This document shows, piece after piece, positions 1 through 64,000 of a stretch of DNA of 64,000 bases (its first letter is position 1; the number at the start of each line of letters is the position of its first letter). Source of the DNA: Paenibacillus sp. FSL H8-0079 (GTDB taxonomy: Bacteria; Bacillota; Bacilli; Paenibacillales; Paenibacillaceae); NCBI RefSeq assembly GCF_037991315.1, contig NZ_CP150300.1, forward strand, positions 2,852,001 to 2,916,000. The letters are read 5' to 3'. A program made the translations under genes and the position numbers. Below the pieces are notes generated by a model. The model did not search any database. It saw only the letters and a program-made list of their open reading frames with translations, and was not told the origin of the DNA.

Positions 1-1787
1 CCGAAGATGCAGCTTTCATTCTGAAGTTGAACGAAGTGAAGCCTAAAGAATGGCTGTTTCGGACATTGGCGGATGGAAGCAAGGTGATGACCTATGTGAT
101 TAAATTGCCATATGAGACACCTGGCGTGCCAACCATGGGTTATTTCTATATGGATGTAGGGGTGGAATATCTACAGACGGCGGCTTCCCGAATTTTGAGT
201 TCCCCGGCAGACCAGCTGTATATTTTTGATTCTTCGGGTAAAGAGCTGCTTCACACGGGGGAGTATAATGAGGCTCTCGGTGGTTTAATGCAGAATACCA
301 TTCACAACCGCCAAAGCGGAGAACAGATTATAGAAGGAGCGGAAGGCAAAGCCGTACTGTCTTATCTGGAGTCCGCGAACTCGCAGCAGGATTGGACGTA
401 TGCGATGTATCGTCCGATGAACTCATTTGTCCTGTCCTCTGAACAGTTGAAAAACAGTCTTGTAATTAGTTGCGGCGTAGTTGTTCTATTTGGTTTGCTA
501 CTATCGTTCTTTTTCTCCAAACAACTCTACATTCCGATAAAAAGACTGATGATGCAGATCAAAGGTTTACATACATCAAGTGCTGTCACGTCCTTAGGTA
601 ATGAGTATGCTTTTATAGGTAACACCTTCCATCTGATGGAAGAAAAGATCGTAAACCTCGAAACCCAAGCGAGAAAAAATGATTTGAAAAATCTCTTGCT
701 TGGCGTAAGCCTGGAGATCGAAGCGGAACAGTTCATCCAACCGGGATATCACTATTGCACCGTCTATCTCCGAATTCCAGAGGAAGGCAGTGCAGGTCTG
801 AAGATGCGTTATGAAAAGATGAATCGGTCTTTACACAGTAATTTCGTTCCATTGAATGAAAATGAGGCGGCTATCATTTATTGTATTTCTCCTGATGAAC
901 AGGACGCAGAGAAGCATATTATGGCCGATTTGCAGGAGGCTCAGCATTCTAATGAGCATGGTTCCCGGTTTGGAGCGGCTATTGGGAGCAGGGTAGACCA
1001 CCCAGAAGCGCTCGCCGATTCTTATCAGATGGCCAAGCAGGCAAGCAGATATCATTTTTTATATGGAAAGGATTCAATCGTTGCGTATTCCAGAGTACTG
1101 GAGATGAGTACGGCGCCTTATCTGTTTCAATACGATCATTTCAAAAATGCACTACAGGCAGGAGATCAGGAGGCGGTTGCTGATTTCATTAATCATTTTC
1201 TGGAGATTCTTCAGGATGGTCATATGCAGATCGAGACTGCAGAACTCGCTGTGCTGCAATTAATAATGCAATTGTATCAATCGGTGCTTGAGTTGAAGTT
1301 ACAGCACTTTCTGCCGCATTCCAATATTTTTGATGAATTGAAAAAGGATACGCTGATCGAGACGGTCGAAGGAATTCGCAGGCTGTGCATGCAGATTACC
1401 GAACATTTGAAGTATGCGGGTAACCATGCTCACACGGATGTGATTCGTACGTTGAAGGTATATATTGCAGAGCATTTGCATGAAGAGTTATCCCTGCAAA
1501 TCCTCTCGAAGGAGGTTTCACTGGCCCCTGCTTATATTTCTACACTTTTCAGTGAAGGGACCAAAGAATCTTTTACGGAATATGTAACCCGGCTGCGGCT
1601 GGAAAAAGCTGCGGATCTGCTGCGTGATCAACCACGGCTCTCGGTGTCGGTTATTGCAACGCAAGTCGGATACCGGAATCCTCAGTATTTTCACAGCAAA
1701 TTCAAATCACGCTACGGCGTAACGCCTGTGCAATATCGGAATTCACAGCTGGCAGCGCTGGATTCATTATCTCTGGATAAGGAATAG
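1..1787 (+). CDS. Membrane-anchored AraC-family transcriptional regulator (5' truncated)
   Basis: The reading frame is open from base 3 through a stop at 1787, so the start lies left of the window. The visible protein has an extracytoplasmic sensor region, then one clear membrane helix near VISCGVVVLFGLLLSFFFSK (coded at about 465-525), a cytoplasmic linker, and a C-terminal AraC double helix-turn-helix (about 1435-1760) ending in the typical VIATQVGYRNPQYFHSKFK recognition region. In Paenibacillus such sensor-AraC proteins usually sit beside, and control, carbohydrate ABC transporters; the LplB/YtcP-type transporter genes follow directly, so a role as a sugar-responsive activator is inferred. 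A strong terminator separates it from them. Confidence 0.88.
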   Translation, partial: EDAAFILKLNEVKPKEWLFRTLADGSKVMTYVIKLPYETPGVPTMGYFYMDVGVEYLQTAASRILSSPADQLYIFDSSGKELLHTGEYNEALGGLMQNTIHNRQSGEQIIEGAEGKAVLSYLESANSQQDWTYAMYRPMNSFVLSSEQLKNSLVISCGVVVLFGLLLSFFFSKQLYIPIKRLMMQIKGLHTSSAVTSLGNEYAFIGNTFHLMEEKIVNLETQARKNDLKNLLLGVSLEIEAEQFIQPGYHYCTVYLRIPEEGSAGLKMRYEKMNRSLHSNFVPLNENEAAIIYCISPDEQDAEKHIMADLQEAQHSNEHGSRFGAAIGSRVDHPEALADSYQMAKQASRYHFLYGKDSIVAYSRVLEMSTAPYLFQYDHFKNALQAGDQEAVADFINHFLEILQDGHMQIETAELAVLQLIMQLYQSVLELKLQHFLPHSNIFDELKKDTLIETVEGIRRLCMQITEHLKYAGNHAHTDVIRTLKVYIAEHLHEELSLQILSKEVSLAPAYISTLFSEGTKESFTEYVTRLRLEKAADLLRDQPRLSVSVIATQVGYRNPQYFHSKFKSRYGVTPVQYRNSQLAALDSLSLDKE

Positions 1788-1822
1788 CAGAAGCAAGTAT
1801 GGAGCTAGAAGGTAAGGTGCAT

Positions 1823-1877
1823 ATGACTGTTGTTTGGAGCATCTAACGAATGTTACCCAAGCAGCGGTCATTTTTTT
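1823..1877 (+). terminator. Rho-independent terminator after the AraC regulator
   Basis: A 15-bp stem (1823-1837 with 1857-1871, three G-T wobbles) is followed by a run of seven T. It isolates the regulator from the transporter operon. Confidence 0.85.
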
Positions 1878-1935
1878 ATGAATTCGTTAGATTTTATAAG
1901 AAACCGTGAAAGAATTTATAAAGAATTGAATGAAC

Positions 1936-1964
1936 TTGCAATAGAAAAAGCGCTTACATAATTC
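1936..1964 (+). promoter_or_regulatory. Probable promoter of the sugar ABC operon with a cre-like site
   Basis: TTGCAA at 1936-1941 could serve as -35, with TAATTC (1959, 17-bp spacing) or CATAAT (1957, 15 bp) as -10. Inside it, 1945-1958 reads AAAAAGCGCTTACA, which matches 12 of 14 positions of the CcpA cre consensus (TGWAANCGNTNWCA), failing at the first two. Carbon catabolite control of a sugar importer is plausible, but the site was only judged by eye. Confidence 0.4.
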
Positions 1965-2018
1965 TAAGATTGATGTGTGGCTTGAGGAATTTTGGATGGT
2001 TGGAAAGGAGCAGTTATT

Positions 2019-2993
2019 ATGAACCCGGTGCACAATCCGGAAGTGGATGGCAAAAAGAATATATTCCATGAACAGCCGTCAAAATGGGCAGCAACCTGGA
2101 GGGAATACAAGAAGTGCAGATATCTGTTTCTGCTGCTTGCTCCGGTAATGATTTGGTACGCGGTCTTTGCATACGGCCCAATGTACGGTATTCAACTGGC
2201 TTTCAAAGATTTCAGGATCATGGATGGAATCTGGGGCAGTCCCTGGGTGGGATTCAAGCATTTCGAGTTTTTGTTCTTTCAATCTCCTGACTTCTTAATG
2301 ATTCTGAAGAATACGATCATCATTAGTTTTTTGCATATTCTGTTTGGATTCCCGGCGCCTATTATACTCGCGCTACTGATCAATGAGATCCGGTCAGGTG
2401 CCTTCAAAAGGGTAGCACAGTCGCTGACCTATCTGCCGCATTTTTTCTCCTGGGTCATTCTCTCGGGGATATTGATTACACTGCTGTCTCCATCGTCTGG
2501 AGTAGTCAATTATTTGCTCCAGCTTGTGGGATTGGAGTCGGTTTATTTTCTGGGAGATCCGAATCATTTCCGGTCAACTCTGGTCATTTCGGCGATCTGG
2601 AAAGAAGTTGGCTGGGGCACGATTATCTATCTGGCCGCACTTGCGGGTGTACAACCCGAGATGTATGAAGCTGCCGTGATGGACGGAGCGAGTCGCTGGA
2701 GGCAGACCCTCAGTATTACACTTCCGACAATTATGCCGGTCATCGTACTGATGTTTATTCTGCGCATTGGCAATGTACTGGATGCCGGCTTTGATCAGAT
2801 TTTGAACCTGTACTCACCTGCGACTTATAGTGTGGCGGATATTCTGGACACCTATGTTTATAGGGTAGGCTTGCAAAATTTTCAGTTCAGCCTGACGACA
2901 GCGGTCGGTCTGTTCAAAAATGTGATTGCTTTTGCGCTGGTACTTGCAACGAACTATATGGCTAAAAGGTTTGGACAGCAGGGGCTCTTTTAA
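2019..2993 (+). CDS. Carbohydrate ABC transporter permease, LplB family
   Basis: Inner permease subunit of a binding-protein-dependent sugar importer. The 324-residue protein has about six membrane helices. The EAA loop is visible as AAVMDGASRWRQTLSITLP, the contact site for the ATPase. ATG 2019 is chosen over the in-frame TTG 1992 because AAAGGAG (2004-2010) lies 8 nt upstream of it. First gene of the operon 2019-7091. No ATPase gene is present here; Paenibacillus transporters of this type generally share a housekeeping MsmX-like ATPase encoded elsewhere (known for the family, inferred here). Confidence 0.92.
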   Translation: MNPVHNPEVDGKKNIFHEQPSKWAATWREYKKCRYLFLLLAPVMIWYAVFAYGPMYGIQLAFKDFRIMDGIWGSPWVGFKHFEFLFFQSPDFLMILKNTIIISFLHILFGFPAPIILALLINEIRSGAFKRVAQSLTYLPHFFSWVILSGILITLLSPSSGVVNYLLQLVGLESVYFLGDPNHFRSTLVISAIWKEVGWGTIIYLAALAGVQPEMYEAAVMDGASRWRQTLSITLPTIMPVIVLMFILRIGNVLDAGFDQILNLYSPATYSVADILDTYVYRVGLQNFQFSLTTAVGLFKNVIAFALVLATNYMAKRFGQQGLF

Positions 2994-3022
2994 ACAGAAT
3001 AACCAGATTGGAGGACAAGGCA

Positions 3023-3895
3023 GTGAAGCATAGCAGGGGCAGTAATCTTTTTCAGGGTTGTTTGATTACGTTCATGATTATTTTGTGTATTGTCATGCTG
3101 TATCCGTTTGTTCATATGCTTGCGATCTCGTTCAGTACACCGGCAGAAGCATTGAGATTGGGTATCCATCTATATCCACAGCAGGTTTCATTTTTTGCTT
3201 GGCAGAAGGTACTGGGTAATCAGGATATCTGGATGGGGTTTGGCAACACCGTTTTTCGTACCGTGGTGGGGACCGTGTGCTCGATCCTGTTTATGTCGTT
3301 TGGAGCATATCCGCTATCCCGTAAATACTTGCCGCATCGCAATGTGTATACGATGTTAATTGTGTTCACGATGTTCTTTAGCGGGGGGATGATTCCTTCC
3401 TACTTTCTGATCAAATCGCTTGGGCTGCTGGATTCGCGACTGGTGTACATTATCCCGGGATTGATCAGTACGTTTTCCATGCTGATTCTGCGTAATTTCT
3501 TTCAGAACATACCTGATGAGCTGGAGGATTCGGCCAAAATCGATGGGGCAAACGATTTGCGTATTCTGTTTCAGCTGGTTCTCCCGTTATCGATGCCTGT
3601 TATCGCCACATTGTCGCTATGGTCTGCGGTAGGACATTGGAATGCCTGGTTTGACGCGGTGTTATACATCCAGGACCCTTCCAAGCAAGTGCTTCAGACG
3701 TTCCTGCGGCGAGTAGTCATCACGGGAGAAAATCTATCCATGTTCGCGGCAGACGTTAAGGGCTCAGAATTGGGTTATCAGGAACCGATCAAAGCCGCTA
3801 CACTGATGTTCACGGCACTGCCCATTATTATTGTGTATCCATTTCTGCAAAAGTACTTCGTAAAAGGAACGATGGTAGGCTCGCTCAAAGGGTAA
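3023..3895 (+). CDS. Carbohydrate ABC transporter permease, YtcP family
   Basis: Second permease subunit, 290 residues with about six membrane helices and the EAA loop SAKIDGANDLRILFQLVLPL. It should form the membrane heterodimer with the LplB-type protein encoded just upstream (29-nt gap). GTG 3023 is preferred over the in-frame TTG 3008 because the ribosome site GGAGG (3010-3014) lies 8 nt before it and would overlap the TTG. The C-terminus ends FVKGTMVGSLKG, the usual ending of this family. Confidence 0.92.
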   Translation: MKHSRGSNLFQGCLITFMIILCIVMLYPFVHMLAISFSTPAEALRLGIHLYPQQVSFFAWQKVLGNQDIWMGFGNTVFRTVVGTVCSILFMSFGAYPLSRKYLPHRNVYTMLIVFTMFFSGGMIPSYFLIKSLGLLDSRLVYIIPGLISTFSMLILRNFFQNIPDELEDSAKIDGANDLRILFQLVLPLSMPVIATLSLWSAVGHWNAWFDAVLYIQDPSKQVLQTFLRRVVITGENLSMFAADVKGSELGYQEPIKAATLMFTALPIIIVYPFLQKYFVKGTMVGSLKG

Positions 3896-3973
3896 CACGG
3901 GTTCATTCAGGCTGCCTCAGGGTGTCTTGATTCACATATGCGAATTGTTAGATCAAAAGGGAGGAATTCAGAG

Positions 3974-5548
3974 ATGAGACAAAAGAAATTCATTACCGGT
4001 ATGCTGGGCCTAGTGGTATCGGCTTCATTACTCGTAAGCGGTTGCAGTGGTGGTACGATTACTGATAATAGCACTGGTGAAAGTTCAGATGGGGGTAATG
4101 AAAAGCCAATTGAGATTTCAATCGCAAACAACTGGAATATTCCCAAAGCCGATAACAATTACGTCCAGAAGTTTCTGGAGGAGAAATTCAATGTGAAGTT
4201 CAAGAATATCTCCTTCGAGACGGCAACCTGGAAAGAGCAATTTAACGTCATGCTGGCTTCCGGACAGATCCCGGACATTATCTCCGTAGACGGCACCGTA
4301 GGCGATGTGGTGCAATGGGCGGATCAAGGTATCCTTGCGAGTGTATCCCAAGAGGAGATCAAGCAATATATGCCTAAATACACGGCGGACGTGGAGAGCG
4401 TTGATCCAAATGCCTGGGACCCGGGTACATATAACGGCAAGAACTGGGGTGTTCCCAAGGTATGGGGGGAAGGTGCAACAGGTTTTATTCCCGCATATAA
4501 CGGACAATGGTTGAAGGCTATTGGCTACAATGAACCGCCAACGGATCTTACCGAGCTTGAGGATGTGCTGACCAAATTCATGAATAATGACCCGGACGGC
4601 AACGGTAAAAAGGATACTTATGGCTTGACCGGACGAGGCAAGGATGCCCAGGCACAACTGTTCAATACGGTGTTCGCAGCTTACGGAGTAGCACCGTACC
4701 AGTTCAAACTGGACGCGAATGGCAAAGTAACTTATGGCGCAATTACAGAGGAAGCGCGCAATGCGCTGAAGCTGTTAAATGAATGGTATAAGGCGGGCAT
4801 TATTGATCCTGAATTCATCACCGATGGCAATAGCGAGATTCAAACCAAATTTGTCAGTCTGCGTACCGGGATCATTGAAACCGGAATGTGGCACCATCTG
4901 TATGATGATGGATACTTTGGCCTGATCTCCAAGGATAAAGGCATTGAACTTGTTCCCGGTGTTCCGTTCGCTGGGCCGGACGGCAAGAAGTATGCGATGG
5001 CCAATGGAGCATTGCAGCCTCCATTGTTGTTTGGAGCACAGCTTGAGAAGGATGACGCCAAACGAATTAAAATTTTGCAAATTCTGGAGTATGTCACGAC
5101 GGATACGGAAGGCTACTTGACGACAGTGTTTGGGGAAAAAGGAAACTCCTATAACCTCGAAGGTGAATTGGCGGTCGTTACGGAAGCGGCAGCAGGTACG
5201 GAGTTAATGAGTGAACTGGGTGCAGGTTTCTATAATCCATTCGGTGCCAAAGTCAGCTCCATGATGAAGCATCACTATTCTCCTGAAAAGCTGGCTTTCA
5301 AAGAAAAGCTGACGAATGTGGAAAATGTAACTGTCTTGAGTGATCTGATACAGTCGACGGTGATGAAGACCAAAGCCCAATATGAGGCCATTTTGAACAC
5401 ACTACAGGCTCAATATTATATTAAAGCAATCTCTGGTGAAGCGAATACAGATAAAGATTTTGATGATTTCCGGTCACAGTGGCTGAACTCCGGGGGACAG
5501 TCGGAACTGGATGAGGCCCAACAGATTTACGAGGAACGCAGTAAATAA
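3974..5548 (+). CDS. Extracellular solute-binding lipoprotein (LplA-like)
   Basis: Sugar-capture lipoprotein for the two preceding permeases, 524 residues. It has a type II signal peptide (MRQKKF, hydrophobic core, lipobox LVSGC with the lipidated Cys at residue 24), then a bilobal binding-protein fold typical of the roughly 500-residue Paenibacillus and Bacillus LplA type. ATG 3974 is preferred over ATG 3938 because GGGAGG lies 9 nt before it and the lipobox is then at the right distance. The substrate cannot be read directly; the downstream GH28 enzyme suggests a pectin- or galacturonan-derived oligosaccharide. Confidence 0.92.
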   Translation: MRQKKFITGMLGLVVSASLLVSGCSGGTITDNSTGESSDGGNEKPIEISIANNWNIPKADNNYVQKFLEEKFNVKFKNISFETATWKEQFNVMLASGQIPDIISVDGTVGDVVQWADQGILASVSQEEIKQYMPKYTADVESVDPNAWDPGTYNGKNWGVPKVWGEGATGFIPAYNGQWLKAIGYNEPPTDLTELEDVLTKFMNNDPDGNGKKDTYGLTGRGKDAQAQLFNTVFAAYGVAPYQFKLDANGKVTYGAITEEARNALKLLNEWYKAGIIDPEFITDGNSEIQTKFVSLRTGIIETGMWHHLYDDGYFGLISKDKGIELVPGVPFAGPDGKKYAMANGALQPPLLFGAQLEKDDAKRIKILQILEYVTTDTEGYLTTVFGEKGNSYNLEGELAVVTEAAAGTELMSELGAGFYNPFGAKVSSMMKHHYSPEKLAFKEKLTNVENVTVLSDLIQSTVMKTKAQYEAILNTLQAQYYIKAISGEANTDKDFDDFRSQWLNSGGQSELDEAQQIYEERSK

Positions 5549-5577
5549 AAATGACTTTCAGGGATGATGGCATGATC

Positions 5578-5616
5578 GTTAGCAGATGAACCTGGGAACG
5601 GTGCTCATCTGCTAAC
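5578..5616 (+). other. Intercistronic hairpin in the sugar operon
   Basis: Perfect 12-bp stem (GTTAGCAGATGA 5578-5589 with TCATCTGCTAAC 5605-5616) and a 15-nt loop, with no T run. It sits between the lipoprotein stop and the GH28 start. It is more likely an mRNA-processing or stabilising element that keeps binding-protein message in excess than a terminator. Confidence 0.6.
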
Positions 5617-5648
5617 CGTCTCATCTCTAGGTATGGAGGAGAACGGAT

Positions 5649-7091
5649 ATGCAGACTGTAAATACGCATTTAGTGGTTTATCCAGCCCCGACGGGTGCCG
5701 TAGTCAACCCGGACTTCACCGTGAATGTCCGCAAGCCACATGGGGAGTGGCAGCCCTTGTTCAGTTACAATGTGAAGGTCGATATGCATGATGTCCGCAA
5801 TGCATCGATGGTCACGTTCGATTGTAATGGGCCGGTGGAACTGGAGATTGTGAAAAATGAAGGGAGTGTTCAGACTGCAGTCATCCGCCCAATCTCAACA
5901 GGATTAAGCTGTGAGTTGGAAGCAAACCGTATATTGCTTCGTCTGGACGGTCCACAGCAACTATCCCTGGAAGTGGACGGAGACCGATTCCACAATCTGC
6001 ACATCTTTGCTAATCCGCTGGAGCAGGATGTCCCGCTGGTTTCAGATGATGGTGTCCTGCCGCTTGAACCGGGTATGCATGACACGGCAGATATTCTGGG
6101 GAACTTGGCAGCTGTGAGTTCAGCAGTGAAACACAAAGTGATATATTTTCAACCCGGTATCCATCATTTCGATACATCTCGTTTAGAAGTACCTTCGAAT
6201 ACAATGATCTATATCGCCGGTGGCGCAGTCATCTGTGGGGGCTTTATTTGCAGTCACGTGGAGGACGTGGTCATTCGTGGCAGAGGAATTCTGTATTTGT
6301 CCGATTTTGAGAAAACGACCTTTTATCGTGGGGTAGAAATCAGTTACGCCCGAAACATATCCATTGAAGGCATCACGGTTATTGATCCGCCCCATTATAC
6401 AGTCCTGATTGGTCAATCGGAGTCTATAGATATTTGCAATATAAAAACGTTTAGTACACGTGGCTGGTCGGATGGCATTGACATGATGGCCTGTTCAGAT
6501 GTGAACATCGACAGTGTATTTCTGCGTACTTCTGATGACTGTATTGCGATCTATGCTTCAAGGGATGAATATCGAGGTGATACCCGGAGGGTTCGTGTTA
6601 CCCGTTCGATCTTGTGGGCAGATGTAGCGCACCCAGCCAATATAGGCACACATGGCAACTATGAAGGAGATGGAGATGTGATTGAGGATATTATATTCAG
6701 CAATATTGATATCCTCGAGCATCACGAACCACAGCCGGATTACTGGGGATGTCTTGCGATCAATGCCGGAGACAACAACACGGTACAGAACGTAGTGTAT
6801 GAGAATATCCGCATTGAACCGTTCGAATTGGGTGAACTGTTCAATGTGAGAGTGCTGCAAAATGCAAAATACAATCCTGCTCCGGGGAAACAGATCCGGG
6901 ATATTCTTTTCAAAAATATTACGTATAACGGAAGTTGTCTGAATCCATCCCATATCGAAGGCTACGATGAAGCGCGGAAGGTAGAGAACGTGAGATTTGA
7001 GAATGTAACTGTTAATGGGGAACATTTCTCTATGGAGAGAGATGTTATTCTCGGACCTCATACCAATGAAGTGGCAGTGAAACCAACATAA
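5649..7091 (+). CDS. Glycoside hydrolase family 28-like right-handed beta-helix protein
   Basis: 480 residues without a signal peptide, so probably cytoplasmic. The N-terminal 150 residues look like a beta-sandwich; from about residue 165 the sequence turns into a parallel beta-helix with repeated N-x-x-I/V rungs. GH28-like active-site motifs are visible in order: DGID (near residue 279), SDDC (near 299) and NIGTHG in place of the G-H-G motif. The position after the lipoprotein gene suggests intracellular hydrolysis of imported galacturonides or related oligosaccharides. The ribosome site GGAGGAG precedes ATG 5649. Exact specificity is unknown; a dextranase-like beta-helix hydrolase is the alternative. 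Confidence 0.75.
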   Translation: MQTVNTHLVVYPAPTGAVVNPDFTVNVRKPHGEWQPLFSYNVKVDMHDVRNASMVTFDCNGPVELEIVKNEGSVQTAVIRPISTGLSCELEANRILLRLDGPQQLSLEVDGDRFHNLHIFANPLEQDVPLVSDDGVLPLEPGMHDTADILGNLAAVSSAVKHKVIYFQPGIHHFDTSRLEVPSNTMIYIAGGAVICGGFICSHVEDVVIRGRGILYLSDFEKTTFYRGVEISYARNISIEGITVIDPPHYTVLIGQSESIDICNIKTFSTRGWSDGIDMMACSDVNIDSVFLRTSDDCIAIYASRDEYRGDTRRVRVTRSILWADVAHPANIGTHGNYEGDGDVIEDIIFSNIDILEHHEPQPDYWGCLAINAGDNNTVQNVVYENIRIEPFELGELFNVRVLQNAKYNPAPGKQIRDILFKNITYNGSCLNPSHIEGYDEARKVENVRFENVTVNGEHFSMERDVILGPHTNEVAVKPT

Positions 7092-7190
7092 GTGTGATTT
7101 TGAACTGTCCAATGGAGCATTCGCACCCTTATCCGCTCACGGGGAAAATAAGCAAGCGACCCCAAAGGACAAGAATATCGTCGCTTAAGA

Positions 7191-7215
7191 AGTCGCCTGA
7201 ATGGTGGCTTTTTTT
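7191..7215 (+). terminator. Terminator of the sugar operon
   Basis: AGTCGCC (7191-7197), loop TGAAT, GGTGGCT (7203-7209) with two wobble pairs, followed by seven T. Confidence 0.75.
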
Positions 7216-7271
7216 GCTTTGGTAACCCAAGTGAGTTGGAACTGTAGAGTATATTGCTTACCTCTCAGCAT

Positions 7272-8384
7272 TTATATGGCCGTCTCATCCGACAGCTGGA
7301 AACGGGAAACGAAATACCAGATGAGCTCGCGACGTGAAGATACCTTGGTTTTGGCGAAAATGGATTTCAAATGATCCTGAACCGTATAGACAGAAATATG
7401 CATCGCGGCAGCAATCTCTTTGGAAGAATAGCTACGCAGCACATAACCCAGTAGTTCCCGTTCTCGACTGGATAATCCATGGCTCTCGGCGAGCAAGGGC
7501 AGCAAATCCTGCGGCATCGCCTGCTCCAAACGAATAGCAATCTGATCCGGTCCCGCAAGCTGTTGCATAAGACTGGCATGAAGGATGAGATAACGCCCAT
7601 CCGGAAGTTGGATACAGACTTTGGAGGGCGAGTCGGGAGCGAGTTGACGATCGTCAGCCCGTTCTGCCCGATTCTTGCGCTGCAAGTGGGAACTCACTGC
7701 ACGTACCGGACGGGGCAGAATGTCTGGCCCTACATGTTCCAGCGTACGCAATTGGGACAGCCAATATTGAGCCGGGGCGTTCAGCGATAAGAGCTGGAAC
7801 GTGTCCGAGGTAATCAAAATTCCGGGTTCATCAGGACTTTCACTCGTGATCTCATCCATGAGTGTCAGACTCGTGGACCGCAGCATGGATGCAATAGAAG
7901 TAGTCCAGCTCTGAATCAGCGACCGTTCCTCCTCTGTAAAAAAAGAATTCTCGGTCTTACGATACAGGGTCAGGTATCCCCAACAAGCGTCTCCACTGAC
8001 CAATACAGCGCGCAGTTCGTCACCGAACCCCGCTGGCTGAAGAATGTTGATATAACGTGGGCTTTGTTCAGGTTGTTCGTTCGTGCACGTATGAAGGGTA
8101 GCAGTATGTTCACCGCTGCGAATTAATTCAGCGTATTTATGTATGTCTTCTTCCATGTATTCATTGATGAATAACCGATCATGAATGGCTTCAATGCCAT
8201 CTTCCGTCACAGCTCCTGTGGAGAGAAGAGTCAGAGGATCAACGGTGGTGAAACAGTATGCGTCATAAGGGACCGCCGAATGGATCTGCTTCAGAACAGC
8301 TTCCCGGTAGGTACGCGAGGTCCAGGTTCCTTTTTCAAGAGAAGTGATAAGTCTGTGGTTCCGATCAATACGTGATGTCAACAA
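7272..8384 (-). CDS. LuxR-type HTH transcriptional regulator
   Basis: About 370 residues. The last 65 contain a LuxR/GerE DNA-binding domain (LSSRERELLGYVLRSYSSKE, then MHISVYTVQDHLKSIFAKTK). The middle resembles a GAF/PAS-like sensory region. A longer frame reaches 8519 but would overrun the divergent gene at 8511. TTG 8384 (or 8381) is preceded by AGAGGAG at 5-8 nt and is the better start. It is transcribed divergently from the methyltransferase gene and may regulate it. Confidence 0.82.
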   Translation of the reverse strand: MLTSRIDRNHRLITSLEKGTWTSRTYREAVLKQIHSAVPYDAYCFTTVDPLTLLSTGAVTEDGIEAIHDRLFINEYMEEDIHKYAELIRSGEHTATLHTCTNEQPEQSPRYINILQPAGFGDELRAVLVSGDACWGYLTLYRKTENSFFTEEERSLIQSWTTSIASMLRSTSLTLMDEITSESPDEPGILITSDTFQLLSLNAPAQYWLSQLRTLEHVGPDILPRPVRAVSSHLQRKNRAERADDRQLAPDSPSKVCIQLPDGRYLILHASLMQQLAGPDQIAIRLEQAMPQDLLPLLAESHGLSSRERELLGYVLRSYSSKEIAAAMHISVYTVQDHLKSIFAKTKVSSRRELIWYFVSRFQLSDETAI

Positions 8385-8425
8385 GATATCTCCTCTCGCT
8401 ATGCGTATATCCCAATGTTCTGGGA

Positions 8426-8477
8426 TTGTAGGTTCGGCGTATCCTTCTATAATGAAATTAGACGAACAGCGAGTCAA
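8426..8477. promoter_or_regulatory. Face-to-face promoters sharing one -10 hexamer
   Basis: Plus strand: TTGTAG (8426-8431), 16 bp, TATAAT (8448-8453), reading towards 8511. Minus strand: TTGACT (8477-8472), 18 bp, ATTATA (8453-8448), reading towards 8384. The same six base pairs would serve both directions, so the two promoters should exclude each other. Confidence 0.5.
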
Positions 8478-8510
8478 GTCTAACTTCAATTCAAGAGGAG
8501 TGTAGTATCC

Positions 8511-9218
8511 ATGAATCACAATCCATCACCCATGAGCTGGGAAACGGCAGATGTACATCGCTACGAACAATCGATAGCCCTGAAGATTCCGGGTTATTCT
8601 CATATGCATGATCTAATGGAACGGCTGCTTGCAGCATCTGTTATGGATAACAACGATATTCATATACTTGTAGCCGGAGCGGGAGGGGGAAAAGAAATTG
8701 CTCTGCTTGGATCACGCCATACCGGGTGGACATTGACCGGAGTAGATCCTTCACAGCCCATGCTGCAACTTGCCGAGATCCGAGTCGCGGAAGCCGGCAT
8801 CGGTTCCAGAGTGAAGCTGCAATCTGTCACGGTTGAAGAATTACCAGAGGATATTTTATATGATGGGGCCACAAGCATGCTCATGTTACATTTTATTCAG
8901 GGGATGGAGGCCAAGAGAACGTTTCTGACCAGCCTCGCAGCGAGACTTAAACCGGGTGCACCACTGATCATTGCTGCTGTAAATGCCGATCTTCGTTCCC
9001 CTGCATATCCAGTGATGATGCAAGCTTGGAAGGATCACATGTTGAATGCAGGTGTTCTTCCTGAAGAGTGGGAGCGCTTTGCTGCTTCTTTGGGCCGTGA
9101 ATCCGATCCCATATCCTCTGAAGAGATGACTCAGCTACTGACCGAATGCGGTTTCTCACATATTACACGTTACTTCGGGGCGTTCTGGGTGGAGGGATAT
9201 TATGCAAGTCGGAACTAA
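8511..9218 (+). CDS. Class I SAM-dependent methyltransferase
   Basis: 235 residues. SAM-binding motif I is visible as ILVAGAGGGKEIALLG (near residue 47) and is followed by the acidic motif TGVDPSQPMLQLAE. It resembles the small-molecule methyltransferase fold, with no substrate domain that would name the acceptor. AGAGGAG lies about 11 nt before ATG 8511. Its last 17 bases overlap the start of the next gene, so the two are translationally coupled. Confidence 0.85.
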   Translation: MNHNPSPMSWETADVHRYEQSIALKIPGYSHMHDLMERLLAASVMDNNDIHILVAGAGGGKEIALLGSRHTGWTLTGVDPSQPMLQLAEIRVAEAGIGSRVKLQSVTVEELPEDILYDGATSMLMLHFIQGMEAKRTFLTSLAARLKPGAPLIIAAVNADLRSPAYPVMMQAWKDHMLNAGVLPEEWERFAASLGRESDPISSEEMTQLLTECGFSHITRYFGAFWVEGYYASRN

Positions 9219-10299
9219 TGTGAAGTCTGTGAAAGATCAGATCTGGGTGGTTGGTGGTTATGGTCAAGTAGGGCAGATGATATGTACTCAGCTGGGGAAA
9301 TTGTTTCCGGGTAAAGTATGGGCAGCGGGTACGCGTATGAACCGTGCGGAAGAATTCAGCCGATCGACAGGTGGTGCTGTACTGCCGCTTCAACTGGATG
9401 TGACAAAACCTGTGGAGCCTTCCATGTTACGGTCTGTGAAGCTCGTGATCATGTGTGTGGACCAGAGTGATACTCGGTTCGTTGAATCCTGTGCACAAGC
9501 CGGAACGGATTATATTGATATTTCTGCAAAATATGATTTTCTCGCTCAGGTTGAACAGTTGCACACCAAAATGCAACATTCCAAATCGACCGCGATCCTC
9601 AGCGTTGGATTATCACCGGGAGTCACGAATCTGCTTGTACGTGAAGCGACCATGCATATGGATCAGGTGGAGGAAGCAGATATTACCGTAATGCTGGGAC
9701 TTGGCGAGAAACACGGGAAGGCTGCCGTGGAATGGACCGTTGATCAGATGAATGCCACCTACCAGGTAATGCAAAAGGGCAAACCAGCTGAGGTACAAAG
9801 TTTCGGAGATGGCAAAAGGATTGATTTTGGAACGGAACTGGGGAACCGGAAGGCCTATCGATTTAACTTTTCGGATCAACATGTGGTTGCTCGGACGTTA
9901 CGTATTCCAACCGTATCTACCAGACTCTGTCTGGACTCCCGCTGGATCACAAGATCCATGGCAATCTCCAAACGTGCAGGGTTATTTTCATTGTTGCGTG
10001 TCCCGTCTATTCGCAATGGAACGGTTAAGGCATTTGGCCTTATTCCTGGGGGAGAGCCGATGTATGCGGTCAAGGTTGATGCCGTAGGATGGGAAAATGG
10101 TGAGCAAGTACGCGTCGAACAACTGCTGGTTGGTCATAAAGAAGCAGATGCGACGGCGGCGGTGGCAGCAGCCGTGGCAGAACGCGTGTATAGAACAGCG
10201 TTGCCACATGGTGTGTTTCATATTGAACAGGTTCTCTCTTTGCAGGACATTCAGGATGCACTTCATACGCCACTAAAGGTGACAACCAAGATCACCTAG
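9202..10299 (+). CDS. Saccharopine dehydrogenase-like NAD(P)-binding protein
   Basis: 365 residues with an N-terminal Rossmann motif (IWVVGGYGQVGQMICTQLG) and the overall layout of the saccharopine dehydrogenase NADP-binding family, including the conserved region ILSVGLSPGVTNLLVREA. Members outside lysine metabolism are mostly of unknown substrate. ATG 9202 lies inside the end of the methyltransferase gene, behind GGTGGAGGG. The pairing suggests a shared, unidentified small-molecule pathway. Confidence 0.8.
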   Translation: MQVGTNVKSVKDQIWVVGGYGQVGQMICTQLGKLFPGKVWAAGTRMNRAEEFSRSTGGAVLPLQLDVTKPVEPSMLRSVKLVIMCVDQSDTRFVESCAQAGTDYIDISAKYDFLAQVEQLHTKMQHSKSTAILSVGLSPGVTNLLVREATMHMDQVEEADITVMLGLGEKHGKAAVEWTVDQMNATYQVMQKGKPAEVQSFGDGKRIDFGTELGNRKAYRFNFSDQHVVARTLRIPTVSTRLCLDSRWITRSMAISKRAGLFSLLRVPSIRNGTVKAFGLIPGGEPMYAVKVDAVGWENGEQVRVEQLLVGHKEADATAAVAAAVAERVYRTALPHGVFHIEQVLSLQDIQDALHTPLKVTTKIT

Positions 10300-10311
10300 T
10301 TTCATGTTCTT

Positions 10312-10339
10312 TTGCGGGTACCCTCCAATCTGCTATGAT
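10312..10339 (+). promoter_or_regulatory. Sigma-A-type promoter of the 97-residue gene
   Basis: TTGCGG (10312-10317), 16 bp, TATGAT (10334-10339), 35 bp before the start at 10374. Confidence 0.5.
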
Positions 10340-10373
10340 GGAACAATAATCATGGTATGAATGGAGGGAGATC

Positions 10374-10667
10374 ATGAACTGCGTTGCTGTATTACCTTAT
10401 TACAAAGTACAGAGAGAAGTGACGGGTCTCGCCCAAGAGATTGAGATGAATGCCCGCTCCATGATTCTGTATTCAGATAAAATCGTGACCAAATACCGCG
10501 AGTTCAACATTACGGAAGTGTTTGACATGTCATTTCGACGAATGGGCGATGAAGGTGGATTTTTCTATCTGCACACAAGTACAGGCGTGTATCCATACAT
10601 GGTCGAAATTGACCCTAAACCCTTTATACAAAGTTTCAGAAAGATGACGATCCAAAAATTAAAATGA
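10374..10667 (+). CDS. Conserved small protein of unknown function
   Basis: 97 residues, soluble, no signal peptide or membrane helix. It begins MNCVAVLPYYKVQREVTGLA and has alternating strands (KIVTKYREFNITEVFDMSFR, FYLHTSTGVYPYMVEIDP) that look like a small PH-like beta fold. GGAGGGAG lies just before ATG 10374, and its own promoter lies upstream. It is probably a real gene given the promoter, the ribosome site and the normal composition, but no family could be assigned. Confidence 0.65.
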   Translation: MNCVAVLPYYKVQREVTGLAQEIEMNARSMILYSDKIVTKYREFNITEVFDMSFRRMGDEGGFFYLHTSTGVYPYMVEIDPKPFIQSFRKMTIQKLK

Positions 10668-10745
10668 CTTGACCTTGCCGTTACGTGAAGGCTTACCCTC
10701 GGATATGGAAGGAACGATAACCAATCCAGAGGAGCCGTGAATGTA

Positions 10746-12038
10746 ATGAGTATATTGATTCAGCAAGCGACCATCCTAACGATGAAAGATGCCGAGGCCC
10801 CCTTTATGGGGGATATTCGTATTGAAGGAGATCGCATTGTACAGATTGCGAACCACATTCCTCCTCAACCTGACGATGAGATTATCGATGGCCGCAATAA
10901 GGTTGCTATGCCGGGACTGATAAATGCCCACCAACATACACCGATGAGCCTGCTCCGGGGATTCTCGGATGATCTGAAGCTGATGGACTGGCTCGAACGT
11001 AAAATGTTGCCTGCCGAAGCACGGATGAACCCGGAAGACATCTATTGGGGTGCCAAGTTATCCATCGCCGAGATGATCCGTTCAGGTACCACTGCTTTTG
11101 CGGATATGTATATCCATATGAATGAGATTGCAGAAGCAGTGAAGCAAACAGGTATGCGGGCATCGCTTACACGTGGGATGGTATTCATGGAGGATGATGG
11201 GGGACGCAGGTTGCAGGAGGCGATCGATCTTGTACAACGCTGGTCTGGAGCGGCAGAGGGGCGAATTACAACCATGTATGGCCCCCACTCGCCCTACACC
11301 TGTCCCGTGGAGCCGCTCCGTGAAGTCATTGCCATGGCTGTCGCGGAGGATATTCCTCTACATATTCATCTAGCTGAAACGAAGGAAGAAGTCGTGAAGA
11401 TTCGTGAGCGCTATGGCATGACGCCGACGGAGTATTTGGAAGAGGCGGGGATGTTCGAACAGGCACATGTCCTGCTTGCACATGGCGTACACCTTAATCG
11501 AAGGGACATCGGCAGATTGAAGGGTATGCGCGGCGGTGTAGCACACAATCCGGTCAGCAATCTGAAGCTGGGTTGTGGAATTGCTCCGATTACCGAGATG
11601 TTGGCCCAAGGAATTAACGTGGGAATGGGAACGGATGGAGCGGGAAGTGCCACAACCGTGGATATGTTCGAGGAGATCAAAGCCGCGACCTGGCTGCAAA
11701 AGCTGGACTATGGTGATCCCACTCGCTTGCCAGCCAAGGAAGTTCTAAGCATGGCGACACGCGGAAGTGCTAATCTGCTTGGCCTTCAACATGAAGTGGG
11801 TGTGCTTGAAGTGGATCGCAAAGCTGATCTGATTCTGATCGACTTGGCCAAACCACATCTTCAACCGGTACATGAGGTAGAGTCGCTACTGGCATACAGT
11901 GTAAACGGTGCGGATGTGGACACCACGATCGTGAATGGCCAGATTCTCATGAGAGGCAGAAAGCTGCTCACAATCGATGAGGAAGAACTTTACCGTGAGG
12001 TGAAGGTTAGAGCCAAACGAATCGTTGAAGGAATTTAA
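10746..12038 (+). CDS. mtaD: Amidohydrolase, probable 5-methylthioadenosine/S-adenosylhomocysteine deaminase
   Basis: 430-residue metal-dependent amidohydrolase of the MtaD/TrzN-like group, which deaminates MTA, SAH or adenosine-type substrates. Metal and catalytic motifs: AHQHTPMSLLRG (His62 and His64), HIHLAETKEE, LAHGVHL, AHNPVSNLKLGCGI and GTDGAGSATTVDMF. GTG 10737 is only 2 nt from GAGGAG; the in-frame ATG 10746 has an 11-nt spacing and is preferred. Recycling of SAM by-products would fit the nearby methyltransferase, but this link is inference. Confidence 0.82.
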   Translation: MSILIQQATILTMKDAEAPFMGDIRIEGDRIVQIANHIPPQPDDEIIDGRNKVAMPGLINAHQHTPMSLLRGFSDDLKLMDWLERKMLPAEARMNPEDIYWGAKLSIAEMIRSGTTAFADMYIHMNEIAEAVKQTGMRASLTRGMVFMEDDGGRRLQEAIDLVQRWSGAAEGRITTMYGPHSPYTCPVEPLREVIAMAVAEDIPLHIHLAETKEEVVKIRERYGMTPTEYLEEAGMFEQAHVLLAHGVHLNRRDIGRLKGMRGGVAHNPVSNLKLGCGIAPITEMLAQGINVGMGTDGAGSATTVDMFEEIKAATWLQKLDYGDPTRLPAKEVLSMATRGSANLLGLQHEVGVLEVDRKADLILIDLAKPHLQPVHEVESLLAYSVNGADVDTTIVNGQILMRGRKLLTIDEEELYREVKVRAKRIVEGI

Positions 12039-12080
12039 TTTTAGGTCAATTTGTTCCAAACTGGAAAATGATTTGTGCTC

Positions 12081-12115
12081 AAAACGCCATGGAGGCTTTC
12101 TCCATGGCGTTTTTT
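12081..12115 (+). terminator. Strong terminator after mtaD
   Basis: Perfect 14-bp stem (12081-12094 with 12100-12113), loop GCTTT, then a T run. Confidence 0.92.
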
Positions 12116-12140
12116 GTCGAATTATAACTGGGAATAGTTC

Positions 12141-12182
12141 CATGGACCTGTTCAGAATCGGTTCAGAATGACTCGTTATACT
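12141..12182 (+). promoter_or_regulatory. Direct-repeat promoter box of the dockerin/cohesin operon
   Basis: GTTCA repeats start at 12150 and 12161, exactly 11 bp apart, followed by a TATACT -10 (12177-12182) and no ordinary -35. Over 40 bp it matches the region 15590-15629 in front of the ABC/two-component operon at 29 positions. Tandem repeats with an 11-bp period next to the -10 are typical of OmpR/PhoB-type response regulators. The regulator at 17680 is the obvious candidate. Confidence 0.65.
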
Positions 12183-12230
12183 GAGCATGTAGTTGTTCAA
12201 ATTTGAAATGTACACGAGGAGGAACATGAA

Positions 12231-13280
12231 TTGAAGGGGAAACAAAACAAAAAACGGCTTAAGCCGATATTGAAAAAAAGCATGTTGACTGCACTCGGGT
12301 TGGGCATTGCATTGCCTATAGGTGGAACGCTTCCTCAAGCTAACGCAGGAGCAATTGGTCCGGTAATAAACATTTCACGACCTGTTCTTAACGATGGCAT
12401 CCAGTGGTTAAGTTATTCATCGGAACAAAATGATCCTTCTTTTGTACCCGATGTGCCCATAGAGGTAACAAGCAATAATACAGTCAGAATCAATTTAAGT
12501 ACACATTTTCGATCCGATGAGTTTAATATGCTCACAGCCAGTTCAGGTGATAGCAGTATAGCTGAGGTGTATGTAGAAACAAGACAAGATGAAAATATGC
12601 CTACACCTACAAGTACATTGGTGGTTATTCCTTACAAGAGCGGCAAAATCAATATCGAATTGAAAGCTAAATATACAGTATCTGATGTACCAGAAACGGT
12701 TACGGATAACTTTGAACTTCACATTAGTAAAAAAGGGGATGTAAATGCAGACGGAAAAGTGAATTCTGCGGATGCAGCAGACCTTTTGGAATATCTTCGT
12801 AACATGCTAAGTCGCCGCGGCTTTACCTACGTAGAGATGAACCGAATGGACGTGGATCGTAATGCGGAACCCTCTTTGGGGGATATGAATGCGTTGTTAA
12901 ACGGATATGCCAACAAAACACTTGGCGCGAAAAACAATGACTATGTGTTGACCTTCCAACAAGTGGACGATGCGCCTTATGTGTTGAATGGTCAATTGAA
13001 GGATTACATGGAGAACGCAATTGCCACTGATTATGATTTAATGGATGTTGATGGGGATTACATTAATACTCCTTCTTATCAGTGGTACCGCGCAACAGAA
13101 GCTTCAGGAGGAGATATGGTTCCAATAGAAGGGGAGACACGAGAACAGCATACCGTTACATCGGAGGACGAGGATCATTATCTTGTGCTCGAAGTGACTG
13201 CTCATTCCACTTCAGACGCGAATACGGAGCCTAGACGAGTATACATTGTTGGAAAAGAAAAAATACAACTCCCTGATTAA
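12231..13280 (+). CDS. Secreted dockerin-domain protein
   Basis: 349 residues. Sec signal peptide (basic MKGKQNKKRLKP, hydrophobic core, likely cut after ANA39). Residues 41-168 look like an Ig-like or cadherin-like beta domain. Residues 168-226 form a dockerin: the first calcium loop DVNADGKVNSAD (170-181) is canonical, and the second, DVDRNAEPSLGD (207-218), keeps Asp, Asp, Asn and Asp at positions 1, 3, 5 and 12 but lacks the Gly. Residues 235-349 form a second beta domain. No catalytic domain is visible. The TTG start has AGGAGG at 8 nt. Followed 90 bp later by a cohesin-SLH gene, its likely binding partner. Confidence 0.82.
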   Translation: MKGKQNKKRLKPILKKSMLTALGLGIALPIGGTLPQANAGAIGPVINISRPVLNDGIQWLSYSSEQNDPSFVPDVPIEVTSNNTVRINLSTHFRSDEFNMLTASSGDSSIAEVYVETRQDENMPTPTSTLVVIPYKSGKINIELKAKYTVSDVPETVTDNFELHISKKGDVNADGKVNSADAADLLEYLRNMLSRRGFTYVEMNRMDVDRNAEPSLGDMNALLNGYANKTLGAKNNDYVLTFQQVDDAPYVLNGQLKDYMENAIATDYDLMDVDGDYINTPSYQWYRATEASGGDMVPIEGETREQHTVTSEDEDHYLVLEVTAHSTSDANTEPRRVYIVGKEKIQLPD

Positions 13281-13370
13281 TTCATATTTTTTAATTTAGA
13301 TAACGAATAACAATACTTTTCTATCTTCACCATGCAATCTACCAATTGATAAAGACATGGAGGCTAATAC

Positions 13371-15299
13371 ATGTTTCAACCGAAAAAGAAACGTCCAAGA
13401 ATCAGAAAAACAATGTCAGGTCTCATCGCACTGACGCTACTCTCGTCTCTCGTATTCCCGAGTATAGCTGGGGCAGAGCCGGCAGAACCATCACAGGTGC
13501 AATTTGCAAATGTTAGTGTACAGGCGGGGCAGACGGTTCATGTCCCTGTTACATTAAAGCAGTCCTATTCTCAGGTTAGCGCTTATAATATGCAAATTGA
13601 TTATGATACATCTGCACTGGAAGTTGTCCGTATCACGCCTAAATCTGTCAGTACCATTAGCACATCCCCAGAAGAAACCGGTACAGGAGACTTCCAGTAC
13701 GTAATTAATAACGAAGAAGGCTGGGTACGGATTATCTGGGTTGATTTCAATGCAGGTGAACGTCTGATTTCAGACGAACAGCAATTATTTGATATTGAGG
13801 TCAAAGCCAAAAGTAATGCGACTCCTGGTACAAAACAGCTCACAGTGGTGCAAGGCGATTCAGAACATTGGCATTTTACAAATCTAGAACACAATAGTGG
13901 TGCTCAGTTGTCCGGTGGAACGATCACAATTACAGCAGCAAACCCAAGTGGTGGCAATTCGGGTTCTCCAGGTTCCTCTTCGGGAGGAAGTGTATCGCCA
14001 ACTACACCCGTGGTTACCCCAGTTCCATCGACTCCGGCGGTAACCAAAGGCGTAGATATCTATGTGAATGGACAGAAACAGGAACAATCTGCGACGGCTA
14101 CCACATCAACGGTAGGCAATCAGGTTACTACCACTGTTCACGTGGATAATGACAAAGTCATTAATCAGATTGGAAGTGGACTGCGAACGCTTCTGCTACC
14201 CATTACAGGTACTGGCAAGGGCGCGGTCGTTGGTGAACTGAACGGCAAACTAGTCAAAACGATGGAAGGAAGTAATGCTGAAGTTGTCATTCAGACTGAT
14301 AGCGGTACTTATACCCTCCCGGCTAATCAGATTCAGGTAGATCAGGTTCTGAACCAATTCGGAAGCACCGTTCCATTGGAAGATATCACCATTCAAATCG
14401 CTATTGTGCCTAGTGCCACATCCAAGCAAACAGCAATTCAGGCCGCAGCGGACAAACTGCAGAACACTACAGTGATTGCAACCCCAGTTGATTTTGAAGT
14501 GACAGCCATCTGGAATGGACAGCAAGTCAATGTGGATCGTTTCAATTCATATGTAGAGCGCTCCATTACACTCCCAGAGGGTGTCGATGGTTCAAAGATC
14601 ACGACAGGTGTCGTACTTCAACCAGATGGCAGCCTTCTGCATGTGCCGACCAAGGTTATCAAAGGTAACGGGCAAGATTCTGCTATTATTAACAGCTTGA
14701 CGAACAGCACTTACGCCCTGATCTATCATCCGGCAACATTCAGCGATGTAACGAATCACTGGAGTCGTGAGGACGTACAGGATCTGGCATCCCGTCTGAT
14801 CGTACAAGGTACTGGTGATAACGTGTTTGCGCCGGACCGGAGTATTACGCGGGCAGAGTTTACGGCTGTTTTGTTAAGAGGTTTGGGTCTGCACTCCCCG
14901 ATTAGCGCAGAAGCAGCATCATTCACGGATGTGAAGACAGGCAGCTGGTATGAGGATGAGGTTCAGACGGCTGTGTCCTATGGCCTGATCTCAGGTTATG
15001 CTGACGACAGCTTCCGTCCGAATAGCGAAATTTCTCGTGCTGAAGCGCTAACCATTGTGTCACGTGCGATGAAACTGGTCGGTCTGGCACAGGCCGACGC
15101 GTCAGAGACAACAAGCCTGCTGAGCACATACAGCGATAGCGCTAAAGTACAATCATGGGCAGCAGAGCCGGTTGCATCGGCGATTAAACAAGAGCTGGTA
15201 CAAGGTGCTGATGGCAAGCTGATGACAGATGCAGACATTAGTCGTGCACAGTCAGCGGCAATTGTGAAAAGGCTGCTGGCAAAAGCCGGACTAATCTAA
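13371..15299 (+). CDS. Cohesin-domain protein with C-terminal SLH repeats (surface anchor)
   Basis: 642 residues. Signal peptide ending near AGA35; a cohesin-like domain at about 42-183 (QAGQTVHVPVTLKQSYSQVS, then AYNMQIDYDTSALEVV); a Gly/Ser/Thr/Pro linker at about 184-223; a long middle region; and three SLH repeats starting near 458 (FSDVTNHWS), 520 (FTDVKTGSWY) and 585 (YSDSAKVQSW). SLH repeats attach proteins to pyruvylated cell-wall polymer. The protein is built as a single-cohesin wall anchor. Next to the dockerin gene, without a terminator between them, it probably displays that protein on the cell surface. Confidence 0.85.
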   Translation: MFQPKKKRPRIRKTMSGLIALTLLSSLVFPSIAGAEPAEPSQVQFANVSVQAGQTVHVPVTLKQSYSQVSAYNMQIDYDTSALEVVRITPKSVSTISTSPEETGTGDFQYVINNEEGWVRIIWVDFNAGERLISDEQQLFDIEVKAKSNATPGTKQLTVVQGDSEHWHFTNLEHNSGAQLSGGTITITAANPSGGNSGSPGSSSGGSVSPTTPVVTPVPSTPAVTKGVDIYVNGQKQEQSATATTSTVGNQVTTTVHVDNDKVINQIGSGLRTLLLPITGTGKGAVVGELNGKLVKTMEGSNAEVVIQTDSGTYTLPANQIQVDQVLNQFGSTVPLEDITIQIAIVPSATSKQTAIQAAADKLQNTTVIATPVDFEVTAIWNGQQVNVDRFNSYVERSITLPEGVDGSKITTGVVLQPDGSLLHVPTKVIKGNGQDSAIINSLTNSTYALIYHPATFSDVTNHWSREDVQDLASRLIVQGTGDNVFAPDRSITRAEFTAVLLRGLGLHSPISAEAASFTDVKTGSWYEDEVQTAVSYGLISGYADDSFRPNSEISRAEALTIVSRAMKLVGLAQADASETTSLLSTYSDSAKVQSWAAEPVASAIKQELVQGADGKLMTDADISRAQSAAIVKRLLAKAGLI

Positions 15300-15304
15300 A
15301 CTTT

Positions 15305-15490
15305 ATAAGTTGAACTAAAGATTATTTACACTGACACTACGACGACAGAATAACCTTCCAATCGCTGTTATCCCCAGATTTTTTGAATCCCTTTTCCAAA
15401 GGTGAAAATCCGGGGATAAAGGCGAACGCTTCGCTTTTTCAGGTTTTTTCTGTCTTCTCCGTTATCGTGTAAATGATTAGTTTAACTTAT
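15305..15490 (+). repeat. MITE-like palindromic element, copy A
   Basis: 186 bp with imperfect terminal inverted repeats (ATAAGTTGAACTAA at the left end; ATAAGTTAAACTAA as the reverse complement of the right end), each followed by ATTTACAC inward. The centre holds nested hairpins (CCCCAGATTTT with AAAATCCGGGG; GCGAACGCTTCGC). No coding potential. Related copies lie at 26079-26265 (inverted) and 53663-53845, with a decayed half at 25263-25350. TA dinucleotides flank both ends. Confidence 0.8.
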
Positions 15491-15589
15491 ATTATCAAAT
15501 GCAATAACGAAATAAGACAACCCGAGTCCTTATATCTAAGGATTCGGGTTTTTTGCATATAGTTCTTTTGAACAACCTCTTATAGGTGC

Positions 15590-15631
15590 AATGGTCCAGT
15601 TCATTATCAGTTCACAATGATTTGTTACGAT
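15590..15631 (+). promoter_or_regulatory. Direct-repeat promoter box of the ABC/two-component operon
   Basis: GTTCA repeats start at 15599 and 15610 (11-bp spacing) with TACGAT (15626-15631) as the -10, aligned base for base with the box at 12141-12182. It lies 56 bp before ATG 15687. It is probably the autoregulatory site of the response regulator at 17680. Confidence 0.65.
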
Positions 15632-15686
15632 ATGAAACATGAAATAGATAGATAGAAGTGCATGATCAGGAGAGGAAGAGATCCAT

Positions 15687-17651
15687 ATGAAAATACTAGA
15701 AGTTAAAAATGTGAAGAAATCATACACCTTATATGGAAAAGAAAGAGTTCCGGTACTCCACGGTTTGAACTTAAGCTTTGAGACGGGGGAGTTCGTCTCC
15801 ATCCTAGGCGAATCTGGCTGCGGTAAGTCAACGCTGATGAATATCATTGGGGGAATGGACTCCGATTATGAAGGGGACGTCGTTGTTCGTGGCAAGAACT
15901 TAAGTGCCATGACAGAGAAGGAAATGGATGATTATCGGAAGAATAATATCGGCTTTGTCTTTCAAAATTTCAATCTGATCCCGCATCTGTCTGTCCTCGA
16001 AAATGTGACGATTGCGATGCAAATGACGGATACCAATGAGAAGGAGCGGAACCAACGTGCCGTTGATATATTAACAGAGGTCGGGCTGAAGGATCATCTG
16101 AACAAACGTCCCAACCAGTTATCTGGCGGTCAGAAGCAACGAGTTTCCATCGCACGGGCGTTATCCAACAATCCGGATATTATTCTCGCAGATGAACCAA
16201 CAGGTGCTCTGGATAGGGAAAACGGAGATCAAATCCTCGCTTTGCTCGACAGTATAGCAAAAAAGGGAATGCTGGTGATCGCCGTAACTCACTCGCAGAA
16301 AGTCGCTGACTCCGGTACACGTATTGTGAAGGTTGAAGAAGGGCGCATTAGTGATGATATTCACCTGAAAGATCCTTCTACGGCTGTTTATGAGAGTCGT
16401 CAGGATTCTTCCCGGAGCCTGAGCTTGCTTGCTTCATTCAAGATGGCACTTAAAAATATGAAACTCAACGGCAAGCGTAATGTTCTGGTCGCTTTGGGTG
16501 GATCTATAGGTATATTAAGTGTACTCCTGATGCTCTCCTTGGGGAATGGTATAACGACGTATATGAATGACGAAATCAATTCAAGTATGGACCCTTTGCT
16601 CGTGGATATAACGAAGCCGAGTGAAGAAGCCAAGGACATGCAAGGTCCCGAGGCCTTGATGGCACCAGGTGAACAATTTACCGAAGCTGATGTTGAGACA
16701 ATTCGCAATTTTCCTAATGTGGATCATGTAGAGACGATCACAACTATTACAGGCAAATCGACTATGGTGAATGAAGAACAAAGTGTGGGACTTACGCAGT
16801 TAACGACGTTAACGGATGCTTTTGATCCAGCACTGATGACAACGGGGGTCCTTCCTGTAGAAAATCAGATGCTGTTACCTCTCGATACGGCGAAACAATT
16901 AAGCGGAATCGACCAAGCCGAATCCATAATCGGCAAGTCCGTGTTTCTATATATCAATGAGATGGATGGCAATAATAAACCAGTAACCTTGGAGAAAGAA
17001 GTAACCATCTCAGGAATCTATGAAGCAGCAGACCCAAGATCTCCAATGCAACAATCCCCGGGATACATCTCATCAGAGACGTTGGAGCCAATGTATACGG
17101 ATAAAGGAATAACGATCGGGCCGATTCAGGTTAACGCCTATGCAACCGATATGAAATATGTAAATGATATCAATGAAGCTGCTGTGGATGCTGGCTTCGC
17201 AGGCTCTCAAATGGCCAAGGTCATGGAGAATATCACGACTTATGTTAGTATGGCTTCCATTGTACTCGCTGGTATTGCAGGCATTTCGTTGATCGTATCC
17301 GGTATCATGATATTGGTTGTACTCTATATTAGTGTCGTGGAACGGACGAAGGAGATCGGAATTCTTCGGGCAATTGGAGCGAGAAAGAAAGATATCAAGC
17401 GAATATTCTTCTCCGAATCTGCCTTATTAGGGGTATTTAGTGGTATTATTGCGGTAATCTTTGCAGTGATCATTAGTTATGTGTTAAACATTCTATTGGA
17501 CAATGCATTTGGAGCAAAACTCATTAATCTCTCAGGATATTATATCTTGTTCGGTATTGTGGTAAGTACAGCGATTAGTATCGTGGCCGGTCTGATGCCG
17601 TCATCAAAAGCTGCAAAACTCGACCCGATGGAATCCTTGCGATACGAATAA
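15687..17651 (+). CDS. MacB-like fused ABC transporter (ATPase plus FtsX-type permease)
   Basis: 654 residues. The N-terminal ATPase has Walker A GESGCGKST (41-49), signature LSGGQ (near 143) and Walker [12 protein letters not shown] (near 166). The C-terminal half has one helix near 270, a large extracytoplasmic domain (about 290-515) and three further helices with an FtsX/MacB core (ERTKEIGILRAIGARKKDI). This is a mechanotransmission-type transporter that works on substrates outside the membrane, such as peptides, lipoproteins or cell-wall factors. It is encoded in one operon with a two-component system, which probably senses the same signal. Confidence 0.9.
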   Translation: MKILEVKNVKKSYTLYGKERVPVLHGLNLSFETGEFVSILGESGCGKSTLMNIIGGMDSDYEGDVVVRGKNLSAMTEKEMDDYRKNNIGFVFQNFNLIPHLSVLENVTIAMQMTDTNEKERNQRAVDILTEVGLKDHLNKRPNQLSGGQKQRVSIARALSNNPDIILADEPTGALDRENGDQILALLDSIAKKGMLVIAVTHSQKVADSGTRIVKVEEGRISDDIHLKDPSTAVYESRQDSSRSLSLLASFKMALKNMKLNGKRNVLVALGGSIGILSVLLMLSLGNGITTYMNDEINSSMDPLLVDITKPSEEAKDMQGPEALMAPGEQFTEADVETIRNFPNVDHVETITTITGKSTMVNEEQSVGLTQLTTLTDAFDPALMTTGVLPVENQMLLPLDTAKQLSGIDQAESIIGKSVFLYINEMDGNNKPVTLEKEVTISGIYEAADPRSPMQQSPGYISSETLEPMYTDKGITIGPIQVNAYATDMKYVNDINEAAVDAGFAGSQMAKVMENITTYVSMASIVLAGIAGISLIVSGIMILVVLYISVVERTKEIGILRAIGARKKDIKRIFFSESALLGVFSGIIAVIFAVIISYVLNILLDNAFGAKLINLSGYYILFGIVVSTAISIVAGLMPSSKAAKLDPMESLRYE

Positions 17652-17679
17652 AACCAATTGCGGAAAGGATAATGGCTAC

Positions 17680-18348
17680 ATGAACACGATTCTGGTGGTG
17701 GACGATGATTCCCATATCCGCAAATTAATCCGAATCTATCTTGAAAAGAATCAATTCTCAGTGCTGGAAGCACCAGACGGTCAAGAAGCGCTGGATATCC
17801 TCTCTCATACAAGAGTTGATCTGGCGATTGTGGATGTAATGATGCCGCGAATAGACGGCATTGAACTTACCGAAGATATCCGATCTTATCTGGATATTCC
17901 GATTCTCATGGTAACTGCCAAGGGAGAATCCAAGGACAAAGTCAGAGGGTTTAATGCGGGGTCAGACGACTACCTGGTTAAACCTTTTGATCCGGTAGAA
18001 TTAATCCTGCGTGTAAAATCGTTACTGAAACGATATAACAAAAGTCCATCGAACATGATTCAGATCAGCGGTGTAACGATTGATTTGGGCAATCTGATGG
18101 TTGTTTCGGATGGACAATCTATCGAATTGAAAAAGAAGGAATGTGAATTGTTATTTTCTCTGGCGAGTTCGCCAGGGAAAATATTCACACGTACACAGCT
18201 TATAGATGATATATGGGGTATCGATTATGAAGGCGATGAGCGTACGGTCGACGTGCATATCAAGCGGTTAAGGGAACGGCTTGAACCCGTACCTGAGCTA
18301 GTGATCTCAACGATAAGAGGACTCGGTTATCGCCTGGAGCGTGCATGA
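17680..18348 (+). CDS. OmpR/PhoB-family response regulator
   Basis: 222 residues. Receiver domain with acidic pocket VDDD, phospho-acceptor Asp52 (AIVDVMMPRIDG) and a conserved Lys in DDYLVKPFDP; C-terminal winged helix (FTRTQLIDDIWG, then DVHIKRLRERLEP). Lies 28 bp after the MacB-like gene; its stop overlaps the kinase start (ATGA). Candidate targets are the two GTTCA direct-repeat boxes at 12150 and 15599. Confidence 0.93.
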   Translation: MNTILVVDDDSHIRKLIRIYLEKNQFSVLEAPDGQEALDILSHTRVDLAIVDVMMPRIDGIELTEDIRSYLDIPILMVTAKGESKDKVRGFNAGSDDYLVKPFDPVELILRVKSLLKRYNKSPSNMIQISGVTIDLGNLMVVSDGQSIELKKKECELLFSLASSPGKIFTRTQLIDDIWGIDYEGDERTVDVHIKRLRERLEPVPELVISTIRGLGYRLERA

Positions 18349-19682
18349 ACATGTTGAGGAAAAGCCTGCGACTTCGAATCGTAGCTACGTTTATTGGAAT
18401 TGTTCTGGTGAGTTTGATTCTCTCCTTTATGCTGAATAGTGGGACACAGGAAAAGACGCCAGATCGTTTTATGGTTACCTTTGCCGAAGATATCGCTACA
18501 CTGATTAATTTGATCGATGATCCGGAAAAAGTACAATCAAGCTTAGGTATCTTTGCCCGGTATGGCTTGAACATCACTCCGGTGAATGAACAAAGTGAAG
18601 TGTTATCTTCCTTGCCTGAGGACAAAGTTCATTCGTTATTTGAGATGGGTACAACGGGTGCAATGTTTATGTCCAGTAAGGATGGAATTGCGACCATAGG
18701 TGTTCCCGGAACCAACGAGGGGATAGGCACCTTTCTAATTCAAAGCGATTTCTCCTCTCTTTTTCATACACTGCGGAACACGCTCTTAACTTCACTATTA
18801 ACGGTTCTGGTCATTGGTAGCTTATTAATCCTGTTTATGTCCGGGTACATTGTAAAACCGATTAAGAGGTTAACGGTTGCAGCGAAGGAGATGTCCTCAG
18901 GAGATCTGTCGGTCCGCCTGAAACACAATAATAAGGATGAGTTTGGGGAACTGATGGAGAGCTTTAATCATATGGCCAGTGAGTTGCAGAAAATCGATTC
19001 GGTTCGTGATGACTTTGTCAGCAATGTCTCTCATGAAATGCAGTCTCCGCTCACATCGATCAGAGGGTTTACCAGAGCACTACAAGATGGTGTTATTCCA
19101 TTAGAAGAGCAGAAAGAGCATTTGGATATTATCTATGAGGAAACGCTGCGCTTATCGAGGCTCAGTGATAATCTGCTACGGCTAGCCTCGCTAGATTCGG
19201 AGCATCATCCGGTTCATTTCACCACATTCCAGTTGGATGAACAATTAAGAAGGGCGATCTTACTGGCAGAGCCGCAGTGGGCGCAGAAGGACATACAGAT
19301 CGAGTTGGACTTGTTGCCCTGCGAGATCACAGTGGACAAAGATTTGTTTGATCAGGTCTGGCAGAATTTAATAAACAATGCGATCAAATATACCGGTTCT
19401 ATGGGTACCATTCATGTCGAAATTGAGACGTCATCTTCATTCGTGAAGGTATTGATTAGAGATTCTGGACAAGGCATACCTAAGGAAGCCCTCCCGTATA
19501 TCTTTGATCGATTCTATATGGCGGACAAAGCGCGGAGCAGCTCGCTTCGAGGTAATAGATTAGGGTTGTCCATTGTGATTAAAATTTTGAAATTGCATCA
19601 ATGTACAATTGATGTAGAGAGTGAAGTAGGAAAAGGCACGCAGTTTATTGTCACGATTCCCAGATCGGTCATCACATCTTAG
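18345..19682 (+). CDS. HAMP-domain sensor histidine kinase
   Basis: 445 residues. Membrane helices at about 11-30 and 146-168 enclose a sensor loop of about 115 residues; HAMP at about 169-221; H-box DFVSNVSHEMQSPLTSIRG with phospho-accepting His230; N-box QNLINNAIKYTG; G1 DSGQGIP; G2 reads SSLRGNRLGLSI rather than the usual GGTGLGLSI. Overlaps the response regulator by 4 bp, so it is its cognate kinase. The H-box MQSP in place of LRTP is unusual but conservative. Confidence 0.92.
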   Translation: MNMLRKSLRLRIVATFIGIVLVSLILSFMLNSGTQEKTPDRFMVTFAEDIATLINLIDDPEKVQSSLGIFARYGLNITPVNEQSEVLSSLPEDKVHSLFEMGTTGAMFMSSKDGIATIGVPGTNEGIGTFLIQSDFSSLFHTLRNTLLTSLLTVLVIGSLLILFMSGYIVKPIKRLTVAAKEMSSGDLSVRLKHNNKDEFGELMESFNHMASELQKIDSVRDDFVSNVSHEMQSPLTSIRGFTRALQDGVIPLEEQKEHLDIIYEETLRLSRLSDNLLRLASLDSEHHPVHFTTFQLDEQLRRAILLAEPQWAQKDIQIELDLLPCEITVDKDLFDQVWQNLINNAIKYTGSMGTIHVEIETSSSFVKVLIRDSGQGIPKEALPYIFDRFYMADKARSSSLRGNRLGLSIVIKILKLHQCTIDVESEVGKGTQFIVTIPRSVITS

Positions 19683-19700
19683 GCATGTCAGAATAGAGAG

Positions 19701-19763
19701 AGCAATATAGAAACAATCGGTCCCTGTGCGTTCAGGGTTCAGATTGCTTCCATGTTGCTTTTT
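19701..19763 (+). terminator. Probable terminator of the ABC/two-component operon
   Basis: Long imperfect hairpin: outer AGCAA/TTGCT (19701, 19755), inner GAAACAATC/GATTGCTTC (19710-19718, 19742-19750), ending in TTTTT. Confidence 0.55.
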
Positions 19764-19799
19764 GACATTTGTAATCGCGACAAAATTTCACATATAGTT

Positions 19800-19828
19800 T
19801 TGTTTAGCAGTGGATCATTTGATAAAAT
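19800..19828 (+). promoter_or_regulatory. Promoter of the UbiD-family gene
   Basis: TTGTTT (19800-19805), 17 bp, TAAAAT (19823-19828). It lies inside the longer open frame that begins at 19752 and so supports translation from ATG 19893. Confidence 0.5.
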
Positions 19829-19892
19829 AGAAGAGACGTTATGTGAATCTATGAACTTAATCAATTTATCATACAGAGAATGGAGCCATCCA

Positions 19893-21728
19893 ATGAAATA
19901 TCGCAATATGGAAGATTGTATTAACGATCTGGAGCAGCACGGTCATTTGATTCGGGTCAATGAAGAGGTTGATCCTCATCTGGAGATGGCAGCGATCCAC
20001 ATGAAAGTGCACGAGGCTAAAGGCCCGGCGTTATTATTCGAAAATGTAAAAGGCTCAAAGTTCCAGGCCGTATCGAATCTGTTCGGCACGGTGGAACGAA
20101 GCAAATTCATGTTCCGCGGTACGCTGGAAGGCGTACAACGGGTCATGGCTGTTCGTGACGATCCCATGAAGGCGCTTAAGACGCCATTCCAGCATGTCCA
20201 AACAGGTCTAGCTGCGTGGCAGGCGCTGCCGAAACAGAAGTCTATTAGTCTACCCGTGTCCGCGCAAGAGATTCAAATCTCGGATCTGCCGCTCATCAAG
20301 CACTGGCCTATGGACGGCGGGGCATTCGTGACGCTGCCACAGGTATATTCCGAAGATCCGGATAAGCCAGGAATCATGAATTCCAATCTGGGGATGTACC
20401 GGGTTCAGCTGGATGGCAATGATTTTGAAATGAACAAGGAAATTGGACTGCACTATCAGATTCATCGCGGAATTGGTATACATCAAGCCAAGGCTGTCAA
20501 AAAGGGAGAACCGCTGAAAGTCAGTATTTTCATCGGGGGTCCACCAGCACATACACTCTCAGCGGTGATGCCTCTGCCTGAAGGACTCAGTGAGATGACA
20601 TTTGCTGGCCTGCTCGCTGGACGTCGTTTCCGGTACAGTTACAAAGATGGGTATTGCATTAGTAATGATGCCGATTTTGTCATCACAGGTGATATCTATC
20701 CAGGCGAGACGAAGCCTGAAGGCCCGTTCGGCGATCATCTGGGTTACTACAGTCTGACGCATGAATTCCCACTAATGCGTGTGCATAAAGTCTATGCCAA
20801 ACCGAATGCCATCTGGCCGTTTACGGTTGTTGGTCGTCCACCGCAAGAGGATACGGCTTTTGGCGATTTGATTCATGAGATTACAGGAGACGCGATCAAA
20901 CAGGAGATTCCTGGCGTCAAAGAAGTGCATGCGGTCGATGCAGCAGGGGTTCATCCATTGCTGTTTGCCATTGGCAGTGAACGTTACACGCCTTATCAGG
21001 CAGTGAAGCAACCGACAGAGTTGCTCACGATTGCCAATCGTATTTTGGGAACAGGTCAGCTCAGTTTGGCGAAGTACCTGTTCATTACTGCTGAGGATCA
21101 ACAGCCTTTGGACACCCATAAGGAAGTTGAATTCCTGACCTATATCTTGGAGCGCATGGATATGCAGCGGGATATTCATTTCCATACCCATACGACCATT
21201 GATACATTGGATTACTCGGGTACAGGGCTGAACAGCGGTAGCAAAGTTGTTTTTGCAGCCTATGGCGACAAGATTCGGGATCTATGCACGGAAGTGCCGG
21301 AGTCTTTGAAAAATATTCGAGGTTATGAGAATGCGCAACTCATCATGCCGGGCATCGTTTCGATACAGACATCGGCCTTCACGAGTTATGCGGATACAGC
21401 ACAAGAGATGCAAGCATTCACGTCTCTATTGAAGGAACAAGGAGGTCTGGACTCGTGTCCGATGATCATTCTTTGTGATGACAGTTCGTTCCTGAGTGCT
21501 AACCTCAGCAACTTCTTATGGGCAACCTTTACTCGAAGCAACCCTTCACATGATATGTATGGGGTTAATAGCGGATATAACCACAAGCATTGGGGTTGTG
21601 ATCAGGTTATTATTGATGCGCGTACCAAACCTCATCAGGCACCGCCGCTGATTCCCGATGCTTCGGTCGAGAAGAGCATTGAACGATTTTTCGTTAAAGG
21701 GGCAAGCCTGGGTTCGATCAAAATCTAA
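19893..21728 (+). CDS. UbiD-family decarboxylase
   Basis: 611 residues from ATG 19893 (ATGGAGC upstream); the frame is open to 19752 but the extra 47 codons are unlike the family. UbiD enzymes reversibly decarboxylate aromatic or unsaturated acids using prenylated FMN. Visible landmarks are MNSNLGMYRVQ (the Arg region) and PEGPFGDHLGYYS, which carries the Glu and a Glu-to-Asp variant common in the family. No UbiX prenyltransferase gene is nearby. The length fits the longer roughly 610-residue subgroup, some of which act in menaquinone pathways; the substrate is unknown. Confidence 0.88.
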   Translation: MKYRNMEDCINDLEQHGHLIRVNEEVDPHLEMAAIHMKVHEAKGPALLFENVKGSKFQAVSNLFGTVERSKFMFRGTLEGVQRVMAVRDDPMKALKTPFQHVQTGLAAWQALPKQKSISLPVSAQEIQISDLPLIKHWPMDGGAFVTLPQVYSEDPDKPGIMNSNLGMYRVQLDGNDFEMNKEIGLHYQIHRGIGIHQAKAVKKGEPLKVSIFIGGPPAHTLSAVMPLPEGLSEMTFAGLLAGRRFRYSYKDGYCISNDADFVITGDIYPGETKPEGPFGDHLGYYSLTHEFPLMRVHKVYAKPNAIWPFTVVGRPPQEDTAFGDLIHEITGDAIKQEIPGVKEVHAVDAAGVHPLLFAIGSERYTPYQAVKQPTELLTIANRILGTGQLSLAKYLFITAEDQQPLDTHKEVEFLTYILERMDMQRDIHFHTHTTIDTLDYSGTGLNSGSKVVFAAYGDKIRDLCTEVPESLKNIRGYENAQLIMPGIVSIQTSAFTSYADTAQEMQAFTSLLKEQGGLDSCPMIILCDDSSFLSANLSNFLWATFTRSNPSHDMYGVNSGYNHKHWGCDQVIIDARTKPHQAPPLIPDASVEKSIERFFVKGASLGSIKI

Positions 21729-21740
21729 TTTGTGATGATT

Positions 21741-21774
21741 AAGAAGTTCAAACATAAGAGTTTGAACTTCTTTT
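21741..21774 (+). terminator. Terminator after the UbiD-family gene
   Basis: AAGAAGTTCAAAC (21741-21753), loop ATAAGA, perfect 13-bp complement (21760-21772), then T. Confidence 0.88.
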
Positions 21775-22012
21775 GCTTACTATGATCCAGCAGTTTCTAA
21801 CAGAAAAGTGAATAAATGTTCAAAACCGGGACTAATTCAGATGCAGGAGTGAGGATAAAGTCTTATATATTCGTATTTACCTTTGCGATTAAGGTCGTTT
21901 GAACTATGTAGGAAATGAAGAATTTTAACGATATAAAGAAGTATAGGTATTTTTGTGGGCCCGATCCATTGGGTGCTGTTACTATAATGAATTGTTCAGG
22001 GGGAATACCGAT

Positions 22013-23104
22013 TTGAGAATCCATATTATGAACCTGCAAGACGGAGACCGTCTGACTGCAGATACATTCAGCGATGCAGGATTACACGTTCTCGGAAAGG
22101 GGACTGTAATCAAAAGTGAGGATATCTCCTTGCTCATGCAGCACCGTGTAGATTATGTAGATATTGAATCACGTGAAGAGGAAATTACTGAGGCCGAATT
22201 TTTTGCTGCAGCGGCAAAGCATGCTTCCGGGTCAAGCGTAAGCACGAAGGAAGAGCCGCCTGAAGAAGAGATGAAGTCCCAATTTATTCAGACTGTACAT
22301 AATTATCAAAATGCTTTTCTCGAAGCTCTGACTGTTGGCAAGTTCAATGCCACCATGGTGGATGATGCACTGCAACCGATGGTTGAGGGACTGGATGAGC
22401 AGAAAGATGTCGTTCATCTCCTGATGATGCTGGAACGCGATGACGTCAATAACTATACACATTCAATTCAGGTAGGTTTGTTGTCCTTTTACCTTGCGAA
22501 CTGGCTTGGATATTCTCAGAAGGAAAGTTATCAGATCAGTCGTGGTGGCTACCTGCATGACATCGGAAAGTGCAAAGTATCCCACCGGATTCGGAACAAA
22601 ACAGAACCGTTGACGGCTGATGAGCAGCTTGAAATGCAACGTCATACGATCTATGGCCATGATATTATCAAAAATTCCATGACGGATGAAGCGACGGCAT
22701 TGGTTGCCCTGCAGCATCACGAGCGAGAAGATGGTTCCGGTTATCCGATGCAACTGAAAAAAGAGGAGATTCATCCCTATACTCAGATTGTATCTGTAGC
22801 CGATATCTATATTGGCATGAGATCTGGGAACCACGGAGGCAGTAATCCGAACCTGATCAACAACCTTAGAGATATCTATGGTATGGGATTTGGTAAATTG
22901 AACGAAAAGCCGGTTCAGGCATTGATGCAACATTTGCTTCCTAATTTCATTGGGAAACAGGTTCTGCTCAGCAACGGAGAAAAAGGTGTTATTGTCATGA
23001 ACAATACGTCTGATATTTTCAAACCGCTCATCAAAGTGGAATCTGAAGAATATCGCGACCTCTCCAAAGAGCGTACGCTTGCCATTGATGAATTGCTTAT
23101 TTAA
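22013..23104 (+). CDS. HD-GYP domain protein, probable c-di-GMP phosphodiesterase
   Basis: 363 residues from TTG 22013, which has AGGGGGA 8 nt upstream; a longer frame from 21953 has no ribosome site. The N-terminal 120 residues are a small domain also found before other Paenibacillus HD-GYP domains. The C-terminal HD-GYP core keeps GYLHDIGKCKVS, H-x-x-x-GHDIIK, the signature HHEREDGSGYP and VSVADIYIGM. These residues bind the di- or trinuclear metal centre that hydrolyses cyclic di-GMP. Monocistronic. TATAAT at 21983-21988 could be its -10. Confidence 0.88.
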   Translation: MRIHIMNLQDGDRLTADTFSDAGLHVLGKGTVIKSEDISLLMQHRVDYVDIESREEEITEAEFFAAAAKHASGSSVSTKEEPPEEEMKSQFIQTVHNYQNAFLEALTVGKFNATMVDDALQPMVEGLDEQKDVVHLLMMLERDDVNNYTHSIQVGLLSFYLANWLGYSQKESYQISRGGYLHDIGKCKVSHRIRNKTEPLTADEQLEMQRHTIYGHDIIKNSMTDEATALVALQHHEREDGSGYPMQLKKEEIHPYTQIVSVADIYIGMRSGNHGGSNPNLINNLRDIYGMGFGKLNEKPVQALMQHLLPNFIGKQVLLSNGEKGVIVMNNTSDIFKPLIKVESEEYRDLSKERTLAIDELLI

Positions 23105-23140
23105 TATCGATATTCATTGCTATTCAGTATTACATAGAAG

Positions 23141-23178
23141 ACGGGTCTCCTGTACTAAGACAGGGGACCCGTTTTTTT
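23141..23178 (+). terminator. Terminator after the HD-GYP gene
   Basis: ACGGGTCTCCTGT (23141-23153), loop ACTAAG, ACAGGGGACCCGT (23160-23172), then T. Confidence 0.9.
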
Positions 23179-23266
23179 GTTATATCATCCTTGATATGTT
23201 GTTCGACAAGAAAAGCAAGCGTATACTTTGCAAAGACCTTATTTTTCCTGCCAAGGAGCGATTGCC

Positions 23267-23740
23267 ATGATTGAAGTGACAACCGAGATTACGATACATG
23301 CCCCGATTGAACGGTGCTTTGACTATGCCCGGGATATTGACGTACATACTCAGACCGTCTGGAAACATACGAGAGAGCGAGCAATCGCAGGAGTAACAAC
23401 AGGAAGAATTGAAGCAGGGGATACGGTCACATTTCAGGCTACTCATTTTGGGGTCAGACAGAAGCTGAAATCCCGAATCATGCAGTTTGAACGACCTTTC
23501 CTCTTTGTGGATCAGATGGAGAAAGGTGCTTTCAAGAGTATGCGACATGAACATCATTTCAGCGTAATTGGAGATCAGATGACTTGCATGAGAGATACAC
23601 TTCGATTCGAAGCTCCACTTGGATTGATGGGATGGGCAACGGAGCGACTTGTGCTGAAGAGATACATGCAGGCATTTCTGGAGAGTCGTAATCGTAAGCT
23701 CAAAGCGATGATTGAGCAGCAGCCAGAATTGAATGGATAA
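23267..23740 (+). CDS. SRPBCC-family (START-like) protein
   Basis: 157 residues from ATG 23267 (AAGGAG at 8 nt); the frame reaches 23228 without a ribosome site. It begins EVTTEITIHAPIERCFDYAR, the hallmark first strand and helix of the polyketide-cyclase/START-like fold, which forms a hydrophobic ligand pocket. Bacterial members bind or modify lipids and small hydrophobic molecules; no specific ligand can be read. A small membrane protein gene follows after 17 bp. Confidence 0.82.
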   Translation: MIEVTTEITIHAPIERCFDYARDIDVHTQTVWKHTRERAIAGVTTGRIEAGDTVTFQATHFGVRQKLKSRIMQFERPFLFVDQMEKGAFKSMRHEHHFSVIGDQMTCMRDTLRFEAPLGLMGWATERLVLKRYMQAFLESRNRKLKAMIEQQPELNG

Positions 23741-23757
23741 AGGAGAGAAGACGATTG

Positions 23758-23916
23758 ATGGATAATGAATACTATGTAGGTTGGGGCACACTTGCCTTGA
23801 TTAATGCCGGACTGGCTCAGGGAAAAAACAGAAGTGGTCGGAACTGGTTTCTGATTTCCCTGTTATTTGGTCCGTTAGCAACCCTCTTTATTGTTGTGTG
23901 GAATAAACTTGACTAG
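23758..23916 (+). CDS. Small membrane protein (52 aa)
   Basis: ATG 23758 behind AAAGGAGAG; stop TAG at 23914-23916. The protein starts MDNEYYVGWGTLALINAG and contains LAQGKNRSGRNWFLISLLFG then PLATLFIVVW: a charged KNRSG turn followed by one hydrophobic helix. The pattern G-K-x-R-S-x-x-x-W-F-L-x-x-L-x-x-x-P recurs in many very short prokaryotic membrane proteins of unknown role. Probably co-transcribed with the SRPBCC gene. Confidence 0.7.
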   Translation: MDNEYYVGWGTLALINAGLAQGKNRSGRNWFLISLLFGPLATLFIVVWNKLD

Positions 23917-23939
23917 GGCGTGTCTTAAAACTCGCCCTA
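23914..23939. repeat. Short palindrome between convergent genes
   Basis: TAGGGCG (23914-23920) pairs with CGCCCTA (23933-23939) around TGTCTTAAAACT. There is no T run. The outer bases match the palindrome at 56253-56277. It may be a bidirectional 3'-end hairpin or the footprint of a mobile palindrome. Confidence 0.5.
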
Positions 23940-23941
23940 AT

Positions 23942-25162
23942 TCAACGAACAGTATTCCGATGCATATAACGATCGATCATCCAGAACACAAGGGCCGTTG
24001 CACTAACGCCCGCACCTAACCAGCAAACCGCTGTCCAGCCCGCCCATGCATACACTTGGGTAGAAACGATGGAGCCGGTCGCACTGCCGATGGAATAAAA
24101 GATCATATAAGCTGCCGTTAGGCGGCTCTGCGCTTCAGGACGAACTTCGTAGATCAGGCTCTGGTTGGTAACATGTACTGCCTGCACGGCGAGATCGAGC
24201 AGGATAACGCCCAGGATTAGGAACCACAGGGAGTGATGCACATATCCGATGGGCAGCCAGGATAGGAGCAGAATGACAAGTGAGATGCCGGTTGTTTTTT
24301 GCCCAAGTCCCCGATCGGCGAGTTTACCTGCACGAGCAGCAGCCAATGCTCCCGCCGCTCCTACGAGACCGAATGCACCTATGACTGTATGAGACAGGGA
24401 CAGTGGAGGGCTACTTAGTGGCAGAACCATGGAAGTCCACAAGATGCTGAAGGCTGTAAAAATCAGCATGGCCAGTATACCGCGTACTCGTAATACAGAC
24501 AATTCACGGTACAGTAGCAAAACAGATCTGAGTAATTGGAAATAGCTTTGTTTCACGTATGAGGACTGCTGCCTTGGGAGAACAAGATATAAGGCGACAA
24601 TTCCGAGTAAGGTAAGGCTTGCGGAGAAGAGATATACCGATCTCCACCCGAGCCAATCGTTCAGCGTACCTGCAACCGTTCGTGCAAGTAAAATGCCAAT
24701 GACGATTCCGCTAGTTACCTGCCCGACAATGCGACCACGTTCGGAAGGGGCTGCCAAGTGTGCAGCAAAGGCAACCAGTGTTTGTGTAATGACCGCGAGT
24801 AGACCTACGACGGCCATCCCGATGAACAACAGGGAACTGGATTGTGAGGTGCCTACCAGAACCAGTGCAAGCACAGATAAGAGCATCTGAATGATAATCA
24901 GCTTGCGACGGTTTAAGAGGTCACCAAGTGGAACGAGAAGGAACAGGCCCAGTGCATAACATATTTGAGTCACTGTGATGACAATACCTATGGACGATGG
25001 AGAGAGGTTAAATTCTTGAGCAATGGAGTCCAGCAAAGGCTGAGCATAATAGATATTGGCGACCGCAAGTCCACTGCACACGGCAAAGAGAAGAGCAACT
25101 AACCGCGACATGGCAGGGCGATCCTTATCGAATAATTGTGCATCTGGGGAAGAAGTTTGCAT
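23942..25162 (-). CDS. MFS transporter (efflux type)
   Basis: 406 residues with twelve predicted membrane helices. It carries the MFS signature between helices 2 and 3 (LFLLVPLGDLLNRRKLIIIQ) and resembles drug:proton antiporters of the arabinose-exporter-like group (VCSGLAVANIYYAQPLLDSI). AAAGGTGA precedes ATG. It is divergent from a TetR gene, with a TetR-like palindrome just downstream of its promoter. The likely role is export of a toxic compound or metabolite under TetR control. Confidence 0.88.
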   Translation of the reverse strand: MQTSSPDAQLFDKDRPAMSRLVALLFAVCSGLAVANIYYAQPLLDSIAQEFNLSPSSIGIVITVTQICYALGLFLLVPLGDLLNRRKLIIIQMLLSVLALVLVGTSQSSSLLFIGMAVVGLLAVITQTLVAFAAHLAAPSERGRIVGQVTSGIVIGILLARTVAGTLNDWLGWRSVYLFSASLTLLGIVALYLVLPRQQSSYVKQSYFQLLRSVLLLYRELSVLRVRGILAMLIFTAFSILWTSMVLPLSSPPLSLSHTVIGAFGLVGAAGALAAARAGKLADRGLGQKTTGISLVILLLSWLPIGYVHHSLWFLILGVILLDLAVQAVHVTNQSLIYEVRPEAQSRLTAAYMIFYSIGSATGSIVSTQVYAWAGWTAVCWLGAGVSATALVFWMIDRYMHRNTVR

Positions 25163-25187
25163 GAATGGATGTCACCTTTCTATTATG

Positions 25188-25246
25188 TACCGATTGGTAT
25201 GATATGTTTCCGCATAACCATACTTTAATTGTGTGAATTCTGTCAA
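25188..25246 (-). promoter_or_regulatory. MFS promoter with a TetR-type operator
   Basis: Minus-strand TTGACA (25246-25241), 18 bp, TATGGT (25222-25217). Downstream of it, TACCGATTGGTA (plus strand 25188-25199) is a near palindrome. A related site, TACTGATCGATA, lies at 25419-25430 in front of the TetR gene; both fit TACYGATYGRTA. Confidence 0.6.
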
Positions 25247-25262
25247 CAGAGATTTAGGTGAG

Positions 25263-25350
25263 GGTTGAACAAAAGAATATTTACACAGAGACCTCGATGA
25301 CAGAATAACTATTAAATCGCTATTATTACAAGATATTTTGATTCCATTGT
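25263..25350 (+). repeat. Decayed half copy of the MITE-like element (copy D)
   Basis: GTTGAACAAAAGAATATTTA, then CACAG, GATGACAGAATAAC, AAATCGCTATTATTAC and GATATTTTGATTCC follow the left half of copies A and C in the same order. The right half and its inverted repeat are not recognisable. It lies between the MFS and TetR genes. Confidence 0.6.
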
Positions 25351-25418
25351 AACTAATAACTACTTTCTGGTTATTTGGTTTTGACTTTGTAATAAGAGTG
25401 AGATTACAATATAATAAA

Positions 25419-25430
25419 TACTGATCGATA
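25419..25430. promoter_or_regulatory. TetR-type operator in front of its own gene
   Basis: TACTGATCGATA, related to the site at 25188-25199 and 19 bp before ATG 25449; consistent with autorepression. Confidence 0.5.
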
Positions 25431-25448
25431 CATAAAGAGGTGGGTTGT

Positions 25449-26030
25449 ATGGTTAGACAACGGGAATTTGATACGGATAAAGCACTTGATGCAGCGATGC
25501 ATACGTTTTGGGACAAAGGATTCGAAGCGGCATCTTTGAGTGATTTGACGAATGCAATGGGCATTCAACGCCCCAGTCTGTATGCAGCTTTTGGGGATAA
25601 AAAGGAATTATTTGAAACGGCGCTTCGCAGGTATACCACTCAGCATGCGGCTCAAGTCAGGGCCAGACTTCAACAGGGTTCCTCCGTGCGGGAAGCCTTT
25701 CGTAGATTGTTTGAACATATTGGAGCAGAGGGGAGTGTGACCGAGCCTAGTCACGGCTGTTTTTGCATTAATACGATGGTTGAACTAGCTCCGCATGATC
25801 CCAAATTCGCTGTCCTTACGCGAGAGCATCAGATGTACCTGGGTGTTCTTTTCAAGGAAACGATAGAACGAGGGCAACAGAGCGGAGAGTTGTCTGCTGA
25901 CATGAACGCGAGTGCAGTAGCACAGTCTTTGGTCGTATCGATGATTGGACTGACGGTATTGATGAAATCAGGACCGGACCGCTTGTTTGTAGAGCAGAGC
26001 ATCCAGGTTACATTGTCTCTGCTGAATTAG
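25449..26030 (+). CDS. TetR/AcrR-family transcriptional regulator
   Basis: 193 residues. The N-terminal TetR helix-turn-helix is REFDTDKALDAAMHTFWDKG followed by FEAASLSDLTNAMGIQRPSL and YAAFGDKKELF; the C-terminal half is the ligand-binding region. ATG 25449 follows AAAGAGGTGG; GTG 25440 overlaps that ribosome site. It probably represses the divergent MFS exporter and itself through the paired TACYGATYGRTA sites. Confidence 0.88.
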   Translation: MVRQREFDTDKALDAAMHTFWDKGFEAASLSDLTNAMGIQRPSLYAAFGDKKELFETALRRYTTQHAAQVRARLQQGSSVREAFRRLFEHIGAEGSVTEPSHGCFCINTMVELAPHDPKFAVLTREHQMYLGVLFKETIERGQQSGELSADMNASAVAQSLVVSMIGLTVLMKSGPDRLFVEQSIQVTLSLLN

Positions 26031-26078
26031 CAGGGGGATGATCTTTGTTTATATTGATGCGGAGTTGCTGCAATATAC

Positions 26079-26265
26079 ATAAATTGAACTAAACATTTAC
26101 ACAAAACGGAGAGGACAGAAATAAGCTGAGGAAGCGGAGCGTTCGCCTTTATCCCCGGATTTTTCCTTTATAAAAAGGAATCGAAGAAAATCTGGGGATA
26201 ACAGCGATCAGAAGGTTGTTCTGTCATTGGAGTGACCAGTGTAAATATTCTTTAGTACAATTTAT
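26079..26265 (-). repeat. MITE-like palindromic element, copy B (inverted)
   Basis: 187 bp in the opposite orientation to copies A and C. Ends ATAAATTGAACTAAACATTTAC and the mirror GTAAATATTCTTTAGTACAA with TTTAT. The centre carries GCGGAGCGTTCGCC and the hairpin CCCCGGATTTTT with GAAAATCTGGGG. No open frame. Confidence 0.8.
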
Positions 26266-26310
26266 ATAGATAAGAATTGAGAATTGAGCAGGTATAGGAG
26301 GAGATCAGGA

Positions 26311-27279
26311 ATGGATACGAAGTTGCGCTGTGCCGTTTTGGACGATTATCAGAACGTTGCGCTGACATCGGCGGACTGGAGTCCGTTGATGGAACGGGTG
26401 GAGATTCAGACATTCAACAACTATATGGGTTCGGAAGAAAAAGTCATCCAGGAATTGCAGGACTTCGATATTGTGGTCCTGATGCGGGAACGCACACGGT
26501 TTCCGGAGAATGTCATTTCGCAGCTCCCACGGCTAAAACTTCTGATTACAAGTGGTATGCGCAATGCGTCCATAGACCTCAAGGCTGCGGAGCAGAACGG
26601 GATCATTGTGTGTGGAACCGAGGGGAGCTCCAACCCGCCGACCGAACTTTCCTGGGCGCTCATTCTGGGACTGTCCAGACAATTAGTTACGGAAAATAAT
26701 GCACTTCGCTCCAATCGAAACTGGCAGAGCACGGTCGGGTTGGATCTGCATGGGAGAACACTTGGATTGCTCGGTTTGGGCAAAATAGGTACTCGTATGG
26801 CTGAGATCGCACAAGCATTCGGTATGAATGTGATCGCCTGGAGCGAGAATCTGACACGAGAGAAAGCCGAAAAACATGGTGTGATCTGGGCCGAGACCAA
26901 GGAGCAACTGCTTGCACAGAGCGACATCGTTTCCATCCATCTGGTATTAAGTGATCGTACGCGCAATCTGATCGGACAAGCTGAATTTAAACAAATGAAA
27001 CCTCATGCCCTATTGATCAATACGTCACGAGCGGGCATTGTCGATCAGGAAGCTATGGTGAAGGCATTGCAGAGTGGTTTGATTGCAGGTGCAGGTCTGG
27101 ATGTATATGAGCAGGAACCACTGCCCGTTAACCATATCATGCGAACATTGCCCAACGTCCTGGCCACACCGCATCTGGGTTATGTAACTCGCGGCAATTA
27201 TGAGATCTATTATAATCATACCGTAGAAAATATAGAGATGTTCCTGAAGGGAACACCGATCAGGCAACTGCTACCTTAG
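26311..27279 (+). CDS. D-2-hydroxyacid dehydrogenase family protein
   Basis: 322 residues. NAD-binding motif LGLLGLGKIGTRMAEIAQAF; catalytic Arg in NTSRAG, Glu in DVYEQEP and His in TPHLGY. These enzymes interconvert 2-oxo and D-2-hydroxy acids; the closest style is the phosphoglycerate or glyoxylate reductase-like branch without an ACT domain. ATG 26311 is chosen because AGGAGGAG lies about 9 nt upstream; the frame is open to 26284. Monocistronic with its own terminator. Confidence 0.88.
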   Translation: MDTKLRCAVLDDYQNVALTSADWSPLMERVEIQTFNNYMGSEEKVIQELQDFDIVVLMRERTRFPENVISQLPRLKLLITSGMRNASIDLKAAEQNGIIVCGTEGSSNPPTELSWALILGLSRQLVTENNALRSNRNWQSTVGLDLHGRTLGLLGLGKIGTRMAEIAQAFGMNVIAWSENLTREKAEKHGVIWAETKEQLLAQSDIVSIHLVLSDRTRNLIGQAEFKQMKPHALLINTSRAGIVDQEAMVKALQSGLIAGAGLDVYEQEPLPVNHIMRTLPNVLATPHLGYVTRGNYEIYYNHTVENIEMFLKGTPIRQLLP

Positions 27280-27335
27280 AAGGAATGTATGCTGAATAAC
27301 CATTTACCTATAGTTGTATAGATTCAAAGACAAAT

Positions 27336-27377
27336 AAGGTGTTGCCAGGAAAGGATTATCCCTAGGCAACACCTTTT
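27336..27377 (+). terminator. Terminator after the hydroxyacid dehydrogenase gene
   Basis: AAGGTGTTGCC (27336-27346) pairs with GGCAACACCTT (27365-27375), then T. Confidence 0.88.
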
Positions 27378-27460
27378 TAGTACATCCACATAAAAGAAGA
27401 ACTTAAGGGACTGTTACAACCGTAGCCGTAAGGTACTCCGATCTATTCCACTCACCAAGT

Positions 27461-28498
27461 TTAACGGTGTGGTCCTTGATGAGAAGAACGGATCATGGCA
27501 ACGCTCGATTCACGAACAATTAGGCGCGGTTCAAATTGAATGTGCTCGTAGTCGGTCGTGTTCATCTCCCGAATTCGTTTTAACAGCAGCTCGGTAGCAA
27601 GTCTGGCGACTTCTTCTCCCATAATGGACACAGAACTAATCTGTGGAGACGAGACAGTGGTCCATTGATTGTTATCCACGCCCACCACAGCCACATCTTC
27701 GGGTACACGCACCCCCAACTCCTTGAAACGATTAACCAATCCGATGGCGACCATATCATTAATGGCATAGACGGCATCTGGCATATGCGTGAGTCCGTAG
27801 AAATAATCGGCAGCATTGGCGCCTGTATTCAATGAAAAGTCCTCACCAAAATAGACAAGAGAAATGTCCACATGGCCAACGGCTTGTTCATAAGCACGGA
27901 AGCGTTCTTCAATAATGTCTTTGGGTGCTCCGGCATAAGCAATTCGGGTCCGGCCGATCTTGAACAGATGTTCCATCACCAATTTGCCTTCAGGTTGAGA
28001 CAGAGAGACGATATCTGCCTTCATGCCCGGTTCCAGTTTCTTGCCGTAATTAATCATGGAGATGGGTAGAGGAGCTTTATCAATCAGTTCAGGCAATGTT
28101 TTGGGATAAGCCAGGGGCATGAAGATCAGCCCATCCACATGCAGTTTTTTTACATTACGAATCGTTTCCAGTTCCGTTCGCGCATTGCCCGCCGTATTAA
28201 TCTGCACGACATGGTATCCATGCTGCTTCGCAGTTTGCTCCACGGACCAGGAAATTTCAGGAATGATGGCGTTACGTATGTCGGGTACAACAAGTGCAAT
28301 CTGGTGGGTTTGCCGGATTTTTAGACTCTGTGCAGAGGTGTTGGGTACGAATCCAAGTTCTTCAATAGCCTGCATCACCTTATCTCGTGTTTTACTGCTG
28401 ATGCCTTCTGAATTGTTGATAGCCCGGGATACGGTAGCAATGCCTACGCCAGCACGTTCTGCCACGTCCTTGATCGTAAGTTTCTGTTCTTTACTCAA
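27461..28498 (-). CDS. LacI-family transcriptional regulator
   Basis: 345 residues. N-terminal LacI helix-turn-helix (LTIKDVAERAGVGIATVSRA), hinge helix (GFVPNTSAQSLKIRQT) and a periplasmic-binding-protein-like ligand domain. TTG start with GAGGT about 9 nt upstream. It lies divergent from bdhA. Two similar palindromes, one 22 bp before its own start and one just after the bdhA promoter, indicate that it represses both. The effector is not evident. Confidence 0.9.
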   Translation of the reverse strand: MSKEQKLTIKDVAERAGVGIATVSRAINNSEGISSKTRDKVMQAIEELGFVPNTSAQSLKIRQTHQIALVVPDIRNAIIPEISWSVEQTAKQHGYHVVQINTAGNARTELETIRNVKKLHVDGLIFMPLAYPKTLPELIDKAPLPISMINYGKKLEPGMKADIVSLSQPEGKLVMEHLFKIGRTRIAYAGAPKDIIEERFRAYEQAVGHVDISLVYFGEDFSLNTGANAADYFYGLTHMPDAVYAINDMVAIGLVNRFKELGVRVPEDVAVVGVDNNQWTTVSSPQISSVSIMGEEVARLATELLLKRIREMNTTDYEHIQFEPRLIVRESSVAMIRSSHQGPHR

Positions 28499-28520
28499 TG
28501 TATGGTTACCTCACTTTATT

Positions 28521-28532
28521 GGAAACGATTCC
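28521..28532. promoter_or_regulatory. LacI-type operator near the regulator gene
   Basis: GGAAACGATTCC, a one-mismatch version of the perfect palindrome at 28845-28858. Confidence 0.6.
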
Positions 28533-28808
28533 GAATTATCGGGATATGTATGCATTTCACGATGGTTATATAACTTGATTATAACATTTGAGGCATGAAG
28601 TATCCCGTGAAAGGACCAGATTTTTACTGAGGGTTGATTAAATTTCAATCGCTCTGTGATGAAATCAGCCATATCAGCTGCCATATATATGTCAATAGCA
28701 TGGATCACATCGTTTGTAATACAGCAAAGACAACTAAAATTAAAGTATAAGCATCCCAATGTGAGCTTGTTATGATCACGAGATAGACATATGAGTGGAG
28801 AAATTTGT

Positions 28809-28858
28809 TTGACAGTGTATCTAAAATGTGACATATTTAATTTACGGAAACGTTTCCG
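28809..28858 (+). promoter_or_regulatory. bdhA promoter with an overlapping LacI-type operator
   Basis: TTGACA (28809-28814), 17 bp, CATATT (28832-28837). The perfect 14-bp palindrome CGGAAACGTTTCCG (28845-28858) covers the predicted start of transcription, the classic place for a repressor. The whole divergent gap 28499-28894 otherwise shows nothing coding. Confidence 0.65.
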
Positions 28859-28894
28859 ATTATATTATAACTTATGATCTAGGAGATGAATTGA

Positions 28895-29944
28895 ATGAAA
28901 GCATTACGTTGGCATGGAGTCAAAGATTTACGTCTCGAAAATATTAATGAACCTCATCCTGAAGAAGGTAAGGTCAAAATAAAAGTGGAATGGTGCGGCA
29001 TCTGCGGCAGTGATTTGCACGAGTACACAGCAGGGCCGATCTTTATTCCGGCTCAAGCTCCACATCCGCTAACAGGGGAACAAGCGCCTGTAGTTATGGG
29101 CCATGAATTTTCAGGACAGGTCGTTGAAGTAGGCGAAGGCGTTACCCGTTTCAAGGCGGGCGATCGTGTCGTGGTAGAACCAATCTACGCATGTGGACAC
29201 TGCGAAGCTTGTAAACAGGGCAAATACAATCTGTGCGATCAGATGGGGTTCCTTGGTCTCGCTGGAGGCGGAGGAGGATTCTCCGAGTATGTAACTGCTG
29301 CAGAATCCATGGTCCATGCTATACCAGATTCAATCTCTTATGAGCAAGGGGCATTGGTTGAACCTTCGGCTGTAGCACTTCACGCCGTGCGCCAAAGCAA
29401 GTTGAAAGTGGGCGATACGGCAGCAGTGTTTGGCGCAGGCCCGATTGGACTGTTGGTGATCGAAGCACTCAAGGCTTCGGGGGCGTCGGATATTTATGTG
29501 GTGGAGCTATCGGATGAACGGAAAGCAAAAGCCGAAGAGCTAGGAGCCATTGTGATTGATCCAGCACAGTTCAATGTGGTGGAAGAGATTCATCAACGTA
29601 CGCAAGGCGGCGTTAACGTAGCCTATGAAGTAACGGGTGTTCCACGTGTACTGCAACAAGCTATCGATTCGACACGTATTGGCGGGGAACTGATGATTGT
29701 CAGCATTTTCGAACAGGAAGCACCGATTCATCCGAACTCGATTGTCATGAAAGAACGTACGGTCAATGGTATTATCGGATATCGCGATGTCTTCCCGGCA
29801 GTTATTAGTCTGATGGATAAAGGTTTCTTCCCGGCAGACAAGTTGGTGACCAAACGAATTTCGCTGGATGAAGTAGTAGAGCACGGATTTGAAGCGCTGC
29901 TGAAAGAGAAAAACCAGGTTAAGATTCTGGTGAAAGCAGAGTAA
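28895..29944 (+). CDS. bdhA: (R,R)-butanediol dehydrogenase, zinc-type
   Basis: 349 residues, the size of the Paenibacillus/Bacillus enzyme that interconverts acetoin and 2,3-butanediol with NAD(H). Catalytic zinc ligands Cys37 (CGICGSD), His70 and Glu71 (MGHEFSG); structural zinc cysteines in CGHCEACKQGKYNLC; Rossmann motif VFGAGPIGLLVIEA. AGGAG precedes ATG 28895. Single gene between its own promoter and terminator, apparently under LacI control. Sorbitol- or other polyol-dehydrogenase activity is the alternative within this family. Confidence 0.85.
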   Translation: MKALRWHGVKDLRLENINEPHPEEGKVKIKVEWCGICGSDLHEYTAGPIFIPAQAPHPLTGEQAPVVMGHEFSGQVVEVGEGVTRFKAGDRVVVEPIYACGHCEACKQGKYNLCDQMGFLGLAGGGGGFSEYVTAAESMVHAIPDSISYEQGALVEPSAVALHAVRQSKLKVGDTAAVFGAGPIGLLVIEALKASGASDIYVVELSDERKAKAEELGAIVIDPAQFNVVEEIHQRTQGGVNVAYEVTGVPRVLQQAIDSTRIGGELMIVSIFEQEAPIHPNSIVMKERTVNGIIGYRDVFPAVISLMDKGFFPADKLVTKRISLDEVVEHGFEALLKEKNQVKILVKAE

Positions 29945-30033
29945 TAGAGTGGCAAACGAAAAAAAGAAGTATGAAGTCAAGTTGAAGTTACTAAACTAAA
30001 TATCCAGGTAGACAGCTGTAATAAGTTGATTAC

Positions 30034-30075
30034 AAATAGACAACGTATCTTTCGATGCGATTGTCTATTTTTTTT
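30034..30075 (+). terminator. Terminator after bdhA
   Basis: AAATAGACAA (30034-30043) pairs with TTGTCTATTT (30061-30070), followed by more T. Confidence 0.88.
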
Positions 30076-30194
30076 GTATAGATCGGGCGGAATTTGTTGC
30101 ATGTACGGGTGGTTTTACATAGTATGAAAAGATACAATTTGTATCATCTTGGTATGAAGGGATTTATTATGAAAATATGAAGGAGGAAGCGGAC

Positions 30195-31508
30195 ATGCAG
30201 AGACATGCAAAATGGACAGCCATCATTTTGACCATCGTTGCAGGAGTGAGCTGGATGCTTATGGGCAGTTCCAAGCCGAGAAACAACACGTCAACGACTC
30301 AACCACCTGCGACTGAACGTGGGCTTGCCAAGGTGTCGAACGTACCGATCAGTTCAGCGGATGTAACATCGAAGATTGAACTGCTGGGGAGACCTTTTAG
30401 CAAAACACCCTATGCCAATAACGTCTGGGACATGCAACTGTATAATGGCAAAATATATTTGGGTCACGGGAACAGCAGTAATCTGGGCGTAGCGCCGAAT
30501 TCAGGTCCTATTCCAGTCATTTATTATGATACAGCGAATGCCAAATTCAAGACCCAGTCGGTGACCAACAGCAATCCGGGCATTATGCCATCGACGAAGA
30601 TGTATGTGGATGAGGAACAGATTGATATCTACCGAGTGCTGAACGACAAGTTATATATTCCTGGCAACGATTCAGATAGTGAGAATTGGGCTTTGGGCAA
30701 CTTCTATCGTCTGGATGGAGAGGAATGGACCAAATATCGCAATCTTCCGCTCGGTGTACACGTATATGATTTGGCATCCTATCAGGGCAAGATGTTTGCC
30801 GCGCTGGGTACGGACTCCAAACCAACCATATTAATCTCTCATAATGAAGGTGAAACTTGGCAGAAATATGCGACCATTAATACGTTTGGCTTCCGGGCGT
30901 ATACGATGTTCCATCTTAATGGTAAATTATATGCCTCTGGCATGATGTATCCTGCCAATAAAATATGGAATGACAAAACCAATATCCTGGAGATTAATGA
31001 ACAGCTTCAGAAACGGGACGTTGTCATCTATGGCAACAAAATGCTGCCTGGGCTGACCTATCAAACGGGCACGATTCCTTATAATAAAATAGGCAAAAAT
31101 GTTAACTTTAATAATAAGTTGCTCTATATAGCCGGAGGCGTGTTCAATGATGGGCAGCTGCTGCCCAAATCGTTGAATGTCATGACAGACATTAATCAGG
31201 CTAGACGAGTTAATCTGCCAGATGCCAAGGCGCTTCCTACGGATGTACTGTTACGGGATGGCAAAGTGTATGTGCTTACGTACACCCGCCAAAGTGCCAA
31301 TCTCTATATCAACCGGGTCTATCAATCGACTGATCTCACAACGTGGAATGAGATTTTGCGCTTTAACCAGGACACGTACGCCAAATCATTCGAAGAGAAT
31401 GACGGAGATTTCTACTTCGGTCTAGGTACCGATCCGGATGTATTATCGACTTCGTCAGGTAAATTACTTCGTGTAAATCGCGGTGATATCCCCGTGAATG
31501 CTAATTAA
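30195..31508 (+). CDS. Secreted or membrane-anchored protein, probable beta-propeller, unknown function
   Basis: 437 residues from ATG 30195, which has AAGGAGGA about 7 nt upstream (the ATG at 30177 is before that site). N-terminal signal anchor (WTAIILTIVAGVSWMLMG), a Ser/Thr-rich linker, then repeated blade-like units (LYNGKIYLGHG, LNDKLYIPG, YQGKMFAALG, LNGKLYASG, LLRDGKVYVL) with SHNEGETWQ resembling a sialidase Asp-box. It therefore looks like a Kelch/BNR-type propeller outside the membrane. No catalytic residues could be assigned. Confidence 0.7.
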   Translation: MQRHAKWTAIILTIVAGVSWMLMGSSKPRNNTSTTQPPATERGLAKVSNVPISSADVTSKIELLGRPFSKTPYANNVWDMQLYNGKIYLGHGNSSNLGVAPNSGPIPVIYYDTANAKFKTQSVTNSNPGIMPSTKMYVDEEQIDIYRVLNDKLYIPGNDSDSENWALGNFYRLDGEEWTKYRNLPLGVHVYDLASYQGKMFAALGTDSKPTILISHNEGETWQKYATINTFGFRAYTMFHLNGKLYASGMMYPANKIWNDKTNILEINEQLQKRDVVIYGNKMLPGLTYQTGTIPYNKIGKNVNFNNKLLYIAGGVFNDGQLLPKSLNVMTDINQARRVNLPDAKALPTDVLLRDGKVYVLTYTRQSANLYINRVYQSTDLTTWNEILRFNQDTYAKSFEENDGDFYFGLGTDPDVLSTSSGKLLRVNRGDIPVNAN

Positions 31509-31539
31509 ATTGGAAGGAAGATTATGGATTATATACTAT

Positions 31540-31656
31540 GCTACATCCACATTATTGGTGACCGGGAAAATACCTGAAGATGTAGTAGAATACGGGGCTG
31601 ACTGCTGCGACAGTGTGTTCTGAGGGAGGCTGCCACAAGGTAGCTTTCTTTTTTTG
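31540..31656 (+). ncRNA. Candidate structured RNA or 3' leader ending in a terminator
   Basis: CTACATC and GATGTAG form a 7-bp stem around a loop of about 31 nt, followed by a G-rich stretch and a terminator (AGGCTGCC 31627-31634, loop ACAA, GGTAGCTT 31639-31646, T run). It lies between the propeller gene and the old yellow enzyme gene. It could be the propeller gene's 3' end or a small independent RNA; no riboswitch class was recognised. A 74-codon frame at 31675 has no ribosome site and overlaps the next gene. Confidence 0.35.
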
Positions 31657-31840
31657 TTCATAAAGTTAACATGAATGCCTAACTTCGAAAATTTGAAAAT
31701 AAAATTAAGAAACTATAAAATGGATAGAGAAATAACCTTAAACCAGTCAACTGGATTAACCTGTTACGATATACAAAAGCAAGTCGCATTTCCCGTGAAT
31801 GCGGAGTTCCATACTTCCAATTGCAAAGGAGCAATAAAAG

Positions 31841-32944
31841 ATGAACGTACCTTCAGCATTATTCAAACCCTTTACCTCGGACAAGCTAACCTTGTCTAAT
31901 CGAATTGTTATGGCGCCCATGACACGCGGATTTTCACCAGAGGGCGTATCTGGATCAGAGGTTGTTGAATACTACCGTCGCAGAGCAGCTGGCGGAGTGG
32001 GGCTTATCATTACGGAAGGTACAGGCATTAATCATCCGTCTTCGATCAGCGGGGCGAGCATTCCATTGTTCCATGGTGAAGATTCACTGCAAGGATGGGC
32101 TAATGTCGTGAAAGCAGTACATGAAGCAGGTGGCAAAATCATGCCACAATTGTGGCATGTGGGTACAGCACGTCGTTCCGGCGATCTACCTAATGCAGAA
32201 GCGGAGCCGGTAAGTCCGTCAGGCGTTAGCATGGCTGGTGAACCATCACGTGAACCCTTGACGGAAGAGGAGATTCAAGGTCTTGTTCAAGCATTTGCCC
32301 AAGCGGCAGCGGATGCACAGCGAATCGGGTTTGACGGCATTGAACTGCACGGAGCGCATGGATACCTGATTGACCAATTCTTCTGGGAGCAGACGAATCG
32401 ACGGACCGACAAGTATGGTGGTGATTTGGTACAGCGAACCCAATTTGCAGTTGAAGTGATTGAAGCTTGTCGTGCTGCGGTTGGCCCAGATTTCCCAATT
32501 GTGCTCCGATTTTCCCAATGGAAGATGGGGAATTATGATGCACGTCTGGTGGAAACGCCAGAACAATTGGAACAATTCCTGGCACCACTCAGTGCTGCTG
32601 GCGTAGATATATTCCATTGCTCTACCCGCCGGTTCTGGTTGCCTGAATTTGAAGGTTCCGAGCTGAATCTCGCGGGTTGGACACAAAAAATAACAGGCAA
32701 ACCAGCTATTTCAGTTGGATCGGTAGGGCTGGAAGCTGAGTTTGTGGACAGAGCAACCGAGAACCAGGGAACAGGGGATGCCCATCTGGATCTATTGAAT
32801 GAGAAGCTGGAGAATAATGAATTTGACCTGATCGCCTTGGGCCGCGTTCTGCTGAGTGATCCCGAGTGGCCTGTCAAAGTTCGTGAAGATCGCACATCCG
32901 AAATCATTCCTTTTACAACGGAAGTGTTGCAAACACTCCAATAA
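31841..32944 (+). CDS. NADH:flavin oxidoreductase, old yellow enzyme family
   Basis: 367 residues with an FMN-binding TIM barrel. Family motifs: NRIVMAPMTRG near the N-terminus, then FDGIELHGAHGYLIDQFFWE with the substrate-binding His pair, NRRTDKYGG, and the phosphate-binding end DLIALGRVLLSDPEW. These enzymes reduce activated C=C bonds of enals, enones or nitro compounds. AAAGGAG lies just before ATG 31841. Monocistronic. Confidence 0.9.
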   Translation: MNVPSALFKPFTSDKLTLSNRIVMAPMTRGFSPEGVSGSEVVEYYRRRAAGGVGLIITEGTGINHPSSISGASIPLFHGEDSLQGWANVVKAVHEAGGKIMPQLWHVGTARRSGDLPNAEAEPVSPSGVSMAGEPSREPLTEEEIQGLVQAFAQAAADAQRIGFDGIELHGAHGYLIDQFFWEQTNRRTDKYGGDLVQRTQFAVEVIEACRAAVGPDFPIVLRFSQWKMGNYDARLVETPEQLEQFLAPLSAAGVDIFHCSTRRFWLPEFEGSELNLAGWTQKITGKPAISVGSVGLEAEFVDRATENQGTGDAHLDLLNEKLENNEFDLIALGRVLLSDPEWPVKVREDRTSEIIPFTTEVLQTLQ

Positions 32945-33031
32945 TCGAAGACTAGGAACGTTTGGCAAGGGTGAACCAACCCTGAACGACAACGATTTAC
33001 AACGAAAAATGAAAAAAAAACGAACAAATAG

Positions 33032-33052
33032 GCCGCCTTCGGGCGGCTTTTT
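33032..33052 (+). terminator. Terminator after the old yellow enzyme gene
   Basis: GCCGCC, tetraloop TTCG, GGCGGC, TTTTT. The remaining bases to 33341 show no gene; only the ribosome site AAGGAGG (33325-33331) of nagZ is clear. Confidence 0.93.
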
Positions 33053-33341
33053 GATCTACCTATACTAATAATTTCAACATATGAAAAATTCACAATAGAA
33101 AAGCATATCCGGCACCGCTCTCGCTATTCATTATCCCCATACATCGCACACGCGCTTAGTCACAACACCATTTGGTTCCACATCTCGGGCCCCAAAGCAA
33201 TCATTTTTTTCGCTGTAACTATATCTGAACAACGATTCAATCTCCAGCACGACTCATTTTGAAAATCATTCACCTTATGATAAGGTTATGCCTGAACCCA
33301 TGGGTTGCTGTGACGACATTACATAAGGAGGATGAATATCC

Positions 33342-34682
33342 TTGTACAACTATAGGTACAACTTGAACAATAAATGGAGAAAACCACTGTATATGATGTG
33401 TCTTCTGCTGGGGATCGTTCTGCTTTTATCGGCATGTGGCCAAGCTCAGAAACCTTCCTCCGCAACGGACTCGAACATCGATTCGAACACTGGCTCCAAT
33501 ACAGGGCAATCTTCTTCACCTTCAGAGCAGAATACCACTCCACCACAGGAAGAAGTGCAAGAGGAACCGCAAGAAGAAGCCGACCCGGTGCAGGATCAAC
33601 TCAGTTCATTGACGTTAGAAGAGAAGATTGGACAGATGATACTCGCTGGTGTTCAGGGTACGACTCTGGATGCTCAAGCCAAACAAATGATTATGGATCA
33701 GAAGGTAGGGGGCATTATTTTCTATGCCAATAATGTAACGACGCTTGAGGGAACAGCCAAGTTTGTGCAATCCATCAAGGAAACGAATCAGTCCAATCCG
33801 GTACCAATCTTCATGAGTGTGGATCAGGAGGGAGGTAAAGTCAGCCGTATGCCCGAGACCGTGGAATCCATTCCTTCCAACAAAAAGATAGGCCAGACGA
33901 ACGATAGCGCGCTTGCTGAAACGATGGGCGAATTGCTGGCCAGACAAGTCCAGCTTGTGGGTTTTAATGTGGACTTTGCTCCTGTGCTGGATGTGAACAG
34001 TAACCCAAAGAACCCGGTGATCGGAGATCGTTCATTCGGCAGCTCGGCAGAACTGGTGTCACGTATGGGGATTGCGGAGATGAAAGGCTTTCGTAGTGAA
34101 GGCATTATTCCGGTAGTGAAGCATTTTCCGGGTCATGGGGATACGTCCGTGGATTCCCATCTCGATCTGCCTGTCGTGAACAAAACGGAAAAACAACTGG
34201 CTGAGCTTGAATGGATTCCGTTCCAGGCCGCAGTGAAGGAACAAGTGGAGGCGGTCATGGTTGCACACATTTTGTTCCCGAAGCTTGATCCGGATCATCC
34301 AGCCTCCTTATCCGATGTCATTATTGGTGAACATCTGCGCGGCAAATTTAAGTATGACGGTGTGGTCATCACAGATGACCTTAGTATGGGAGCGATCGCG
34401 AAGAACTTTAAGCTTGACCAAGCGGCCCTAGCAACGGTTAAAGCAGGAAGTGACGTTCTATTGGTAGCTCATAGTTATGAAAGTGCCAAGACGATTTTTG
34501 ACACACTAATGGGTGCAGTGAAGTCAGGTGAAATCTCTGAATCCCGAATCGATGAAAGTGTATATCGTATCCTGGCATTGAAGCAACAATACAAGTTATC
34601 GGATGACCAGAAAGCCTCCGGAGACCTGAAACAATTGAATGCAGATATTTTGGATTGGCGTAAGCAGATCAATGCTCAATAA
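33342..34682 (+). CDS. nagZ: Beta-N-acetylglucosaminidase lipoprotein, GH3 family
   Basis: 446 residues. Lipoprotein signal with lipobox LLSAC (Cys32), a low-complexity Ser/Asn/Gln/Glu linker (to about residue 85), then the GH3 catalytic domain: SVDQEGGKVSRMP, KHFPGHGDTSVDSH (catalytic His-Asp dyad loop) and the nucleophile in VVITDDLSMGAI. It releases GlcNAc from muropeptides at the outer membrane face, as B. subtilis NagZ does. TTG 33342 has AAGGAGG at 10 nt. No murein-recycling partners lie beside it; the Bce-type regulator starts 41 bp downstream. Confidence 0.88.
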   Translation: MYNYRYNLNNKWRKPLYMMCLLLGIVLLLSACGQAQKPSSATDSNIDSNTGSNTGQSSSPSEQNTTPPQEEVQEEPQEEADPVQDQLSSLTLEEKIGQMILAGVQGTTLDAQAKQMIMDQKVGGIIFYANNVTTLEGTAKFVQSIKETNQSNPVPIFMSVDQEGGKVSRMPETVESIPSNKKIGQTNDSALAETMGELLARQVQLVGFNVDFAPVLDVNSNPKNPVIGDRSFGSSAELVSRMGIAEMKGFRSEGIIPVVKHFPGHGDTSVDSHLDLPVVNKTEKQLAELEWIPFQAAVKEQVEAVMVAHILFPKLDPDHPASLSDVIIGEHLRGKFKYDGVVITDDLSMGAIAKNFKLDQAALATVKAGSDVLLVAHSYESAKTIFDTLMGAVKSGEISESRIDESVYRILALKQQYKLSDDQKASGDLKQLNADILDWRKQINAQ

Positions 34683-34723
34683 TCAATCCTGTGATATGAT
34701 TTTGGCAGAGGTGAGACCCAACC

Positions 34724-35428
34724 ATGTATACCATTATGATTATAGAGGACGACCCCAAGATTGCGGGATTATTGAAATCTCATATTGAGCGTTATGGGGA
34801 CAAGGCCGTTTTGGCGGAGGATTTTGAGACGATTGTACAACAGTTTGAGCAGGTGCAGCCGCATGTGGTGCTTCTGGATATCAATTTACCCAGCTACGAT
34901 GGTTTCTATTGGTGCCGCCAGATTCGTACGCTGTCTACATGCCCGATTCTATTTATCTCCGCCCGAAGCGGAAAGATGGATCAGGTCATGGCACTGGAGA
35001 ACGGAGCGGATGATTATATTACGAAGCCGTTTGAACATGAGATTGTTATAGCCAAAATTCGGAGTCAGCTGCGCCGGGTGTATGGGGACTATGCTACACG
35101 TGACGAAGAACGCAAGGTGGAGCTGGACGGTTTGGTCGTGTATCTGGAAAGACAGGAGATTCAGCTCGGTGATCTCAAAGTGCAGCTGACGAAGAAGGAA
35201 ACGATTCTGCTGGAAACACTGCTCCGTCGCAGTCCAAAGCTTGTGAGCAGGGAGACGATCCTAGAGAAGCTGTGGGACGACTCGTTTGTGGATGACAACA
35301 CACTCAGTGTTAACGTTACCCGGGTACGTAAGCGATTAGCCGAACTTGGTATTACGGATGCACTGGAAACGGTAAGAGGTTCGGGATACCGACTGAACAA
35401 TAACTGGAAGGCCTCTTCTCTGTCATGA
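34724..35428 (+). CDS. Response regulator, BceR-like (OmpR family)
   Basis: 234 residues. Receiver with EDD pocket, phospho-acceptor Asp52 (VVLLDINLPSYDG) and DDYITKPFEHE; winged-helix C-terminus (SRETILEKLWDDSFVDDNTL). Overlaps the kinase start by 4 bp. The partner kinase is of the intramembrane-sensing type and a BceAB-like transporter follows, placing it in the bacitracin/lantibiotic-response family. A BceR-like motif (36553-36566) lies before the transporter genes. Confidence 0.9.
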   Translation: MYTIMIIEDDPKIAGLLKSHIERYGDKAVLAEDFETIVQQFEQVQPHVVLLDINLPSYDGFYWCRQIRTLSTCPILFISARSGKMDQVMALENGADDYITKPFEHEIVIAKIRSQLRRVYGDYATRDEERKVELDGLVVYLERQEIQLGDLKVQLTKKETILLETLLRRSPKLVSRETILEKLWDDSFVDDNTLSVNVTRVRKRLAELGITDALETVRGSGYRLNNNWKASSLS

Positions 35429-36408
35429 GGTTGTTTATACGAGAACATCTCGCTTTAACTTGCTGGGTTGTCGCCATCTTGTTCACCGTTGTTGCGGTGT
35501 TCTGGTATGACGGCTATAACGATTGGATCACGGCTGCTTATGCCGTAGCGTTGGGATTATTTTTGTACATTGGATATTTGGTGTATCGTTATTATTCACA
35601 TCGCTCTTTTTATGCCCGGATGACACGATCAATGGATTCACTGAAGGAATTTGTACCATTGAACGAAACAAGTCCTTTGTCACTGGCGCTGGAGAAGCTA
35701 TTGGATTCACAATACGGACAGTATCATGCTCATCTGCATCGGCTGGAACAGCGGCAACAAGAATATCTGACGTTCATGAACCAGTGGGTACACCAGATGA
35801 AGACACCATTATCCGTCATTGAGTTGACCGTGGAAGATCAGGAGGATGACGATCCTCGGCTCATCAGCATTCGAGAGGAAGCAGACCAGATGAGACGGGG
35901 ATTGGAGACTGTGCTGTATGTGGCGCGTTTGGATACCTTTGAACAGGATTTCAGTGTCGAACCCGTGGTACTGAAGAACGCTGGTGAAGAGGCGATCCAT
36001 GAGCTGAAACGATTCTTCATCCGTAATCACGTTTATCCAGAGATGCATATCGATTCTTCGCTGGTTGTGCAATCCGATGCCAAGTGGATTCGGTTTGTCT
36101 TGGTACAGTTACTGTCGAACGCAATCAAGTACTCTGCGGGCAGCAGGCAAAAGATCTATCTGCGTGCGTATGAAGCGGAACGCTCCATCATACTGGAAGT
36201 GCAGGATCAAGGCATCGGGATTCCGAAGTCTGATCTGAACCGGGTATTCCAGCCTTTCTTCACCGGGGAGAATGGGCGGCATTTCAAAGAGTCCACAGGC
36301 ATGGGACTGTATATTGCCAAAGAAGTGCTGACGCGAATGAATCATCGGATAGATCTTGAATCCGTGTACGGCGAAGGAACGACCGTCCGAATCACATTCA
36401 ACTCCTGA
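35425..36408 (+). CDS. Intramembrane-sensing histidine kinase, BceS-like
   Basis: 327 residues. Two N-terminal membrane helices (about 12-27 and 34-56) with almost no extracellular loop, no HAMP domain, then H-box FMNQWVHQMKTPLSVIEL (His123), N-box QLLSNAIKYSAG, G1 DQGIGIP and G2 STGMGLYIA. Kinases of this build do not bind peptide themselves; they are told of it by their BceAB-type transporter, encoded 300 bp downstream. Confidence 0.92.
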   Translation: MRLFIREHLALTCWVVAILFTVVAVFWYDGYNDWITAAYAVALGLFLYIGYLVYRYYSHRSFYARMTRSMDSLKEFVPLNETSPLSLALEKLLDSQYGQYHAHLHRLEQRQQEYLTFMNQWVHQMKTPLSVIELTVEDQEDDDPRLISIREEADQMRRGLETVLYVARLDTFEQDFSVEPVVLKNAGEEAIHELKRFFIRNHVYPEMHIDSSLVVQSDAKWIRFVLVQLLSNAIKYSAGSRQKIYLRAYEAERSIILEVQDQGIGIPKSDLNRVFQPFFTGENGRHFKESTGMGLYIAKEVLTRMNHRIDLESVYGEGTTVRITFNS

Positions 36409-36496
36409 AGTGACAGGTTGAAGATAAGATTGGGACGTGAGGTCTGTTTGTTGAAAAGTGTGAGTGGAGTATGAATCACAGTTTAAGTGTAAGTAT

Positions 36497-36534
36497 AGAC
36501 GTCTATTGCCTGGTTGGGGCGAAGACGTCTTTTT
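36497..36534 (+). terminator. Terminator between kinase and transporter genes
   Basis: AGACGTCT at 36497-36504 and 36523-36530, followed by T. It separates the two halves of the module. Confidence 0.75.
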
Positions 36535-36552
36535 GCTTTCCATCATGCAACC

Positions 36553-36566
36553 TTACAACATTGTCA
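36553..36566. promoter_or_regulatory. Candidate BceR-type binding site
   Basis: TTACAACATTGTCA; the reverse complement TGACA-ATGT-TGTAA fits the BceR-family motif TNACA-N4-TGTAA as recalled from B. subtilis work. It lies 150 bp before the transporter start. Confidence 0.5.
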
Positions 36567-36716
36567 TGTGGATGAAAGGTTAAACCATAGGAGAAAGGCC
36601 GAAACTTCGATAGACTGTAGTCAGAAGATCACAGGAAAGGCCATCCGCAATACGCATGCAAACAGCATGAATGTAATTTAAATTTTGAATTCATACATCA
36701 CTAAGGAGTTGTAACC

Positions 36717-37487
36717 ATGGAGATTTGTTCTGTGAAACAGATCAGTAAAATCTACAAAGGCGTCGTATCTTATGAAGCGTTATCAGGTATTGATCTCAGT
36801 ATTCAGGAAGGTGAGTTTGTTGGCATCATGGGACCATCGGGCAGTGGTAAAACAACCCTACTGAACATGATCTCAACCATTGATCATCCAACATCAGGCG
36901 AACTGCGGATTGCAGGGAAGAATCCGTTTGAATTGAATCAGGACGAACTCGCGCTATTCCGGCGCAAAGAGCTTGGATTCGTTTTTCAATCGTTCAATCT
37001 GTTAAATACACTGACAGTCAAGGAAAACATTGTACTGCCACTGACTCTTGACGGCGTTTCGCTAGCAGTGATGAACACACGTGTTGAACAACTGGCAAGC
37101 AAGCTGGGGATCGAGAGTATTCTGAACAAGCGGACATATGAGATATCAGGAGGACAAGCACAGCGTACGGCCATTGCCAGAGCCCTGATCCATTCGCCCA
37201 AGCTGATTCTGGCCGATGAGCCAACAGGTAATCTGGATTCGAAGGCGGCCAGAGATGTGATGGAGATTCTTGAAACACGCAATCAGGAGGATCAAGCTAC
37301 AATGCTGTTGGTCACCCATGATGCAGTTGCAGCGAGTTATTGCAGTCGGGTCGTCTTTATCAAGGATGGCAAATTGTATAATGAAATTCACTACGGCGAT
37401 AATCGCGCAGCCTTTTATCAGAAGATTATTAATGTATTATCCCTAATGGGAGGGTCAGGACATGAATTTTCGCCAGTTCGCCATTAA
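36717..37487 (+). CDS. BceA-like ABC transporter ATP-binding protein
   Basis: 256 residues. Walker [11 protein letters not shown]-loop FVFQSFNLL, signature EISGGQAQR (first Ser-Gly-Gly conserved, E-I in place of Q-L), Walker [13 protein letters not shown] and switch His LLVTHD. ATPase of a peptide-detoxification transporter. Start ATG at 36717-36719 after AAGGAGTTG. The gene end overlaps the permease start by 26 bp, so the two are tightly coupled. Confidence 0.92.
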
Positions 37488-39420
37488 TAACGTTGTTCGC
37501 AACAAACGAATTTATCTGGCTCATTTTCTGAGCAGTACATTTTCCGTTATGATCTTTTTCATCTACGCACTGCTCCTGTTCCATCCCGATCTGAAAGAAG
37601 GGTTAAAGGGATCAAGTGGTACGGTTACGTTGCTTGCCAACCAGGGGTTTATGATTGCAGAGGTCATTATATTCATCTTTTCATTCCTGTTCCTGCTCTA
37701 CTCTGTTGGTTCATTTCTGAAGACACGCAAGAAGGAATTTGGTATATTCCTGATCATTGGCATGACACGTAAACAAATGAACCGGCTCTTGTTTATGGAG
37801 AACATGTGTATCGGATTAGCTTCAATTATTACCGGTATTGGACTCGGGCTTATTTTCGGCAAATTGATTCTGCTCATCTGCGGCTCCATGCTGGCTGTCG
37901 AGAACAGTCTTGGATTCTATTTTCCGCTGAAAGGCATTGCCCTGACGGCTGGTGCATTTCTACTGCTGTTCATTATCATTGCGATGTCCTCATCCTTGCT
38001 CATACGGAAAGGTTCGCTTATTGACCTTGTGAAATCAGAGGAAAAACCGAAACCGGAACCCAAAGCATCGCGTCTGCTCGCATTGCTATCCGTATTGTTC
38101 ATTGGCGGAGGGTATGCAGGGGTATTCACTTTTGTATGGGTAAGCTTCTCGTTTCCGTTATTACTCGCAAGTGTCGTGGTTGTTATTGCAGGTACGTACT
38201 TTCTGTTCACGCAGCTCAGTGTATACATCATTCGGGCACTGAAGAGAAATCCAAGATTGTTTTTCCGCAAAACCAATCTGCTCTTCTTATCGGAACTTAC
38301 GTATCGAATGAAAGATAACGCGATTATGTTTTTCATGGTAAGCATCATCTCGGCATCTTCATTTACGGGAATTGGCACCATGCTCGCGATTGCTGACCCG
38401 GGGTTATCGTCCATGTCGAATCCGTACGCATTCAGTTATATGAATTCATGGGATACTCCCCAGTCAGAGCGACATATTCGGCAGATTGAAGAAACGTTGA
38501 TTGATAATCAAGTTCCCTACGTGAAGGGCAGTTATGCTCCTATAGGTGAAAATAATAATGGGAAGATTATCAAACTGAGTGATTATAACCGTCTTGCGAA
38601 GGCACTGGGGTATGAAGAACGTACGTTGAAACAGATCGATGAGTCATTTATGACACCAAGCAATTTGGCGATTCGCAAGGCGTACCGTGAACAGGTTGAA
38701 CAAGGAGTCTCGGGAGGAAAGGTCAATCTGGAGGTTGATAATCAGCGCGTACCTGTCCAGCTATCGACACCTGGTACCGATATTGTGATTCCTTTTCAAT
38801 ATGAAATTTATCTCTACGTCGTAACCGACGAACTGTTTAATAAGATGAGACCTGCGTACAACGAGGAAGTTGGCATGCCTGAAGGTTTCTATTCGAGTCA
38901 AACGATACAATTTATCGTGAAAGATTGGATGGGTACACGCAGCTTCGCTCCTGAATTGATCAAATCCATTCAAGATGATCATTCCGACAAAGGTTATTAC
39001 GAGGTCAGCGCGCTTGTGGTGGATTGGCTTAATTCCAAGCAGACCAATGGCATCATTCTAATTTTGAGCGGCCTAATCGGCATTGTTTTCTTCACCTTTG
39101 CAGCAAGTTTCACGTATTTCAGACTCTACGCAGATCTAGAACGGGATGAAGCACAGTATCGCATGATTGGCAAAATGGGACTGAGTCGTCCCGAACTCCG
39201 TAAGATCGTAACAAGGCAGCTATTGCTTATGTTCTTCCTGCCACTCTTGGTGGCGCTCATCCATAGTTCGGTTGCCTTTATAGCGTTACAGCAACTAGTT
39301 GATTTCTCGGTCTTCGGATACAGCCTGCGTATTTTCTTGGTGTTTGCTTCCATGCAGATTCTGTATTTTGCACTTGTGCGCTGGCGATATCTGCGTCACA
39401 TGTATTCCAAATTAGTCTAA
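37462..39420 (+). CDS. BceB-like ABC transporter permease
   Basis: 652 residues, the usual length of BceB permeases. The pattern is helix 1, a short loop, three helices with an FtsX core (TRKKEFGIFLIIGMTRKQMN), further helix pairs, a large extracellular domain at about residues 315-525 and three closing helices. Together with the ATPase it frees cell-wall precursors from peptide antibiotics and signals flux to the kinase at 35425. GGAGGG precedes ATG 37462. Confidence 0.92.
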   Translation: MNFRQFAINNVVRNKRIYLAHFLSSTFSVMIFFIYALLLFHPDLKEGLKGSSGTVTLLANQGFMIAEVIIFIFSFLFLLYSVGSFLKTRKKEFGIFLIIGMTRKQMNRLLFMENMCIGLASIITGIGLGLIFGKLILLICGSMLAVENSLGFYFPLKGIALTAGAFLLLFIIIAMSSSLLIRKGSLIDLVKSEEKPKPEPKASRLLALLSVLFIGGGYAGVFTFVWVSFSFPLLLASVVVVIAGTYFLFTQLSVYIIRALKRNPRLFFRKTNLLFLSELTYRMKDNAIMFFMVSIISASSFTGIGTMLAIADPGLSSMSNPYAFSYMNSWDTPQSERHIRQIEETLIDNQVPYVKGSYAPIGENNNGKIIKLSDYNRLAKALGYEERTLKQIDESFMTPSNLAIRKAYREQVEQGVSGGKVNLEVDNQRVPVQLSTPGTDIVIPFQYEIYLYVVTDELFNKMRPAYNEEVGMPEGFYSSQTIQFIVKDWMGTRSFAPELIKSIQDDHSDKGYYEVSALVVDWLNSKQTNGIILILSGLIGIVFFTFAASFTYFRLYADLERDEAQYRMIGKMGLSRPELRKIVTRQLLLMFFLPLLVALIHSSVAFIALQQLVDFSVFGYSLRIFLVFASMQILYFALVRWRYLRHMYSKLV

Positions 39421-39432
39421 AATAGCATGGCC

Positions 39433-39472
39433 CAACAGACACCGGACTTATGGCTCGGTGTCTGTTGACTTT
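39433..39472 (+). terminator. Terminator of the BceAB-like operon
   Basis: CAACAGACACCG (39433-39444) pairs with CGGTGTCTGTTG (39456-39467), followed by ACTTTT. Confidence 0.88.
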
Positions 39473-39593
39473 TCTATCCCAGGCACAGTACTATTTCATT
39501 AGATACAGAATGTATCATTACATAGTTTTATTAAGTAGTTGAAGAGATGGATTACAGAAAATAGCAGGCTGACGCCTGAGCGGGAGGACATAT

Positions 39594-41039
39594 ATGAGCA
39601 TCACGATGTCTCGTGGACGAGCTTACATTCAACGTTTGAATGATGAGCGGAATGTATGGCTGGACGGAGAACGTATCCAGGTAACTGGGCATCAGGCCTT
39701 TCAGGGAACACTTCAAACGATCGAGAGTTTGTTCAATCTGGTGGATGATCCGGAGACAAGAGAGACTGTGGCCTATTGGGACGAACAGACGGGAAGTTAC
39801 GTGCACCGATCCTTTCTTGTGCCTCGCTCACTTTCTGACGTGAACAGCAGGGCAGATGCTTTTCGTCTTTGGGCCGATCGGACGTATGGAGTGATGAGCC
39901 GATTGTCTGATTATGCTCGATCCCGCCTCACGGGCTGGTATGCAACACGACATGAGATGACAGCACATGATCCTGCATTTGCAGGTAAAATATCTGCCTA
40001 TTTTGAACAAGCCAAACGAAAAGATGCTTTCCTGACGATTGTCCAGCGCGACCCGCAGATTAATCGTTCCTTGCCTGTCGGGGAAGATGAGGATGCCATG
40101 CTGCGGATTGTCAGAAGCAATACGGAGGGCGTGGTCATTCGCGGGGCTAAAATGGTGGCAACAGCAGCGCCTTATGCGGATGATATCATTGCGTATCCCG
40201 TTCAACGAATTCCAGGCCATCGGCCAGAGCTGGCCCATATGGTAATTGTAGCCGCGGACAGTCCGGGTTTGCACATGATATGCCGGGAATCTTTTGCCGC
40301 AAAAGATTCGGATCACTCACATCCGCTGAGTGCGAAGTACGATGAGATGGATGCTGTTTTATTTTTTGACGATGTATTCGTGCCCTGGGAACGTGTATTA
40401 CTGCATAATAACCCTGAAGCCGTATGGCAGATTCGCTGCAATACAGCCTCGGTTAGTCTGGCCTATCATCAGAGCGTTATTCGATTGCACTCGAAATTGG
40501 AGTTCATCACAGCCGTGACCTCAGCCATTGCCAAGGAGATCGGGGTGGACTCCTTCCTGAATGTGCAGGAACAGCTCGGAGAGCTGATCAGTCAGATGCA
40601 GACCATCGAGGGACTGATCATTGCTGCTGAAGCACAATCCAAGCCGGATACATTCGGCAACTGGCTGCCCGAATTCAAATATATTGAAACCGCCCGTAAT
40701 CTGGGCAATCGCTATTACCCCCGCGCGGTGGAGATTTTGAAGACGATTGCTGCGGGTGGTCTGATTCAGATTCCTTCAGGTGCGTTTGAGATGAATGAAA
40801 TGATGGGCTCCATGATGGGCAAATACCTTGGTGGAGTAACGATGCAAGCCCCGGAGAAGATTCGTCTCTTTCAACTGGCATGGGAGCTGACCGGAAGTCC
40901 ACTCGGAGCAAGGCATGACCTGTATGAACGCTTCTACGCGGGTGATCCGGTGCGCAACCGGGCGAGCCAATATGTGCAGTATGACAAGGAACGTTTATCG
41001 GCGAAAGTTGAACCGTGGCTTCGTTCGGTTAAGGACTGA
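39594..41039 (+). CDS. 4-hydroxyphenylacetate 3-hydroxylase family flavin-dependent oxygenase
   Basis: 481 residues, the large-subunit (HpaB) type that hydroxylates phenols with reduced flavin supplied by a partner reductase. Landmarks are GWYATRHEMTAHDPAFAG near residue 103, VFVPWERVLLHN near 263 and SGAFEMNEMMGSMMGKYLGG near 395. No HpaC-type flavin reductase gene is adjacent; the nearest flavoenzymes are remote and unrelated. GGGAGG lies before ATG. Similar stand-alone genes occur in Bacillus. The substrate is unknown. Confidence 0.87.
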   Translation: MSITMSRGRAYIQRLNDERNVWLDGERIQVTGHQAFQGTLQTIESLFNLVDDPETRETVAYWDEQTGSYVHRSFLVPRSLSDVNSRADAFRLWADRTYGVMSRLSDYARSRLTGWYATRHEMTAHDPAFAGKISAYFEQAKRKDAFLTIVQRDPQINRSLPVGEDEDAMLRIVRSNTEGVVIRGAKMVATAAPYADDIIAYPVQRIPGHRPELAHMVIVAADSPGLHMICRESFAAKDSDHSHPLSAKYDEMDAVLFFDDVFVPWERVLLHNNPEAVWQIRCNTASVSLAYHQSVIRLHSKLEFITAVTSAIAKEIGVDSFLNVQEQLGELISQMQTIEGLIIAAEAQSKPDTFGNWLPEFKYIETARNLGNRYYPRAVEILKTIAAGGLIQIPSGAFEMNEMMGSMMGKYLGGVTMQAPEKIRLFQLAWELTGSPLGARHDLYERFYAGDPVRNRASQYVQYDKERLSAKVEPWLRSVKD

Positions 41040-41111
41040 TCTGATGATCTAATACAAATGGTCCGAATGAAGATTGAAAAGCCTGAATGAAGAACGAAAA
41101 GCTTGAATGTA

Positions 41112-41132
41112 GGCTGAAAACAGCCCTTTTTT
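41112..41132 (+). terminator. Terminator after the hydroxylase gene
   Basis: GGCTG, loop AAAA, CAGCC, C, then six T. Confidence 0.75.
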
Positions 41133-41173
41133 AGTTAATGCCTTGGCATGAGCCAGGGCTCTATTTCTATTTA

Positions 41174-41227
41174 TTTAGATTATCTTTAGAAATGATTTAG
41201 GTTGAATTAAGAGACGTAGTATATAGT
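41174..41227 (+). promoter_or_regulatory. Three 11-bp-phased direct repeats and promoter of the third two-component operon
   Basis: TTTAG begins at 41174, 41185 and 41196, exactly 11 bp apart, so on one face of the helix. TATAGT (41222-41227) is a likely -10. The arrangement fits autoregulation by the OmpR-type regulator encoded at 41274. Confidence 0.6.
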
Positions 41228-41273
41228 AATAATGTAGAGATAGGCATAGAGTATAGGAAATGAGAGGAATAAC

Positions 41274-41981
41274 ATGAGATACACCGTATTAATTGCAGAT
41301 GACGAACCAGAGATTGTGGAACTGCTTCAGCTCTATCTGGAGAAGGACTATAGCATTAAGACTGCAGTGAATGGAGCCGAGGCGCTGCAAACCATACGTT
41401 CAACACAGATTGATCTGGTCATACTGGACATCATGATGCCTGTAATGGACGGATTGCAGTTGATCAAACAGATTCGGGCTACACATCACATGCCTGTTCT
41501 GTTCTTATCCGCCAAAAGTCAGGATCACGATAAAATCCTGGGACTCGGACTCGGTGCAGATGATTATATAGCGAAGCCATTCAACCCGCTTGAGATTGTC
41601 GCCAGGGTAGAGGCGTTGCTCAGAAGGGTCAATCATTTTGATGCAGCTGAGGTTCCCGTAGCTAAAGAACAGAATCTGGTATTAGGCGATCTGACGCTAG
41701 ATCGCTCCCAATGTATCCTTTTTCGTTCAGGAAGTCCTGTAACATTGACCTCTACAGAGTATAAAATTATGGAATTGTTGCTTGATCAACCTGGCCGAGT
41801 GTTCACCCGTAAAAAAATATACGAAGCGGTCTGGGGCGACTATTATGCGCACGAGGACAGCACCATCATGGTACATATCAGCAACATTCGGGAGAAGATC
41901 GAGCGTGACTCCAGACAACCGGAATATCTCAAAACGATAAGGGGACTGGGATACAAAATTGAAGCGCCCATGGAAAGCTAG
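41274..41981 (+). CDS. OmpR-family response regulator
   Basis: 235 residues. Receiver with ADDE pocket, phospho-acceptor Asp52 (LVILDIMMPVMDG) and DDYIAKPFNPLE; winged helix with FTRKKIYEAVWGDYY and the terminal strand IRGLGYKIE. The closest styles are VanR/YycF-like regulators of wall or stress functions. Its last 23 bases overlap the kinase start. Leads the operon 41274-44959. Confidence 0.92.
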   Translation: MRYTVLIADDEPEIVELLQLYLEKDYSIKTAVNGAEALQTIRSTQIDLVILDIMMPVMDGLQLIKQIRATHHMPVLFLSAKSQDHDKILGLGLGADDYIAKPFNPLEIVARVEALLRRVNHFDAAEVPVAKEQNLVLGDLTLDRSQCILFRSGSPVTLTSTEYKIMELLLDQPGRVFTRKKIYEAVWGDYYAHEDSTIMVHISNIREKIERDSRQPEYLKTIRGLGYKIEAPMES

Positions 41982-43416
41982 AGAAAAGCGACTGTTGCAG
42001 ACATCCCTGACACTGGATTTCTTGCTGTTCAACTTCTTTTTGCTGTTACTGGTACTGATCGTGTACCTTATGGTGTCTCTGGATGTCGTGGACTTCCGCA
42101 TCTCGGACCAAGTGGTTGATCTGGATTTGAATGTCGAAGCCCATGTGTATGTGGCAGAGCTGGAGAACGAATTATACTCCGGTGGAGGTTCGGTGTCGAA
42201 AGACAAAGACACAGAGATTCAACGTCTCAAGGATAGCGGTGGCTGGATTGAGATTCTGGATGTGAATCGCACCGTCATTCATCATGTGGGAGACAAGCAA
42301 GATGCGTTCAACCAATACAGTGAAGCCGATCTGTATGCTGGATTGGAGAACCGAAGCGACCAGCCGTACTATTACTCCATCACTCCGTTTTCGACAGAAG
42401 GAGCAGCAGCCTATGTGTTGCTGAAGATCCCGCGTGATCTGGTCAGCGTAAGAATTAATGATAATCAGTTGATTACCAATCTGAAGCACCCGTTATCTTT
42501 TTACATTATGATTGGCATCGGTTTAGTGTTGTCATTGATCTTCGTATATAGCTATTGGGTCGCACGGAGAATCAAAAAGCCACTCAGTATTCTCTCCTCG
42601 GGTCTTACGCAGATGATTCAGGGAAATTATAGTACACGGATGTCAATCTCTGCTGAGAGAGAATTTGTCCAGATTGGTGAGACCTTTAACTACATGGCGG
42701 ACGTCATTGAGAACACCTCTGCCGAGAAACGTTATGCGGAAGAGAGCAAACAGCGACTGATTGTAGACTTATCGCATGATCTGAAGACACCGATAACATC
42801 TATACAAGGATATGCGCAGGCATTGGTGGAAGGACGTGGGGAGGACAAGGACAGACAGCAAAGATATCTGGGCTATATCTACAACAAGTCCGTTCAAGTC
42901 GCACGCATGATACAAAATATGCTGGAGCTGCTCAAGGTGGATTCACCCGATTTCCGCATGCAGATTGAGAGAAGAGAAATTGGAGAATTCGTGCGCGAGA
43001 TTATGGCAGATACTTATGGGGAGATTGAACAAAAACAGTTTGTCCTTCATGTACTTGTTCCTGATCAGGAGATCTACGCGAGGTATGATCCGGAGCTGCT
43101 ATCCAGAGTCATTCAGAATCTGATTACCAATGCCCTGTCCTATAATCCGCTCGGAACAGAACTGCGTGTGGAACTCATTCCGTTGGATACTCATGTGGTG
43201 ATTGAAGTGGCAGATACAGGAGTGGGCATACCCCAAGAACTGTGGTCAACGATCTTTGATCCGTTTGTACGAGGGGATGAGGCGAGGACAGCGACCGGAG
43301 GTACGGGACTTGGATTGTCCATCGCACGGCGTAATACGGAAAAAATGGGTGGACGGCTGATCCTTTCCCGCCGTGGGCGAGAGACCACCGTGTTTACCGT
43401 TCAGATTCCAAATTAA
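41959..43416 (+). CDS. HAMP-domain sensor histidine kinase
   Basis: 485 residues from TTG 41959 inside the regulator gene. Helices at about 17-40 and 181-201 enclose an extracytoplasmic sensor of about 140 residues; HAMP at about 202-255; H-box LIVDLSHDLKTPITSIQGYA (His273); N-box QNLITNALSYNP; G1 DTGVGIP; G2 GGTGLGLSIA. Cognate kinase of the upstream regulator. The next gene begins 36 bp downstream. Confidence 0.92.
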   Translation: MKRPWKAREKRLLQTSLTLDFLLFNFFLLLLVLIVYLMVSLDVVDFRISDQVVDLDLNVEAHVYVAELENELYSGGGSVSKDKDTEIQRLKDSGGWIEILDVNRTVIHHVGDKQDAFNQYSEADLYAGLENRSDQPYYYSITPFSTEGAAAYVLLKIPRDLVSVRINDNQLITNLKHPLSFYIMIGIGLVLSLIFVYSYWVARRIKKPLSILSSGLTQMIQGNYSTRMSISAEREFVQIGETFNYMADVIENTSAEKRYAEESKQRLIVDLSHDLKTPITSIQGYAQALVEGRGEDKDRQQRYLGYIYNKSVQVARMIQNMLELLKVDSPDFRMQIERREIGEFVREIMADTYGEIEQKQFVLHVLVPDQEIYARYDPELLSRVIQNLITNALSYNPLGTELRVELIPLDTHVVIEVADTGVGIPQELWSTIFDPFVRGDEARTATGGTGLGLSIARRNTEKMGGRLILSRRGRETTVFTVQIPN

Positions 43417-43451
43417 ATAAGAGAAGAAATGTCCATGTGGAGGGGAATATT

Positions 43452-44531
43452 TTGTTCAAAGGAAATACGTTTGTCCGGTTCAGTATTGCACTGGCGCTGA
43501 TATTGGTTAATATCTATTTATTATCACGTGTGAGCTTCATCTTTCAGCCGCTCGTCACCATGATTACGGTTATTACCGTGCCAATGATGTTGTCCGTGTT
43601 CTTTTATTATCTGCTAAGGCCGCTTGTGAATTATATGGAGAAAAAGAAAATAAATCGCACGTTAAGTATTTTGCTAATCTATCTGGTTATTGCTATTCTG
43701 GGTGTGTTCTTCATCATTGGGTTATGGCCATCGTTACGTGAGCAACTGATCAACCTGGTCGATAACGCACCAAGTCTAATTAATTCATTAAGTGAACAGC
43801 TGAGAGAGCTGGAGCAAAATGGTGCCATACAAGCCTTGTTCCCTGAGGGTTCAACACCTTTCTCTCAGATCACGGAGTATATCAACAAAGGATTTAACTT
43901 TGTGACCAACTATGTAAGTGGATTTTTCTCACTCGTGTCCAGTTTTGCGATCATCTTGTTTACACTACCGATCCTTTTGTTCTATATGCTGTTACAAGGT
44001 GAGAAATTCGGCCGTAAATTGGCACATATCGCTCCAAAACGTTTCCAAAATGACAGTCGTGAAGTCGTGCTTGAGATCGATCAGGCGCTGAGTGGTTTTA
44101 TTGTAGGAAGAGTCTTGGTGAATCTGGCGCTGGGTGTACTGATGTATATCGGTTTCCTGATCATTGGACTGCCGTACGCATTACTGCTCACGGTAATCGC
44201 GGTCATCATGAACTTTGTTCCGTTTATCGGAGCGATTGTGTCGTCCGTGCCTATTGTGATCATGGGTCTCGTGGTATCGCCATCGGTTGCCATCTGGTCT
44301 CTGATTATTATTCTCGTCGCTCAGCAGATTCAGGACAACCTGGTTGCACCCTACGTATTTGGTAAAAAGCTCGATATTCACCCGCTAACGACGATTATTC
44401 TGGTCTTGGGTGCAGGGGACCTCGGTGGAATTATTGCCATCCTGATTATTATCCCGGTCTATATGATTGTTAAAATTCTTTTGGTTCGAATCTATAACAT
44501 GTTCTTCAAGGACAAATGGCAGAATGCATAG
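43452..44531 (+). CDS. AI-2E family transporter (YtvI/PerM-like membrane protein)
   Basis: 359 residues with about eight membrane helices. Family features: an N-terminal helix pair, a soluble helical loop (residues about 100-150) and the conserved PYALLLTVIAVIMNFVPFIG region. The family includes AI-2 exporters and many members of unknown cargo. TTG 43452 is preferred because GTGGAGGGG lies about 6 nt upstream; GTG 43437 is part of that ribosome site. The end overlaps the longer frame of the Asp23 gene but not its likely start. Confidence 0.85.
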   Translation: MFKGNTFVRFSIALALILVNIYLLSRVSFIFQPLVTMITVITVPMMLSVFFYYLLRPLVNYMEKKKINRTLSILLIYLVIAILGVFFIIGLWPSLREQLINLVDNAPSLINSLSEQLRELEQNGAIQALFPEGSTPFSQITEYINKGFNFVTNYVSGFFSLVSSFAIILFTLPILLFYMLLQGEKFGRKLAHIAPKRFQNDSREVVLEIDQALSGFIVGRVLVNLALGVLMYIGFLIIGLPYALLLTVIAVIMNFVPFIGAIVSSVPIVIMGLVVSPSVAIWSLIIILVAQQIQDNLVAPYVFGKKLDIHPLTTIILVLGAGDLGGIIAILIIIPVYMIVKILLVRIYNMFFKDKWQNA

Positions 44532-44560
44532 AATCTAAATTATTCGAAGGAGTGGAGCAC

Positions 44561-44959
44561 ATGTCTGAAATTATTGAAAAACAATACAATGAACCTGAAT
44601 ATATCGCACCTCAATCTGTTCAAATGGGTACCATTCACATCTCGAACGATGTGTTGTCCAAGATCGTGGGGATGGCCGCTCAATCAACGGCTGGCGTATC
44701 CTCCATGTCCGTTGGACTGACTGAAGGGATTGCCAAGAGCATCAGCGGCAAAAGTCTGCAAAAAGGGATTGATGTGCACGTCAAAGACGATCAGGCCACC
44801 ATCCAGCTGCGTATCAACATTCAGTATGGTAACAAGATGCACGAGGTCTGCCGTGAACTTCAACATAATGTTCAACAGGCTGTAGAGCAATTGGCAGGTG
44901 TTATGGTGAATGAAATTAAAGTACAAGTCGTTGGTGTATCCATGCCGGAAACGGTATAA
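44561..44959 (+). CDS. Asp23/Gls24 family envelope stress protein
   Basis: 132 residues from ATG 44561 (AAGGAG at 8 nt). Asp23 fold: GTIHISNDVLSKIVGMAAQS near the N-terminus, then GKSLQKGIDVHVKDDQATIQ with the following strand LRINIQYG, and a helix rich in Gln/Val. Asp23-type proteins sit under the membrane and respond to envelope or alkaline stress. As the last gene of an operon with a sensor kinase and a multi-helix membrane protein, it suggests an envelope-stress output. Confidence 0.87.
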   Translation: MSEIIEKQYNEPEYIAPQSVQMGTIHISNDVLSKIVGMAAQSTAGVSSMSVGLTEGIAKSISGKSLQKGIDVHVKDDQATIQLRINIQYGNKMHEVCRELQHNVQQAVEQLAGVMVNEIKVQVVGVSMPETV

Positions 44960-45000
44960 ACGAATCTATGGAATAACGATTATAGATAAACGATTGGCAA

Positions 45001-45048
45001 AAACAGCACCTTCCCAATTAACAACTTAACTGGGAGGGTGCTGTTTTA
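45001..45048. terminator. Bidirectional terminator overlapping a coding end
   Basis: 17-bp stem (45001-45017 with 45032-45048, one wobble), T-rich on both strands. The AraC stop codon (45018-45020) begins at the first loop base, so the last codons of that gene form one arm. Confidence 0.9.
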
Positions 45049-45863
45049 TGTTTGCGGTAGTAGGTGGGAGCTTCGCCCATCACTTTTTTGAACATTTTGG
45101 AGAAAAGCAATTGATCCGTATAGCCCACAGAACGGGCAATATCACCAATGGTAAGACCCGGATCAAGCGTCAGTTCAGCTGCCCTGCGCATCCGGTAATG
45201 AACCAGATACGACTGAATACTGCTTCCCATCTGGTCCTTGAAGAGAGAGCACAGGTAGCTGCGCTGCAACCCGACATGGGCTGCGATGGATTGCACGGTA
45301 ATGGCATTGGCATAGTTCATTTCAATGAAGTCCATCACTTGCGTCACATACGTTTCCTTCGAATAATCCGGCATGGGTTGAAGGTGCTCTGAATTGGCCT
45401 GATCAATTAAAATGGAGAAGAACTGATACAGCAAACCAGTCATGCTAATCTCCCAGCCTTTGTGGGTATTGCGGGAATTGACCATTCGATGCAGACAAGA
45501 TCGCATCTCGTCATCCTCATTGCCCAGCTCAAAGATCGGATGATGCTCCGACAGACAGGCTTGCTGTAAAAAAGATGAACTATTGCTGCCTTGAAAAGCA
45601 ACCCAGCTGTATTCCCAAGGATCATCCTGATCTGCTTCGTAATGAACAACAGAATGCGGAACGATTAGAAAACCTTGACCTTTGTGCAGGGTATACGTTT
45701 TGCCACCGACTTCGAAGGTGCCTTTGCCATTCAAAATATAATGGATTTTGTAATAGTCTCTCATGGCGGGGCCAAAGTGGTGACCTGGTGTACAGGCTTC
45801 CGTGCCATAATGAAGGAGCTGAAGCTCCTGAAAATGATTGTTCTTGAACATATACGTAATCAA
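45018..45863 (-). CDS. AraC-family transcriptional regulator
   Basis: 281 residues. The N-terminal cupin-like sugar-sensing domain shows YYKIHYILNGKGTFEVGGKT and FLIVPHSVVHYEAD; the C-terminal AraC double helix-turn-helix shows ITVQSIAAHVGLQRSYLCSL and IGDIARSVGYTDQLLFSKMF. TTG start with AGGAGTGA upstream. It is divergent from an aldo/keto reductase gene, which it probably controls. Its final codons are part of the shared terminator. Confidence 0.9.
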   Translation of the reverse strand: MITYMFKNNHFQELQLLHYGTEACTPGHHFGPAMRDYYKIHYILNGKGTFEVGGKTYTLHKGQGFLIVPHSVVHYEADQDDPWEYSWVAFQGSNSSSFLQQACLSEHHPIFELGNEDDEMRSCLHRMVNSRNTHKGWEISMTGLLYQFFSILIDQANSEHLQPMPDYSKETYVTQVMDFIEMNYANAITVQSIAAHVGLQRSYLCSLFKDQMGSSIQSYLVHYRMRRAAELTLDPGLTIGDIARSVGYTDQLLFSKMFKKVMGEAPTYYRKHKTAPSQLSC

Positions 45864-46064
45864 GGGTATTCACTCCTGTACGATTTCGTCTCATCTTGCA
45901 TTTTAACATATTATTTAGTGTGAAAGATGAATGATTTAAGATTAGTTTATATAGATAACAATCATTTTTCCATATGTTCAAAGTGAAATGCCATATCGTT
46001 TTGCCAGAAAAATGTCTAAGATGAAAAGGAATTCAACAAACCTTACAGGAAAGTGAGAATAACG

Positions 46065-47069
46065 ATGCCCTATACTGCGAGTGAACAACGATATGATGAG
46101 ATGAAATATGTACGTTCCGGTAAATCTGGAATCAGACTGCCGCAAATTGCGCTGGGTTTATGGCAGAACTTTGGTGGCAACCGTACTTTGGATATTCAGG
46201 AAGAGATGATTTTACGTGCCTTCGACCTCGGAATTAACCATTTCGATCTGGCGAATAACTATGGTCCACCTCCAGGATCAGCGGAAGAGAACTTTGGTGT
46301 GATTTACAAGAAACATCTGCGTCCTTACCGGGATGAGCTGCTCATCTCGTCCAAGGCAGGCTACCATATGTGGAGTGGGCCTTACGGCGAGTGGGGCTCC
46401 CGCAAAAACCTGATTGCCAGTCTGGATCAAAGTCTTGGTCGGATGGGGCTGGACTATATAGACATTTTCTATCATCACCGTCCAGATCCGGACACACCAT
46501 TGGAAGAAACGATGACGGCGCTGGATCATATCGTGCGCCAAGGTAAAGCACTGTATGTGGGCTTGTCCAATTACAATGCAGAACAGACGCAAGAAGCGGT
46601 AACCATTCTCCGTCGTCTGGGTACGCCATGTCTGGTTCATCAGCCAAACTACTCAATGCTGAATCGCTGGATAGAAGACGGTTTGCAGGACGTACTGGAT
46701 GAGCAGGGCGTCGGTTCCATAGCGTTCTGTCCACTCGGCCGCGGTCAGTTAACGAATAAATATGTCGACAAGATCAAGGAAGAACGCGCCAATCCAACAG
46801 GCAATTTGAAAAAAGAAGCTTACACGGACGAACGGATTGCCAAGTTCGATGCACTTCAGGCAGTTGCCGAGCGAAGAGGACAGACGATCTCTCAACTGGC
46901 TCTGAACTGGATCTTGCGTGGTAACCGTGTAACCTCCGCACTGATTGGTGCAAGCCGGGTGTCCCAGATCGAAGAAAACGTAGCTGCGCTCAACGCACCG
47001 GATCTGACAACGGAAGAACTCAATGAAATTGAGAGCATTTTGGACGGCATGGGTAATTATCCGTGGTAA
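46065..47069 (+). CDS. Aldo/keto reductase, YghZ-like (L-glyceraldehyde 3-phosphate reductase type)
   Basis: 334 residues. Catalytic tetrad visible as FDLANNYG (Asp, Tyr), SSKAGY (Lys) and IFYHHRPD (His); cofactor-binding end ALIGASRVSQIEENV. The N-terminal MKYVRSGKSGIRLPQIALGL, the GPPPGSAEENFG insert and WSGPYGEWGSRKNL are typical of the YghZ group, which reduces L-GAP, methylglyoxal and related aldehydes. ATG 46065 follows AGGAAAGTGAG; GTG 46053 lies within that site. Divergent from the AraC gene. Confidence 0.88.
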   Translation: MPYTASEQRYDEMKYVRSGKSGIRLPQIALGLWQNFGGNRTLDIQEEMILRAFDLGINHFDLANNYGPPPGSAEENFGVIYKKHLRPYRDELLISSKAGYHMWSGPYGEWGSRKNLIASLDQSLGRMGLDYIDIFYHHRPDPDTPLEETMTALDHIVRQGKALYVGLSNYNAEQTQEAVTILRRLGTPCLVHQPNYSMLNRWIEDGLQDVLDEQGVGSIAFCPLGRGQLTNKYVDKIKEERANPTGNLKKEAYTDERIAKFDALQAVAERRGQTISQLALNWILRGNRVTSALIGASRVSQIEENVAALNAPDLTTEELNEIESILDGMGNYPW

Positions 47070-47126
47070 CAGAAAGATTATAGTTAGGTTTAAACTTTCA
47101 TGAAATAAGGTTCAAATAAATAAAAT

Positions 47127-47163
47127 GGTGCCTCCCAGATGTCCGGGTTGGTGCCGTTTTTTT
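47127..47163 (+). terminator. Terminator after the aldo/keto reductase gene
   Basis: GGTGCC pairs with a second GGTGCC (47150-47155) through two G-U pairs; CCC/GGG inside; then a T run. Confidence 0.6.
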
Positions 47164-47325
47164 ATATGTCATTTTCTTTATAGGAAAAGATCTATTATAA
47201 TAGTTAACATTAATTGACCTATGTTTATTTTTTTCAGAATGAACCTAGTTCATAGCACCTGGTCCTAGGATTTAGGGTATAATATATAGAAGATTTACAT
47301 TTGAACTATGAAGGAGAGGCTCCAT

Positions 47326-48918
47326 TTGAACTTTGAACAGTGGATTTCGCCTGAAAGCTATAACCTGACATCCGAGATGGAGAATCATCCATCAGACCGG
47401 ATTGCACTTAGATGGCTCAGCGATCATCGAGAATTGGAAGAGATCACGTATGGTGATCTGTTCAAGCAGGCGAATCGTCTTGCTGGGGGTTTGCGTAAAC
47501 TTGGACTAGAGAAGGGTGATCGGGTGTTGGTCATGGTACCACGCCGTATAATTGCCTATGTTATTTACATTGCTTGTCTGAAACTGGGGATTGCTGTGAT
47601 TCCTTCTTCCGAGATGTTACGGGCAAAAGATCTGGAATACCGTCTGCGTCACTCTGAGGCGCGGGCTGTTATTGTATGGTCCGAGACGACCTCGGAAGTG
47701 GAAAAGATGGACGCCGATCTGCCATCACTGGCACATCGCATCGTAGCATCACCGAATGGTGAAGTTGGCGTACCTGCTGAAGGTTGGGTTAATGTGCACG
47801 AGTTAATGCAAAATCAACCTGACGAGATGGCTGCGGTGGAGACTCATCGGGATGATACGGCTATCCTTGCTTATACTTCGGGCACAACAGGTAATCCCAA
47901 AGGAGTTGTACATAGCCACGGTTGGGGATATGCCCACCTGCGAATCGCTTCTTCGTTATGGTTGGATATTCAACCTTCAGATACCGTATGGGCAACAGCT
48001 GCACCTGGTTGGCAAAAATGGATCTGGAGCCCGTTCTTGTCGGTACTCGGAAGAGGCGCGACAGGACTGGTCTACAATGGATCATTCCAGCCCAAGCGTT
48101 ACCTGGAACTGATGCAGGAACATCAAATTAATGTCCTTTGCTGTACACCAACGGAATATCGGTTGATGGCCAAAGCGGATGATCTTGGACATTATGACCT
48201 GTCCCATCTGCGCAGTGCCGTGTCAGCGGGTGAACCGCTCAATCAGGAAGTCATTGAAATCTTCCAGCGTCACTTCGACCTGACCATTCGAGACGGATAT
48301 GGACAGACCGAGAGCACATTGTTAATCGGCAGTCTCAAAGACGCGCCGGTACGCATTGGCTCCATGGGTCAGTCGATTACACCTGGGTTGATTGAAATCA
48401 TTGACGAAGACGGACAACCTGTTCCTGCCGGTGAAGTAGGAGATATCGCGGTGCACAAAGAGATGCCAGCTTTGTTCCGGTCCTATTATCAGGATGAGGG
48501 ACGGAAGGAAGCGAGTCAGCGTGGCGATTATTTTGTAACAGGAGACCGTGCACGTAAAGACGAAGAAGGATACTTCTGGTTTGAAGGACGCAGTGACGAC
48601 ATCATTATCAGTTCGGGCTACACGATTGGACCATTCGAGGTGGAAGAAGCACTCATGAAACACGCCAGCGTAAAGGAATGCGCCGTGGTTGCGAGTCCGG
48701 ACGAGATCCGTGGAAATATTGTCAAAGCATTTGTCGTGCTGAGAGACGATTCACTGGCTTCACCGGAATTAATGCGTGAATTGCAACACCACGTCAAGGA
48801 AATCACAGCACCTTATAAATATCCACGTAAGATCGAATTTGTTACGGATCTGCCGAAGACAAACTCAGGCAAAATCCGCCGGATCGAGTTACGTGAACAA
48901 GAAAAACGAAATAGTTAG
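47326..48918 (+). CDS. Acyl-CoA synthetase, medium-chain type (MbcS/YtcI-like)
   Basis: 530-residue AMP-forming ligase of the ANL superfamily. P-loop AYTSGTTGNPKGVVHSHG, A5 DGYGQTES, A7 DYFVTGDRARKDEEGYFWF, A8 GRSDDIIISSGYTIGPFEVE and the catalytic Lys in LPKTNSGKIRR. It activates a short- or medium-chain or branched carboxylic acid to its CoA thioester. TTG 47326 has AAGGAGAGG 6 nt upstream; the ATG 47308 lies before that site and has none of its own. Confidence 0.88.
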   Translation: MNFEQWISPESYNLTSEMENHPSDRIALRWLSDHRELEEITYGDLFKQANRLAGGLRKLGLEKGDRVLVMVPRRIIAYVIYIACLKLGIAVIPSSEMLRAKDLEYRLRHSEARAVIVWSETTSEVEKMDADLPSLAHRIVASPNGEVGVPAEGWVNVHELMQNQPDEMAAVETHRDDTAILAYTSGTTGNPKGVVHSHGWGYAHLRIASSLWLDIQPSDTVWATAAPGWQKWIWSPFLSVLGRGATGLVYNGSFQPKRYLELMQEHQINVLCCTPTEYRLMAKADDLGHYDLSHLRSAVSAGEPLNQEVIEIFQRHFDLTIRDGYGQTESTLLIGSLKDAPVRIGSMGQSITPGLIEIIDEDGQPVPAGEVGDIAVHKEMPALFRSYYQDEGRKEASQRGDYFVTGDRARKDEEGYFWFEGRSDDIIISSGYTIGPFEVEEALMKHASVKECAVVASPDEIRGNIVKAFVVLRDDSLASPELMRELQHHVKEITAPYKYPRKIEFVTDLPKTNSGKIRRIELREQEKRNS

Positions 48919-49006
48919 AATTGAGCCTGCGTAGTGAAAGAGAAGGAATCGATTCTGAAGAAGCGATAGCGTTCGTACAATATATGAAACAGGAGTGAAC
49001 ACAATC

Positions 49007-50251
49007 ATGAGTCAATTTGAACAAACCTTTGAAAAGTCATTGGAACAATACGCAGAACTGGTTGTCAAAGTCGGCGTGAATATTCAAAAAGGACAGGATC
49101 TGCTCGTAACCGCTCCTATCGAAACGCTTGAATTCACACGTTTGATTGTGCAAAAAGCCTATGCGGCTGGTGCCAATTATGTACAAGTGGACTTCGATGA
49201 CGACAACATTACCCGCAGTCGTTTTGAGCATGGCTCCAATGACAGCTTCGACTACTATCCAGCCTGGAAAGCGGACATGATGGAGAAGTTTGCAGAAGCA
49301 GGCGGCGCTACCCTGACGATCAAAGTTCCAGATCCTGAACTGTATAACGGTATTGACTCCGACAACGTATCCCGGGCTACCAAGGCGGCTGCACATGCAC
49401 GTCGCGGATATGCCAAATACACACGTAACCATGAAATTAGCTGGTGTCTGATCAAGGCACCGACCAAGGCTTGGGCGAACAAAGTGTTTGCCGACATCAA
49501 GGAAGAAGACCGAATCAACGTAATGTGGGAAACGATCTTCAAAATGAACCGTGTCGATGGCGGAGACGCCGTACAAAATTGGAGAGAGCATCTGGAAACC
49601 TTGAATAACATGAGTGATCTCCTGAACAAGAAGAACTATAAGAGCTTACATTACCGTGCACCAGGTACAGACCTGAAAATTGAACTGGTCCATAATCATA
49701 TCTGGGGCGGTGGTGGCGGCGAAAATAAACAAGGTGTATACACGGTTGCTAATATGCCGACTGAAGAAGTATTCACCATGCCGAAGCGCAGCGGAGTGAA
49801 TGGATATGTTAGCAGCACCATGCCTTTGAACCTGAACGGGCAACTGGTAGATCAGATGAGAATCACATTCAAGGATGGACAGGTTGTAGCGTTTACGGCA
49901 GCATCCGGTGAAGAGCATCTGAAGAACCTGTTTGCTACCGATGAAGGAGCACGTTATCTGGGTGAAGTAGCACTTGTACCTAATGATTCCCCAATCTCCA
50001 ACCTGAATCGTATTTTCTACAATACGGGTATTGACGAGAATGCATCCTGCCATTTGGCTGTGGGCAGCGCTTATCCATTCAATATGAAAGATGGTACAAC
50101 CATGTCCAACGAAGAGTTGCTCAAGCATGAGTGCAATGTGAGTTTGACTCACGTCGATTTCATGATCGGTTCCGCAGAGCTGGATATCGATGGTGAGTTA
50201 CAGGATGGTACAATCGAGCCGGTATTCCGTAAAGGCAACTGGGCATTTTAA
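49007..50251 (+). CDS. M29-family aminopeptidase (AmpS/PepS-like)
   Basis: 414 residues, cytoplasmic. Family landmarks are a Glu-rich start (FEKSLEQYAELVVKVGVNIQ), EVFTMPKRSGVNGYVSSTMP, EVALVPNDSPISNLNRIFYN, the metal region CHLAVGSAYPF and the terminal pair SLTHVDFMIGS. It trims N-terminal residues from peptides using a dinuclear metal centre. ATG 49007 follows AGGAG at 11 nt. It lies 89 bp after the acyl-CoA synthetase gene with no terminator between them. Confidence 0.9.
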   Translation: MSQFEQTFEKSLEQYAELVVKVGVNIQKGQDLLVTAPIETLEFTRLIVQKAYAAGANYVQVDFDDDNITRSRFEHGSNDSFDYYPAWKADMMEKFAEAGGATLTIKVPDPELYNGIDSDNVSRATKAAAHARRGYAKYTRNHEISWCLIKAPTKAWANKVFADIKEEDRINVMWETIFKMNRVDGGDAVQNWREHLETLNNMSDLLNKKNYKSLHYRAPGTDLKIELVHNHIWGGGGGENKQGVYTVANMPTEEVFTMPKRSGVNGYVSSTMPLNLNGQLVDQMRITFKDGQVVAFTAASGEEHLKNLFATDEGARYLGEVALVPNDSPISNLNRIFYNTGIDENASCHLAVGSAYPFNMKDGTTMSNEELLKHECNVSLTHVDFMIGSAELDIDGELQDGTIEPVFRKGNWAF

Positions 50252-50284
50252 TTTCTAATCTGGCTAGTAATAGTATTTAACGAG

Positions 50285-50314
50285 AAAGTGACTTCAACCT
50301 GAAGTCACTTTTTT
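50285..50314 (+). terminator. Terminator after the aminopeptidase gene
   Basis: AAAGTGACTTCA, loop ACC, perfect complement, then T. Confidence 0.92.
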
Positions 50315-50448
50315 CGTTTCGTTGTAACATGAGTTACACAGGTCTTACAGGCTTAATAATGATTCCCTACGATGAAACTCGTAGAATAGGAATAATATGT
50401 TGGAAAACTGTTCCAAGAGAAGAAAACGAGAGGGGGAAGATTACGGGT

Positions 50449-51609
50449 ATGGATATCACCTATGCTTTCACGGATGAACGTTTCAGGCAAGTTGTGTTGG
50501 ATCGTTTTTGTGATCAGCGGGGGTTCATTCAGGAAAGTGACGTTCATGAGGTTGAGATATTACAACTTTCCAATCACAATATTAGCAATCTTGATGGAGT
50601 CGAGTATTTCAGGGATCTTCAAGAGTTGGATTGTGCCTGTAATCAATTGACCGGTCTGGATCTCACTCAGAATCACGAGCTGAGGACGCTACGTTGCAGA
50701 GAGAATCAACTTCTTACGCTAGACCTAAGTTCCAATTCGGAATTGCAGGTACTTGATTGCAGCTTTAATCGACTTCGCAAATTGGATCTTTCTCATAATT
50801 CCAAGCTTGTAACGGTGGAGTGTCATTGGAATATGTTGTCGAAGCTTGCTTCGGAGCCCCTTGAGTGGTTAGAGGAACTCAGTTGCAGCTATAACGCTCT
50901 TTTCTCACTTGAACTTAAGCAAAATAAGCAACTGCAGCGACTCGATTGCGCCAACAATTACATGTTGGAACTTGATGTAACCCGTTGTCCCAATTTGCTT
51001 GAACTTCGTTGTAACCACAACCATATCAAACAGTTGGATCTTCGTTCGAATTTGGTTTTGGAGAGTGTCCGGTGTTTTAACAACCATATTAGCGAGCTGG
51101 ATATTCGCCATAACGTGCAGCTACGAGAGCTGTACTGTTCCGAGAACAAGTTGGCCGAGTTGGATTATAGTCTTAATCCCAAACTGGAAAGATTGCAGTA
51201 TGCCGACAATCTAATATTTAAATCCAATCATGAGGTTCCGGGTATGGGGGTCTTTCAGTATGATGGTTCGATGTCCAACTATCAGATGCGATTACTTGTT
51301 CAGGACAATGAGCTTGTAGTCACTGCACAGGTTTCAACGAAGACAGAGATGGAAACTTTATCCCCATACATGGCGGAGACTTGGAAACGGTGGGACATGC
51401 TTGGTGAGCAGGCGCTTAAAACCATTGCCGAGGCCCATCCGGACGAGGATATCAACGAACTGGTTTTGGCTGATGCAGAATTTCAGGAAGATCAATATTT
51501 CCGATTGGGTTATGATGCGGGGGATACACCGGCAGGCCGACTGTACATATATGCGGAGTTCGACGATGAATTTCAAATGTTGGATACGTTGATCTATGAA
51601 ACGTATTAA
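50449..51609 (+). CDS. Leucine-rich-repeat protein, intracellular
   Basis: 386 residues from ATG 50449 (AGGGGGA about 11 nt upstream); the frame extends to 50329 with weaker support. Residues about 35-265 contain some ten 21-residue repeats of the form L-x-x-L-x-C-x-x-N-x-L-x-x-L-D-L-x-x-N-x-x (for example LDCACNQLTGLDLTQNHELR). The last 120 residues form an acidic mixed alpha/beta domain (LLVQDNELVVTAQVSTKTEM and following) of unrecognised type. No signal peptide, so probably a cytoplasmic protein-binding scaffold. Confidence 0.78.
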   Translation: MDITYAFTDERFRQVVLDRFCDQRGFIQESDVHEVEILQLSNHNISNLDGVEYFRDLQELDCACNQLTGLDLTQNHELRTLRCRENQLLTLDLSSNSELQVLDCSFNRLRKLDLSHNSKLVTVECHWNMLSKLASEPLEWLEELSCSYNALFSLELKQNKQLQRLDCANNYMLELDVTRCPNLLELRCNHNHIKQLDLRSNLVLESVRCFNNHISELDIRHNVQLRELYCSENKLAELDYSLNPKLERLQYADNLIFKSNHEVPGMGVFQYDGSMSNYQMRLLVQDNELVVTAQVSTKTEMETLSPYMAETWKRWDMLGEQALKTIAEAHPDEDINELVLADAEFQEDQYFRLGYDAGDTPAGRLYIYAEFDDEFQMLDTLIYETY

Positions 51610-51632
51610 AGCCACGAGATCGTGGCTTTTTT
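51610..51632 (+). terminator. Terminator after the LRR gene
   Basis: AGCCACG, loop AGAT, CGTGGCT, then T; lies between convergent genes. Confidence 0.85.
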
Positions 51633-51650
51633 GCTGTGTTATTTTGTATG

Positions 51651-52283
51651 TTATTCAGCGTGCATTTTGTTGAAGCTAACATATTCGTTAATTGGTTTAC
51701 GGTAACCGCGTGGACGCTGTTTGGCTTCCGACTTTTTGCCGATGGTGATCATCATAACAGGTACATAATGGTCGGGAATATCCAAACTCCGTTGCAGTTC
51801 TTCCGAGTCAAAACCAATCATTGGGCAGGTATCCCAACCACGATCCTGAGCGATCAACATCAATTGCATGGCAGACAGGCTGGCATTGCGAATCGCATCC
51901 TCACGTTGGAAGAATCTGCCGCGAGATTCGTAAAATTCAGTGACACTTTGGGATTCCTGCTCGTATTGGAACGGAGTGAGTGCACCCAGGTTCAGCAAGC
52001 CTTCGTTAATGGTGCGGATATGATGATGTGCGTTGACATCGCCCAGAACGACGATGACTGCAGAAGCTGTTTTTACTTTATATTGCTGGGAAGCTTCATA
52101 GACTTTCTCTATCTGTTCCTCGTCTTTAAGCACAAGATAGTGCGTATGCTGCAGGTTGAAGGCAGAAGGTGCAAATTTGTTCAGGGCAAACATCTCTTGT
52201 AGTTCCGAATCCGAAATTTCAATTCCTTCTTCAAAAATAACGGCCGATCTACGGTTTTTGACTAGATTCTCAAACTCACTCAT
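51651..52283 (-). CDS. Nitroreductase-family protein (putative NAD(P)H nitroreductase)
   Basis: 210 residues. FMN-contacting N-terminal NRRSAVIFEEG, AFNLQHTHYLVL, the middle helix IRNASLSAMQLMLIAQDRGW and the closing VPVMMITIGKKSE are typical of the YodC/YdgI-like group. Such flavoenzymes reduce nitro compounds, quinones or other electrophiles. ATG start with GAGGGAAA upstream. Monocistronic and convergent with the LRR gene. Confidence 0.88.
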   Translation of the reverse strand: MSEFENLVKNRRSAVIFEEGIEISDSELQEMFALNKFAPSAFNLQHTHYLVLKDEEQIEKVYEASQQYKVKTASAVIVVLGDVNAHHHIRTINEGLLNLGALTPFQYEQESQSVTEFYESRGRFFQREDAIRNASLSAMQLMLIAQDRGWDTCPMIGFDSEELQRSLDIPDHYVPVMMITIGKKSEAKQRPRGYRKPINEYVSFNKMHAE

Positions 52284-52413
52284 GATGGTTTCCCTCGCTT
52301 ATGTATGATTTATAAACTGACTATAACACACTTAGTTACTTTATGTAAGTATTATTTTAGAATAAGACAAGGTTTGCCTGCCATACGCTAAAATAAAACA
52401 CTAGAGGTGATTC

Positions 52414-52653
52414 ATGAGAACATTCATTACAAGGTATAAGGGAGGACATAACCCGCATGAATTTCGGGTATATGTGATCCAATCTTCGACGTTAAAACGT
52501 TTTGTAGTTATGGAGATTATTCTGGGCTCAATCGTGTACAATGTCGCACTGTATTTGTTCCATAATGCACTACTTGCTGGCGTAGGCTCCTGGGCTGGAA
52601 CAGAAAGTCTGAAGAGACTGCCACTGGTCTTTAGAAGAATTGCGGGTATATGA
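52414..52653 (+). CDS. Small predicted membrane protein of unknown function
   Basis: 79 residues. AGAGGTGA lies just before ATG 52414. A basic N-terminus (MRTFITRYKGGHNPHEFRVY) is followed by one hydrophobic stretch (FVVMEIILGSIVYNVALYLF) and a short basic tail. No family was recognised. The ribosome site, the downstream terminator and lack of overlap with other genes support a real gene. Confidence 0.55.
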   Translation: MRTFITRYKGGHNPHEFRVYVIQSSTLKRFVVMEIILGSIVYNVALYLFHNALLAGVGSWAGTESLKRLPLVFRRIAGI

Positions 52654-52667
52654 TGAGGTGTACAAAG

Positions 52668-52709
52668 AAAGATTGGAGCATAAGAGGGCCAGTTTCGGCC
52701 CCATCTTTT
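52668..52709 (+). terminator. Terminator after the 79-residue gene
   Basis: AAAGAT/ATCTTT outer pairs enclose GGGCC-AGTTTC-GGCCC, followed by TTTT. Confidence 0.6.
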
Positions 52710-52782
52710 GCTTCAGCTATGCTTTAGTCACGCTTCTTTATCTGATCCGATAATTCGCTAAGCTTTGGGTCCCGAACTTACC

Positions 52783-53556
52783 TTATTTGGCACGTTCCAA
52801 ATACTGCTCCAGCGTAAGTTTCTGGTTGGTAATCTCACCAGCAATATACACACCCACATAACGTACATGCCATGGCTCATAAGAGTAGCCGGTTAATTTC
52901 TCCTGATCTTTACCATAACGGATAATGAATCCGTACTTGTGGGCATTGGCTTTCAGCCATTTGCCTTCTTTGGTGTTGCCGAAGCTTTGCTGCAAATCAT
53001 AACCGGCCGAAGCGCTGGAGATATCCATGGCTAGACCAGTCTGATGTTCGCTTTGTCCTGGACGAGCACTTGTTTTATTGGCAACAGCTTCACCTTTGAT
53101 ACTGGCATTACGGTCAAAAATCGATTTTTGGGTCGCATAAGAGCGATAGCCAGATACCGCTTTGATATCAATGCCGTCTTTTTTGGCAGCTGCAAATAAT
53201 TTTTCAATCGCGGTTGCAGCCACTTTACGCATTTGTTTCTTCGGACTGGAACCTGAGAAGCTGAAAGGAATATTAGGTACGACCAAATCTTGAGGTGCAT
53301 AAGTCGAAGGCAGATTTCTCTTTTTATTGACAAGCACAACCGTACTAGACACATTGGTCACCGTTGCCACATTTTTGATCGTTTTGATCGTACGACCAGG
53401 TGCATTATCATGCAGAAATTGAGTGAAGCTGGAGCTTGCTGCAGATGCAACGGGATTCAGGCTTGAAGTAATAGGTAGTGTAGTAAAAGCAGAACCTGCT
53501 ACAACAGAGCCTACGAGAATTGTAGATATGATGGATTTACGAGTAAAAGATTTCAT
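52783..53556 (-). CDS. Secreted D-alanyl-D-alanine carboxypeptidase, M15B (VanY-type)
   Basis: 257 residues. Sec signal peptide (MKSFTRKSIISTILVGSVVA, likely cut after ASA near residue 40), then the VanY domain: AVSGYRSYATQKSIF, zinc motif SEHQTGLAMDIS (His and Asp) and the second His with catalytic Glu in EPWHVRY. It removes the terminal D-Ala from peptidoglycan stem peptides. GAGGAGGAA precedes ATG. Monocistronic. Confidence 0.9.
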   Translation of the reverse strand: MKSFTRKSIISTILVGSVVAGSAFTTLPITSSLNPVASAASSSFTQFLHDNAPGRTIKTIKNVATVTNVSSTVVLVNKKRNLPSTYAPQDLVVPNIPFSFSGSSPKKQMRKVAATAIEKLFAAAKKDGIDIKAVSGYRSYATQKSIFDRNASIKGEAVANKTSARPGQSEHQTGLAMDISSASAGYDLQQSFGNTKEGKWLKANAHKYGFIIRYGKDQEKLTGYSYEPWHVRYVGVYIAGEITNQKLTLEQYLERAK

Positions 53557-53662
53557 GATGTGTGTTCCTCCTCGGATTATATGAATCTATATACCGAGTA
53601 TACTAGAGGATTATATCCATAGGTTCTCCAATTGTTTCCGAGTTGTAAACAAAGTTTGCTAT

Positions 53663-53845
53663 ATACGTTGAACCAAAGATATTTACACTGGACACTACGA
53701 TGACAGAACAACCTTCCGATCGCTGTTATCCCCAGATTTTACGAATTCCCCTTATAGGGGAAAATCCGGGGATAAAGGCGAACGCTTCGCTTCTTCTAGT
53801 TGTTTCTGTCCTCTCCGTTTCGTGTAAATGTTAAGTTCAATTTAT
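53663..53845 (+). repeat. MITE-like palindromic element, copy C
   Basis: 183 bp, same orientation as copy A. Ends ATACGTTGAACCAAAGATATTT and the mirrored AAATGTTAAGTTCAA with TTTAT. The centre has CCCCAGATTTT/AAAATCCGGGG around CCCCTTATAGGGG, and GGCGAACGCTTCGC. Fills most of the non-coding gap 53557-53970. Confidence 0.8.
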
Positions 53846-53887
53846 ATAAAATCTTCTTTTTGCAACTCTCGTAGAGGCAGTATACAT

Positions 53888-53920
53888 AAAAAAGCCGTTG
53901 CATTAGAGGCAACGGCTTTT
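53888..53920 (-). terminator. Terminator of the HesB-like gene
   Basis: AAAAGCCGTTGC/GCAACGGCTTTT stem with 7-nt loop; the T run is on the minus strand. Confidence 0.85.
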
Positions 53921-53970
53921 GATGTGAAGAGAGATAATGCTAGATTACTTCAAGTATGCTGGAGACTGTA

Positions 53971-54333
53971 TTACAACATGCAGGCGTCGGATCCACCGGA
54001 GCTTCCCGCAGTTACTGCACGGGTGTCACGAACGCGAACATTGGCGCTGAGCACACCAGAATCACTGCTTAATTTGAAAGAAGGATAATTTTCTTCCGTA
54101 TCCAGCTTCATGTGTTGTTCAAGGTTCAGCTGCTGCTTCGGATCAACATAGAACGGAACCAGGTTGGTTTCAATCTGCGCGTCGAGAGCTGCAAGTTCAT
54201 CAACAATGATAATCGCGATAACTCCGTTACATCCGCAACCTTCCAAGTCATAGATTACTTTGAAATATCCGGCTTGATCATTCAGGCTTTCGGTCAAGCG
54301 TTTTGCAGCCAGATCAGTAATTTGAATATACAT
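53971..54333 (-). CDS. HesB/IscA-like iron-sulfur cluster biosynthesis family protein (YqkB-like)
   Basis: 120 residues with the HesB-like fold (MYIQITDLAAKRLTESLNDQ, then YFKVIYDLEGCGCNGV). Cysteines are GCGC in the middle and one near the C-terminus (SDACML); the A-type carrier pattern C-x(n)-C-G-C is therefore altered. Homologues such as B. subtilis YqkB are grouped with iron-sulfur assembly proteins, without a firm role. AAAGGAG precedes ATG. Confidence 0.8.
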   Translation of the reverse strand: MYIQITDLAAKRLTESLNDQAGYFKVIYDLEGCGCNGVIAIIIVDELAALDAQIETNLVPFYVDPKQQLNLEQHMKLDTEENYPSFKLSSDSGVLSANVRVRDTRAVTAGSSGGSDACML

Positions 54334-54438
54334 ATGGGTACACTCCTTTATATGTTGGCATGATTGTACAGGTAAAAGAATTCATTCAGCTTTTATTCAC
54401 ATTATACCACTTTGTCAAAAATCAAAGCATTTATTTTC

Positions 54439-54467
54439 TTGACTGATCAGTCTGGAAAAGGTATTCT
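54439..54467 (+). promoter_or_regulatory. TetR gene promoter overlapped by a perfect palindrome
   Basis: TTGACT (54439-54444), 17 bp, TATTCT (54462-54467). GACTGATCAGTC (54441-54452) overlaps the -35. The bases GTCTGGAAA that follow recur after the palindrome at 55159-55172. Confidence 0.65.
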
Positions 54468-54498
54468 TTACTTAATCGATAGGGAGGTGAAGTCGAAA

Positions 54499-55083
54499 TT
54501 GGGAAGAGCTAAGGAGTTTGACACGGAAACCGTTCTACGAAAAGCAACGTCTGTATTCGGAGCTTACGGTTATGAAGGTACTTCATTGAGCTTGCTGCTG
54601 AGTGAACTGGGCATTGCGCGGCAAAGCTTGTATGACACCTACGGAACCAAACATGATCTATTTGTCTCTGCGCTTAAATTCTATATTCAGCAGAAGACAG
54701 AGGCGGGGATCAGACTGCTAAACGAATGCACAAGTGTGAGGCAAGGCGTGACACAGTTGTTCAACGAAGCAGTTAACGTGTTGACAGACAACGAACGTCG
54801 GAATGAATGTTTCATCATTAATAGTGCGGTTGAACAGGCACCACTAAATCACGAAATTGCAGCCTTTATTCAGATGACTAACCGAGAAATGGAAGATGTT
54901 TTTCAAGCAGCGCTGTTGCGTGGACAGAAGAGTGGCGAGTTGAAGCATGCCGAGGAAGAATTGCCCGGCCTTGCCCGTTTTCTGAATTATTCCCGCCTCT
55001 CATTGACCTTTACGGCCAAGAGTGGTGCAAGCGCAGAAGTGCTCCGAGAGCTTGTACGGACGACATTAAAAGTTATGGACTAA
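54499..55083 (+). CDS. TetR/AcrR-family transcriptional regulator
   Basis: 194 residues from TTG 54499 (GGAGGTGA about 8 nt upstream). A longer frame from 54412 would run through the promoter and operator. Helix-turn-helix RAKEFDTETVLRKATSVFGA followed by YEGTSLSLLLSELGIARQSL and YDTYGTKHDLFVSA; C-terminal ligand domain. It is most likely the repressor of itself and of the next gene, each preceded by a 12-14-bp palindrome with a common flank. Confidence 0.88.
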   Translation: MGRAKEFDTETVLRKATSVFGAYGYEGTSLSLLLSELGIARQSLYDTYGTKHDLFVSALKFYIQQKTEAGIRLLNECTSVRQGVTQLFNEAVNVLTDNERRNECFIINSAVEQAPLNHEIAAFIQMTNREMEDVFQAALLRGQKSGELKHAEEELPGLARFLNYSRLSLTFTAKSGASAEVLRELVRTTLKVMD

Positions 55084-55121
55084 TGGCATCTCATGAGCAG
55101 GAATTCTTATTGGCTTTTTGA

Positions 55122-55149
55122 AAATGAACGCTAAGGGCGTTTATTTTTT
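55122..55149 (+). terminator. Terminator after the TetR gene
   Basis: AAATGAACGC (55122-55131), loop TAAGG, GCGTTTATTT (55137-55146), then TTT. Confidence 0.65.
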
Positions 55150-55158
55150 GAATATTAT

Positions 55159-55172
55159 AGACCAATTGGTCT
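55159..55172. promoter_or_regulatory. TetR-type operator before the NmrA-family gene
   Basis: Perfect 14-bp palindrome AGACCAATTGGTCT followed by GGAAA, as at the TetR promoter. The arms resemble LmrA/YxaF-type boxes of Bacillus. Confidence 0.65.
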
Positions 55173-55212
55173 GGAAAGAGAACACCAAACAAACTGTAGG
55201 AGGAAGTAAAGC

Positions 55213-56073
55213 ATGATCAATGATAAAAAGTTAACACTTATTACAGGGGCTAATGGAAAGACAGGAAGCCGTGTTGCGGCCATACTTCAAAAGCATCATT
55301 ATCCGGTGCGTTTGGCAGGAAGGACTAAGCCATCATCTCATGGCTCTGCCGATAACCATGTCTATTTTGATTGGTATGATACCACGACATTTGCTTCGGC
55401 ACTGAAAAATGTGGATCACGTGTATCTTGTTGTGCCAGCAATGGATATGACCCCAGAAGACGTCATGATGCCATTCATCAAGGAAGCATTGTGGAGCGGC
55501 GTTAAGCGATTCGTTTTACTTGGCAGTGCTTCGATCGATGAAGATGGTCCAATATTTGGCAAAGTACATCAGTATTTAAAAGCCCATGCTCCTGAGTGGG
55601 CTGTATTGCAGCCTTCCTATTTTATGGAGAACTTTACGGAGGGACCGCATCGGGAGACGGCGAAACAACTCGGGAAAATATACAGTGCTACGGGTGAAGG
55701 GAAAATTGGATTTGTTAGTGCAGATGATATCGCGGCAGTTGCGTTCCATGCTCTGACGGATATTGTTCCTCATAATACGGAGCATATCATTACAGGGCCG
55801 GAGACGTTGTCCTATGGGCAGGTTTCCGACATCATTAGTCGTATAGTGGGTCAGTCCATCCAACATGAATCTTTGTCCGATGATGAATTGAGGAACAGCA
55901 TGATTCGTGCGGGAATGTCAGAAGAATACGCTACTGCTCTCGCAGGACTGGATGTGCCTATCCGGGAGGAGGGGAGAGAAGATCAAACGACGGATACGGT
56001 GACAAAAATAACGGGGAATAACCCGATTTCATTCGAGCAATTTATTCAAAATCATATAGAAGTATGGAAATAA
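55213..56073 (+). CDS. NmrA-family NAD(P)-binding protein (atypical SDR)
   Basis: 286 residues. N-terminal ITGANGKTGSRVAAILQK binds the nucleotide; later ERFVLLGSASIDED-like strand (KRFVLLGSASIDEDG), the substrate-facing LQPSYFMENFTEG and a SADDIAAVAFHAL region match the NmrA/QOR2-like group, members of which sense NAD(P) or reduce quinones and aldehydes. AGGAGGAAG precedes ATG. Regulated by the adjacent TetR protein, which suggests an electrophile- or quinone-response role. Confidence 0.85.
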   Translation: MINDKKLTLITGANGKTGSRVAAILQKHHYPVRLAGRTKPSSHGSADNHVYFDWYDTTTFASALKNVDHVYLVVPAMDMTPEDVMMPFIKEALWSGVKRFVLLGSASIDEDGPIFGKVHQYLKAHAPEWAVLQPSYFMENFTEGPHRETAKQLGKIYSATGEGKIGFVSADDIAAVAFHALTDIVPHNTEHIITGPETLSYGQVSDIISRIVGQSIQHESLSDDELRNSMIRAGMSEEYATALAGLDVPIREEGREDQTTDTVTKITGNNPISFEQFIQNHIEVWK

Positions 56074-56101
56074 TGGAAGAAATATATTCATATTCAATGA
56101 G

Positions 56102-56128
56102 AAGACGGTGCCTAGTGCCCGTCTTTTT
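56102..56128 (+). terminator. Terminator after the NmrA-family gene
   Basis: AAGACGG (56102-56108) pairs with CCGTCTT (56119-56125), then T. Confidence 0.8.
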
Positions 56129-56252
56129 GCATGTCTACCAGCATGTTGACATGGTTGATTCGAATATAGATCTCTCCCTAACAAGGGACACTACGGAACT
56201 GCCGTGATTATACGAACACACTTTTGGGGAAATAGATGAGGATGAATGTTAG

Positions 56253-56277
56253 GGCGTGTCTGAGACACGCCCTAGAT
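56253..56277. repeat. 25-bp palindrome before the ABC importer operon
   Basis: TAGGGCGTGTCT, centre G, AGACACGCCCTA. It ends 13 bp before the GTG at 56291 and shares its outer part with 23914-23939. It could be an operator, an RNA hairpin near the ribosome site or a relic of a mobile palindrome. Confidence 0.55.
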
Positions 56278-56290
56278 AAAGGGGCGAAGA

Positions 56291-57271
56291 GTGCGGATGA
56301 TTCAGTTTGAAAATGTATCTAAACAATATCCTGATGGAACTACGGCTTTGCGTCAGGTTAACCTCAACATTAACAAAGGAGAACTGTTCGTCATGATTGG
56401 TCCAAGTGGATGTGGCAAAACCACCATGCTCAAAATGATCAATCGCCTGATTGAACGAACAGATGGAACAGTACGCATCAATGAACGCCCAATCGATGAA
56501 TACAATATTCACGAATTGCGATGGAATATCGGATATGTGCTGCAACAGATTGCATTGTTCCCGCATATGACGATTGCCGAGAATATTGCGGTTGTTCCTG
56601 AACTGCGAAAATGGAAGTCAGATCAAATCAAGAAGCGCGTACATACGTTGCTGGACATGGTTGGATTGCACGGAGACACGTACAGTGAGCGTAAACCTGC
56701 CGAGTTATCTGGAGGACAGCAACAGAGAATTGGTGTGTTGCGTGCACTCGCTGCTGATCCCGAGATTGTATTGATGGATGAACCGTTCAGTGCACTCGAT
56801 CCGATGAGCCGCGAGAAATTGCAGGACGATATTCTGGATATCCAGCGTCAGATGAAGAAAACAATTGTGTTTGTTACCCATGATATTCAGGAAGCGATGA
56901 AGCTGGGGGATCGCATCTGCATTATGAAGGATGGACAGGTTCTACAGGTAGGCACTCCGGAAGATCTGATCCGGCAGCCAGTTAATGACTTCGTACGCGA
57001 GTTTGTGGGGAGTCCAAGTTCCGATATGAGCGAACAGTCTGCATTTGATCTCGAATCCATCATGTCGCCGCTCTCACCTGGTCATGTGCCAAAATCAGCC
57101 AAAACTGCCGTTCCCGTATCCATTACGTTGACGGAGCTAGTTGAGATCATGGCTTCCCATGACCATCTGCTGGTTGAACGTAATCGCCAGATTATTGGCG
57201 AGATCAGTCGGGCTGATCTGATGAAATATTGGTCTGGTCAGTTACAGGAGCGAGGTGATGGACATGAGTAG
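56291..57271 (+). CDS. ABC transporter ATP-binding protein, OpuCA/EgtV type
   Basis: 326 residues. Walker A GPSGCGKTT, Q-loop GYVLQQIALFPH, signature ELSGGQQQR, Walker B VLMDEPFSALD and switch His FVTHD. A CBS-like segment follows (about 250-320: DLESIMSPLSPGHVP, EIMASHDHLLVE). Sequences like this are usually called glycine betaine/carnitine/choline transporters; the partner protein makes the ergothioneine-type EgtV an equally good reading. GTG 56291 or ATG 56297 could start it. Overlaps the next gene by 8 bp. Confidence 0.87.
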   Translation: MRMIQFENVSKQYPDGTTALRQVNLNINKGELFVMIGPSGCGKTTMLKMINRLIERTDGTVRINERPIDEYNIHELRWNIGYVLQQIALFPHMTIAENIAVVPELRKWKSDQIKKRVHTLLDMVGLHGDTYSERKPAELSGGQQQRIGVLRALAADPEIVLMDEPFSALDPMSREKLQDDILDIQRQMKKTIVFVTHDIQEAMKLGDRICIMKDGQVLQVGTPEDLIRQPVNDFVREFVGSPSSDMSEQSAFDLESIMSPLSPGHVPKSAKTAVPVSITLTELVEIMASHDHLLVERNRQIIGEISRADLMKYWSGQLQERGDGHE

Positions 57272-58778
57272 ATTCACGGAGGTGTTCAGCGAGCGTAAAG
57301 GTCAGTTGTTGTCTGCTCTTATTGAACATATTCAGATCTCATTTATCGCGTTGTTCTTTGCTGTCCTAATTGCTATTCCGCTTGGTATCTACTTGACACG
57401 AAAGCCAAGAGTTGCTGAACCGATTATCGGGGTTACGGCTGTATTGCAAACCATTCCTTCTCTGGCGCTTCTCGGATTGCTTATCCCGTTATTCGGCATA
57501 GGCACACTGCCTGCAATTATTGCACTGGTGGTGTATGCGCTGCTCCCGGTACTTCGCAACACGTACACAGGCATATCCGAAGTCGATCCTTCCATGGTTG
57601 AAGCGGCGAATGCGATGGGCATGAATAGTCGACAACGACTGATTAAAGTGGAGCTGCCGCTGGCGATGCCTGTCATTATGGCCGGAATTCGGACCGCGAT
57701 GGTCCTGATTGTAGGAACGGCGACACTTGCTGCCTTGATCGGCGCAGGAGGCTTGGGTGCATTAATCTTGCTGGGCATTGATCGGAATGATACGGCACTG
57801 ATCATCCTAGGAGCTATTCCAGCTGCATTGTTGGCCATTTTGTTTGATGTGCTATTGCGTCAGTTCCAGCGCTTGTCATTCAAGAAAACTTTGGTTACCT
57901 TGGGTTCGCTTGCTCTGATCGCGATACTTGTGATCACCATTCCCTTTTTTGCGAGGGGAGGACAGAAGGATCTCGTGATTTCCGGGAAACTGGGGGCGGA
58001 ACCCGAAATTCTGATTAATATGTACAAATTGCTGATTGAAAAAAATACAGATCTGACCGTGGAACTAAAGCCCGGATTGGGCAAAACGCCATTCCTTTTC
58101 AATGCACTCAAGTCGGGTGATATTGACATCTATCCCGAATTCACAGGGACAGCCATTTCCGAATTCATGAAGAAAACGGCTGTAAGTACGGATCGAACAG
58201 AGGTCTACGAACAAGCTAGAGACGGAATGCTGAGCCAGTTCAACATGGTGCTTCTGAACCCTATGGATTACAACAATACGTATACCTTGGCGGTCCCGCA
58301 GAGTACCGCAGATCAATACAATCTCAAGACCATTTCGGATCTCAAACCGATTGAGCAGCAGATCAAGGCGGGATTCACACTGGAATTCTCGGATCGGGAA
58401 GACGGATACCTTGGCATACAGAAAAAGTATGGGATTGAATTCCCGAACGTGGCGACAATGGAACCCAAGCTTCGCTATGGTGCTCTTCAGCGGGGCGATA
58501 TTAATATCGTAGATGCCTACTCCACAGATAGTGAGTTGAGACAATATGAACTCGTTGTGCTGGAGGATGATCAGGAGTTATTCCCACCGTATCAAGGCGC
58601 GCCGATGCTTCGTAAAGAAACGGCAGATCAATATCCACAGCTAGTTGAGGTGCTGAATCAGCTTGCTGGCAAAATTACGGATGACGAGATGCGTCAAATG
58701 AACTATGACGTGAACGTAGATGGAGCCAATCCTGAGCAGGTGGCAAGAGAATACCTTAAACAAGCTGGATTGCTGTAA
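57264..58778 (+). CDS. Fused permease and substrate-binding protein, OpuCB-CC/EgtU type
   Basis: 504 residues. Residues 1-210 form the permease with five or six helices (EAA loop VEAANAMGMNSRQRLIKVEL). A further helix near 215-232 (LVTLGSLALIAILVITIPFF) joins it to an extracellular binding domain with KLGAEPEILINMYKLLIE, GDIDIYPEFTGT, FTLEFSDREDGYLGIQ, DAYSTDSEL and LFPPYQGAP. These motifs closely recall EgtU of pneumococcus (from memory), which binds ergothioneine; choline or betaine is the traditional assignment. ATG 57264 has GAGGTG at 7 nt. Confidence 0.87.
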   Translation: MSRFTEVFSERKGQLLSALIEHIQISFIALFFAVLIAIPLGIYLTRKPRVAEPIIGVTAVLQTIPSLALLGLLIPLFGIGTLPAIIALVVYALLPVLRNTYTGISEVDPSMVEAANAMGMNSRQRLIKVELPLAMPVIMAGIRTAMVLIVGTATLAALIGAGGLGALILLGIDRNDTALIILGAIPAALLAILFDVLLRQFQRLSFKKTLVTLGSLALIAILVITIPFFARGGQKDLVISGKLGAEPEILINMYKLLIEKNTDLTVELKPGLGKTPFLFNALKSGDIDIYPEFTGTAISEFMKKTAVSTDRTEVYEQARDGMLSQFNMVLLNPMDYNNTYTLAVPQSTADQYNLKTISDLKPIEQQIKAGFTLEFSDREDGYLGIQKKYGIEFPNVATMEPKLRYGALQRGDINIVDAYSTDSELRQYELVVLEDDQELFPPYQGAPMLRKETADQYPQLVEVLNQLAGKITDDEMRQMNYDVNVDGANPEQVAREYLKQAGLL

Positions 58779-58825
58779 CTTCAGGCATCCATAAAATAGA
58801 TGTACCAAGAGGACGAGGAGGAACC

Positions 58826-60175
58826 ATGATGACACAAGAAACCTATGACTTGATTGCGATTGGAACAGGAAGCGCGGCAAGCTCTGTAATTACCCGCTGC
58901 GCTGAAGCTGGCTGGAGAGTTGCTGTAATTGATGAACGTGAGTTCGGAGGAACCTGTGCACTTCGCGGCTGTGATCCCAAGAAAGTACTGGCTGGAGCGG
59001 CTGAGTTGATTGATTGGAATGAGCGTATGCAAGGGAAAGGGATTCAGGGGCAGGCAACCATCAACTGGACTGAGCTTATGACGTTTAAGCGCACCTTTAC
59101 CGAGAGCATACCCAGAGCAAGCGAGGATAATTTCAAACAGGCCGGAATGGACACGTTCCATGGTAAAGCTTCATTTGTCGATGAAGACCATATTCAAGTT
59201 GGAGAAGAAGTGCTTCATGGCAAACACATCCTGATTGCTACCGGTGCAAGACCTGCGCCACTTCAGATTGAGGGTTCAGAGCATCTCATATATAGTGATG
59301 ACTTTCTGGATCTGGAACAGCTGCCGGATCGATTAGTTCTGGTAGGCGGTGGATACATTGCATTTGAGTTTGCGCATATTGCGGCCAGAGCCGGGACGGA
59401 AGTTCATATCCTGCATCGGAGTGAACAGCCACTGAAATCGTTTGATGCTGAGCTGGTGGAAGCATTGTTGCAAAAATCGAAAGAGATCGGCATTCATGTT
59501 CACTTGAACGCGGAGGTGAAGTCCATACGACAGCAAGGGGACGCCTATGTCGTTCATGGCACACGCAATGGTGCAGATCACCAGTGGCAGTGCGGACTTG
59601 TCGTGCACGGAGCCGGGCGTATTCCCAATGTGGATGGGCTGGAATTGGAGAAAGGCAACGTCAACTACACCAAAAAGGGGATTACGGTGAACGAGTATTT
59701 GCAAAGCGAAAGCAATCCACGCGTGTATGCTGCTGGCGATGTGACTGACACGCAAGGGCTGCCTTTGACCCCGTTAGCAGGTCAGGAATCCCGTGCGGTA
59801 TCGTTCAATTTGTTGGAGGGAAACCAACACAAACCGAATTATAAAGTCATGCCTTCCATTGTGTTTACTGTCCCTGCACTTGGTTCTGTAGGGATGAGTA
59901 CGGAAAAAGCCAAGAAAGAGGGCTATGATGTGGAGGTAAATGATATGTCGAAATGGTATACTTACAAGCGAACGCATGAAAAAGTTGCCATGGCCAAAGT
60001 AGTGATCGATAAATCAACCGGCCGTATTCTGGGTGCGCATGTGCTAGGCAGCAAAACAGAAGAATTGATTAATCTTTTTGCAATGGCGATTCAGTTCAAT
60101 CTAACGACCGAGCAGTTAAGCACCATGAATTTTGCATATCCTACTGCTGCATCGGACTTGGGTTCTCTATTGTAG
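58826..60175 (+). CDS. FAD-dependent pyridine nucleotide-disulfide oxidoreductase family protein
   Basis: 449 residues. FAD motif LIAIGTGSAASSVITRCAEA, redox-active pair in FGGTCALRGCDPKK (C-x4-C as in glutathione reductase), NAD motif LVLVGGGYIAFEFAHIAARA, FAD-binding VYAAGDVT and a dimerisation domain. The C-terminal tail reads FAYPTAASDLGSLL where active thiol reductases carry His-Pro-Thr and a Glu, so the proton-relay His is absent. It lies 47 bp after the importer operon with no terminator; a functional link to thiol uptake is inferred. Confidence 0.88.
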   Translation: MMTQETYDLIAIGTGSAASSVITRCAEAGWRVAVIDEREFGGTCALRGCDPKKVLAGAAELIDWNERMQGKGIQGQATINWTELMTFKRTFTESIPRASEDNFKQAGMDTFHGKASFVDEDHIQVGEEVLHGKHILIATGARPAPLQIEGSEHLIYSDDFLDLEQLPDRLVLVGGGYIAFEFAHIAARAGTEVHILHRSEQPLKSFDAELVEALLQKSKEIGIHVHLNAEVKSIRQQGDAYVVHGTRNGADHQWQCGLVVHGAGRIPNVDGLELEKGNVNYTKKGITVNEYLQSESNPRVYAAGDVTDTQGLPLTPLAGQESRAVSFNLLEGNQHKPNYKVMPSIVFTVPALGSVGMSTEKAKKEGYDVEVNDMSKWYTYKRTHEKVAMAKVVIDKSTGRILGAHVLGSKTEELINLFAMAIQFNLTTEQLSTMNFAYPTAASDLGSLL

Positions 60176-60224
60176 AAGTGATGAGGAACTCCCCTTTGGG
60201 CCGGAAGGAAGGATGAGAATAACG

Positions 60225-60833
60225 ATGTCAGCGGATTTTATAGGCCTGCATGAAGGCAAGTGGACCACGGAACCCGTTGCTGCGCGGATGGATGGGGATC
60301 GTTTCGTCGTGGAAGCTCAGGAAGGCAGTGACTTCTGGGAGAAAACATTCTATGGATTCTGTCATCGGAATGGACACGCCATGCTTACACCATGGGATGG
60401 GACGGAAGCAATCGAAGTATCTTTCGATCTGAGTTCATTTACCGAATTGTATGATCAGGCGGGATTAATGTTATGGTACGGAGAAGATCAATGGATCAAG
60501 GCTGGAGTTGAGGTCAATGATGGCGTAGCTCACGTTGGAGCCGTCGTAACGGATACGTATTCCGATTGGTCATTATCTCCTGTGCCAGAGTGGGGTGGAC
60601 GGATCGTAACGATTAGAGCCTCTTACAGTAATGAGGCAGTTGTCATCCGTGCTCGCACAGACGAGCATGCCTGGCGTACGATTCGGGTTGCACGGTTTGC
60701 CCATCCGACGAACAAACAAGCAGGTCCATTTCTGTGTTCACCGAAGCGTGCAGGATTCGAGGTAGCCTTTACCAAGTGGAAATCCACCGCACCCGATGAA
60801 GACTTGCACACAGATCCACCGATTACGGATTAA
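60225..60833 (+). CDS. DUF1349 domain-containing protein
   Basis: 202 residues from ATG 60225 (GGAAGGAAGG about 12 nt upstream); ATG 60213 is also possible. The core shows a concanavalin-like lectin/beta-sandwich pattern (SDFWEKTFYGFCHRNGHAML, AGLMLWYGEDQWIKAGVE, TIRASYSNEAVVIRAR and a closing FEVAFTKWK). DUF1349 proteins, including yeast Ree1-like ones, have no agreed biochemical role. The start lies 50 bp after the flavoprotein stop, so co-transcription is likely. Confidence 0.82.
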   Translation: MSADFIGLHEGKWTTEPVAARMDGDRFVVEAQEGSDFWEKTFYGFCHRNGHAMLTPWDGTEAIEVSFDLSSFTELYDQAGLMLWYGEDQWIKAGVEVNDGVAHVGAVVTDTYSDWSLSPVPEWGGRIVTIRASYSNEAVVIRARTDEHAWRTIRVARFAHPTNKQAGPFLCSPKRAGFEVAFTKWKSTAPDEDLHTDPPITD

Positions 60834-60879
60834 AACAAGTTATGCCAAGCATATCTACCTTAGAAAGTAAAACAACACA

Positions 60880-60919
60880 AATAAGCAAGTCTTCTATCAG
60901 CGGAGGACTTGCTTATTTT
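60880..60919 (+). terminator. Terminator after the DUF1349 gene
   Basis: AATAAGCAAGTC (60880-60891) pairs with GACTTGCTTATT (60906-60917), then TT. The rest to 61055 has short imperfect hairpins and no gene. Confidence 0.85.
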
Positions 60920-61055
60920 CGTGTTTGAACATCGGATTATGAAGTGTACTTGATAGAGTACTCTAGGTACTCATATTCATACTTCAACGTGTGAATCGAG
61001 TTCTTTCGCATCTACAGCGAAGGTCCTTGCGAACCTTGTTGAATTTAACGTACGT

Positions 61056-61529
61056 TTATTTACTCGTGTCCGTATCCAGGGACTGGGTTTCAGTCTCTTT
61101 TTCATCCTCATCATCATTGGATTTATTGAACTCCAGCATACGCTCTTCGTAGTCGTCCAGGAACCATAGTGGGTCCATGCTGTCTTCCTCACCGTTGTAA
61201 TTAATCACGATTTCATCGCCAGCCTTGATATCTGTGTACGCGTAGAAGTCAAAGGTGTGGTTATCAAAATTGATATCATAAGTAGCGTTAGGTTCATAGG
61301 AGTGGTTGATCAGACTGCCGTAGCCGAGCAGAATGGCGGTATGATTCGCCCCATATTCGAACACGTAATCTTCCAGAATCGTTTTTTCGACATGCTCATG
61401 ATCTTCATTTGGGTAAGGCACAACGGGTGCCTGATGGATAAGCGTTCCTTTGGCAATATCAACGGTAGCAAATACCCCGCGGTTAAACTCACCACCATCA
61501 CCCAACTTGGATTGTTTTACTTCAATCAT
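61056..61529 (-). CDS. SET domain-containing protein
   Basis: 157 residues. SET-domain hallmarks in order: NRGVFATVDIAKGTLI near the start, the pseudoknot motif LINHSYEPNATYD (N-H-S) and IKAGDEIVINYNG. The post-SET cysteines are missing and the tail is very acidic (NDDEDEKETETQ). SET proteins methylate lysines with SAM; bacterial members are less common and mostly uncharacterised. ATG 61529 has AGGTGA upstream; GTG 61538 overlaps that site. Confidence 0.85.
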   Translation of the reverse strand: MIEVKQSKLGDGGEFNRGVFATVDIAKGTLIHQAPVVPYPNEDHEHVEKTILEDYVFEYGANHTAILLGYGSLINHSYEPNATYDINFDNHTFDFYAYTDIKAGDEIVINYNGEEDSMDPLWFLDDYEERMLEFNKSNDDEDEKETETQSLDTDTSK

Positions 61530-61660
61530 AATCTTCACCTGATGCTCTTCTAAGAGCTCCGTTCTATTAATAGTAGTAATTCGTTAAGGCAAAATTTTAA
61601 CCCATACTTTCATATAAGGCAAATTTCCGCCAAAAAGGTGGAATAATTTTTAATATGGCG

Positions 61661-61850
61661 TTGAGTTGTGCAGGATATAACGCTTATAATATACAAAGGA
61701 GCTTTTTGCATAAATCCCCTGAGCGTCTTCCAATCAGCAAGATATAGATCGAAATGATTTTATTCGTCTATATCTTGTACCCGTGAGCGGTAGGATTCGA
61801 ATTAATGCAAAATGCTGAAGAATTAAGTCTATATAGAAAAGGTGTCATGA
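61661..61850 (+). promoter_or_regulatory. Promoter and long leader of the ABC-F gene
   Basis: TTGAGT (61661-61666), 18 bp, TATAAT (61685-61690) give a leader of about 150 nt. In it CAAGATATAGA and TCTATATCTTG (about 61739-61778) form a perfect 11-bp stem with a further CGAA/TTCG inside. There is no T run after it. Confidence 0.55.
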
Positions 61851-63407
61851 ATGAGCATATTAAATGTAGAAAAATTAAGTCACGGTTTTGGTGACCGTGC
61901 TATCTTTAACGACGTTTCATTCCGCCTCTTGAAGGGCGAACATATTGGTCTGATCGGGGCCAATGGTGAAGGTAAATCCACCTTCATGAACATTATTACA
62001 GGCAAGCTTCAGCCGGATGAAGGCAAGGTAGAGTGGTCCAAACGGATGCGTGTTGGTTATCTGGACCAGCATGCTGTATTGAACAAAGGCCAATCGATCC
62101 GTGACATACTTCGCGGTGCGTTCCAGTATTTGTTCGACATGGAACAGGAAATGAATGATATGTATGGCAAAATGGGCGATGTGACTCCAGAGGAGCTTGA
62201 ACAACTTCTTGAAGACGTGGGTACGATTCAGGATACACTGACGAACCAGGATTTCTACATGATCGACGCCAAAGTGGATGAAACCGCACGTGGTCTGGGT
62301 CTGACAGATATCGGCCTGGATAAAGACGTCAATGATCTGAGTGGTGGACAGCGTACCAAAGTACTGCTTGCTAAGTTACTGCTGGAAAAACCTGATATTT
62401 TGCTGCTCGATGAGCCTACGAACTATCTGGATGAATTGCATATCGAATGGCTGAAACGCTATTTGCAGGAATATGAGAATGCTTTTATTCTGATCTCTCA
62501 CGATATTCCGTTCTTGAACAGTGTTATCAACTTGATCTATCACATGGAGAACCAGAATCTAACTCGCTATGTGGGCGATTATGATCATTTCCAGGAAGTG
62601 CATGAGATGAGAAAACAGCAGCTTGAGTCGGCGTACAAACGCCAACAACAAGAGATTGCTGACCTCAAGGATTTTGTAGCGCGTAACAAAGCAAGTGTAG
62701 CTACACGCAATATGGCGATGTCCAGACAGAAGAAGCTCGACAAGATGGATGTCATCGAGATCGCCAAGGAGAAACCGAAACCGCAGTTCAACTTCCGTGA
62801 TGCAAGAACATCCGGCAAGCTCATTTTCGAAACCAAAGGTCTTGTGATTGGTTACAATGAACCGTTGTCCAGACCACTGGATCTGCGTATGGAACGCGGA
62901 CAGAAGATTGCCCTTGTTGGTGCGAACGGAATCGGTAAAACAACCCTGATGCGCAGTATTCTGGGTGAAATTCAAGCTCTGGAAGGGACCGTTCAACGCG
63001 GTGAACATCTGGAGATTGGTTACTTCCAGCAAGAGATGAAGGATGCCAACTACAATACGTGTATTGAAGAGATCTGGCAGGAGTTCCCTTCCTATACCCA
63101 ATTCGAGGTGCGTGCTGCACTTGCGAAATGTGGATTGACTACAAAACACATTGAGAGCAAGGTAGCTGTACTAAGTGGTGGCGAGAAAGCTAAAGTGCGT
63201 CTCTGTAAGCTGATCAATAACGAAACCAACCTGCTTGTACTTGATGAGCCGACGAACCATTTGGACGTTGATGCCAAGGAAGAGTTGAAACGTGCACTCA
63301 AGGCTTACAAAGGCAGTATTCTTCTGATTTCCCATGAACCGGAATTTTATCGTGACGTGGTTACGGAGACGTGGAACTGTGAGTCGTGGACGACGAAAGT
63401 ATTTTAA
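61851..63407 (+). CDS. ABC-F family ATPase (YkpA/YbiT-like)
   Basis: 518 residues with two ATPase domains and no membrane helix. First domain: GANGEGKST, LSGGQRTKVLLAKLLLEKP, LLLDEPTNYLD. Charged coiled linker at about 240-325 (RKQQLESAYKRQQQEIADLK). Second domain: GANGIGKTT, LSGGEKAKVRLCKL, LVLDEPTNHLD. ABC-F proteins act on ribosomes, as translation factors or in protection from antibiotics; the arrangement is closest to the housekeeping YkpA/YbiT group rather than known resistance proteins. AAAAGGTG lies 6 nt before ATG 61851. Confidence 0.92.
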   Translation: MSILNVEKLSHGFGDRAIFNDVSFRLLKGEHIGLIGANGEGKSTFMNIITGKLQPDEGKVEWSKRMRVGYLDQHAVLNKGQSIRDILRGAFQYLFDMEQEMNDMYGKMGDVTPEELEQLLEDVGTIQDTLTNQDFYMIDAKVDETARGLGLTDIGLDKDVNDLSGGQRTKVLLAKLLLEKPDILLLDEPTNYLDELHIEWLKRYLQEYENAFILISHDIPFLNSVINLIYHMENQNLTRYVGDYDHFQEVHEMRKQQLESAYKRQQQEIADLKDFVARNKASVATRNMAMSRQKKLDKMDVIEIAKEKPKPQFNFRDARTSGKLIFETKGLVIGYNEPLSRPLDLRMERGQKIALVGANGIGKTTLMRSILGEIQALEGTVQRGEHLEIGYFQQEMKDANYNTCIEEIWQEFPSYTQFEVRAALAKCGLTTKHIESKVAVLSGGEKAKVRLCKLINNETNLLVLDEPTNHLDVDAKEELKRALKAYKGSILLISHEPEFYRDVVTETWNCESWTTKVF

Positions 63408-63417
63408 TAATACTAGA

Positions 63418-63435
63418 GAGCTTGCGAACAAGCTC
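63418..63435. other. Hairpin just after the ABC-F gene
   Basis: GAGCTTG, tetraloop CGAA, CAAGCTC; no T run. It precedes the true terminator and may stabilise the 3' end. Confidence 0.5.
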
Positions 63436-63445
63436 GAAGGGTGAA

Positions 63446-63492
63446 AAAAGGCGCGAATTTTGCTTGCAAAACAGGCAGAACTCGCGCCTTTT
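63446..63492 (+). terminator. Terminator after the ABC-F gene
   Basis: AAAAGGCGCGA (63446-63456) pairs with TCGCGCCTTTT (63482-63492). Confidence 0.85.
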
Positions 63493-63533
63493 CTGTATGG
63501 TTTTAACGAAAAATGTTTGAGTGGAATTCATAG

Positions 63534-63563
63534 TTGACATCTTTAATCAGGCAATAATATAAT
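63534..63563 (+). promoter_or_regulatory. Near-consensus promoter of the truncated secreted-protein gene
   Basis: TTGACA (63534-63539), 18 bp, TATAAT (63558-63563). It would give a leader of about 255 nt before TTG 63825. Confidence 0.7.
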
Positions 63564-63686
63564 TCAGGAAAGCGATTACATATACATATTAGAAACCTGT
63601 TTCACTGCATAGGGGCAAGGAAGATACGGTATTCCAAATGGGTATCATTGCACTTAGAAGGGAAGACGGGTCTTTTTTTGCTCTCG

Positions 63687-63704
63687 AATGAAACCGGTTT
63701 CATT
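63687..63704. promoter_or_regulatory. Perfect 18-bp palindrome in the leader (LacI-type operator)
   Basis: AATGAAACCGGTTTCATT, with the central CG and A/T-rich arms of LacI/GalR-family operators. It lies about 120 bp downstream of the promoter. Confidence 0.6.
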
Positions 63705-63824
63705 AAAATAAGGAGGTGGACCTAGCTCGTTACTGACCGCTGGCTGCTGAGGACAGGCCGGACAACAACACTGCGCCTTCAAGAACCATGCTTTCATCTT
63801 CCATGCCAAAGGAGAGAATGAACA

Positions 63825-64000
63825 TTGGATAAACTCAGGAAACCCATGATATTCATGTTATCTGCAACACTTGCGCTATCCTCCGGACCGCTGATGCTGC
63901 CGAGTAAGGCATATGCCGATCTGAACAGTATACCCGCCACGTTGTTGCAGGACGATTTTACGGATGGGGATTTCACTGCATCACCTGCGTGGAACGTAAG
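63825..64000 (+). CDS. Secreted protein, 3' truncated by the window end
   Basis: TTG 63825 behind AAAGGAGAG; open to the last base. The first 37 residues are a Sec signal peptide (MDKLRKPMIFMLSATLALSS, then a likely cut after AYA), followed by LLQDDFTDGDFTASPAWNV. That DDF-x-DGD start is common at the beginning of concanavalin-like domains of secreted polysaccharide-degrading enzymes, so an extracellular lyase or hydrolase is the best guess. The nearby operator suggests control by carbohydrate. Confidence 0.6.
   Translation, partial: MDKLRKPMIFMLSATLALSSGPLMLPSKAYADLNSIPATLLQDDFTDGDFTASPAWNV

Follow-up and report, generated by a model that had tools for sequence, protein, structure and literature searches.

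We analyzed a window of 64,000 nucleotides from Paenibacillus sp. FSL H8-0079, in which two neighboring operons are read from the forward strand (Table 1). The first encodes a secreted dockerin-bearing protein and a surface protein with cohesin and S-layer-homology (SLH) domains. The second encodes a MacB-like ABC transporter, an OmpR-type response regulator (referred to here as the 17680 regulator, after its start position), and a sensor histidine kinase. A terminator-like repeat that follows an amidohydrolase gene (10737-12038) closely precedes the dockerin promoter. In Pfam, the cohesin protein scored 63.6 bits for Cohesin, passing the gathering score of 24.1, and 119.4 bits for SLH, while the dockerin protein did not reach the gathering score for Dockerin_1 (21.7 bits, just under the cut-off of 22.9). 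The best PDB sequence matches of the dockerin protein were short stretches of cellulosomal enzyme chains (E of 1.9e-4 and weaker); the SLH part of its partner matched S-layer proteins, with weak matches to cohesins. The nearest PDB sequences to the 17680 regulator were MtrA and RegX3. This regulator bears no established name here, since an NCBIfam scan of seven proteins gave no model at its cut-off among the matches listed (25 of 99).

Table 1. Features of the two operons and of the distant regulator discussed in the text
Feature	Position	Strand	Basis or remark
Terminator-like inverted repeat and T run	12083..12115	+	Read directly from sequence
Dockerin box, 11-bp direct repeats GTTCAGAATCG/GTTCAGAATGA	12150..12171	+	Putative SARP-type operator
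-10 element TATACT, 27 bp from box start	12177..12182	+	6/6 bases kept in G010, G020, and G013
Secreted dockerin-bearing protein, 349 aa, TTG start	12231..13280	+	
Cohesin and SLH surface protein, 642 aa	13371..15299	+	Pfam
Transporter-operon box GTTCATTATCA/GTTCACAATGA	15599..15620	+	Putative binding site for the 17680 regulator
-10 element TACGAT, in register with the dockerin -10	15626..15631	+	
MacB-like ABC transporter (ATPase, MacB_PCD, FtsX), 654 aa	15687..17651	+	Pfam
OmpR-type response regulator, 222 aa	17680..18348	+	Putative activator of promoter 15599-15631
Sensor histidine kinase (HAMP, HisKA, HATPase), 445 aa	18345..19682	+	Pfam
SARP-type response regulator (receiver, OmpR-type winged helix, BTAD)	G000:C1:6377273-6378433		On the same contig, at a distance of about 3.5 Mb

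An earlier note on this DNA had proposed that the two operons share one promoter box read by the 17680 regulator. The underlying observation was confirmed. The blocks 12141-12180 and 15590-15629 are identical at 29 of their 40 positions (by chance, at least 29/40 at window composition has a probability of 5.2e-10 per comparison), and the next-best 40-mers to either block in the whole window agreed at 23 positions on the plus strand and 24 on the minus strand. Both blocks contain two GTTCA repeats with an 11-bp period (starts at 12150/12161 and 15599/15610), followed by -10 elements in one register. The distances to the start codons are nearly equal: from the end of the 33-bp module, 48 bp to the TTG at 12231 and 55 bp to the ATG at 15687. 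A normal -35 is missing from both, the GTTCA repeats standing in its place. Both promoters look activator dependent, with 11-bp tandem half-sites instead of a -35 element. The genome-wide scan that had been suggested, run with GTTCAN6GTTCAN3TG, gave seven exact matches and none for a reversed-pattern control. With up to two mismatches, the same pattern matched 17 times within the window (7.0 expected). A loose pattern, GTTCANNNTNNGTTCANNNTN7TANNNT, matched 48 times at the same tolerance against 13 controls. Matches to the first pattern at 1181758, 3759969, and 5058465 were dropped as regulon members because no TANNNT stood in register in the sequences examined.

The sixth base of the half-site separated the two boxes. 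Among GTTCA-N6-GTTCA sites at orthologues and homologues of the 17680 regulator (39 sites at 36 loci), this base was T in 32 and G in 7, and all seven sites with G were dockerin boxes. The other 32 sites all had T in the first repeat (32/32); in the second, the base was either T or C. The transporter box (GTTCATTATCA-GTTCAC) fits this family, whereas the dockerin box (GTTCAGAATCG-GTTCAGAAT), with GTTCAG in both repeats, does not conform to its half-site, GTTCAT/C. We built a weight matrix from 28 dockerin-type sites, leaving out LysM-type, NUDIX-type, and other weaker sites. On this matrix the dockerin box scored 44.5 bits, a value flattered by its own presence in the training set; the transporter box, outside that set, scored 18.2 bits, and the next site in the window scored 10.1. 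Allowing up to three mismatches, GTTCAGAATNNGTTCAGART-N7-TANNAT gave 159 matches in 34 of 59 genomes (three of them transporter boxes) against one for the reversed control. The dockerin-type motif recurred before large secreted and SLH proteins, and its exact matches in a species-wide collection were all in Paenibacillus (17/17). Putative targets of this kind include SLH genes adjacent to G000:C1:680213 and 6485817. We rejected one shared box because both the motif families and their distributions differ; judged from their bases, the dockerin and transporter boxes are not one motif but belong to two motif families.

A candidate reader of the dockerin box is a SARP-type response regulator encoded elsewhere on the contig. 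Its winged helix (Trans_reg_C, 27.2 bits; cut-off, 26.2) is followed by BTAD (67.6 bits; cut-off, 22.1), the domain order by which a SARP is recognized. When its sequence was searched against solved structures, the matches listed (60 of 159) were mainly to receiver domains. Residues W199, T213, R219, and K220 are invariant in the 9 of 27 group-1 SARPs that were aligned and, judged by eye, resemble the DNA-contacting W74, T88, R94, and K95 conserved among AfsR homologues. A hybrid kinase gene lies directly upstream of the SARP gene. The HisKA, HATPase_c, and receiver domains of this kinase were above cut-off in both G000 and G017; its 7TMR-DISM_7TM domain scored 26.9 bits in G000, below the cut-off of 29, and 44.8 bits in G017.

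The SARP also co-occurs with the boxes. With Fisher values that are inflated by ancestry common to the genomes, dockerin-type boxes were present in 27/27 genomes with an intact group-1 SARP and 7/32 without (1.1e-10), compared with 14/15 and 20/44 for the 17680 regulator (1.8e-3), 14/14 and 20/45 for a first other SARP paralogue (1.2e-4), and 15/16 and 19/43 for a second (7.5e-4). The two paralogues were rejected as equal candidates on account of this weaker association. The searches scored the best 32 (SARP) or best 50 (17680) of up to 148 candidates per genome, and G034 was left out of the intact SARPs despite its E-value because only residues 187 to 387 match. Counting dockerin genomes without four weak partial matches (G004, G019, G045, and G056), 11/11 have an intact SARP and 8/11 have the 17680 regulator. 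In 6 of the 27 SARP genomes (G014, G015, G017, G021, G033, and G046) the 10 kb upstream of the SARP gene contain a box, against 0.11 sites expected; G014, G015, and G033 have one common arrangement. A point against the SARP is that its region with the kinase gene in the window's own genome (L213) contained no site of at least 9 bits on the dockerin matrix.

The ABC/two-component operon is probably activated by the 17680 regulator that it encodes, since the transporter box is conserved in 14/15 orthologous operons and homologous two-component loci bear GTTCAT-type boxes. In the exception, G007, the relative of the regulator is 73% identical and the box retains the first repeat only. This part of the earlier proposal is supported; its extension to the dockerin operon is not supported. 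The transporter-type pattern had 8 matches in the genome against 3 controls and so gives no sign of a large 17680 regulon.

We consider it probable that the two boxes, related but distinct, have different activators whose DNA-binding heads are of one kind. The sequences themselves show the two motif families and their conservation, the dissociation of each box from the other's regulator, the co-occurrence, and the linkage in operons. The transporter operon would be activated by its own regulator through the half-site GTTCA[T/C], and the dockerin/cohesin operon would belong to a separate regulon with the half-site GTTCAGAA, whose activator is most likely the SARP. In the chain of stimulus, phosphorylation, binding, and activation that we infer, the hybrid kinase would phosphorylate the SARP. 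A SARP dimer would then sit side by side on the two 11-bp repeats that stand in for the -35, bringing in RNA polymerase and turning on a group of large secreted proteins, of which many have SLH domains. The 29/40 match would reflect a binding geometry common to the two regulators.

Recognition of the dockerin box by a different response regulator of the OmpR/PhoB type, in place of the SARP, is rather unlikely. The layout of the box is also compatible with PhoB/OmpR-type regulators: PHO boxes consist of two 11-nt direct repeats, and Streptomyces coelicolor PhoP uses the motif GTTCACC (PMC4415409). In addition, several sites persist in genomes lacking an intact SARP. In G008 and G034 these are LysM (yneA-like), NUDIX, and two gene-unclear box types; in G004, a box before an SLH gene (L282); and in G031, a box before a glycosyltransferase operon. 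Such boxes may be relics or may have another reader; these four of the seven exceptions retain remnants of the SARP gene. Among genomes without a group-1 SARP, G037 and G050 have one three-mismatch site each, and G056 has one site. Against another reader stand the boxes upstream of the SARP gene and a co-occurrence stronger than for the three other regulators profiled. Moreover, a universal regulator is unlikely because 25/59 genomes have no box.

Cross-talk, with a separate main regulator for each operon and a weak action of the 17680 regulator on the dockerin box or of the SARP on the transporter box, is unlikely. Weak cross-binding is possible, as the transporter box exceeds the next window site on the dockerin matrix, but genomes that lack one regulator still retain the other's box. 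The common form of the transporter box is present in two genomes, G008 and G034, where the SARP exists only as fragments and no kinase adjoins them. Conversely, all three dockerin-gene genomes without a 17680 orthologue (G010, G020, and G013; best relatives, 50 to 53% identical) retain the dockerin box, with 18/18, 18/18, and 17/18 half-site bases conserved, respectively.

That the 17680 regulator activates both operons as one envelope-signaling unit, as the earlier note had it, is improbable. The likeness, layout, and adjacency of the boxes favor a single activator, as do the eight genomes with both modules, yet the dockerin box is kept without the regulator in those three genomes, base 6 separates the families at all 39 sites, and dockerin-type boxes are still found in 20/44 genomes without 17680. 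The modules themselves dissociate in both directions: 3/11 genomes with the dockerin gene lack the 17680 system, and 7/15 with the system lack the dockerin gene. Although such sites number only two in the window, a chance likeness, which was rejected, or a promoter duplication of no regulatory significance is extremely improbable, because at least 29/40 has a window-wide probability of 6.7e-5 (128,000 positions already included), half-sites and -10 are conserved while most flanks diverge (G010, an exception, matches 18/20 bases upstream of the dockerin box), and matches exceed controls genome-wide.

Taking two regulators as the preferred reading, we lean, with less assurance, toward a genus-level surface-coat regulon in Paenibacillus. 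In it, a hybrid kinase in the membrane would work with a SARP-type response regulator that is related to Streptomyces antibiotic activators. Through the GTTCAGAATNN tandem box, they would switch on SLH proteins and the cohesin/dockerin pair, joined in some species by a possible exopolysaccharide operon; loss of the regulator would be followed by loss of surface targets. If this is right, surface-protein expression in Paenibacillus, for which our searches of an open-access library brought up no described regulator, gains a regulator, a box, and a set of targets that can be tested, and SARP-type control reaches beyond actinomycete antibiotic clusters to firmicute cell-surface genes. A comparison limited to two sites can make two OmpR-fold regulators with the same operator layout look like one box in common; what tells the two families apart is base 6 of the half-site, together with the distribution of the regulators.

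The dockerin/cohesin pair resembles cellulosomal pairs in its Pfam scores, on either side of the cut-off, and in its weak PDB matches to both partners. Unlike these, it consists of a single dockerin protein with a single cohesin protein anchored through SLH, and Pfam found no enzyme domain in either; on this evidence, the pair does not appear to be a cellulosome. The 17680 regulator belongs to the OmpR family and shares with PhoB/PhoP-type systems the two 11-nt repeats and the likeness to GTTCACC, but its type of box has T as the sixth base. According to PMC10936776, SARP operators consist of direct repeats with an 11-bp period. The upstream repeat overlaps the -35 (TTCAGC in afsS), and 8 bp separate the 3' repeat from the -10 when eight bases are counted per repeat. 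The dockerin box has this period and, counted in the same way, this spacing, a layout that is not diagnostic, since PHO boxes share it. The SARP described here resembles AfsR, ActII-4, and PimR of Streptomyces, and the afs box, in its winged helix and BTAD, its putative 11-bp repeats, and their -10 spacing. It differs in having an N-terminal receiver and a neighboring hybrid kinase, in its host, which is Paenibacillus and not an actinomycete, and in its putative targets, which are surface proteins and not antibiotic clusters.

The 40-bp promoter blocks of the dockerin and transporter operons are identical at 29 of 40 positions, a recount that agrees with the earlier note. The best other 40-mer in the window matches either block at no more than 24 positions, and the chance of a 29/40 match is about 7e-5 (one query against both window strands). 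In both boxes the GTTCA repeats are spaced 11 bp apart, and the -10 elements, TATACT (dockerin) and TACGAT (transporter), share a common register, 27 bp from the box start. The 2 x 11 layout that SARP-type and OmpR-type (PHO-type) operators have in common would account for this resemblance.

Coordinates of the features discussed (window positions unless a genome or a fetched locus, L, is named)
Feature	Position	Strand	Remark
Dockerin box	12150..12171		
Dockerin-bearing protein	12231..13280		First gene of the surface pair; secreted; Pfam score just under cut-off
Cohesin protein	13371..15299		Second gene of the pair; SLH-anchored
Transporter box	15599..15620		
MacB-like ABC transporter	15687..17651		Neighboring operon (17680 system)
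OmpR-type regulator	17680..18348		17680 system
Kinase	18345..19682		17680 system
Cohesin/SLH piece, G029	L072:2388-2675		
17680-type boxes in L008	5933, 7037, 10925 (G000:C1:3110932, 3112036, 3115924)		Window's own genome (G000)
Group-1 SARP regulator	G000:C1:6377273-6378433		Receiver, Trans_reg_C and BTAD domains; kinase upstream
DNA photolyase gene	L213:1400-2743	-	Adjoins SARP regulator gene
GTTCAGAAT-type box	L179:4862 (G000:C1:6499829)	-	Before LysM protein; also in L131 and L262
Box-like site	L174:3235 (G000:C1:6001234)		
Box-like site	L173:2884 (G000:C1:4545883)		
Box with two secreted proteins, L268	G026:C44:46800-54500		
Post-box protein	L271:6436-6834	-	See also L126

Comparison of 20 fetched regions from related genomes revealed that the surface pair and the 17680 system are separable modules. 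Between the amidohydrolase gene and ubiD, six genomes (G022, G034, G008, G026, G001 and G029) carry the 17680 system and no dockerin gene. A trace of a lost surface pair survives in G029: a 96-residue stretch of the cohesin/SLH protein, located between the amidohydrolase and transporter genes. A more diverged 17680 system, with no surface pair, is present in G007. In G010, G020 and G013, the surface pair stands between the same amidohydrolase and ubiD neighbors and the 17680 system is missing; the match to the G013 cohesin protein begins at residue 224. Among 59 genomes, 8 have both modules, 3 the dockerin gene only, 7 the 17680 system only and 41 neither, with four weak partial dockerin matches left out of the dockerin count. 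These numbers speak against the proposal that the surface pair and the transporter form one signaling unit, and a role of the pair as sensor of an envelope state is without support in these data.

In each of the 11 genomes with the dockerin gene, the box and its -10 precede it. Three of these genomes have no 17680 orthologue, and their nearest 17680 relatives are 50 to 53% identical, the level of paralogues. In these three (G010, G020 and G013, respectively), identity to the window's dockerin box is 18/18, 18/18 and 17/18 for the half-site bases, 6/6 in each for the -10, 4/7, 3/7 and 3/7 for the bases between, 7/15, 11/15 and 12/15 for the 15 bases after the box elements, and 18/20, 15/20 and 8/20 for the 20 bases before the box. 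Since the dockerin box is kept where the 17680 orthologue is absent, the idea that the 17680 regulator acts at both boxes is not supported. The transporter box is kept before the transporter gene in 14 of 15 genomes, G007 retaining the first repeat only; the common form of this box is seen in G008 and G034, both without an intact group-1 SARP regulator.

A set of 36 loci with 17680 orthologues or homologues was searched for GTTCAN6GTTCA; a site counted if it was exact, or if it had one mismatch and the TA and T of a -10 lay in register. Seven of the 39 sites start with GTTCAGAAT and are dockerin boxes; in the remaining 32, the sixth base of the first repeat is T without exception, and that of the second is T in 26 and C in 6. 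In two loci from other genera (L074 and L075), boxes of this 17680 type lie upstream of the regulator gene, at distances of 78 and 86 bp. No such site was found in L047, L050, L052-L056, L112 or L113, some of which hold only 1.5 kb of flank. The occurrence of this box family at 17680 orthologues and homologues supports the 17680 regulator as a putative activator of its own operon, with predicted binding there. A large 17680 regulon was not evident in a scan of the window's genome (8 transporter-type matches versus 3 controls). In L008, alpha/beta hydrolase, PAF-acetylhydrolase-like and beta-lactamase-family genes follow a paralogous two-component system (regulator 53% identical), and the three 17680-type boxes, GTTCATATT tandem repeats with no -10 in register, precede genes there.

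For the dockerin-type box, the window's genome contains 22 matches to GTTCAGAATNNGTTCAGAAT at up to 3 mismatches, versus 4 for the reversed control; GTTCAGAATNNGTTCAGART-N7-TANNAT, with the -10 in register, has 10 there and its control none. Across the 59 genomes, the latter pattern gave 159 matches in 34 genomes versus 1 control; three of the matches are transporter boxes (G000, G025 and G029), the G012 and G019 sites were seen in a separate listing, and the G056 site is known as a count only. Exact matches in a one-genome-per-species collection, which may omit records of the window's own or very near genome, comprised 17 stretches, all 17 in Paenibacillus records.

Fetched DNA, from loci of our choosing rather than all sites, held 86 distinct sites, 3 of them transporter-type. 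An ORF of at least 90 aa starts within 160 bp of 57 of the 83 dockerin-type sites (26 have none); 44 of the 57 ORFs reach at least 300 aa, 40 of these with a hydrophobic N-terminal stretch. The window's SLH region is matched by 24 of the 57, a figure that is too low because the fetched DNA of many loci stops 1.5 kb downstream; Pfam confirmed SLH domains in L176, L177 and L217. Other downstream genes encode hybrid kinases, LysM, NUDIX-like and YheC/D-like proteins, and some have no clear type. The LysM protein following a GTTCAGAAT-type box resembles YneA. Upstream of a glycosyltransferase operon, the box occurs in L267, L192, L257 and L285 (AlgI-like membrane acyltransferase by eye in L267 and L285), possibly an exopolysaccharide operon within the dockerin-box regulon.

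In L268, a box is followed by genes for two large secreted proteins, of which the second looks like a cohesin protein by eye, and then by another response regulator and kinase. The box-like sites in L174 and L173 are kept in close relatives and have no obvious protein-coding gene downstream. The post-box protein starts with the same residues in a G000 YheC/D-like ATP-grasp protein and a short SLH-bearing ORF of G026, perhaps through recombination just after the promoter.

Judged from genome comparison, the likely reader of the dockerin-type box is the group-1 SARP regulator. Every one of the 27 genomes whose regulator is intact has boxes, versus 7 of the 32 others (Fisher, 1.1e-10, kinship ignored); within the genus Paenibacillus, the counts are 24/24 versus 4/12 (p = 1.6e-5). 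Corresponding figures are 14/15 versus 20/44 for the 17680 regulator (p = 1.8e-3), and 14/14 versus 20/45 (1.2e-4) and 15/16 versus 19/43 (7.5e-4) for two other SARP paralogues. The intact group-1 regulator is present in each of the 11 dockerin genomes and also in 16 genomes without the dockerin gene. Of the 27 genomes that keep the group-1 gene intact, 6 have a box near it (within 10 kb upstream, same strand), where 0.11 sites are expected. The box is followed by a hybrid kinase gene and then the regulator in G017 and G046, and lies between kinase and regulators in G021; G014, G015 and G033 have one common arrangement (box, SLH gene, kinase, regulator), so the six amount to roughly four independent cases. 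A kinase/regulator pair of the same kind is encoded in the window's genome, the kinase scoring 26.9 for 7TM-DISM (cut-off 29) and that of G017 44.8; a dockerin-type matrix scan of this region gave no box of at least 9 bits.

Boxes without an intact group-1 regulator occur in G004, G008, G031, G034, G037, G050 and G056. In G034, G008 and G031, the regulator is in pieces only beside a full-length photolyase gene, and no full kinase was found in the 12 to 14 kb around the remnants (G031 keeps a 55-residue match). Directly behind one G004 box is DNA that matches two segments of the regulator 3' end, and the SLH and kinase genes of the G014/G015/G033 arrangement are absent there. G008 and G034 each keep four boxes, which by site sequence belong to the LysM type, the NUDIX type and two types lacking a clear gene; G004 keeps one ahead of an SLH gene (L282), and G031 one ahead of the glycosyltransferase operon. 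These survivors may be relics or be read by another regulator.

Among the matches listed from open-access Paenibacillus literature, with most subscription journals outside it and PMC5072692 included, neither this regulator nor this box was described; the searches covered Paenibacillus with BTAD, SARP/AfsR, 7TMR-DISM and S-layer homology regulon, one giving the best 12 of 42. PHO boxes have the same 2 x 11 layout, and the motif of S. coelicolor PhoP is GTTCACC (PMC4415409), so layout alone does not tell a SARP from an OmpR-type regulator. SARP direct repeats have a spacing of 11 or 22 bp, and 8 bp separate the 3' repeat from the -10; an AfsR dimer lies side by side on a pair of 11-bp repeats that overlap the -35 (TTCAGC in afsS) and touches the first 8 bp in each repeat (PMC10936776; SARP operators are also described in PMC5930380). 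The dockerin box fits this SARP layout if GTTCAGAA represents the contacted bases.
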